Part shown: piece after piece, positions 1-34,192 of the stretch | How positions within the stretch are numbered: the first letter of the stretch is position 1 | Layout: every line of letters starts with the position of its first letter | Assembly (NCBI GenBank): GCA_937897005.1 | Contig: CALCOQ010000139.1 | Span: forward strand, 1-34,192 | Origin: an uncultured euryarchaeote | GTDB taxonomy: Archaea; Thermoplasmatota; Poseidoniia; Poseidoniales; Poseidoniaceae | Length of the DNA stretch: 34,192 nt | Direction: 5' to 3' | The notes under the pieces: generated by a model | Told to the model about the DNA's origin: nothing | The model's database searches: none | What the model saw: the letters and a program-made list of their open reading frames with translations, nothing else | Program-made: the position numbers and the translations under genes

Positions 1-38
1 AGCTTATCCGCTGCCTCTGAGATATATGCTTGAATTGA

Positions 39-2336
39 TCAACGTACGGTTGAGCCATTTGCTATTTCCCCATCGATGGTGACCAAACGAACGCCTCCTG
101 TCCCATCGTCAGCAGCGAGGAGCATGCCTTCTGACATGACGCCTCGGAGTTTACGAGGTTTAAGATTGGCAACAAAGACCACCCGCATACCCTCCATCTG
201 CGATGCACTGTAATATTCTTTCAACCCAGCGCAAACAGATCTACCTTCAGATGTTCCATCATCTATTTTGACCACCATCAGTTTATCTGCATCGGGATGT
301 TCATCCACTGATGTTATCGTTCCTGTTCTCAATTCAACTTGCATGAATGTCTCAAAATCAAGCCATGTCGTTCCTTCTGGTGCTTCTTCCATTTCTTCGT
401 CCCCCTCATTCTTACCCTTCTTCCCACCTTTGATACCATCTCCCATCTCATCTGAGGTGAGGGCAGCATCATCAGCATAGGATTGTTCTTCAGCGAGTAT
501 CTGCTCAAGATCGAGTTTCTGGAACAATGGTTCCGGTGGGCTATCGTTCCATTTCATTTCACTGGACCAATCGGTTGCAGAGCCCCAATCCATCTCACTG
601 ACATCACCTTCTTCTCCAAGAGCCTGCCAAAGCCTTTGTGCGCTGAAGGGAATGAAAGGTTGACTGACTATGGCCAGTAATCGAGATACTCTCCAAGAGA
701 AGGCGAGTGATGCGAGCGCTCCAGATGCATCTTCATCGTTTTGATCCTGTGGCTTGAGAAATTTCCATGGAGCCGCATTCTGAAGAAGCTGATTACCGAA
801 TTGGGCGATATTCATCACTCCGCGCAGCGCTTCCTTGTATCGATGCTTATCGAGGCTTTCACCAACCTTGAGGAACAATTCCTCGCTCTTCTCCATCAAG
901 GAATGAACCATCTCACCCCTTTCAAATATTTTCAGTGGATTCTCCATTTGTTCTCCAGTGTCCAGCCGTTGAGCCAAAGTCAGAACTCGATGCACGAAAT
1001 TCCCATGACAGCCAATCAATTCAGAGTTTATCTTCTCAACAAAATCAGGCCAATTGAAATCAGTATCATGATTCTCCGGCATATTGATTCCAAGATAGTA
1101 TCTGAGAGTATCAGGATCAAAGCGTTCCAGGAATGAAGGGAGCCAGACCGCGTGTTTGCGGCTTTTTGAGAATTGACCGCCTGCCAACATCAGGTATTCC
1201 ATCGCCGGAACATTGTCCTCCAAGTGCAGGTCTCCTGCTGCAGGCAGCGAGACTTCATCTTTGATGGTCAGACCGTTGGCAGCATGGTTCAATCCCATTA
1301 TCAGGGCTGGCCAAATGACCGTATGGAAGGGGATATTGTCCTTGCCGAGGAAATAGAGATGCCGTGGTTTCTCTCCAGAATCGGAGATTCTCCACCACTT
1401 TTCCCATGCATCATCACGACTGGAATATCTATCAGACCATATCTTGGCGCATGAAAGATACCCCTGCACCGCTTCAAACCAGACATAGACACACTTTCCC
1501 TTCCATTCTTCTTCTTCGAGTGGGATGGAAATACCCCAGTCGAGATCTCTGGTGATTGCACGTGGCCGCAGGCCCATATCCAACCACTGTTTCGTCATCG
1601 CTCTGACATTGGGCTTCCAGTAGGGCATTCTTTCAGTTGCATGTTCAACCAGGCGTTGTTGGAACAGATCCAATCTGTAGAACAGATGGTCAGTATCTCT
1701 GATCTCGATTTCTGCTTCGGGGTTCATTTTGGAGCGGGGATTCAGCAATTCATAGGCCTCGTATGTGGTTCCGCATGTGTCGCATTGATCCCCTCGTGCA
1801 CCCTCTGCACCACATTCAGGACATTCTCCTTCCACATATCGATCTGGAAGAAAACGCCCCTCACCATCAGTTCGCTGTTCGTAGTATTGCTGCATTGTCT
1901 TTCGTTCAAACAATCCCGCCTGAAAAAGAGAGGTGAAATTCTCTTGAACGATCTTCTTGTGCATTGGGTCACTTGTACGGTTGAACAATGCTCCTCCGAA
2001 TTCCTCTCCACGACAATCAATATTTGGCTGCCACATGCATCCTAGATTGAGTAATGCTTCTGTATTGGTTGCATGGAATTCATCAACAATCTCCTGAGGA
2101 GTGACACCTTTCTGCTCAGCACTGACAGTGATTGGCGTTCCATGTTCATCAGAGCCACTGACCATCAGTACGCGATTGCCTTTCGCTCGTTCGTATCTGA
2201 ACTGGATATCAGGTGGTAGGTAACATCCAGCAACATGGCCAAGGTGCAGGGGCCCGTTAGCATAGGGCCATGCTACACATATCAGTACATGTTGACCAGT
2301 CATCTGACCACCGATATTGAGGCCACACTGCGTCAT
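39..2336 (-). CDS. metG: Methionyl-tRNA synthetase with fused C-terminal EMAPII/Trbp111-like tRNA-binding domain (ORF extends to 2522, but start is probably 2336 or 2303)
   Basis: Class I signature 'AWPYANGPLHLGHVAGCYLPPD', Zn-knuckle 'CPECGAEGARGDQCDTCG', 'FSKSRKHAVW' KMSKS-like motif; C-terminal 'FMQVELRTGTITSVDEHPDADKLMVVKIDDG...SVCAGLKEYY' is a typical tRNA-binding OB fold. Confidence 0.95.
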   Translation of the reverse strand: MTQCGLNIGGQMTGQHVLICVAWPYANGPLHLGHVAGCYLPPDIQFRYERAKGNRVLMVSGSDEHGTPITVSAEQKGVTPQEIVDEFHATNTEALLNLGCMWQPNIDCRGEEFGGALFNRTSDPMHKKIVQENFTSLFQAGLFERKTMQQYYEQRTDGEGRFLPDRYVEGECPECGAEGARGDQCDTCGTTYEAYELLNPRSKMNPEAEIEIRDTDHLFYRLDLFQQRLVEHATERMPYWKPNVRAMTKQWLDMGLRPRAITRDLDWGISIPLEEEEWKGKCVYVWFEAVQGYLSCAKIWSDRYSSRDDAWEKWWRISDSGEKPRHLYFLGKDNIPFHTVIWPALIMGLNHAANGLTIKDEVSLPAAGDLHLEDNVPAMEYLMLAGGQFSKSRKHAVWLPSFLERFDPDTLRYYLGINMPENHDTDFNWPDFVEKINSELIGCHGNFVHRVLTLAQRLDTGEQMENPLKIFERGEMVHSLMEKSEELFLKVGESLDKHRYKEALRGVMNIAQFGNQLLQNAAPWKFLKPQDQNDEDASGALASLAFSWRVSRLLAIVSQPFIPFSAQRLWQALGEEGDVSEMDWGSATDWSSEMKWNDSPPEPLFQKLDLEQILAEEQSYADDAALTSDEMGDGIKGGKKGKNEGDEEMEEAPEGTTWLDFETFMQVELRTGTITSVDEHPDADKLMVVKIDDGTSEGRSVCAGLKEYYSASQMEGMRVVFVANLKPRKLRGVMSEGMLLAADDGTGGVRLVTIDGEIANGSTVR

Positions 2337-2422
2337 GATATGGTGATTTCCTAATCGACAACCCCTAATAACTTGAATCTTCACAGTGTGTTGTCGCCTC
2401 GCACAGGAGGGCGCACCCACCA

Positions 2423-3466
2423 ATGGTTTCCACCCTACTGATTTTGTATGCCGGGCTCGCCCTTGTGGTTTCTTTCCTTTGCAGTCTTTTAGAAAGTGTT
2501 CTGCTAAGTATTTCTCCTTCACATATCCAGGTGATGCAGAATAGGAAACAAAAAGCCGGGGAGATATGGTCCAGACTCAAAAACAACGATTCGGTCAGAC
2601 CGTTGACTGCCATTTTGACATTGAACACCATTGCCCATACAGTTGGTGCAGTAGGTGTTGGGTCAGTTGTTCATCAGGAGTATGGAAATGAATGGGTGGC
2701 TATTGCCTCGGCTATTTTGACAGTTGCTGTATTACTGTTATCAGAGATTCTTCCTAAAACTATAGGCTCTGCATACTGGAAAAAATTAGCCATTCCAATG
2801 GCGTATGTGACCAATGTATTGACCCTCGCACTAACAATTATCGTGGTCCCAATAGAGTGGTTCCGCAAGTTATTACCACAGGCTCAGAGGACAACAGTCA
2901 CTCGTGATGAATTAGCTGTTCTTGCCGATATCGGAGAAGAGGAGGGGACCCTTGAAGAAGATGAGGAGAAGGTGATATTGAATCTGTTGAGATTGGCTGA
3001 AATAAACATTGAGGAGATAATGACCCCTAGAGTTGTGGTCACTGCATTCCCCGCAGAATATACCGTTGAGCAGGTATTGGAGGAACACCCTATGCTCAGA
3101 GTGTCAAGAATCCCGGTCTATGGAGGGAATATCGATGAACTTCTAGGATTTGTCATACGTTCGGAAATTCTAATGGCTGCCAGTAAGAATCAATGGGAGA
3201 CCAAACTCAAAGATTTGATGAAACCTCTAGAGTTCATCAACGAAGGGGATAGTGTAGACCAATTGTTGGATATCTTCATCAAGAAACGTCAACAGATAAT
3301 GGCGGTCACCGATGAATTCGGTGGCACCTCTGGAATAGTCACATTTGAAGATGCGATTGAGACACTCTTGGGTGAAGAGATAGTTGATGAAACCGATGAG
3401 GCAGAGGATATGCGCGATGTCGCATTGGCTCTGTCCAGCAATGGTAATTCCGAATCAGAGGAGTGA
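2423..3466 (+). CDS. CNNM/CorC-type membrane protein (DUF21 transmembrane domain plus CBS-pair domain)
   Basis: N-terminal TM helices, 'EEGTLEEDEEKVILNLLRLAEINIEEIMTPRVVVTAF' and 'MAVTDEFGGTSGIVTFEDAIETLLGEEIVDETDE', typical of hemolysin C/CorC-like proteins. Confidence 0.9.
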   Translation: MVSTLLILYAGLALVVSFLCSLLESVLLSISPSHIQVMQNRKQKAGEIWSRLKNNDSVRPLTAILTLNTIAHTVGAVGVGSVVHQEYGNEWVAIASAILTVAVLLLSEILPKTIGSAYWKKLAIPMAYVTNVLTLALTIIVVPIEWFRKLLPQAQRTTVTRDELAVLADIGEEEGTLEEDEEKVILNLLRLAEINIEEIMTPRVVVTAFPAEYTVEQVLEEHPMLRVSRIPVYGGNIDELLGFVIRSEILMAASKNQWETKLKDLMKPLEFINEGDSVDQLLDIFIKKRQQIMAVTDEFGGTSGIVTFEDAIETLLGEEIVDETDEAEDMRDVALALSSNGNSESEE

Positions 3467-4450
3467 TTCCTCCAGGAATTTCTGTGTGATTTGTGCTCGA
3501 CCTTTGTGTTCACTGTCACCCGAATGCCTCAGATCATCAAGAATATGTGCCTCGTGGTCTACTTTCAGATACTCCAACAAGAGATTGTAATGTTCCACTC
3601 CCAATCTTGAATCATCGGCAGCCTGAACAACCAATGTTCTTACCTCGGGAATACCCCATCTTGGGACCATGATGTCTTCAGGTTCTGTGAATCTCTCTTC
3701 GGGATGAATCTTTTTCAATGCATGCTGCAACCATCGATAAAGCAGTGGTTTGATGATTCTAGAAGGCCCTGTGAGATATTCATCAAGGATCAGGTTGTAA
3801 TTGGTCATAGGAGACTCTAGAACAACGCATTTCAGGTGGCTCCGCCACCAACCTTCCATTCGCGAACTGAGTTTCAATGCGATGAATGAGCCAAGACTAT
3901 GTCCACAGATTGCAATGTTTGTGATTCTCTCTCTAGGTAAGGAATTGAGTAGTGCAACAGCATCTTGAGCACATTTCAGAGCGGTGAACTCATGATCATC
4001 CGGGGCATGGCCATGACCACGAAGATCCATGGCAAGTATATGGAAACCATGGATGCCCTTGGCTCTGTTATGAGATCTGCTTGAATTAGAACTCCATCCA
4101 TGCAGAAAGAATACCAGCGGTGCTGCAGCATCACCTTCCCATTTCATATGAGCATGAATAGGCACACCATCTCTTTCAGTGGTGACTGCTTCCCACTCAT
4201 CACCAGAAATACAATCTTCCAGTCTTCTATTAGTCCTGAACAATCGTCTCAAAATCCATATTCTGAATGATTCATGAAACAAGAAAAGGCTGCTGGCAAC
4301 TGCAATGATGGAAATTGAAATTGTAGAGGTTGATGACTCATTGAAGATGATTGTTGAGATTGCAATGACGAGCAAAGCAATGCTCAATGCCAAGAGTAAA
4401 TACTCAATGGGATGGGCTGGAGTGGCCTTTCTTGCAACAACGTGCCTCAT
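3455..4450 (-). CDS. Alpha/beta hydrolase with N-terminal transmembrane segments
   Basis: 'FFLHGWSSNSSRS', nucleophile elbow 'AICGHSLGSFIAL', C-terminal Asp ('QAADDSRLG') and His ('LRHSGD'); two hydrophobic N-terminal segments. Confidence 0.88.
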   Translation of the reverse strand: MRHVVARKATPAHPIEYLLLALSIALLVIAISTIIFNESSTSTISISIIAVASSLFLFHESFRIWILRRLFRTNRRLEDCISGDEWEAVTTERDGVPIHAHMKWEGDAAAPLVFFLHGWSSNSSRSHNRAKGIHGFHILAMDLRGHGHAPDDHEFTALKCAQDAVALLNSLPRERITNIAICGHSLGSFIALKLSSRMEGWWRSHLKCVVLESPMTNYNLILDEYLTGPSRIIKPLLYRWLQHALKKIHPEERFTEPEDIMVPRWGIPEVRTLVVQAADDSRLGVEHYNLLLEYLKVDHEAHILDDLRHSGDSEHKGRAQITQKFLEESLL

Positions 4451-5250
4451 GAGTCATCATCCGCATCAGCAGCAGAACGTTTCTCATCGATCTTGGCGAT
4501 TCTCTTGGCACCGAATTCTCCGAGACTCTCCAACCGAGCAAGCCAACCAGTCTCCTTTCCAGTTGGCACATGGTGCACGAGATAGGCTCCGAACATCTTA
4601 TCCCACATACCCTGGTTGTTTTCCCTGCCAACCACTCTTTTGAAGATATATTCAGAAATCGGGAAGGCTAGACAGATAAGACATAGAGTGATCATCTGAG
4701 CATCCACTCCATCAGAACTACTGTTACCGATACCTGATATGGCAAGGAAACCCAATCCTAAAAACAGCATTGGTGTGTTGATATTCGTCATGATTCCATG
4801 AAGAAAAATCGGTTTCCCACCCTTCCAACTGACATATTTGGTCCTAGAAACGAACTCACCGATATTCCTTCCGAATTTGGCAGGAATGAACAGGACATTG
4901 GATAGTGGTAGTAATAGTCCAGCGATTAGTGGCCATGTCATATCGCCAGTACCGGTGAATATCAGTAGCGACATGACTGCAATGAGAATACCCCAGTTCC
5001 AAGCGAAGTTGACAATCCAAGCAGCAGCCCGATTTGTTTTACCTGCAGCAACGAATTCGCTAGGGAAATCACGAGTGGGACGCTCTCTTTTGACCCTTAC
5101 ACGCGCTTGTCTAGGGGACTTGGCCTTTGGTGCAGCCTTGGCCTTAGGTACCGCCTTTGCTTTTGGTACCGCCTTGGCCTTTGGTACTGCCTTTGCTGTC
5201 GGCTTCTTATCAATCTCTCCTGCCTTGTCAAGTAATCCCATTTGTATCAA
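4447..5250 (-). CDS. Multi-pass membrane protein with N-terminal Lys/Ala/Pro repeat; unknown function
   Basis: Long ORF overlapping its downstream neighbour by 4 nt; N-terminal 'KAVPKAKAVPKAKAVPKAKAAPKAK', then about 4 hydrophobic segments. Confidence 0.75.
   Translation of the reverse strand: MIQMGLLDKAGEIDKKPTAKAVPKAKAVPKAKAVPKAKAAPKAKSPRQARVRVKRERPTRDFPSEFVAAGKTNRAAAWIVNFAWNWGILIAVMSLLIFTGTGDMTWPLIAGLLLPLSNVLFIPAKFGRNIGEFVSRTKYVSWKGGKPIFLHGIMTNINTPMLFLGLGFLAISGIGNSSSDGVDAQMITLCLICLAFPISEYIFKRVVGRENNQGMWDKMFGAYLVHHVPTGKETGWLARLESLGEFGAKRIAKIDEKRSAADADDDS
5119..5198 (-). repeat. Tandem ~18-bp coding repeat encoding K-A-[VA]-P-K-A
   Basis: Near-identical 'gccttkgcctttggtaccgc' units encoding KAVPKAKAVPKAKAVPKAKAAPKAK. 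Confidence 0.8.
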
Positions 5251-6374
5251 CTTCCATATTGTGAACCGGCCTCACTGTAAATAGCGAATTCAGTCGATTG
5301 AGTGAATGCCTGTATGTCATCTTCGGGTAGATCCAATAACAGTGAATCCACCATTCCGAAGAACTCAATCCTCTCATTTTCACCAGCATTTCCTGGATCA
5401 CTGGCGACCGCAGCATACAACTCAAAGGAATCACTGCGGATGAACGAATCGGGATCGGGCAACTTGGCCAATAGATTGTCAACAATAGAAACGAATTCAG
5501 CAAAGATATCTGAATCCTCGGCCTGCACTTCAATCTCTTCCTCATCTTCGATTTCAAGCGATGACAATGGCTGTTCTCCTTGAATAACGGCCTTGATCGA
5601 TTTATGTTCGCTGATCAACTGTTCTAATTTTGGCTTGAGCTTCCTCAATTTCGATGTCTGGCTCTTCTGTTTAGCCAACTGGTACTTTGGTTTCAATTTC
5701 TTGATGTTGGCTTCAAGTTCACTCTTACGCGCACTTAAATCCTCTAGAGTTTGGGAATCGAGGACATGCTCTGAATCATCATCTTCAGACATCTCTTCAA
5801 TATCCTCTTCTTCTTCATGAGATTCTTCCTCTATTTCTTCAAGTTCTTCTTCATCTTCATCTAGAAGTTCAATTGTGGGGGCATCTCTTATCTCGGCTAT
5901 CTTAGAGTCATGTTCAGCCTTCCGCTTCACGATTATCTCACGATCCAATTGGTGACCGAAACGGTCAGCATATCTATCGAGAAGACTACCAACTTCACCT
6001 TCGCCTAAACGATCAATATGGCCATAGACTTGTTGCAGAGGCTTACTGCTGCCCCGCTTCCATAGGGAGTCATATCCATCTTTCTTCTTCTCCTTGGTCA
6101 TATCAGGGGGTGCGAGACCAGAGATTGTGGGAGCAGAGGAACCTTCCAAGACACCCTTTGCAGGTTTGGCAGGAGAAACTGGAGGTGGTGGGACCGGAAT
6201 TACATCTCCTGATGGAGGCGGAGGGGGAGGGATGGCAGCGGCTGCACCAGGGGGTGGAGGAATGGCAGCGATTGCACCAGGGGGTGGAGGAATGGCAGCG
6301 ATTGCACCAGGGGGTGGAGGAAGACCCCCCATGGCAGGTGGCGCAGCACCCTTCTTCTTCTTCTTGCGTCCCAT
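5247..6374 (-). CDS. Proline-rich N-terminus plus acidic coiled-coil protein; unknown function
   Basis: ORF overlapping 4447..5250 by 4 nt; 'PPPPGAIAAIPPPPGAIAAIPPPPGAAAAIPPPPPP' N-terminus, then Glu-rich and Lys/Gln/Leu coiled-coil segments. Confidence 0.75.
   Translation of the reverse strand: MGRKKKKKGAAPPAMGGLPPPPGAIAAIPPPPGAIAAIPPPPGAAAAIPPPPPPSGDVIPVPPPPVSPAKPAKGVLEGSSAPTISGLAPPDMTKEKKKDGYDSLWKRGSSKPLQQVYGHIDRLGEGEVGSLLDRYADRFGHQLDREIIVKRKAEHDSKIAEIRDAPTIELLDEDEEELEEIEEESHEEEEDIEEMSEDDDSEHVLDSQTLEDLSARKSELEANIKKLKPKYQLAKQKSQTSKLRKLKPKLEQLISEHKSIKAVIQGEQPLSSLEIEDEEEIEVQAEDSDIFAEFVSIVDNLLAKLPDPDSFIRSDSFELYAAVASDPGNAGENERIEFFGMVDSLLLDLPEDDIQAFTQSTEFAIYSEAGSQYGS
6232..6321 (-). repeat. Three tandem 30-bp coding repeats (consensus on + strand: atggcagcgattgcaccagggggtggagga)
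   Basis: Units 6232-6261, 6262-6291, 6292-6321; units 2 and 3 identical, unit 1 differs at 2 positions; encode PPPPGAIAAI. Confidence 0.9.
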
Positions 6375-6471
6375 GTTGTCACCCTACGGGTGAAACGGGC
6401 ACCTTGCCCTTCTTCTTTAACATTGACCGAATAAGAGTACGAGTGGCTTCAAGAAATATCCTCAATTTGAA

Positions 6472-7761
6472 TCATGAGAGCAATGAGCCCCAACCCTTGA
6501 GGACCACGAACGCTGCTGCAGCCTCAGGCATCTCCATTACATCTCCTGCTGACCCTTCAGCATGGAATTCGCCAATACGGGTATTGATATCTTCAGCGTT
6601 GATTTCAATTTTCATTTTTCCATCCTGTGGCAATGCAACAGCCTCAGTCAATGGGTCGAATGGGTTGCCACCATCCGGGTCCAAGCGGTTGAGCGGGAAT
6701 TCAGTCACTCTCAATCCACATTTTCCATGTAGTGATGTTGGATATCTAATGACCCTGTGGCAGTCGATAGTGACTACTTCATCGGTTTCACCAGCACTGC
6801 CTAGTACAACCGCGGAATCATTCTGTAGAATATCGATGAATGCGTCTCTATAATAATTCGAATCACCACCCCTTCCTCCAAGCGCATTCAGATTACCTTC
6901 CTCCAGTTTCGCTCTTCGTGTTGGATGAGCAACAAGTTCTGCAATATCTTCGACAGCTTTCTTTCCACGACTCCGCTTCAGGCCACGAATTCTAGCGGAC
7001 CTCTTCAATGAATCAACATAAGTATCGATAATCAATTTCACTTCTTTCCCTTCCCCTTCTCTGACTTTATCCAATTTAGAAAGGGTCTGTGAAAGACCAG
7101 TTCGTAATCTGAGGGCCCAGCCGCTGGCATCTGAATCCGCCGAACGAGGTAGTAAGGAGGTGACGTCAACTCCATCCCCTCTGATATGTGATACCAATTC
7201 TCGTCTCGCTTCGCTATCAAGATGGGCGAGTTTCGGGTCGCGATAATGAAGATGAAAACCTCTGTGGCCGGAAAATGTCAATTGCAGGTATTTTTCTTCG
7301 AATCCGAACTCGGGTTCCAAGAAATCATTCCAGAGCCGCCATGCCTGTTCTCTGATCTGCTCAAGCATTCCGATGAAGTCCGTATCGACAACTCCTGGTA
7401 GATGATCACCATCGAGATCGAAAATCAAGTCAGCACCCAGCCATCCTTTCTCTTTCATTTTGTAGATGGTAGGATCTTTCCAATATGCTGTGCTGTAGAA
7501 TACGGAATGGGGTGTTCTATCAATCAGGTGATGTTTGATGCTGCTGGTATCGGGAAATCCAATATGCCTTTTTGGCACCCCTCCGCCAAATGGTAACAAC
7601 ATCCACTCTCTTGTTCTCAACCGTGGAGGGGTCCATGGGGTAAATGTCCGATAATGTTGTTCAAATCGGTGCGCGAATACAGCCCAGCCCTTGACCATGG
7701 AACATGCCCCCGGTCCCTCTCTGAGGCTGAGGGGTGATGAATGACGCGGTAAGGGCATCAA
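6472..7761 (-). CDS. priS: DNA primase small (catalytic) subunit; start could be internal at 7698
   Basis: 'LIFDLDGDH' catalytic motif, 'LQLTFSGHRGFHLHY', 'DCHRVIRYPTSLHGKCGLRV', all characteristic of archaeal/eukaryotic PriS. Confidence 0.93.
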   Translation of the reverse strand: MMPLPRHSSPLSLREGPGACSMVKGWAVFAHRFEQHYRTFTPWTPPRLRTREWMLLPFGGGVPKRHIGFPDTSSIKHHLIDRTPHSVFYSTAYWKDPTIYKMKEKGWLGADLIFDLDGDHLPGVVDTDFIGMLEQIREQAWRLWNDFLEPEFGFEEKYLQLTFSGHRGFHLHYRDPKLAHLDSEARRELVSHIRGDGVDVTSLLPRSADSDASGWALRLRTGLSQTLSKLDKVREGEGKEVKLIIDTYVDSLKRSARIRGLKRSRGKKAVEDIAELVAHPTRRAKLEEGNLNALGGRGGDSNYYRDAFIDILQNDSAVVLGSAGETDEVVTIDCHRVIRYPTSLHGKCGLRVTEFPLNRLDPDGGNPFDPLTEAVALPQDGKMKIEINAEDINTRIGEFHAEGSAGDVMEMPEAAAAFVVLKGWGSLLS

Positions 7762-8003
7762 CGATAGAAGCGCTTCTCAGCGTCCTTGCCTGCAGTTGCT
7801 GCGCCACGTCCTGTTATCTTCTGGTAACAATCCCAACAGGCATAATGCTCGTCAATCGGTATCGATTGACCAAAAGTCAAACGAATACCGCAACCATGGC
7901 ATAATGGTCCAAGCTCACCATTTGGAGATTGGGCCAGAGGAACGTGGTCATGCGGCATCAGTATCGCTATTGCGTTGGGGTACAGGTCTTTGAATGTGAG
8001 CAT
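7758..8003 (-). CDS. Small CxxC...CxxC zinc-ribbon-like protein
   Basis: 81-aa ORF with 'CHGCGIRLTFGQSIPIDEHYACWDCYQK'; overlaps the priS ORF start by 4 nt and abuts the HEAT-repeat gene, same strand. Confidence 0.65.
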   Translation of the reverse strand: MLTFKDLYPNAIAILMPHDHVPLAQSPNGELGPLCHGCGIRLTFGQSIPIDEHYACWDCYQKITGRGAATAGKDAEKRFYR

Positions 8004-8489
8004 TCACCATTTGGAATTCGCAGCGTCAGGGCCATGCGAGAACTGCAACAGATCCAGAGCAACTTCACAAGATTCAGAGATTTCTTGGTTAGGGTCATCG
8101 AGATGTTTGCGAAGTATTGATCCAATCTCGGTACTACCGATCGCCCCCATAGCCTCAGCTGCTTCATGCCTGACCATCACATGCTCCTGTGCATCATTCA
8201 AGATATTGACCAATGCAGGCAATGCTTGCCGATCTTGCATCTGCCCGAGCACATATGCCAATTCGTGCTTCAATAATGTCGAATGGCATGAAAAACCGCT
8301 GCATAATGCATCAATCGCCTCCTCGCCACCAATATTTCGTAATGAAAAGAGCGCTCGCATTCGTTGAAACATCCTCTCCTCTGAATCCAGTAAGGTCCGT
8401 TTCAATGATGAGACATCTGAGTTAGATGAGGGAGGTGCGGGGTCAACCGAACCGAATTTACTGACTCCTGGAACGCCATCATCATCCAT
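8004..8489 (-). CDS. HEAT-repeat protein (PBS-lyase/deoxyhypusine hydroxylase-like repeats)
   Basis: Repeats such as 'LLKHELAYVLGQMQDRQALPALVNILNDAQEHVMVRHEAAEAMGAIGSTEIGSILRKHLDDPNQEISESCEVALD'. Confidence 0.85.
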   Translation of the reverse strand: MDDDGVPGVSKFGSVDPAPPSSNSDVSSLKRTLLDSEERMFQRMRALFSLRNIGGEEAIDALCSGFSCHSTLLKHELAYVLGQMQDRQALPALVNILNDAQEHVMVRHEAAEAMGAIGSTEIGSILRKHLDDPNQEISESCEVALDLLQFSHGPDAANSKW

Positions 8490-8491
8490 GT

Positions 8492-9376
8492 TCAGACCTC
8501 TGAGCCAATGAATTGAATTCCTTCGGCATTGAAATCTGGATTTATCAATCCGATAGCCTGGCCTTGTTTCAAAAAGTGCTTGACTGAATCTCTTCCTTCC
8601 GGGCCATAATCTATTGTCCGTTGATTGACATACATACTGACGAATCTCTCATTTGTCGCATCATCTATTCCACGTCCCCATGATTTGGCGAAAGCCAATG
8701 CCTGCTCAGGGTTTGAAATTGCATACTCTATGCTTTGTCTGGTCCATCTCGTGATTTCACTCATTATTTCCTCACCAAGATCCCTTCTGACAATATTTCC
8801 ACCAAGAGGCATCGGCCATCCATTGTTCTCCTTTGCCCACCATACCCCAAGGTCCAGATGAACTTCAAGGCCATGTTCTCTATAGGTCAATTGACCTTCA
8901 TGGATAATCAATCCCGCATCTACCCGTCCTTCAAGTACCGCTTCGAAGATCTCATCGAATGCAATGACTTCTGTCTGGACATCTCCCCAAGCCAACCTAA
9001 GGCCTAGATACGCACTTGTTTTCAACCCCGGAATTGCAATCAGGCCACTCTTCACATCATTCAAAGTCTTGCCTTCGAGTGCAACCACCATCGGCCCATA
9101 TCCCTCCCCCATACTGGCTCCACAATTCATCAATGCATATTCTTGAGATACCTCGGGAAATGAATGGATGCTGATGGCACTGACCTCAAGTTCATTGTTC
9201 ATGGCACGGTGATTCAAGGTCTCGATATCCTGCAATTCGTGAATGAATGAATATCCCGGAGTATTGATCAGACCAGTGGTCAGAGCGTGGAACATGAATG
9301 CATCATCTGGATCGGGGGAATGCCCAATTCTAATGATTCTTCTACCGCCCTCATCCACAGGGAAAGATACCACCAT
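8492..9376 (-). CDS. mqnD: 1,4-dihydroxy-6-naphthoate synthase (futalosine pathway)
   Basis: 'IGHSPDPDDAFMFHAL', 'DIETLNHRA...EVSAISIHSFPEV', 'GASMGEGYGPMVV' typical of MqnD. Confidence 0.9.
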   Translation of the reverse strand: MVVSFPVDEGGRRIIRIGHSPDPDDAFMFHALTTGLINTPGYSFIHELQDIETLNHRAMNNELEVSAISIHSFPEVSQEYALMNCGASMGEGYGPMVVALEGKTLNDVKSGLIAIPGLKTSAYLGLRLAWGDVQTEVIAFDEIFEAVLEGRVDAGLIIHEGQLTYREHGLEVHLDLGVWWAKENNGWPMPLGGNIVRRDLGEEIMSEITRWTRQSIEYAISNPEQALAFAKSWGRGIDDATNERFVSMYVNQRTIDYGPEGRDSVKHFLKQGQAIGLINPDFNAEGIQFIGSEV

Positions 9377-9428
9377 GGGTCGGCGAATCAGGGTTTCTAC
9401 TTCAAGTTAGGCGATGAGTATTGAGAGA

Positions 9429-9440
9429 AACAATATTGTT
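9429..9440. promoter_or_regulatory. Perfect 12-bp palindrome AACAATATTGTT in the divergent mqnD/beta-propeller intergenic region; candidate operator
   Basis: Read directly from sequence. Confidence 0.35.
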
Positions 9441-9532
9441 GATTTTTCGGTGAATGTGATGCTATTTTGGGAAAGATTCTATTTCAGTCCACGTGCTGGG
9501 GTATCGAGGGAACTACAGTGGTAGCGACGAGA

Positions 9533-12010
9533 ATGTCCACACTCATGCTGGTATCAACCAGTTTCTTACTACTCACAGGACTAGCCTGTGCAGTCACTCC
9601 GAGTGGCCTTGGTTATGTTGGAGTTCACACCGCTGGGCAGCAGCATTTTGATGAGACGCTATCGGTTGCCATCTCTCCTGATGAATCAATTCTAGCTACT
9701 GGGACTGAAGGATATGTTGTCATCACCAGTATGGAGACGCGCCAGGTTCTGAAAATCATAAATGCCGAGGATGATGCAACAGTTATCGAGTTCTCTCCTG
9801 ATGGAGACTATCTTGTGGTTGGTCTCAAATCAGATAGTCCTCAGACCCGCGCTCTTCAAATGTACTCAACGAGCGATTGGAGTGAGTATGGGGATGGATT
9901 CAACAATGGGAAGAACCCCCAAGACATCTCATTTTCAGCAGATGGCGCGAAAATATTGGTCCAAGGGCAGAATAAAGATGCATTTGAATTGAGTTTTCCA
10001 GATCTGGAAGTCATTGGACATCTTGAGAATCTACATACTGACATACTCCAGTGCAGTGATTATGGTTCCGGAGGTTCCATCGCCATCACTGGTGGGTTGG
10101 ATGGAATGGTTGCCCTCTGGAACATGTCAGAACACTCCTTGGTATCTTCCATGGAGATTGAGGATTCAGAGATTGTAGATTGTCTAATAAGTCCAGATTC
10201 TTTGAGTTATTCAGTTCTGATCAATAATGGATATCTGCGAACATTCTGGTTGAATGGGACCATGGTAGATGATTCTGAAAAATATTTCATCGAGGCCAAA
10301 CAGATCAAATGGAGTGATGATGGGGATCATATTTTTGTTCTCGAGTCCTATTTGCTGCCATCATTACAACGATTGAGAGCCACGGACTGGGTGATTGATG
10401 AGATAACTAACTTCGGGCATCAAGTCGGGGTATTTGATATCACGACTGATGCAAAGACCATAGTGACAAGTACCGGTACAATACACGTGGGCATCTACCA
10501 ATCGAATTTCAAGGCACAGGGTCATGGAGAAGATGGACCGGATTTCGATGGCGATGGAATACCGGATTCCTTGGATGAAGATGATGATGGCGATGGTATC
10601 AATGATATCTATGATGTGAGTTGTTCCACAGACATTGATTGTGCCAAGTCAGCAGATTCTGAATACATCAGAAGTATTGAATTCAAGATCGAGACGCAGA
10701 GTTTGATCATCAGTGATAGTGTCACATTCAACAGATACGATTCAAATGCTTTGAGAAATCTGACCACCTCCCTATTGTCGGATGACAATCGGATAGATGT
10801 CGATGAATTGACTTGGATGTCAATAGCCATGTGTGATAATATCATTGAAAGGGATGTTGTTGACCAATGGCAGACACTGATAGAGATAGAGGGAGCACAA
10901 TTGACAAATGGATCTCTTACGTGTGACCCGATAGAGGGTATTTCTTCGAATGATTTCGGCGATCTCAGCCTTCGTGCAACATTTACCTGGGTCACCAAAT
11001 TTGATTTATCCAGCACTCCTTTGGCCCCTTATAATTTCACTATCAAAGGAATCGCAGAAGCCTCCACTGGAAGCTCTGCCCTTATCGCTCCTCAATTTCC
11101 AGTCAGTTTGGTCTTCACCAATTCAATGGCCACTGATTCATCTATCGCCCTGTGGAATAACGGAGATGGGGCTCGTGTGATTTTCATGGATGAAGTTCCA
11201 GCCACAGGTCCGGGTGTTGATGATCTGGTAATAGCCTTCATAATGGCCAATTTATGGATTCCAATAGGCAGTATCTTGGGAATCTTAGGCGGTGTGGCCC
11301 TCATTGTCAAGCAGAACAAGACTATCTCTTTCGCTCTTCTGACGAGTTCAGGGGAAAGTTTGGACGAAGATGCAGATGATGCCGAAGAGGATGCTGATGA
11401 CTCATATGATGACTACGAAGAATATGATGAGTATGAAGACTCTATTGTTGAAGGAGAGGATGATGTATGGACTCAAGAATCAGAACTATCTCCACCAAAG
11501 CCATCTCGTGGACCACCCCGTAGTTCTACCCAAAGGGCTGCTAAAATTCCTTATCATTTAGATGCAGATGAGCCGGTCAAGGCAAGACGCCGCAGAGTCA
11601 GTGATAAACAACCTACAGGCTCCAAGCGTAAAACGCTCGTCGAATCAGCGGATGATGAGGAGGAATATGATTACGGCCTCGATGGCGTGTATCATGATGC
11701 GGCATGGGAGACTGAATATGACGAGTTTGAGCCTCCGAAGGTTCGAAAGGTCAAGAAGGCCGAGGAAGAAATGGAAGAACCCGCAGAAAAGAGCAAGGGA
11801 CGTAGAAAGGTGAAGCGACGAAATCCCAAGAAATCAAAGAAGAAGGCCACGCCTGACAAAGAAGTTGTGGCCAAGAAGGTCGTGGCCTCCAAGAAACGTA
11901 TCAGGAAGTCTCCAGAACCCACAAAGAGTGAGCCAGCAGAGCCGCCAGATGATGAGGACTCAGCCATGGACAAGGCGCTTGGAATGTTGACTGGTTCAAA
12001 GGATGATTGA
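9533..12010 (+). CDS. Secreted/membrane-anchored WD40-like beta-propeller protein with TSP3-like Ca-binding repeat, C-terminal TM helix and charged tail (ORF opens at 9467; ATG with signal peptide at 9533)
   Basis: Signal peptide 'MSTLMLVSTSFLLLTGLACAV'; propeller-like 'SVAISPDESILATGTEGYVVI', 'VIEFSPDGDYLVVG'; 'DFDGDGIPDSLDEDDDGDGINDIYD'; TM 'IPIGSILGILGGVALIV'; acidic then Lys/Arg-rich tail. Confidence 0.85.
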   Translation: MSTLMLVSTSFLLLTGLACAVTPSGLGYVGVHTAGQQHFDETLSVAISPDESILATGTEGYVVITSMETRQVLKIINAEDDATVIEFSPDGDYLVVGLKSDSPQTRALQMYSTSDWSEYGDGFNNGKNPQDISFSADGAKILVQGQNKDAFELSFPDLEVIGHLENLHTDILQCSDYGSGGSIAITGGLDGMVALWNMSEHSLVSSMEIEDSEIVDCLISPDSLSYSVLINNGYLRTFWLNGTMVDDSEKYFIEAKQIKWSDDGDHIFVLESYLLPSLQRLRATDWVIDEITNFGHQVGVFDITTDAKTIVTSTGTIHVGIYQSNFKAQGHGEDGPDFDGDGIPDSLDEDDDGDGINDIYDVSCSTDIDCAKSADSEYIRSIEFKIETQSLIISDSVTFNRYDSNALRNLTTSLLSDDNRIDVDELTWMSIAMCDNIIERDVVDQWQTLIEIEGAQLTNGSLTCDPIEGISSNDFGDLSLRATFTWVTKFDLSSTPLAPYNFTIKGIAEASTGSSALIAPQFPVSLVFTNSMATDSSIALWNNGDGARVIFMDEVPATGPGVDDLVIAFIMANLWIPIGSILGILGGVALIVKQNKTISFALLTSSGESLDEDADDAEEDADDSYDDYEEYDEYEDSIVEGEDDVWTQESELSPPKPSRGPPRSSTQRAAKIPYHLDADEPVKARRRRVSDKQPTGSKRKTLVESADDEEEYDYGLDGVYHDAAWETEYDEFEPPKVRKVKKAEEEMEEPAEKSKGRRKVKRRNPKKSKKKATPDKEVVAKKVVASKKRIRKSPEPTKSEPAEPPDDEDSAMDKALGMLTGSKDD
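10543..10614 (+). repeat. Thrombospondin type-3-like calcium-binding repeat segment within the beta-propeller protein
   Basis: Encodes 'DFDGDGIPDSLDEDDDGDGINDIYD'. Confidence 0.75.
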
Positions 12011-12817
12011 TCAGGCGATAAGGAATTCCAGACTCCCCTCAAGTTCTAGGACTTCGGATATGAACGTAGTGAGTCCCAGCTCGGCCTCTTTGTCTAGATG
12101 ATACAGAACTTCATCGAAGTATTTGTCTATTCTTTCACTGGTGAATGAACTACGGCGTGAGCTATCACTGATGATGCGCTTACGGATGTCCTCGTCTTTG
12201 AATCGTCGAAGTGCTTCCATGAGATCTTCGTGAGCCTTACTGATCATATGCATCGGCGCTTCGCGCGGAGCTGCAAATACAGCAAACACCATTGGAAGGC
12301 CGGTGACATCCTTCCATTCCATCCCTAGGTCCATTCGTACCAGACCGGGATTCTTCTGTGCTTCATCGAGAGCTCTATCACCGATCAACAGTGCACCATC
12401 ACAGCGGGCAAGCATGGAGTCAAGATCCGGACCCATTTCCACTGGACGAGGGTCATGTCCGCGCTTCTTCAAAAGATACATCAACAATCTTCGTGATGTT
12501 GCTGAGTCAGTAGGCAATGCAACATCACGCATGTCCTCTATCTCTCTGTTGCCGAACAACAGCACACTTCCGACTGCTCCATCTGAAATGATGCCCAATT
12601 CGGGGACCAGCACCAATTCCTCTCTGTTCAATGCCCAATCGGCTGCAGGAATGGGTGCAATGAGACAATCTTTCCTCAATAGATGCCCCGTCAACCAAGC
12701 AGGGGGTGCAGCGAGAACTCTCCATTCATCTGGTAGGTCATGATACAGGGGGTCGCAATTCAGGAATGCTACGCGCCCAATGGTTCTCTGCCAGGTGGGG
12801 ACATCAACACTCATCAT
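12011..12817 (-). CDS. mqnA: Chorismate dehydratase (futalosine pathway)
   Basis: 'GRVAFLNCDPLYHDLP', 'CLIAPIPAADWALNREELVLVPELGIISDGAVGSVLLF', 'ALLIGDRAL' typical of MqnA. Confidence 0.9.
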   Translation of the reverse strand: MMSVDVPTWQRTIGRVAFLNCDPLYHDLPDEWRVLAAPPAWLTGHLLRKDCLIAPIPAADWALNREELVLVPELGIISDGAVGSVLLFGNREIEDMRDVALPTDSATSRRLLMYLLKKRGHDPRPVEMGPDLDSMLARCDGALLIGDRALDEAQKNPGLVRMDLGMEWKDVTGLPMVFAVFAAPREAPMHMISKAHEDLMEALRRFKDEDIRKRIISDSSRRSSFTSERIDKYFDEVLYHLDKEAELGLTTFISEVLELEGSLEFLIA

Positions 12818-14004
12818 CTCACCGTCGCTAATGTTCGTGGAATATTCGTTTGGGGAGATGCTACCCGTTCAAAACGAGAGTATGTTGTATCTCTCTTGAC
12901 AGCAGAACATCCTGATCTCTCTATCAATCTGCATAGGTCATCAATTCCATGTCGCAGTGATGCATTGGAACCAGCGAGATGCATGATGGACTCCTGAATC
13001 ACTGTACCATCAATATCATCGGCACCACATCTGATGGCTAACTCAGTCAAGGAGTCGCCAATATTCATTCGATATGCTTTGATATGGGGAATATTGTCCA
13101 ACATCAGTCTACTCACAGCAATCATTCTAAGGATTTCATTACCACTGGCCAGTTGAGCCTCGGGGAGACGAGAAGAGTCGGGCAGGAATGGATAGGGAAC
13201 AAAGCATTGGAATCCAGAGGTTTCATCCTGTAATTCGCGCAGTTTGATCAGATGGTTGATTCGGTCCTCTACATTTTCAACTGTGCCGAACAACATTGTA
13301 CAGTTACTGGGAATGTCCAGTTCATGTGCTGTCCTATGAATGTCTAGATATTCTTGGCTGCTTTCCTTACCTTTGCAGATGATTTCACGAACCGAGTCAG
13401 CAAGAATCTCTGCTCCACCTCCCGGAATGCTCCCCAATCCCGCCTCTTTCAATCGAGACAAGGTATCTCTGATAGATAGTGAGGAGAGGTTGGCAAGATG
13501 TCTTATCTCCACCGCTGTCAACGCCTTGATGCTGATATGTGGAAATCTTTCACGTGTCGCACTGAAGAGACTTCTGTAATGGTCCACATCCCATTCGGGA
13601 TGCAACCCTCCAACGGAGTGCACTTCATCAATGAACTCAGCATATGGGAGAATACTGGAAATATATCCTTCGACATCGAGTGCATATGCGTCTTCTGAAC
13701 GCAACCCTCTTCGGAAGGCGCAGAATCTGCAGGCCAGAACACAGATATTGGTCTGGTTCACATGGAGATTGACATTGAAATGTACATCACTCCCAAATCT
13801 TGCTTGCTTGCATGCCTCAGCCAGTTTCATGACCGCATGAATATCTGGATGTTGTAGGAGAGCAATGCCATCAGCAGCCGAGATTCTACCCCCAATGTTC
13901 AATCTGTTCCTGATGGCATCAAGTTCAACGTCGAGACCTTCACAACTTTCGAGCAGTTCTACCTGGGTAGCTCTCCAATCCTCGAATAATCCCGGTGTCC
14001 GCAC
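12814..14004 (-). CDS. mqnE: Radical SAM aminofutalosine synthase
   Basis: 'NICVLACRFCAFRR' CxxxCxxC radical SAM motif, 'EVHSVGGLHPEWDVDHY', 'LKEAGLGSIPGGGAEIL', 'RINHLIKLRELQDETSGFQCFVPYPFLPDSSRL'; the last motif favours MqnE over MqnC. 4-nt overlap with mqnA. Confidence 0.87.
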   Translation of the reverse strand: MRTPGLFEDWRATQVELLESCEGLDVELDAIRNRLNIGGRISAADGIALLQHPDIHAVMKLAEACKQARFGSDVHFNVNLHVNQTNICVLACRFCAFRRGLRSEDAYALDVEGYISSILPYAEFIDEVHSVGGLHPEWDVDHYRSLFSATRERFPHISIKALTAVEIRHLANLSSLSIRDTLSRLKEAGLGSIPGGGAEILADSVREIICKGKESSQEYLDIHRTAHELDIPSNCTMLFGTVENVEDRINHLIKLRELQDETSGFQCFVPYPFLPDSSRLPEAQLASGNEILRMIAVSRLMLDNIPHIKAYRMNIGDSLTELAIRCGADDIDGTVIQESIMHLAGSNASLRHGIDDLCRLIERSGCSAVKRDTTYSRFERVASPQTNIPRTLATVR

Positions 14005-14061
14005 GCTACTCCCATATGTTTCGTTCAGGCATTCAAGAATGAATGCTTTGATGACCAGTTC

Positions 14062-16989
14062 TCATCGCTTGAAGCTGATGGTTGAACGGCTGGCCTTCAA
14101 TACACCTTCTCTGAACATGATTTTCCTGAATTCTTCCATCCATAGGACTGATGAAGATATCAGAAACAGTACAACCCACGTTGTCCAGTTCAAATATTTC
14201 GTTGAGAGCAATTCGCCGATCTCAAGTCCTGCGAACGGGATGTCGAGGGTGGAATTCTGTACCGTGAAAAGTAATAGAGTTGAGCAGAGAACCAATGAGA
14301 TATTAATCGCCTTGTTGCTGAAAATCCCAAGTTTGAAAACACTATCAGTGACACTACGACAATTCATGACATTGAACAATTGGAATAGAATGAAAACCGC
14401 GAATGCAGCAGTACGAGCAATCTCAAAACGCTCTTCGGCCCACCCCTCCCATGCTTCTTGGTCGCAGCCTCCTTGCTTTGAAGCAGCCAATTTACCATCG
14501 TAGAAGATGTCGCCCCTGTCAAAGGTTCCCATGGTACATACTTCCTGCGTTATGACTGAACCATCAGCGATGTAGAAAACTGTCAGGGTACCGATCACCA
14601 TGACCGAAGCCATCCAGAAGATCAAGGCCATATCAATGATGTTCGGGAGTCCTTCATTGACTGGTTTGGGAGGTACGGACATGACACTGCCATGCTTCTT
14701 TTCAACACCCAATGCGACTGCAGGCGGTCCATCCATGAGGATGTTGATGACCAATATCTGGGTTGCTGTGAAGGGCAGATTCCAACCGAAGACAAATGTG
14801 GATAATATAATGATAGCAACCGCTGCAACATTGGTGGATATCTGGTAACGCACGAAGTTACGGATGTTCTGGTAGATCTTTCGTCCTTCCTCGACAGCAT
14901 GAACGATATTAGCGAAGTTATCATCCTGCAACACCATGTCAGCAGCATCCTTGGCAACATCAGTACCCGCCATGCCCATTGCAATTCCAATGTTGGCTTT
15001 AGAAAGGGCTGGAGCATCATTAACTCCATCTCCAGTCATGGCGACAACCTCGCCATTCTCTTGTAATGCACTGACGATTCTCATCTTCTGGTCTGGAGTG
15101 ACTCTGTGGTAGACATCGGTAGTATCTGCTTTAGGTCTCAATTCTTCATCACTCATTTCTGCTAGACTATAACCGCTCAAGGATATGGAATTGATATCAG
15201 CAATATCCAGATCACGGCCGATGGCAAGTGCGGTTATCTCCTGATCTCCAGTGATCATCTTGACTCTGATGCCAGCCTGCTTGCAGATCCGTATAGCCTC
15301 ATGAACCTCTGCTCTAGGAGGATCTCTGATAGCCACAAGACCGAAGAAGATGAGATCACTCTCCATCACTTCCATATCTGAAGTATCCTCATCTTCCATT
15401 ACGCGACGGCCACATAATGCAAGCACTCTCATTGCTTGCGCGGCCATTTCACTATTCACTTCCATGATTTGGTCGATGTCAGAAGTTCTGAATTCCCTCT
15501 CAACACCATTATTGATGATCCTTGAAGTAATATCTCGGTATCCGCCAGCAGCTCCTTTCGACAATACCCATGTCTCTCCATCGATCTCATTGATAGTGGT
15601 CATTCGTTTACGATCTGGATCAAAGAAGAACTCGAATGAACGTGGAAACAGCTCATCCAGGTGTTCAAGTTCCCCATGGACCTTCCATCCAAAAACAGCA
15701 CAGGCAGAGTCTGTTGGGTCACCTATTGCTTCCCATTGGCCGTCGAACCTGTGAATCGTACTGTTGTGACACAAGGCCGCGCATAGAGAGCCCATGCGAA
15801 ATGAAAATCCGTCCAACCTTGCATCAACCTGCTCCTTTGAAAGAACGGAATCATCAGAAATCACCCCCCCTGTTGTCGGATTGAAACCTTCACCTGATAC
15901 AAGGTGGTCATCATCCAGAGTCCAGAATCTTCGGACAGTCATTTGATTCTTGGTCAGAGTTCCAGTCTTGTCAGTACAGATGATGGTTGTGGCGCCAAGG
16001 GTTTCAACCGCTTTCATTCGTCGCACTATCGCCTTGTGTTTTGCCATGTTACGCATTCCCAAAGCAAGTGTGATGACCAGAATTATCGGTAATCCCTCAG
16101 GAACAATGGCGACAAAAATTGCGATTGCCACGATGAATTGCTCAATGGCTGCATCAAGCAGATCTGCTCCTTCAAGATAAGCCATTGCCATTTTCAGTGA
16201 GACCAGCAAGACAGCTACGAAGAGAGCAATGAACCCTAGAAAACGTCCTAGAGATTCCAGTTTGGATTCAAGAGGCGTCTTTGGAGTAACAGCATCTGCA
16301 ATACCACTTGCTATGTGTCCCAATTCAGTCTGCATCCCAGTATGTACCACTACACCAATAGCGCGTCCCCTTGCCGCAACCGTACCCATGAATGCCATGT
16401 TGGATTGTTCTGCAAGGATCCTCCTTCCATGGATTGCATGTGCAGATTTCGAAACAGCATCAGATTCACCAGTCAGTGCAGATTCATTGATCTTGAATTG
16501 GTATATCTCAGTCAACCTGATATCCGCGGGGATGTTATGCCCTTCCTCCATCTTGACAATATCTCCAGGTACCAGATCAAATGTTGGAATCTCCAATTCT
16601 CTACCTTCTCTTTCGACGATACAATTGCTTACAGCCATCTGCTTGAGTGCATCCATCGCTTGTTCAGCCTGCTCCTCTTGCCAATATCCAAAAACAGCAT
16701 TGATGGTCAAAACAAGGAAAATGAATATCGCATCTCCAGGCTGCTGAAAATTATGGATGACTAAAGAAATGACTGCTGCTCCCATCAATAGATAGATCAA
16801 AGGGTCATTGAACTGAGATATCAGTCTTCGCCACCAAGGACTCTTCTCAGGCTCCTCGAGTTGATTGGGCCCATATTCCTTCAATCTCTGAGATGCCTCT
16901 TCATCCGTGAGACCTTCAGTACAAGTTGATAAATTGTCAAACACAACTTCCGGTTCCAATGTGAACCATTTGGTATTCTTCTCCCCCAT
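14062..16989 (-). CDS. P-type cation-transporting ATPase (P2-type, Ca2+-ATPase-like)
   Basis: 'IVPEGLPIILVITLALGMRNMAKHKAIVRRMKAVETLGATTIICTDKTGTLTKNQMTV', 'TGES', 'MTGDGVNDAPALSKANIGIAMG'; N-terminal cation-ATPase domain 'GLTDEEASQRLKEYGPNQL'. Confidence 0.95.
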   Translation of the reverse strand: MGEKNTKWFTLEPEVVFDNLSTCTEGLTDEEASQRLKEYGPNQLEEPEKSPWWRRLISQFNDPLIYLLMGAAVISLVIHNFQQPGDAIFIFLVLTINAVFGYWQEEQAEQAMDALKQMAVSNCIVEREGRELEIPTFDLVPGDIVKMEEGHNIPADIRLTEIYQFKINESALTGESDAVSKSAHAIHGRRILAEQSNMAFMGTVAARGRAIGVVVHTGMQTELGHIASGIADAVTPKTPLESKLESLGRFLGFIALFVAVLLVSLKMAMAYLEGADLLDAAIEQFIVAIAIFVAIVPEGLPIILVITLALGMRNMAKHKAIVRRMKAVETLGATTIICTDKTGTLTKNQMTVRRFWTLDDDHLVSGEGFNPTTGGVISDDSVLSKEQVDARLDGFSFRMGSLCAALCHNSTIHRFDGQWEAIGDPTDSACAVFGWKVHGELEHLDELFPRSFEFFFDPDRKRMTTINEIDGETWVLSKGAAGGYRDITSRIINNGVEREFRTSDIDQIMEVNSEMAAQAMRVLALCGRRVMEDEDTSDMEVMESDLIFFGLVAIRDPPRAEVHEAIRICKQAGIRVKMITGDQEITALAIGRDLDIADINSISLSGYSLAEMSDEELRPKADTTDVYHRVTPDQKMRIVSALQENGEVVAMTGDGVNDAPALSKANIGIAMGMAGTDVAKDAADMVLQDDNFANIVHAVEEGRKIYQNIRNFVRYQISTNVAAVAIIILSTFVFGWNLPFTATQILVINILMDGPPAVALGVEKKHGSVMSVPPKPVNEGLPNIIDMALIFWMASVMVIGTLTVFYIADGSVITQEVCTMGTFDRGDIFYDGKLAASKQGGCDQEAWEGWAEERFEIARTAAFAVFILFQLFNVMNCRSVTDSVFKLGIFSNKAINISLVLCSTLLLFTVQNSTLDIPFAGLEIGELLSTKYLNWTTWVVLFLISSSVLWMEEFRKIMFREGVLKASRSTISFKR

Positions 16990-17031
16990 GGTTCACCACC
17001 TGAACAAGGCTCCGTATCAACGGAATGTGAT

Positions 17032-17062
17032 AAGCATGACTCTACCGGTGGATGGCATGCTT
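17032..17062. promoter_or_regulatory. Inverted repeat AAGCATG-N17-CATGCTT with a nearly co-centred ACCGGT palindrome, between divergent P-type ATPase and OPT transporter genes
   Basis: Arms 17032-17038 and 17056-17062; ACCGGT at 17044-17049. Confidence 0.3.
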
Positions 17063-17124
17063 GAATTAGATATTTTGATGGTAATTGCGAATCATTGAGA
17101 AGTAATGCCTCTTCGCCGTAATGC

Positions 17125-19203
17125 ATGTCTGAGCATCAACCCTACGTTCCAGCGGACAAGGTGTTACCGGAGTTGACCACCCGGGTCATAGTCATCGGAA
17201 TTATACTCGGTGCGGTTATGACAGCAGCCAATGCTTACCTAGGGATGTTGGTAGGTATGACAGTAAGTGCATCGATTCCCGCTGCGGTCATGTCGATGTT
17301 GATTCTGCGCGGTTTCAAATTCGATGATGTATCCATTCTTGAGAATAATTCCGTTCAGACAATGGCATCGGCTGGAGAAAGCCTTGCTGCAGGTATCATC
17401 TTCACAGTACCTGCATTGTTGGTTATGGGAATCTGGTCGGACATCAACTGGGTTGACACTTTCATCATCGCCTTTCTAGGTGGTGTTCTCGGAACGATGT
17501 TCACCATAGCACTGCGCAGGGTGTTCATAGTTGAGGAAGCACTGCCATATCCTGAAGGCGTGGCATGCAGGGAAGTTCTGGTATCTGGTGAAGAAGGCGG
17601 AAGTGGATTGATCGCTATCATCTATGCCCTGATCATTGGCGGTCTGTTCGGTTGGTGTGTCAAGGGGATGCATCTGGTCAAGCATAGTGTTCACAGAGCA
17701 TTCGACCTTGGAGGTGTACGTGCATATGTGGGTTCAGAGATGTCGATTGCCCTGTTCTCAGTGGGATACATCGTTGGTTTGCGGATTGCATCATTCATAT
17801 TCTTGGGAGGTGTACTCGGGTTCGGCGTTCTAGTGCCGCTATATGGTATGGTCAACGGTTGGCCAGCCGGCATCAGTTCGACAGATGCATTCATGGTGAT
17901 CTGGAATGAGCAGATCCGATTCGTTGGAGTCGGAGCCATGGTTGTTGGCGGGGTCTACACTCTATGGACGATGCGGAAGACCATCATGACCGGATTCAAG
18001 AAAGCCTTGAATTTCACGGATCTGGATGAAACCGAGGAGCAACTCCGGACAGAGATAGATATCGACATGCGTAAAGTTTTGATCGTATGTGGAGTTATTG
18101 CAGCGTTGACATTCCTGTTTTATTGGTGGAGAACAGGCAGTCTTGTCCTTGCCATTGTCGGAGCATTATTCCTCGCTGTTGCAGCCTTCTTCTTCTCTGC
18201 AGTTGCCGGATATATCGCCGGAGTCGTTGGTTCAAGCAATTCACCAGTTTCTGGAATGACGATTGCGACATTGCTGTTTACTGCCATGATCGTCTGGGTT
18301 GTTGGTGACTTCATCCTCGGGATGAGAAAAGAGGACCTTATGTACGCTACTCTGATCATCGCAGCTGTCGTGGCTGTGAATGCAGCCATCGCTGGAGATG
18401 TGATGCAGGATCTCAAGACAGGGCATATGGTTGGAGCAACTCCGTACAAACAACAGATCGCTGAAATCATCGGTGTGGTGGTTGGTGCCATTGTCATTGG
18501 ACCAGTGTTGTGGTTGCTTAATGAAGCATTCAGAATCACCAAGACACATTGTTATGACAACCCCCCTAACAACTGGGACCCGGCTAAGGAAACTTTGCAA
18601 CAGGCGTGTGAGGGAGCATTATTGGCCCCGCAAGCAGAACTGATAGGTTCTATCATCCAAGGGATTTTTGGTGGCGAGTTGAATTTACCAATGATCACAT
18701 TAGGTGCGCTCATTGCCGTGATAATCATATGGCGGAAGATGCCAGTCATGTCAGTCGCCATTGGCATCTACCTTCCTCTTTCTCTCTCAGTGCCTATCAT
18801 GGTAGGAGGCCTTGTCAGCCACATTGTTGTGAAATCGGCTCACAGGAGGGTTGACGGAGAGTTGCTCGATGAGCCTTCACAAGAGGCGTTGGAGGCTGGT
18901 GAAGAGGTGGCTTCTCGTGGCGTTCTTCTGGGAGCGGGATTCATTGCAGGAGAATCGCTGATGGGAGTGTTAATCGCTTTCATCATCGTGGTTTGGAATG
19001 AGCCACATGAACTCATCGGATTGGGAGAACTTGGAGATTTCTGGACACTGTTGTTCTATGGATGGTTCATCGCAGTGTTCGTATTCTTGGTTTCCCGTTC
19101 ATTGCCGCTGAGTAAAGACGGCTCCAATCTCATCACTGATACAATGGCAGTGATTTCTGATGGTTTCAAACGATTCATCCGAGCATTCTCGCCTCAGAAA
19201 TGA
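17125..19203 (+). CDS. OPT-family oligopeptide transporter
   Basis: 692-aa polytopic protein; 'ILGAVMTAANAYLGMLVGMTVSASIPAAVMSMLILRG', 'NSVQTMASAGESLAAGIIFTVPALL', 'YPEGVACREVL', 'GSSNSPVSGMTI' typical of OPT family. Confidence 0.93.
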   Translation: MSEHQPYVPADKVLPELTTRVIVIGIILGAVMTAANAYLGMLVGMTVSASIPAAVMSMLILRGFKFDDVSILENNSVQTMASAGESLAAGIIFTVPALLVMGIWSDINWVDTFIIAFLGGVLGTMFTIALRRVFIVEEALPYPEGVACREVLVSGEEGGSGLIAIIYALIIGGLFGWCVKGMHLVKHSVHRAFDLGGVRAYVGSEMSIALFSVGYIVGLRIASFIFLGGVLGFGVLVPLYGMVNGWPAGISSTDAFMVIWNEQIRFVGVGAMVVGGVYTLWTMRKTIMTGFKKALNFTDLDETEEQLRTEIDIDMRKVLIVCGVIAALTFLFYWWRTGSLVLAIVGALFLAVAAFFFSAVAGYIAGVVGSSNSPVSGMTIATLLFTAMIVWVVGDFILGMRKEDLMYATLIIAAVVAVNAAIAGDVMQDLKTGHMVGATPYKQQIAEIIGVVVGAIVIGPVLWLLNEAFRITKTHCYDNPPNNWDPAKETLQQACEGALLAPQAELIGSIIQGIFGGELNLPMITLGALIAVIIIWRKMPVMSVAIGIYLPLSLSVPIMVGGLVSHIVVKSAHRRVDGELLDEPSQEALEAGEEVASRGVLLGAGFIAGESLMGVLIAFIIVVWNEPHELIGLGELGDFWTLLFYGWFIAVFVFLVSRSLPLSKDGSNLITDTMAVISDGFKRFIRAFSPQK

Positions 19204-19284
19204 TTGCGCTTGTCGATTTTGCTCGCGACTGAAGATGTGAATGTTGAAAGGCCCCATCGACAGCCATCTACATGAGGGGAGTCA

Positions 19285-20130
19285 ATGATGGTGACAGAAC
19301 CGAGCAGGACTGCACGATTGGAAGACATCGCCAGGCATTGTAGGGCACATATTCTCAGGATGACTCATCGTGCTGCTGCAGGCCATCCGGGGGGCTCGTT
19401 ATCTGAAATTGACATTCTCACAGCACTATATCATCAGCGTCTCAGGGTAAGGCCTGAAGAACCAGATTGGCCGGATAGAGACCGTTTCATTCTATCCAAA
19501 GGACACGCAAGTCCAGGGATGTATGCAATTCTTGCAGAGAAGGGATTCATAACCCATTCAGATCTTGAATCATATCGCGTACTTGGAGGAATCTGTCAGG
19601 GGCATGTGGATATGAAATGGACTCCCGGGGTTGATTTCAGTGCAGGCTCACTTGGTATGGGACTATCTTTTGGAATTGGCTGTTCAATCGCCGCACGACT
19701 CGATGAGAGTGAACGCACAACTTGGGTCATGTTGGGTGATGGTGAACTTCAGGAAGGCAGCGTGTGGGAAGCGGTCATGGCTGCAAAACATCACGAGCTT
19801 GGCAATCTGAAGGTGATAGTTGATATGAACGGCATCCAGAATGATGATTTTGTCGATGTGCAGATGAGGATGTTCGATATACCAGCAAAGTGGTCTGGTT
19901 TCGGGTGGCCTGTGAAGGTTATCGATGGCCATGATATGGAGGAGATACTGGATGGTATTGCATGGGCAGATTCCATCACTGACGGTCCTGCCGTCATCAT
20001 TGCGCATACAGTCAAAGGCAAAGGTGTATCATTCATGGAGAACAACCCTGCATTTCATGGAGCAGCGCCTTCTGACGAGCAGTTGGCCCAAGGTCTTGAG
20101 GAATTAGGATTTGATGGGGGTGAACTCTGA
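19285..20130 (+). CDS. Transketolase, N-terminal (TPP-binding) subunit
   Basis: 'HRAAAGHPGGSLSEIDILTALY', 'DRDRFILSKGHASPGMYA', 'MLGDGELQEGSVWEAVMAA', 'VIVDMNGIQND'; GAGGGGAG Shine-Dalgarno-like sequence upstream. Confidence 0.95.
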   Translation: MMVTEPSRTARLEDIARHCRAHILRMTHRAAAGHPGGSLSEIDILTALYHQRLRVRPEEPDWPDRDRFILSKGHASPGMYAILAEKGFITHSDLESYRVLGGICQGHVDMKWTPGVDFSAGSLGMGLSFGIGCSIAARLDESERTTWVMLGDGELQEGSVWEAVMAAKHHELGNLKVIVDMNGIQNDDFVDVQMRMFDIPAKWSGFGWPVKVIDGHDMEEILDGIAWADSITDGPAVIIAHTVKGKGVSFMENNPAFHGAAPSDEQLAQGLEELGFDGGEL

Positions 20131-21068
20131 TGATGGCTGCTTCACGTGATGGATACGGAGATGGTTTGCTGGAGATTTCAAATGACCGGCATGTGGTCGT
20201 GCTCGAAGCAGATCTCGGCAAATCAACTAAATCTCTTCATTTCAGGAAGGCAAACCCAGAGAGAACAGTATCCTGTGGTATCGGCGAGCAGAACATGATG
20301 CTCATCGCAGCCGGACTTGCATCTTGTGGATACAAACCATTCGCAAGCACATTCGCCATTTTTACTGAGCGCGCTTTTGAGCAGGTGCGAAACGGTATCG
20401 CCCGCCCGAATCTACCGGTTCATATCTGCGGTAGTCATGGAGGTAGCCATACAGGAACCGATGGCAGCAGTGCACAATCGATAGAGGATCTTGCTATTTA
20501 CCGCAGTCTTCCAAACATGACCGTAATGCATCCTTGTGATGATGTCAGTGCCAGTGTTTTGACTCAACAATGTCTTGAATTATCCGGCCCTTCGTACATG
20601 CGCACTGCAAGGAACAAGACTCCAGTCATCCATGCTGAAAGGGAAGCAGAATTACAAATCGGCAAAGGGGTGTTGTTGAAGCAAGGAAGCGATGTTGCGT
20701 TGATCGCCTGTGGAGTATTGGTGAGTAAATCCCTCGAAGCAGCAGCTGAATTGGAGAATGCTGGGATTTCTGCATGTGTTATCGATATGCATACAATAAA
20801 GCCGCTTGATACGAAACTCCTCGACGATATTGTCATAGATACTGGATGTGTTGTGACTGCAGAAGACCACTCGATCATTGGAGGTCTTGGCGGAGCGGTT
20901 GCGGAACATCTATCCTCATCCACTCCAGTCCCTTTGGAAAGAGTCGGAGTCAAGGATAGATTCGGCGAGTCTGGTCAAGCAGAGGAAATGCTGGATCTAC
21001 TGAATATCAATACTGCTGACATCGTTGAGGCAGCAAAGCGAGCGATTGAAAGAAAGAACAGGAGTTGA
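20130..21068 (+). CDS. Transketolase, C-terminal (pyrimidine-binding) subunit
   Basis: 'VVVLEADLGKSTKS', 'RTVSCGIGEQNMMLIAAGLASCGYKPFASTFAIF', 'GSHGGSHTGTDGSSAQSIEDLAIYRSLPNMTV'; overlaps the N-subunit stop. Confidence 0.95.
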   Translation: MMAASRDGYGDGLLEISNDRHVVVLEADLGKSTKSLHFRKANPERTVSCGIGEQNMMLIAAGLASCGYKPFASTFAIFTERAFEQVRNGIARPNLPVHICGSHGGSHTGTDGSSAQSIEDLAIYRSLPNMTVMHPCDDVSASVLTQQCLELSGPSYMRTARNKTPVIHAEREAELQIGKGVLLKQGSDVALIACGVLVSKSLEAAAELENAGISACVIDMHTIKPLDTKLLDDIVIDTGCVVTAEDHSIIGGLGGAVAEHLSSSTPVPLERVGVKDRFGESGQAEEMLDLLNINTADIVEAAKRAIERKNRS

Positions 21069-21072
21069 GAAC

Positions 21073-21735
21073 ATGGAATTTTTCTTGGACACAGCAGAGA
21101 TTGAAGAGGTACGTGAGATTGCAGCATGGGGTATTCTTGATGGAGTTACCACCAATCCAAGTCTGATCAAGAAATCCGGACGTGATTTCAAGCAGGTGGT
21201 CCGTGAGATTGCTGAGATATGTGATGGTCCCATTTCGGCTGAAGTCACCGCAATGGATACCGAGGGGATGGTTGAACAGGGCCTGGCATTGAAGGATGAA
21301 CTGCCTGATAATGTAATCATCAAGGTTCCATGTACCCCTGAAGGTCTGGCTGCGACCAAGATTCTATCCGACCAAGGAATCGGCGTCAATGTCACTTTGA
21401 TATTCAATGCCTCCCAAGCAGTCATGGCCGCCAAGGCTGGAGCGATGTATGTTTCTCCCTTCATAGGTCGTATCGATGATACTGGGGCAGATGGAATGGA
21501 TCTGATGGCTGAAATCATGACGATATGGGATTATTATCCGGAACTGGACACCAAGGTACTTGCTGCTTCGATCAGAAATCCCATGCATATTCTTCAAGCC
21601 ATGCAAATGGGCACTCATACTGCAACAATGCCTACCAATATTTTCAGACAACTGGTAAAGCACCCATTGACTGACAAGGGTCTTCAACAATTCTTGGATG
21701 ATTGGACAGAAGTCGAGGCTGCAGGCAACGCATGA
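21073..21735 (+). CDS. Short transaldolase / fructose-6-phosphate aldolase family (TalC/Fsa-like)
   Basis: 'MEFFLDTAEIEEVREIAAWGILDGVTTNPSLIKKSG', 'IIKVPCTPEGLAATKILSDQGIGVNVTLIFNASQAVMAAKAGAMYVSPFIGRIDD'. Confidence 0.95.
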   Translation: MEFFLDTAEIEEVREIAAWGILDGVTTNPSLIKKSGRDFKQVVREIAEICDGPISAEVTAMDTEGMVEQGLALKDELPDNVIIKVPCTPEGLAATKILSDQGIGVNVTLIFNASQAVMAAKAGAMYVSPFIGRIDDTGADGMDLMAEIMTIWDYYPELDTKVLAASIRNPMHILQAMQMGTHTATMPTNIFRQLVKHPLTDKGLQQFLDDWTEVEAAGNA

Positions 21736-21821
21736 ACCCCATCCCTGCTCCAGTTGCAGGATATGACTCTCAAAAGCCTTGAAGAAGGGATGCAGGGTCA
21801 ACTAGTCTCGGAGGACTCCAC

Positions 21822-22367
21822 TTGAGTGATAGCAAGGGTAAACTTCAGCAGTTGCTGGATGGGGAACTGGACCCTTCAGAAATTGCCAATGACCCGACCT
21901 TGTCCAGTCTTGCTGAAAGAATATATGGAATGGATATCAAGGCTCTGATGGCCGAGAAGGGCATCATCACCCCCATTTCCAAGGATGAAGATCCAGCCAC
22001 ATCCACAGGGATTTCCTCGAATCCAATGGTGGAAGTGATTCCGGAAGCATCCTCTCTAATGGCAATACCACCACCTCCAGCACCAATTCCCGGAACAGTT
22101 GCTACAGGTAGAAAGCCATTGTTCATCATTCTAGGATTGTTGGCTTTAGGTGTTTCAATCTTCAATCTGATCGTCGGACTAGGAGAGATATACAATCCAT
22201 GTACATCTGATTGGTGCTCACAGAACATGAAGTTGAACTGGCTATCTCCACACCAGATTTCCAGCGATACCGGTTGGGGACATGTCGGCACTCCTGGGGT
22301 TCCTGATTATGCGATGATTGCTGGCGGTACGATACTGACTATTCTTGGATTGCGAAAGAAGGCATGA
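21822..22367 (+). CDS. Small membrane protein with about 2 TM segments; unknown function (TTG start)
   Basis: ORF with upstream GGAGG-like site; hydrophobic 'PLFIILGLLALGVSIFNLIVGL' and C-terminal 'YAMIAGGTILTILGL'; Pro-rich linker. Confidence 0.65.
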   Translation: MSDSKGKLQQLLDGELDPSEIANDPTLSSLAERIYGMDIKALMAEKGIITPISKDEDPATSTGISSNPMVEVIPEASSLMAIPPPPAPIPGTVATGRKPLFIILGLLALGVSIFNLIVGLGEIYNPCTSDWCSQNMKLNWLSPHQISSDTGWGHVGTPGVPDYAMIAGGTILTILGLRKKA

Positions 22368-22373
22368 GGTGGA

Positions 22374-23900
22374 ATGATGACTCAGCCCGCCAAAGCCAAA
22401 CGTGGCATTCCAGCAAAATCAGATTTCACTGAATGGTATCCATTCATGGTAGAGGCTGCAGAATTGGTCGATAAGAGATATCCTATCAAAGGCATGGATG
22501 TCTGGAGACCATATGGTTGGAAAACGATGCGCCTGATCGATGATGTCACCCATGGAGAGATGGAGAGAACCGAACACGAGGAAGTAAGATTCCCCCTCTT
22601 GATACCCGAGAATCTTTTGGAGAAGGAGAATGTGTTGGTCGCAAGGCTCCAGCGAGCACGGGAGGAAGGAGTGAACCCCGATGAACTGAGAGACGAGGAA
22701 GAGGATGCTGGTTTCAAGAAAGAAGTGTATTGGGTGAAACATGCTGGCGATAATGATCTGGATGTTCCGATGTTCTTGCGCCCAACTTCTGAAACTGCCA
22801 TTTATACTCTGTTTCCTCTATGGATCAGAAGCCATGCTGACCTTCCACTGAAGACATATCAGATCGTCAACACCTTTCGTTATGAGACAAAGCAGACTCG
22901 TTCCTTCATCAGGGTCCGCGAGATACATTTCTTTGAGGCACATACTGCCCATATAGACGAGGATTGTGCATCTAGACAAATAGAAGAAGACCTCGAGATA
23001 GTGAGACGAATAATGGATGCTCTTTGTCTACCTGTCCTAATGGCAAAACGGCCTGTTTGGGATACATTTCCAGGTGCATGGTACACAATCGGCATAGATG
23101 TAGTAATGCCAAATGGAAGAACATTACAAGTAGCAAGCTGTCATCATTATAGAGATCAATGGGCCAAAGCATTTGACATCAAATATGAGGGTGAAAATGG
23201 AGAATTCGAGTATTGTCATCAGACGACATATGGTATGTCGGAAAGATTGCTTGGGGCAGTTGTCGGGATGCATGGAGATGATTCCGGATTGATAATGCCT
23301 CCCCGTATTGCACCTATACAGGCCATTGTGATTCCTGTTCTGAAGAAAGGCTCAGAACAGTTGGTAGTGGATGAAGCCAGAGCATTGTTGGCAGAATTGA
23401 AGGATGCTGGCATTCGCTGCCGTATCGATGAACGCGACTTGAGGCCCGGTCAGAAATACTATGATTGGGAGATCAAAGGAGTCCCACTCAGGTTGGAATT
23501 AGGTACCCGAGATATTGAGAATGCTACAGTATTTGCAGCAAAACGTACCGGAGGAAAGACTCCATTACCAAGAAATGATATCATTTCATCTGTAAAATTA
23601 CAATTGGCTGAGGTCGAAGCTGAATTGAAGTCTCGGGCCTCAATGCACATGGAGGGCAGAGTCAAACCTCTACCAAAATTGATTCAATCTGAAACGGGAT
23701 GGAGTCTGGAAGAGGACCTCGAGGAGGGGATTGTTCACGAGATTGCCTTCGATGGTAGTGATGCCGATGCGGAAGTGATTGAACGTACTACCGGCTTGTC
23801 TTTCCTAGGTGATGCTGTGGAACAATATACTGAGGAGCGACCGTGTGCAGTGACCCGTAAGCCCACGAAGCGAAGAGTCTGGTTAGCGAGAACCTATTGA
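22374..23900 (+). CDS. proS: Prolyl-tRNA synthetase, archaeal/eukaryotic type
   Basis: 'DFTEWYPFMVEAAELVDKRYPIKGMDVWRPYGWKTMRLID', 'LRPTSETAIYTLFPLWIRSHADLPLK', 'QTRSFIRVREIHFFEAHTAH', 'TTYGMSERLLGAVVGMHGDDSGLIMPPRIAPIQ'; GAGGTGG upstream. Confidence 0.97.
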   Translation: MMTQPAKAKRGIPAKSDFTEWYPFMVEAAELVDKRYPIKGMDVWRPYGWKTMRLIDDVTHGEMERTEHEEVRFPLLIPENLLEKENVLVARLQRAREEGVNPDELRDEEEDAGFKKEVYWVKHAGDNDLDVPMFLRPTSETAIYTLFPLWIRSHADLPLKTYQIVNTFRYETKQTRSFIRVREIHFFEAHTAHIDEDCASRQIEEDLEIVRRIMDALCLPVLMAKRPVWDTFPGAWYTIGIDVVMPNGRTLQVASCHHYRDQWAKAFDIKYEGENGEFEYCHQTTYGMSERLLGAVVGMHGDDSGLIMPPRIAPIQAIVIPVLKKGSEQLVVDEARALLAELKDAGIRCRIDERDLRPGQKYYDWEIKGVPLRLELGTRDIENATVFAAKRTGGKTPLPRNDIISSVKLQLAEVEAELKSRASMHMEGRVKPLPKLIQSETGWSLEEDLEEGIVHEIAFDGSDADAEVIERTTGLSFLGDAVEQYTEERPCAVTRKPTKRRVWLARTY

Positions 23901-25120
23901 ACACCACGTTCAATCAATATCCTGACAGCTACCAACAGTGCTCTTTCATCATCCAAGGCCCAATGCTCACCAAGACTATCCACCATATGGGCGCGGGGTT
24001 TGCCCTCATCACCAATATCCTCTAATCGGTTAGCCACAACTGCAGTCATTCCTGCATTCTTTATCTGAGCTAATGCCCTATGAACAAGATCAGCAATTTT
24101 GACTCCTGACTCAAGTTTGAAGCCGATTCTGACACTGCCTTCGCATGCTTCTTTCAATTCCTCGATATGCTTTGAACCCTCTATGAGGGAAATCTGCCAA
24201 TCTCCTTGCTGTGAGCCGAATTTCCCTTCTATGGGAGACTCTACGAGATAGTCCAGAACTGCAGCACAATGCACCCAAGCGCTGATGGAATCATTTGCCA
24301 AAGCTTTGAGTTCCCTAAGCATCAATTGTGGGTCTGGAGCATCTATCACCAATGGTAGTCTGAATGCAGGAGTGGCGGTACAGGCTCCCGCTACTACTGT
24401 TACGTCGTGTCCTAATCGGTGCAGGTCCTCGGCGACCTTCCATCCCGTGGCGCCGCTGCTGGTGTTCTGTATGTATCGAATATCATCAATACTACTGCGG
24501 GTGGCACCAAGGGTCACAACAACAGATCTTCTATCAGCCAATCTTGAATTCAACATGTGTGAAAATGCAGCAACAATGCTGACTGGGTCATCTTGCTTCC
24601 TCTTTCCTTCGATGAACGGGCCCCAATGCAACTGCATCCCAAACCTTTGGAGTTCGGCCTCTAATTCTTCTGTAATGGGGTCCGCAGCGAGGTCTTCATG
24701 CATACTGGGGACCAACATTACCGGAACTTTACGACCACGTGCTGCTGACAATGCCATCAGAAGTGGAGTATCCATCATTCCTTGAACCAAACCAGCCATA
24801 TGGTGGCGAGTTGCGGGACAGACCAAGGCTGCATCAAAATCATCGAGTTGCATCATTTCACCATCCCAATCGAGAATGACCCCGGAATCACTGGCCCAAG
24901 ACAGTGCCAGTGGAGTGATGATCTTCTGTGCTGAATGAGTCATCACGACTTGCACCACAGCACCATATCGGCGCAATTCTCTTGCCACCTTCACGGAATC
25001 AACCGCAGCGATACCTCCAGTGACGCCAAGCAGAATGCGCTTCCCTTCCAGCCCCGGCCCGTGAAAGTCGACACTGGTGTCTCGCATCCGTTCCACATAT
25101 GTTCGCAGTAAGAACTGCAC
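23894..25120 (-). CDS. coaBC: Bifunctional phosphopantothenoylcysteine decarboxylase / phosphopantothenate-cysteine ligase (possible start 25087)
   Basis: 'KRILLGVTGGIAAVDSVKVARELRRYGAVVQVVMTHSAQKII', 'ALVCPATRHHMAGL', 'VVVTLGATRSSIDDIRYIQNTSSGATGWKVAEDLHRLGHDVTVVAG', 'VVANRLEDIG'. Confidence 0.92.
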   Translation of the reverse strand: MQFLLRTYVERMRDTSVDFHGPGLEGKRILLGVTGGIAAVDSVKVARELRRYGAVVQVVMTHSAQKIITPLALSWASDSGVILDWDGEMMQLDDFDAALVCPATRHHMAGLVQGMMDTPLLMALSAARGRKVPVMLVPSMHEDLAADPITEELEAELQRFGMQLHWGPFIEGKRKQDDPVSIVAAFSHMLNSRLADRRSVVVTLGATRSSIDDIRYIQNTSSGATGWKVAEDLHRLGHDVTVVAGACTATPAFRLPLVIDAPDPQLMLRELKALANDSISAWVHCAAVLDYLVESPIEGKFGSQQGDWQISLIEGSKHIEELKEACEGSVRIGFKLESGVKIADLVHRALAQIKNAGMTAVVANRLEDIGDEGKPRAHMVDSLGEHWALDDERALLVAVRILIERGVQ

Positions 25121-25139
25121 AAAGCCCCTTCGGCTGAAT

Positions 25140-25155
25140 ATACAACCGGTTGTAT
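25140..25155. promoter_or_regulatory. Perfect 16-bp palindrome ATACAACCGGTTGTAT in the divergent coaBC / membrane-protein intergenic region; candidate transcription-factor operator
   Basis: Every position pairs around centre 25147/25148; symmetry breaks at T25139/G25156. Confidence 0.5.
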
Positions 25156-25184
25156 GATGAAGTGCTCATGATTGGCACCGTTTG

Positions 25185-25793
25185 ATGGCCAAGGATCCAG
25201 ATGAACTGGTAATGGCGGGTAGCGTACCCACTAATCATTCGCGACATCCACTGGAAGCTTTACATCGCCAGATCAGCTTCGTGATGATTGGAACCATTTT
25301 TCTGTTCGCATTATTCGTCTGGTCAATTCTGAATGGAATATCCTCAGGTTTTGGTTGGGTTGCCATACTCCCCTGTATCATTCTGGGAATGATATGGTCT
25401 GGATTCAGGAGTCGCAAGGAATGGGCTTATCCATTCGCAGTCGGGCTCAATGCCGCAGCCATCGTTCTCTTTGGGTTGATGTCAATCATCTTCTTGTTGA
25501 GTGGAGATGCACTTTCCATGTTGCTTGGTATCTTACTGTTGTTCACTGCCATCGCTTCAACAAGGAGATTGAACATAATGCGAAATACTTTGTTCAAGGC
25601 TTGGTATCTAGGATTGGAGATTCCAATGTATGGAATGAATCTACAACAAGGAGAGATTTACGCCTCTTGCCCACATTGCTCATCAATTCTAGCCATCAAG
25701 CCAGCACGGTTATCTCAAGATGATAAATGTCCATCATGCGGCGACAACCTCGTATCCGAAGAAAGCGCTCAGAGAGTGAAAGAAGAAGAGTGA
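25185..25793 (+). CDS. Membrane protein with C-terminal zinc ribbon; unknown function
   Basis: Several hydrophobic segments followed by 'CPHCSSILAIKPARLSQDDKCPSCGDNLV'. Confidence 0.75.
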   Translation: MAKDPDELVMAGSVPTNHSRHPLEALHRQISFVMIGTIFLFALFVWSILNGISSGFGWVAILPCIILGMIWSGFRSRKEWAYPFAVGLNAAAIVLFGLMSIIFLLSGDALSMLLGILLLFTAIASTRRLNIMRNTLFKAWYLGLEIPMYGMNLQQGEIYASCPHCSSILAIKPARLSQDDKCPSCGDNLVSEESAQRVKEEE

Positions 25794-25795
25794 AC

Positions 25796-26821
25796 TCAGC
25801 GAGATGCAAGAGTCAGGTTCTTCCACATGTCTTCTGGAACTTCCATTGAAAGTCGCAATCCACCCATCGCTCCAAGGCGTACTGGGTCGTCGACAACGTG
25901 GACATTGACATCACCCAGATCCGAAAGTCGCTCTTCGATGAGTGCACCAAGTCCACGGATTCCAGAACCTCCACCGGCTAGAACCATGTTTTTACGAAAA
26001 GAATCATGATATTCGGGGTTTGAGGAGGCAACCAAACCTTTGATATGCTCGACGAGTGGGTCTATAATGCTCTCACAGGCAAATTGGATGCACTCGGTTA
26101 TGTCTAATGTCATGGCTTTTCCTTCGATGGAGAAATCAACCATCACGGGATCGTCTGGTTGCGATGCGCCGGTGAACGAATGCTCTTCCTTCCATCTGCG
26201 AGCCATGTCCTTTGTCACTTGTGCACCACTGTACTTGATCTGCACCTGTTCAATGATCTGATTGTCAATGTAATCTCCAGCATATTGGCTGTGTACCTGA
26301 TCGATTGGTTCAGGAATGGTTCCGTAAACACGACAGATATCTGCGGTTCCTGCACCGATATCTATGACCAAGGTGTGTTCAAGCATATCCAATGCATATG
26401 CGACAGCGAATGGCTCAGATATGATCATGCATGCATTGACAGTTCCTGCTGCGGCATCGAAGATGTAAGTCTTGTCGACATAGGATGCTTCGGCTGGAGC
26501 ACCAATGACTGCTACCACTCGGTCATAATCTTCTGGGTCTGATAATCCAATGAGGTGGGTGATGAAATGGGCGATGAATTCACGATCTTTCTGAGAATCC
26601 TTGATGACCCCATGTTCAAGGGGGCGGAAAAGATCCAAAGCCAAACGATTCTTCAAAGCATCTTCACCAAAAAGAACATCTCGCTTGAGGAAATTACGTG
26701 CGATATGGTCCTTCGGAGTACCAATAACGGTCAACTCTTCTTGCTCATGGTTTTCGCTCGATACCATCACTGATCTGAAGGTGCCAAGATCCACTCCGAT
26801 GTACAGTACTTTGTCAGCCAT
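25796..26821 (-). CDS. Actin-superfamily ATPase, MreB/MamK-like
   Basis: 'LYIGVDLGTFRSVMVSS' phosphate 1, 'VVAVIGAPAEASYVDKTYIFDAAAGTVNACMIISEPFAVAYALD', 'TLVIDIGAGTADICRVYGTIPEPIDQV' phosphate 2, 'NMVLAGGGSGIRGLGALIEERLSDLGDVNVHVVDDPVRLGAMGGLRLS' adenosine motif. Confidence 0.9.
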   Translation of the reverse strand: MADKVLYIGVDLGTFRSVMVSSENHEQEELTVIGTPKDHIARNFLKRDVLFGEDALKNRLALDLFRPLEHGVIKDSQKDREFIAHFITHLIGLSDPEDYDRVVAVIGAPAEASYVDKTYIFDAAAGTVNACMIISEPFAVAYALDMLEHTLVIDIGAGTADICRVYGTIPEPIDQVHSQYAGDYIDNQIIEQVQIKYSGAQVTKDMARRWKEEHSFTGASQPDDPVMVDFSIEGKAMTLDITECIQFACESIIDPLVEHIKGLVASSNPEYHDSFRKNMVLAGGGSGIRGLGALIEERLSDLGDVNVHVVDDPVRLGAMGGLRLSMEVPEDMWKNLTLASR

Positions 26822-26891
26822 GCAGTTCCCTCAACCAATCGGACCTGAAGGCGACTTATGAAGCATACCACGTCAATTGCACAACTGGCAT

Positions 26892-27899
26892 TCAAATCCA
26901 ATTCTGACAATTTGAACAGTACCATGCAGAATACTCAGGATAGAGTTCGGCCATAGAGCCACAACCAGTGCATTCTTTCACAGCGCTTCCACCGAAAATA
27001 CTCATGACGATACGCACATGATCAGCATCACCAATACCTAATTGTTCGCGCATGGCCCACAGCATCTGGTCCTCACTAGGTGAGATGATTCCATCTTCAA
27101 GAACTATTTCTACTGCAGCTTGGTAATCCTCGATCATTCTGACATCACGAGCATCCATCGAAACACCACCCTTCTCAGCGATGATGTCTTGGCCACCAGG
27201 ATCATCAACAAAGATGACCAGGGATGCAGGGTTCAACTCAGAGTTCTTCATTTCAAACAGGACTCCCGAACCCTCACTTGAAGCATAAACATATTTGGAT
27301 AATCTGTTGATGATGCTTGCGATATTCCTAGCAGTATCCTCAATGGTTCTACCCCGTCTCCAACCCCGACTATCATCTTCATCGTAGCCATAGAATTCAG
27401 TGCCAAGACCCGGATATTCAAGTCTGATCTCTTCTCCACCATCGAACTCATTATTCAACAAGGTGATCGATGCAACTACTGTATTACCAATATTGTCATC
27501 ATCATCAAAGGAAATCATCAGCGGCTTTCGCTCTTCACTGGCCACATTGAAAGTTCCTTGCAACCCACTCATCCACTTGTCCTCCAAACGCTGAAGGCTG
27601 GCCTCCTGTTCCTTAGACAGGTCCTTGTTGATTCCAAGAACACCTCGTAATTGTCCACTTTCCATCTCTTGCTGGAATTCATCGATCAATTCAGCATCCC
27701 GACGATGATTGGGAGGAGGGCCCGTTTTTGTCTGAACATGGTCTGGATCTCTCCATTCATAGGAACATTTGGAACATATAAAAAAACCTTCCAGAGAAGA
27801 GGGGTCTGCCTCTCCTCTACAACGTGGACAATCGCCCTCTTCATCCACGTTCAGGTTCTCGCCTGCAGCCTTTCTACCACGCCGGATACCCATTCCCAT
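26892..27899 (-). CDS. Zinc-ribbon protein with C-terminal TerB-like domain; unknown function (ORF extends to 28025 but start at 27899 avoids overlap with the thiolase)
   Basis: N-terminal 'CPRCRGEADPSSLEGFFICSKCSYEW', TerB-like 'AVEIVLEDGIISPSEDQMLWAMREQLGIGDADHVRIVMSIFG', C-terminal 'CTGCGSMAELYPEYSAWYCSNCQNWI'. Confidence 0.75.
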   Translation of the reverse strand: MGMGIRRGRKAAGENLNVDEEGDCPRCRGEADPSSLEGFFICSKCSYEWRDPDHVQTKTGPPPNHRRDAELIDEFQQEMESGQLRGVLGINKDLSKEQEASLQRLEDKWMSGLQGTFNVASEERKPLMISFDDDDNIGNTVVASITLLNNEFDGGEEIRLEYPGLGTEFYGYDEDDSRGWRRGRTIEDTARNIASIINRLSKYVYASSEGSGVLFEMKNSELNPASLVIFVDDPGGQDIIAEKGGVSMDARDVRMIEDYQAAVEIVLEDGIISPSEDQMLWAMREQLGIGDADHVRIVMSIFGGSAVKECTGCGSMAELYPEYSAWYCSNCQNWI

Positions 27900-27948
27900 A
27901 TTATTGGCAGAAATGGCAACGCCAAAGAAGGTTTGCAAGAAGTAGAGG

Positions 27949-29133
27949 TCAAATCTTCTGCAGTATGGTGGAAATACCCATCCCTCCACCGATACACATG
28001 CTGGCCAAGGCATACTCTCCCCCAAGCCTGTCCAACAAAGATGCTGCTTTGCCAGTTATTCTAGCGCCACTGGCACCCAAAGGGTGGCCGATGGCCAATG
28101 CGCCACCATCAATATTCAATCGTTCATCATCATCGGAAACGCCTAGATCGTCAATCACTGCCAATGATTGCGCAGAAAAAGCCTCATTGAGTTCAATGAC
28201 GTCGATATCGTCCAAATTCAATCCTGCTCTAGCGAGAGCCTTGTTTGATGCTGGGACTGGACCAATGCCCATGATGTCCGGTGGAACTCCTGCGACTGCG
28301 GTAGAAATGATTCGAGCCATTGGCCGGATTCCTCTGCTCTCGGCGTATTCCTCGGAACAGATGACCGTGAATGCTGCACCATCAGTCAAGGGAGAAGAAG
28401 TGGCGGCTGTGACTGAACCATCCTTGAGGAAGGCCGGAGATAAAGAAGCCATCATCTCCAATGTGGTATCAGCCCGAATGCATCCATCAGCAGACACAGA
28501 TATTCCATCATCTGAAATACTGATCAATTCATTATCGAAAAAACCAGACTCCTTTGCAGATGCTGCCTTCTGATGGCTTCTGAGAGCGAATTCCTCCTGC
28601 CTTGGTCGATCTATGGAATGTGAACGAGCAAGATTTTCTGCAGTCAGCCCCATGTTGATGTAAGCATCAGGATAATCTGCTTCAATAGTTGGATGTAGAT
28701 CCCTGCTCCAACCGCCACGTTTCACTAAAGACATCGTTTCTACACCTCCGCAAAGAAAAACCTCTCCTGATCCAATAGCGATGGCACCAGTAGCATCGTG
28801 GATTGATTGCATGGATGAGCCGCATAGGCGGTTGGTGGTGACTCCCGGGACGCTGGAGGGTAATCCACTGAGATAGGTGACCATCCGTCCGAGGTTCAAC
28901 CCTTGAACCCCTTCGGGATAAGCACATCCAAGCATCAGATCCTCAATATCTTCAATCTCCACTCCGCTCTGCGCAATTGCCTGTTCAATCACTTGCGAGG
29001 CCATATCCTCGGGTCTGACTGCCGCCAGGGCACCCTTGTGAGCTCGATGGAATGGCGAGCGCACATAGCCGATGATGACTGCGCCCATGAGCAATCGAGA
29101 AGGTGTAGGCTGTTCAACATCACGGTCATTCAA
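27949..29133 (-). CDS. Acetyl-CoA acyltransferase / 3-ketoacyl-CoA thiolase, bacterial-type (TTG start at 29133 or ATG at 29088)
   Basis: 'TTNRLCGSSMQSIHDATGAIAIG' active-site Cys, 'ELNEAFSAQSLAV', 'GGALAIGHPLGASGARI', 'ALASMCIGGGMGISTIL'. Confidence 0.93.
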   Translation of the reverse strand: MNDRDVEQPTPSRLLMGAVIIGYVRSPFHRAHKGALAAVRPEDMASQVIEQAIAQSGVEIEDIEDLMLGCAYPEGVQGLNLGRMVTYLSGLPSSVPGVTTNRLCGSSMQSIHDATGAIAIGSGEVFLCGGVETMSLVKRGGWSRDLHPTIEADYPDAYINMGLTAENLARSHSIDRPRQEEFALRSHQKAASAKESGFFDNELISISDDGISVSADGCIRADTTLEMMASLSPAFLKDGSVTAATSSPLTDGAAFTVICSEEYAESRGIRPMARIISTAVAGVPPDIMGIGPVPASNKALARAGLNLDDIDVIELNEAFSAQSLAVIDDLGVSDDDERLNIDGGALAIGHPLGASGARITGKAASLLDRLGGEYALASMCIGGGMGISTILQKI

Positions 29134-29134
29134 A

Positions 29135-29153
29135 CCGTTCAGGTTATGAACGG
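29135..29153. promoter_or_regulatory. Inverted repeat CCGTTCA-GGTTA-TGAACGG between divergent thiolase and kptA genes
   Basis: Perfect 7-bp arms (29135-29141, 29147-29153) with 5-nt spacer. Confidence 0.35.
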
Positions 29154-29179
29154 ATGTCGGGTGGGCGGCTTCGATTCAT

Positions 29180-29860
29180 ATGCTACGACAATGCAGAGCG
29201 CACGGATACTACGAGGGTCAGAACTGCCCGGTATGCAACGAAGAAGGTAAATTCATCATGAGTGAAAGAGAGAAGAACGGAATCGGCCGATTGATGGCTG
29301 GCGTGCTTCGTCATTTTCCAGAAAAGTTCAATCTGCAGATGGATATCAACGGCTGGGTCAGCTGCAATGCATTGTGTGATTCATTCAAAGAAGCCAGGCA
29401 TTACTACCATTGGTTGCGGCCTTGGCATTTTGAAGCAATCTCTTCTGCAGAAGCCAAAGGCCGATATCAGGTAGAGGGCGAAATGGTCAGGGCGACATAT
29501 GGGCACAGTGTGGAGATTGAACTGGATCTTCCAACCGATGACATTCCTGAAGTTCTCTATTACCCCTGTTCGGAAGAGGACCTTGCGAATCATCTAGAGT
29601 TAGGCATCAAAGCAGCGGACCGCCAGCATGTGCATCTTTCGAAGACCATAGCGAATGCAATGGAAGCCGGACATGTGCGTATTCACCGGCCCAGAATTCT
29701 AGAGGTTGATACTGAACGCGCCATAGACGATGGAAATACTATTTACCGTGCTGGGACCACTGTTTATCTCTGCGAAGACATTCCCAGTGATTATCTGGAA
29801 GTCCTGCCTGAAGATGACCAGATGATAACAGAAATCATCATGTTATGGGAAGAGGAATGA
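29180..29860 (+). CDS. kptA: RNA 2'-phosphotransferase (Tpt1/KptA family) with N-terminal zinc ribbon
   Basis: 'CRAHGYYEGQNCPVCNEEG', 'GRLMAGVLRHFPEKFNLQMDINGWVSCNAL', 'GRYQVEGEMVRATYGHSVEI', 'LYYPCSEEDLANHLELGIKAADRQHVHLSKT'. Confidence 0.93.
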   Translation: MLRQCRAHGYYEGQNCPVCNEEGKFIMSEREKNGIGRLMAGVLRHFPEKFNLQMDINGWVSCNALCDSFKEARHYYHWLRPWHFEAISSAEAKGRYQVEGEMVRATYGHSVEIELDLPTDDIPEVLYYPCSEEDLANHLELGIKAADRQHVHLSKTIANAMEAGHVRIHRPRILEVDTERAIDDGNTIYRAGTTVYLCEDIPSDYLEVLPEDDQMITEIIMLWEEE

Positions 29861-30193
29861 TCACTGAAACTTTCCGCATGATACGCAGAATTCCATATCG
29901 CCATCCAATGGTTCCTCACAGAATGAACAGTTGTCGGCGCCTCCTTGGGCAGATTTCCTCTGAATGGTATCAGAAGTGGCAATCAACCTCACAGCCTTCT
30001 CCAATTCTACTGGGTCGTCACCCGCATCCTTCAGTTCCTTCCAGCGGTAATTGAAAGCAATGGCCTCTTGGATGGCTGACTCTATCTGTAGACGTCGCCT
30101 ATCACGTTCAACAGGGTCACTGATTTCATCACTCTTCTCCAACTCTGTCTGAAGATGCCGTTGGAACTCATCCACTGTAGGATGTTCGCCCAT
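29861..30193 (-). CDS. Small protein with C-terminal zinc ribbon; unknown function
   Basis: 110-aa ORF ending 'CSFCEEPLDGDMEFCVSCGKFQ', convergent with kptA, coding strand consistent with neighbours. Confidence 0.6.
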   Translation of the reverse strand: MGEHPTVDEFQRHLQTELEKSDEISDPVERDRRRLQIESAIQEAIAFNYRWKELKDAGDDPVELEKAVRLIATSDTIQRKSAQGGADNCSFCEEPLDGDMEFCVSCGKFQ

Positions 30194-30265
30194 GAGTGGG
30201 CCAATAGGGATTCAGTCTTCAGACCACCGGCGAATGACTTTGAGGAACAATCCCATGCGGAGTAC

Positions 30266-31057
30266 ATGGAAGGCCGACGGGTTCTCATCAAACTAGGAGG
30301 TGGATTGATCACGTTCAAGGATGAACCATGCAAGGTGCGTTCAGATATTCTCACTGCATGTGCTGAAAGAATCTCCAATATCGTTGAAATGGGATGGAGG
30401 CCGATAATTGTTCACGGTGCTGGTGGATTCGGGCACTTGAGAGCCAAGCAATATTCCTTGAGTTCGGGAAGGGATGAGATGATTGCAGGGCAGGATGAAG
30501 CGGTGGAATTGGTCAGAAAAGAAATGCTTGATCTCAATTCTCAAGTCTGCAAAGCACTCATCGATGTGGGATTGAAGGTTTCCTCCCATCCTCCGCATAC
30601 ATGGTCTAGAGGTACAGGGCAGGGTCTTGTCGGCTCATTGCAGCGTTTTGAAGCCGATGATGGAGTCATCCCCATCACCTATGGGGATGTCAATGACTGC
30701 GATGGGCCGGAAGGTTTCGGAATCTTATCTGGTGATCATCTAATGGAGAGGTTGGCCACCATAGAGGGAGTATCCAAGGCTATTTTCGCACTGTTTGGGG
30801 TTGATGGAGTCATGTCCACTCCTCCCGATTCGGAGCAGCAAGGCATCCTACTGGAGAAAATTGACTCAGAGAGTGATTTCATTGCTTCACATGATTCCAA
30901 GATTGATGTCACTGGGGGTATTACTCTCAAAGTTGCATGTGCCAGAAGAATGGCTGCAGGTGGAATAGATGTGTGGATGGTGAATGGCGAGTATCCAGAC
31001 CGGATTGTCGACTCCTTGTTGCAGACAGGCACTATTGGAACCAATGTCATCGGTTGA
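30266..31057 (+). CDS. Isopentenyl phosphate kinase (ORF opens at 30155; start at 30266 gives a typical N-terminus)
   Basis: 'MEGRRVLIKLGGGLITFKDEPCKVRSDILTACAERISNIVEMGWRPIIVHGAGGFGHLRAKQY', 'ITYGDVNDCDGPEGFGILSGDHLMERLA', 'GVDGVMSTPP', 'DVTGGITLKV' typical of archaeal IPK (amino acid kinase fold). Confidence 0.92.
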   Translation: MEGRRVLIKLGGGLITFKDEPCKVRSDILTACAERISNIVEMGWRPIIVHGAGGFGHLRAKQYSLSSGRDEMIAGQDEAVELVRKEMLDLNSQVCKALIDVGLKVSSHPPHTWSRGTGQGLVGSLQRFEADDGVIPITYGDVNDCDGPEGFGILSGDHLMERLATIEGVSKAIFALFGVDGVMSTPPDSEQQGILLEKIDSESDFIASHDSKIDVTGGITLKVACARRMAAGGIDVWMVNGEYPDRIVDSLLQTGTIGTNVIG

Positions 31058-31097
31058 GTATATTCGATTGACGGACCATGTTTTATGTTGAGTACCC

Positions 31098-32861
31098 ATG
31101 CGAATGATGGGCATAGTCATGGTGGATTGGGAATCAACTGAATCGCACCCGCTACAAGCGCATGATTCAGCCCAAGCAGCTATGATGGAAGAGTTCGTCA
31201 TACAGGTGGATGAACTTGATAACAGGGTTGGAGGACAAACCAAACTGACTGCTCATCATGGTGCTGGAGCCCTCCATCGAGCCTTCTCTGTGCTGGTGTT
31301 CGATTCAAACGACAGACTATTGCTGCAGAAACGCTCTTCTGACAAGATAACATTTCCCGGTGTATGGGCCAATTCCTGCTGTTCTCATCCATTGGACAAT
31401 GATACTGAGAGAGGAGGTTTTCATTGCTCTATCCTAGCAGCGATCAGGAAGATGGAACAGGAACTCGGGGTTGATCCTTCAACATTGGCAGTGGATGATT
31501 TTACAGCTGCCTCTAGGATGTTGTATTGGTCGCGCAGTGATGACGAATGGGTGGAGAAGGAACTGGATCATATTCTCATTCTACGCAAAGACATCAGTTG
31601 CAGTCCGAATCCTAACGAAATCGAAGAATTGCGGTGGTTCGGCAGAGATGAGTTTGAAGCATTCATGAAATCTTTCAATGCAGACGATTCACAAACACAG
31701 AATGGTGAACAGAAAGTCATCGCTCCGTGGTTCAAATTGATCGTGGACAACCTTCTCAGTGATTGGTGGGATGATCTCGGCTCTATCACTGATGATGGTA
31801 AGATACATTGTTTCGGAAGACTGGATCTGGGCGAATTTGAGAAGCCAGAACCTGAGAATCTGGATGCTGCTATTTCCAGATGCAGGCCAAAGGTTGAGAG
31901 GATAATCATGGATGCCCTGTCGAAGAGTGGAGTTGGCCGTTTACGTCGAGCCATGATACATCTATTGGAAGGTGGAGGGAAAAGAGTAAGAGCTACTATT
32001 CCAAGACTTGTTGGGGAAGCACTCGAGACTGGTCGGAGTGATTACTCTGAGCATGAATTGGTTGGTGCTTCTTTGGAGATCATTCATAATTTCACATTGG
32101 TGCATGATGATATCATGGATGATGATGATATTAGACGCGGTAGGCCATCAGTCCATGTAGAATATGACATGCCAACCGCCATCAATGCTGGTGATGCAAT
32201 GCTGGCGATAGGTTTTGAGATACTAGTTGGAGAACCAGGTGAGTTGGATGGTATCGGGGCAAGGCATCTAGAGCAGGTGGTTAGAGCCATTTCGGGAATG
32301 GTCAGAGGAGTTTCCGAGGGCCAACAACTCGATATCGCCTTTGAGAATGAAGAGAATGTCGGGACTCAGGAATACCTTCGGATGATTGAAGGTAAAACTG
32401 CTATTATGTTCAAAACCGCAGCAGAACTAGGGGCGCTACTCAGCGACTCCAGCCAAGATATCATCGACATATGCTCTAGGTGGGGCAGAGAGATGGGGAT
32501 GTGCTTCCAACTGATGGATGATCTGATCGATGTTCTAAGTGATGGTGAGACATTAGGCAAACCAAGAGGAAGTGACATCGCTCAAGGAAAGAGGACTTTG
32601 ATGGTATTACATGCTCTTGAACAGGGAGGTGATGATGCAAAAACTCTCAACTCCATCCTTGGTAATGGTGAGTCTGCAACTCAGGAAGATATCGATACTG
32701 CAATAGTCATTCTGAAAAGGTGTGGCTCTATTGAACACGCCAGAGAAATGGCTGCTTCCCATCATCAAGCAGCCCATGCTGCTCTGGACGAATTGCCATT
32801 CTGGGTAGAATTGACTGCCCTGAGGGAACTTACTGACTGGCAAGTCAGGAGAATATCATGA
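31098..32861 (+). CDS. Fusion protein: type I isopentenyl-diphosphate isomerase (Nudix) plus polyprenyl/geranylgeranyl diphosphate synthase
   Basis: One uninterrupted 587-aa ORF. N-term 'HRAFSVLVFDSNDRLLLQKRSSDKITFPGVWANSCCSHPL' (IDI type I); C-term 'GGGKRVRATIPRLVGEAL', 'LVHDDIMDDDDIRRGRPSVH', 'FQLMDDLIDVLSD' (trans-prenyltransferase FARM/SARM). Confidence 0.95.
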   Translation: MRMMGIVMVDWESTESHPLQAHDSAQAAMMEEFVIQVDELDNRVGGQTKLTAHHGAGALHRAFSVLVFDSNDRLLLQKRSSDKITFPGVWANSCCSHPLDNDTERGGFHCSILAAIRKMEQELGVDPSTLAVDDFTAASRMLYWSRSDDEWVEKELDHILILRKDISCSPNPNEIEELRWFGRDEFEAFMKSFNADDSQTQNGEQKVIAPWFKLIVDNLLSDWWDDLGSITDDGKIHCFGRLDLGEFEKPEPENLDAAISRCRPKVERIIMDALSKSGVGRLRRAMIHLLEGGGKRVRATIPRLVGEALETGRSDYSEHELVGASLEIIHNFTLVHDDIMDDDDIRRGRPSVHVEYDMPTAINAGDAMLAIGFEILVGEPGELDGIGARHLEQVVRAISGMVRGVSEGQQLDIAFENEENVGTQEYLRMIEGKTAIMFKTAAELGALLSDSSQDIIDICSRWGREMGMCFQLMDDLIDVLSDGETLGKPRGSDIAQGKRTLMVLHALEQGGDDAKTLNSILGNGESATQEDIDTAIVILKRCGSIEHAREMAASHHQAAHAALDELPFWVELTALRELTDWQVRRIS

Positions 32862-32883
32862 TGCTGAGTTGAAAGACTCAGAA

Positions 32884-34192
32884 TCAATCGGTGTAATACT
32901 CTTCATCGGGAACATCTGCTTTGAGACCCTTCCTTTGGCGAATTTTCCCAACTGTCTTCTCGAACAGTTGAGGGGGTAGAATATCAAATCCACAGTTCTC
33001 GCTGTTCCACACAGCACGTCCTTGACTTGCAGCTCGGATATCGTTTGAGAAGCCAAAGGTTTCAGCAACTGGAACTGTTCCGACCACAGTAGTGACCTCT
33101 CCATCAGCAGGCATATCTTCAATCACTCCGCGCCTGTTCGATATCTCTCTTGAGACTCCACCCAACCAGTCATTAGGAACGCTGACGAACATCTTCTGCA
33201 TCGGCTCCATGATAACCGGACGTGCTCTTAGACAAGCACCCTTGATTGAATTGCGTACGGCTGGTATGGTCTGGGCAGGGCCACGGTGAATTGCGTCCTC
33301 GTGCAACTTCGCATCGACAAGACGGATAAACATCCCCATCATGGGTTCTTCAGCGATTGGACCACGCTTACAGACAGCATTGAAAGCCTCGATTATCAAT
33401 TCTCGAGTCTCGTGTAGATTCTGAATTCCCTTGGTATCATTGACGAGAACATTGGTTCCATTGATGGCATATATCTTACGCATCAGATCCCTGTCCATTC
33501 CATCGAATTCTCCGAACTTGTTTCCTACTTCCTTGGCATCCTTGTTGCGAACGGTTCCATTTCCGAAATGTCCTTCTCTGAGTGCCTGTATGACTTCCAG
33601 AGGAAATTTCTCAACCTCTACGTAGAACCTGTTGTGCCGGTTTGGAGACTTTCCTTCAAATGCATGTCCTTTGTTATGGGACTCTACCGACTCGCGGTAA
33701 ACGACGATCGGTTCGCTGACCTTGACCTTGATTCCCTGTTCCTCCTCGATTCTGTAGGTAGTGATCTCAAGATGTAACTCACCCATTCCAGCCAATAGTG
33801 CTTCACCGGTCTCTTGGTTGGTAGTGACTACGAGACTGGCATCAGCCTTGGCCAGAGAGCGTAGAGCATCAATGAACTTGGGTAGGTCCTTCATCGACCG
33901 AGGCTCAACAGCAACTGTGACGACTGGTTCGGAATAGTGGCGAATCGCTTCGAATGGCGTGAAGTCCTTATCTCGTGAGATGGTTACTCCAGCAGCTGCT
34001 GAACGGATTCCGGTCAATGCTGCGATATTTCCTGCTACTACTGAGGGTACCGAGATGCGGTCACTGCCGACCATCATGCTGACTTGTTGTACTCTTTCGG
34101 CCTTAATTGCACCTAGAGCCCATACACTCTCTCCTTGAGTGACGACTCCGGAATAGATTCGTCCCACTGCAACCTCCCCTGCATGTGGATCC
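32884..34192 (-). CDS. fusA: Translation elongation factor EF-2, C-terminal part (N-terminus lies beyond the window)
   Basis: Reading frame continues upstream to the window edge ('DPHAGEVAVGRIYSGVV'); 'VEPRSMKDLPKF', diphthamide region 'LVDAKLHEDAIHRGPAQTIPAVR', 'EPMQKMFVSVPNDWLGGVSREISNRRGVIEDM'. Confidence 0.96.
   Translation of the reverse strand, partial: DPHAGEVAVGRIYSGVVTQGESVWALGAIKAERVQQVSMMVGSDRISVPSVVAGNIAALTGIRSAAAGVTISRDKDFTPFEAIRHYSEPVVTVAVEPRSMKDLPKFIDALRSLAKADASLVVTTNQETGEALLAGMGELHLEITTYRIEEEQGIKVKVSEPIVVYRESVESHNKGHAFEGKSPNRHNRFYVEVEKFPLEVIQALREGHFGNGTVRNKDAKEVGNKFGEFDGMDRDLMRKIYAINGTNVLVNDTKGIQNLHETRELIIEAFNAVCKRGPIAEEPMMGMFIRLVDAKLHEDAIHRGPAQTIPAVRNSIKGACLRARPVIMEPMQKMFVSVPNDWLGGVSREISNRRGVIEDMPADGEVTTVVGTVPVAETFGFSNDIRAASQGRAVWNSENCGFDILPPQLFEKTVGKIRQRKGLKADVPDEEYYTD

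Follow-up and report, generated by a model that had tools for sequence, protein, structure and literature searches.

MamK-family actins with conserved partner genes in a euryarchaeal lineage: a candidate two-actin filament system

The locus and the family of its actin

The window, i.e. the whole stretch of 34,192 nucleotides analysed, encodes on its minus strand a 341-aa protein with an ATG start (25796..26821), hereafter paralog A, which is a MamK-family actin according to family searches and an AlphaFold model. The sequence-only reading had singled out this open reading frame, and all five segments that it quoted are found in the translation. Directly upstream, on the same strand and after a gap of 70 bp, we observe a gene (26892..27899) for a 335-aa protein whose Cys-rich ends resemble zinc ribbons and which includes a stretch of weak TerB similarity (Pfam TerB, E=0.006); its start at 27899 was set by alignment with relatives, the open reading frame as called beginning at 28025. 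On the other side, a plus-strand gene convergent with A (25182..25793) encodes 203 aa; its product has hydrophobic segments and, at the C-terminus, a Cys-rich region (CPHC...CPSC), and Pfam gives no more than weak zinc-ribbon matches for it. This neighbor is moderately conserved, being found beside A in many, not all, genomes with 26-57% identity.

As read earlier from the letters alone, the gene sits in an archaeal block. EF-2 (aEF-2, 32884-34167, cut short by the edge of the window), PriS (6472-7761), and isopentenyl phosphate kinase (30155-31057) are all present, along with an archaeal-type ProS (22374-23900), CoaBC, an RNA 2'-phosphotransferase, and a fused IPP isomerase-prenyl synthase. 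The gene order around A is kept in more than 30 related genomes, one of them single-contig. Together, the archaeal neighbors and this synteny indicate that the contig is not chimeric and that the gene is not a contaminant; the concern that the contig might be chimeric or bacterial is thus settled, the locus of the second paralog described below being in the archaeal chromosome as well.

Some other features of these loci are worth recording. The fused gene (31098-32861, plus strand) is a 587-aa open reading frame in which an IPP isomerase (residues 34-215) precedes a polyprenyl diphosphate synthase (residues 261-585). A WD40-type beta-propeller protein of 847 aa with eukaryote-like matches is encoded at 9467-12010 (plus strand), also in the archaeal chromosome. 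In the single-contig genome (G015, L035:7436-8457), a frameshift near codon 153 interrupts A while the locus is otherwise intact, which is either a sequencing error or a recent pseudogene.

The best-scoring family for A in NCBIfam is MamK (NF040964), with a full-length match (358.7 bits, E=2.6e-107, residues 6-337 of 341 against profile positions 1-331 of 335). This score does not reach the curated cut-off of 400 bits, which is exceeded in none of the 195 genomes surveyed in the order, so the model labels these archaeal proteins only below its cut-off. The other NCBIfam models score far lower and do not reach their cut-offs either: BeeR (NF053558) gives 204.6 bits (E=2.1e-60, cut-off 530 bits), the MreB models give 81.6 and 71.7 bits (E ~5e-23, cut-offs 293-366 bits), and salactin (NF053533) gives 57.6 bits (E=1e-15, cut-off 400). 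In a phmmer search of the PDB, MamK (5ljw/5ljv) comes first at ~1e-74 over residues 4-336, with 39% identity to Magnetospirillum MamK, followed by BeeR (8r2n, 7e-43) and MreB (1e-12). The collinear resemblance to MamK that had been proposed is therefore borne out, as is the preference for MamK over MreB, DnaK, PilM/FtsA, and the crenactin/Ta0583-type proteins.

An AlphaFold2 model, which had been suggested as a check, was made from an alignment of 27 MamK relatives (pLDDT 91.8, pTM 0.87), and A is predicted to have the actin fold. The best PDB match to this model is the double-helical MamK filament 5ljv (TM 0.89/0.94, rmsd 2.0). The catalytic residues equivalent to Glu143 and Asp161 of MamK are invariant in 34 A sequences and in 15 sequences of the second paralog; in A itself they are Glu136 and Asp154.

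Another reading is that A is an MreB- or salactin-like actin for shape or segregation, with no special link to MamK. Indeed, two Pfam models score above their gathering scores, the broad MreB_Mbl model (83.9 bits) and, below it, salactin PF25229 (50.6 bits, gathering score 27.1, E=2e-13), and MamK is the nearest subfamily of salactin (PMC10746226). Nevertheless, the NCBIfam MamK model leads by 277 bits over MreB and by ~300 bits over salactin, and MamK filaments top the fold search. The first strand of A begins at residue 5 in the model, which leaves no room for an N-terminal extension carrying an MreB-type membrane helix, and neither mreC/D nor rodZ was found among the neighbor genes examined. 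Salactin, volactin, and crenactin are, like A, archaeal actin-fold proteins, but A matches them far more weakly than MamK (Pfam Actin PF00022, 8e-9; volactin, 2e-6; crenactin/Ta0583-type models not competitive). We consider this reading improbable.

A second paralog and the conserved partner genes

A genome search revealed a second MamK-family actin, paralog B, on a different contig of the same genome (G000:C320:5985-6989). B is 42.5% identical to A and sits between the genes for FtsY and GGGP synthase; PyrF, PurQ/L, and aCPSF1 are also encoded close by, which identifies the region as archaeal chromosome. This second paralog and the conserved partners had been overlooked by the sequence-only reading.

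We surveyed 195 genomes of the order, among them families f1 and f2; such a survey had been proposed as a follow-up. The distribution of archaellin and the missing chemotaxis genes, which agree with PMC6461757, lead us to infer that the order is Poseidoniales (MGII), f1 Poseidoniaceae, and f2 Thalassarchaeaceae. In each of the 97 listed f1 genomes the MamK family is strongly matched, mostly twice; two f1 genomes of 71-78% completeness had no MamK-family match in a separate search. Strong matches occur in only 22 f2 genomes, belonging to genera g15, g17, g19, and g22, and the remaining f2 genomes give weak matches (~1e-5), about the level expected of the broader actin/Hsp70 family. A is 73-87% identical across the family, and B is found in nearly all of the same genomes.

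The zinc-ribbon/TerB-like gene precedes A on the same strand, with gaps of 51-237 bp, in each of the 30 loci in which it adjoins A; in three genomes of one genus it lies ~2 kb away on the opposite strand. It is present in 20 of the 22 actin-bearing f2 genomes, the two exceptions having no A-level matches, and it is absent from all 45 actin-less relatives searched.

In 14 of 15 loci, the gene after B on the same strand encodes a coiled coil, with gaps of 18-106 bp and one of 592 bp; in one genus (L046, L072) the coiled-coil gene has been relocated away from B. The protein is 421 aa long (~420 aa in relatives) and shows a clear 3.5-residue hydrophobic periodicity. Its full-length form is confined to actin-bearing genomes. 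Roughly half of the genomes without the actins retain a version of ~135-185 aa, which matches residues ~20-160 only and occupies the same syntenic place beside GGGP synthase. Residues ~200-330, where conservation of the full-length protein is highest, are missing from this short version; this segment, being both the best conserved and lost where the actins are lost, is a candidate for actin binding.

One Thalassarchaeaceae-like clade has lost both actins and the zinc-ribbon gene while keeping the shortened coiled coil. In a ProS tree, all actin-less genera tested fall into one clade (support 100/100), which makes the joint loss a single event in a clade of smaller genomes and the shared absence weak evidence of functional linkage. 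ProS itself is missing from five genomes, four of which were scored actin-less; since ProS is essential, these may have assembly gaps, and the genes missing from them are not evidence. Phylogenetic profiling as strong proof of linkage was thus set aside.

Phylogeny and the relatives of A and B

The contig scan behind the trees covered the best 80 of 526 relatives; sampling is biased and the root uncertain, and Asgard, most bacterial phyla, salactin, and labelled Mad28 sequences lie outside this sample. Two trees were used, both without MreB, one of 74 rows and one of 63 rows that includes BeeR and three viral contigs. A tree with an MreB outgroup had placed BeeR among the B sequences, which we regard as a long-branch effect.

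In both trees, A forms one clade (100/100) and B another, and the two are sisters (100/99). As judged from the sequences, the duplication that gave A and B took place in the ancestor of the lineage, presumably Poseidoniales/Marine Group II (MGII). Two MamK-like proteins from elsewhere in the Thermoplasmatota join the A+B clade (95/90; 88/84 when the outgroup is included), and the MamK-like proteins of Nitrospirota are placed between this archaeal group and the classical MamK clade. The nearest relatives in the tree are MamK-like actins of Nitrospirota and other Thermoplasmatota (L155, L157, L165-L193, G260, G269). A phylogeny had been suggested as a check. The family scores speak against an ordinary MreB; in the trees, A lies outside the classical MamK clade, which excludes both A and B with support of 100/100 in the first tree and 95/89 in the second, with the outgroup.

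An origin of A and B from plasmids or phages was also considered and rejected: the plasmid and phage collections gave MreB only, and viral MamK-like actins group apart. The latter are deep-branching proteins from three IMG/VR contigs of 273, 114, and 50 kb classed as viral (L221, L222, L223), which do not group with A or B.

The genes around the relatives differ from those around A and B. In the two Nitrospirota loci read in detail (L157:4944-8149, L155:1193-3257), the MamK-like actin gene overlaps or abuts a peptidoglycan amidase gene, and in L157 it is followed by a receiver-SPOR gene; this suggests that MamK-like actins of bacteria without magnetosomes act at the cell envelope or in division. 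In G260, from another Thermoplasmatota family (L066:5120-11660), the gene of a MamK-like actin (8934-9968) forms part of a chemotaxis operon with the order CheW, CheY, CheA, CheD, actin, 341-aa protein, CheC-like, where CheY, CheD, and CheC were assigned by reading; the actin occurs in one of the 12 genomes of this order. These actins are single-copy in nearly all cases, unlike A and B.

Is A then a true MamK, derived from magnetotactic bacteria and positioning a magnetosome-like organelle? Its best family match is MamK and its closest solved fold is the MamK filament, with which it shares the catalytic residues. However, A falls short of the curated cut-off, as do the proteins of all 195 genomes surveyed in the order, the classical MamK clade excludes it, it is duplicated, and its partners are different. 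Around A and B, the genes examined include no mam gene, whereas MamH is seen near MamK in the control Paramagnetospirillum locus, and the sampled Nitrospirota relatives lie in non-magnetosome contexts. This makes a true MamK highly improbable. Of the earlier reading, the affinity to MamK thus stands, while the positioning of an organelle by analogy with magnetosomes is not supported, given the position outside the classical clade, the lack of mam genes among the genes examined, and relatives in amidase/SPOR and chemotaxis operons. The presence of MamK-like actins in archaea and in bacterial non-magnetosome loci means that "MamK-like" should not be read as "magnetosome".

Several Desulfobacterota and related genomes (L105, L107, L124, L125, L141, L143, L149, L150, L154) carry two nearby MamK genes. 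The classical clade contains Desulfobacterota pairs, and the loci examined are not recognizable magnetosome clusters, L105 for instance being flanked by YgiQ and Usp.

A possible two-actin filament system

The explanation that we favor, with some reservation, is an archaeal filament system made of two actins and a coiled coil. A, a member of the MamK superfamily, would form filaments in an ATP-driven manner and work together with B. Membership of the MamK family and the intact catalytic residues make ATP-driven filament formation very likely for these sequences, and we are confident that both A and B would polymerize, into separate or mixed filaments. That the two act jointly is probable. The coiled coil would cross-link the B filament or serve as its adaptor, most likely by way of residues ~200-330, and the zinc-ribbon/TerB-like protein would be a regulator or adaptor of A; as judged from gene position and conservation, we lean slightly towards such adaptor roles for both partners. 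Several observations count against the model: neither partner has a recognized actin-binding domain, the partner genes have been displaced in some genomes, the joint loss is a single event, and A and B are on different contigs.

Another reading is that A and B are functionally unrelated, i.e. two independent single-actin systems from one duplication; in its favor are their separate loci, their different partner genes, and their identity of only 43%. Against this, both paralogs are retained in nearly all genomes and a single branch lost the two, and MamK/Mad28 pairs, which also combine two actins, can hetero-polymerize (PMC12748827). We hold such independence to be rather unlikely, though it deserves more weight than the other alternatives.

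The whole system might act inside the cell as a scaffold that supports its shape or polarity or positions a cargo, serving neither magnetosomes nor a chemosensory array. As to what it serves, shape or polarity is our tentative guess, and the positioning of DNA or other cargo a doubtful one.

It could also be supposed that the actins organize the archaellum or its polar cap. All 12 f1 genomes tested have both archaellin and the actins, archaellin is found in 14 of the 22 actin-bearing f2 genomes, and the distant relative G260 has its MamK homolog inside a chemotaxis operon. Nevertheless, g17 (4/4) and g22 have actins without archaellin, and g14 (5/5) and g21 (3/3) archaellin without actin. Archaellin and the actins thus each occur without the other, which argues against an obligate link. 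These archaea have no identifiable chemotaxis genes (PMC6461757), and CheW was found in none of 54 genomes of the order, which excludes a chemosensory-array link within it despite the operon of the distant relative. An archaellar role is accordingly unlikely.

Among described systems, the nearest working analogue of the proposed two-actin system would be that of Desulfovibrio magneticus RS-1, a network of MamK, Mad28, and coiled-coil Mad proteins (PMC12748827, PMC12713370). Deep-branching magnetotactic bacteria have two actins, MamK and Mad28, together with coiled-coil proteins (PMC12748827), a combination that the proposed system would resemble. The RS-1 system, however, serves magnetosome chains, and A and B do not make up a MamK/Mad28 pair but are each other's sisters in our tree, which has no Mad28. 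BeeR from Verrucomicrobiota (8r2n, PMC11929497) is likewise MamK-related, occurs in non-magnetotactic hosts, and forms ATP-dependent filaments, but is marked by an N-terminal extension of 30-50 aa that A lacks.

Our literature search on archaeal MamK/actins and on the Poseidoniales/MGII cytoskeleton found no description of a two-actin MamK-like system; a 2009 analysis had placed some archaeal proteins among mainly bacterial MamK and ParM branches (PMC2651865). What is new is the occurrence of MamK-family actins in archaea in duplicate, with new partners and outside a magnetosome setting. We speculate that MamK-type actins are an old and widespread non-magnetosome cytoskeleton from which the magnetosome MamK was recruited later, and of which these archaea might run a two-actin version with dedicated partners. 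The deep MamK-like branches make the origin of MamK testable. The host lineage, presumably Marine Group II, is one of the most abundant archaeal groups in the surface ocean. Its MamK-family actin, which is duplicated, close to universal, and accompanied by conserved partners, offers a concrete, expressible four-protein test system, pointing to an undescribed archaeal internal skeleton.

Two further observations concern single proteins. In G269 (L065:9128-12279), a 5-Mb genome with 7% contamination in which the lineage of the contig is uncertain, a MamK-like actin scoring 435 bits, above the curated MamK cut-off, is followed by a gene for a 618-aa coiled coil. Like B, this actin is thus adjoined by a coiled-coil gene, although the 618-aa and 421-aa proteins are not alignable and have no detectable homology. 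Finally, the residue of A equivalent to position 278 of MamK is D, N, or E; MamK A278D is a non-polymerizing mutant (title of 5ljw), and the analogous MreB S283D is monomeric (PMC4051119). The idea that A is a natural non-polymerizer was rejected, bacterial MamKs also showing E, P, N, S, or V at this position.
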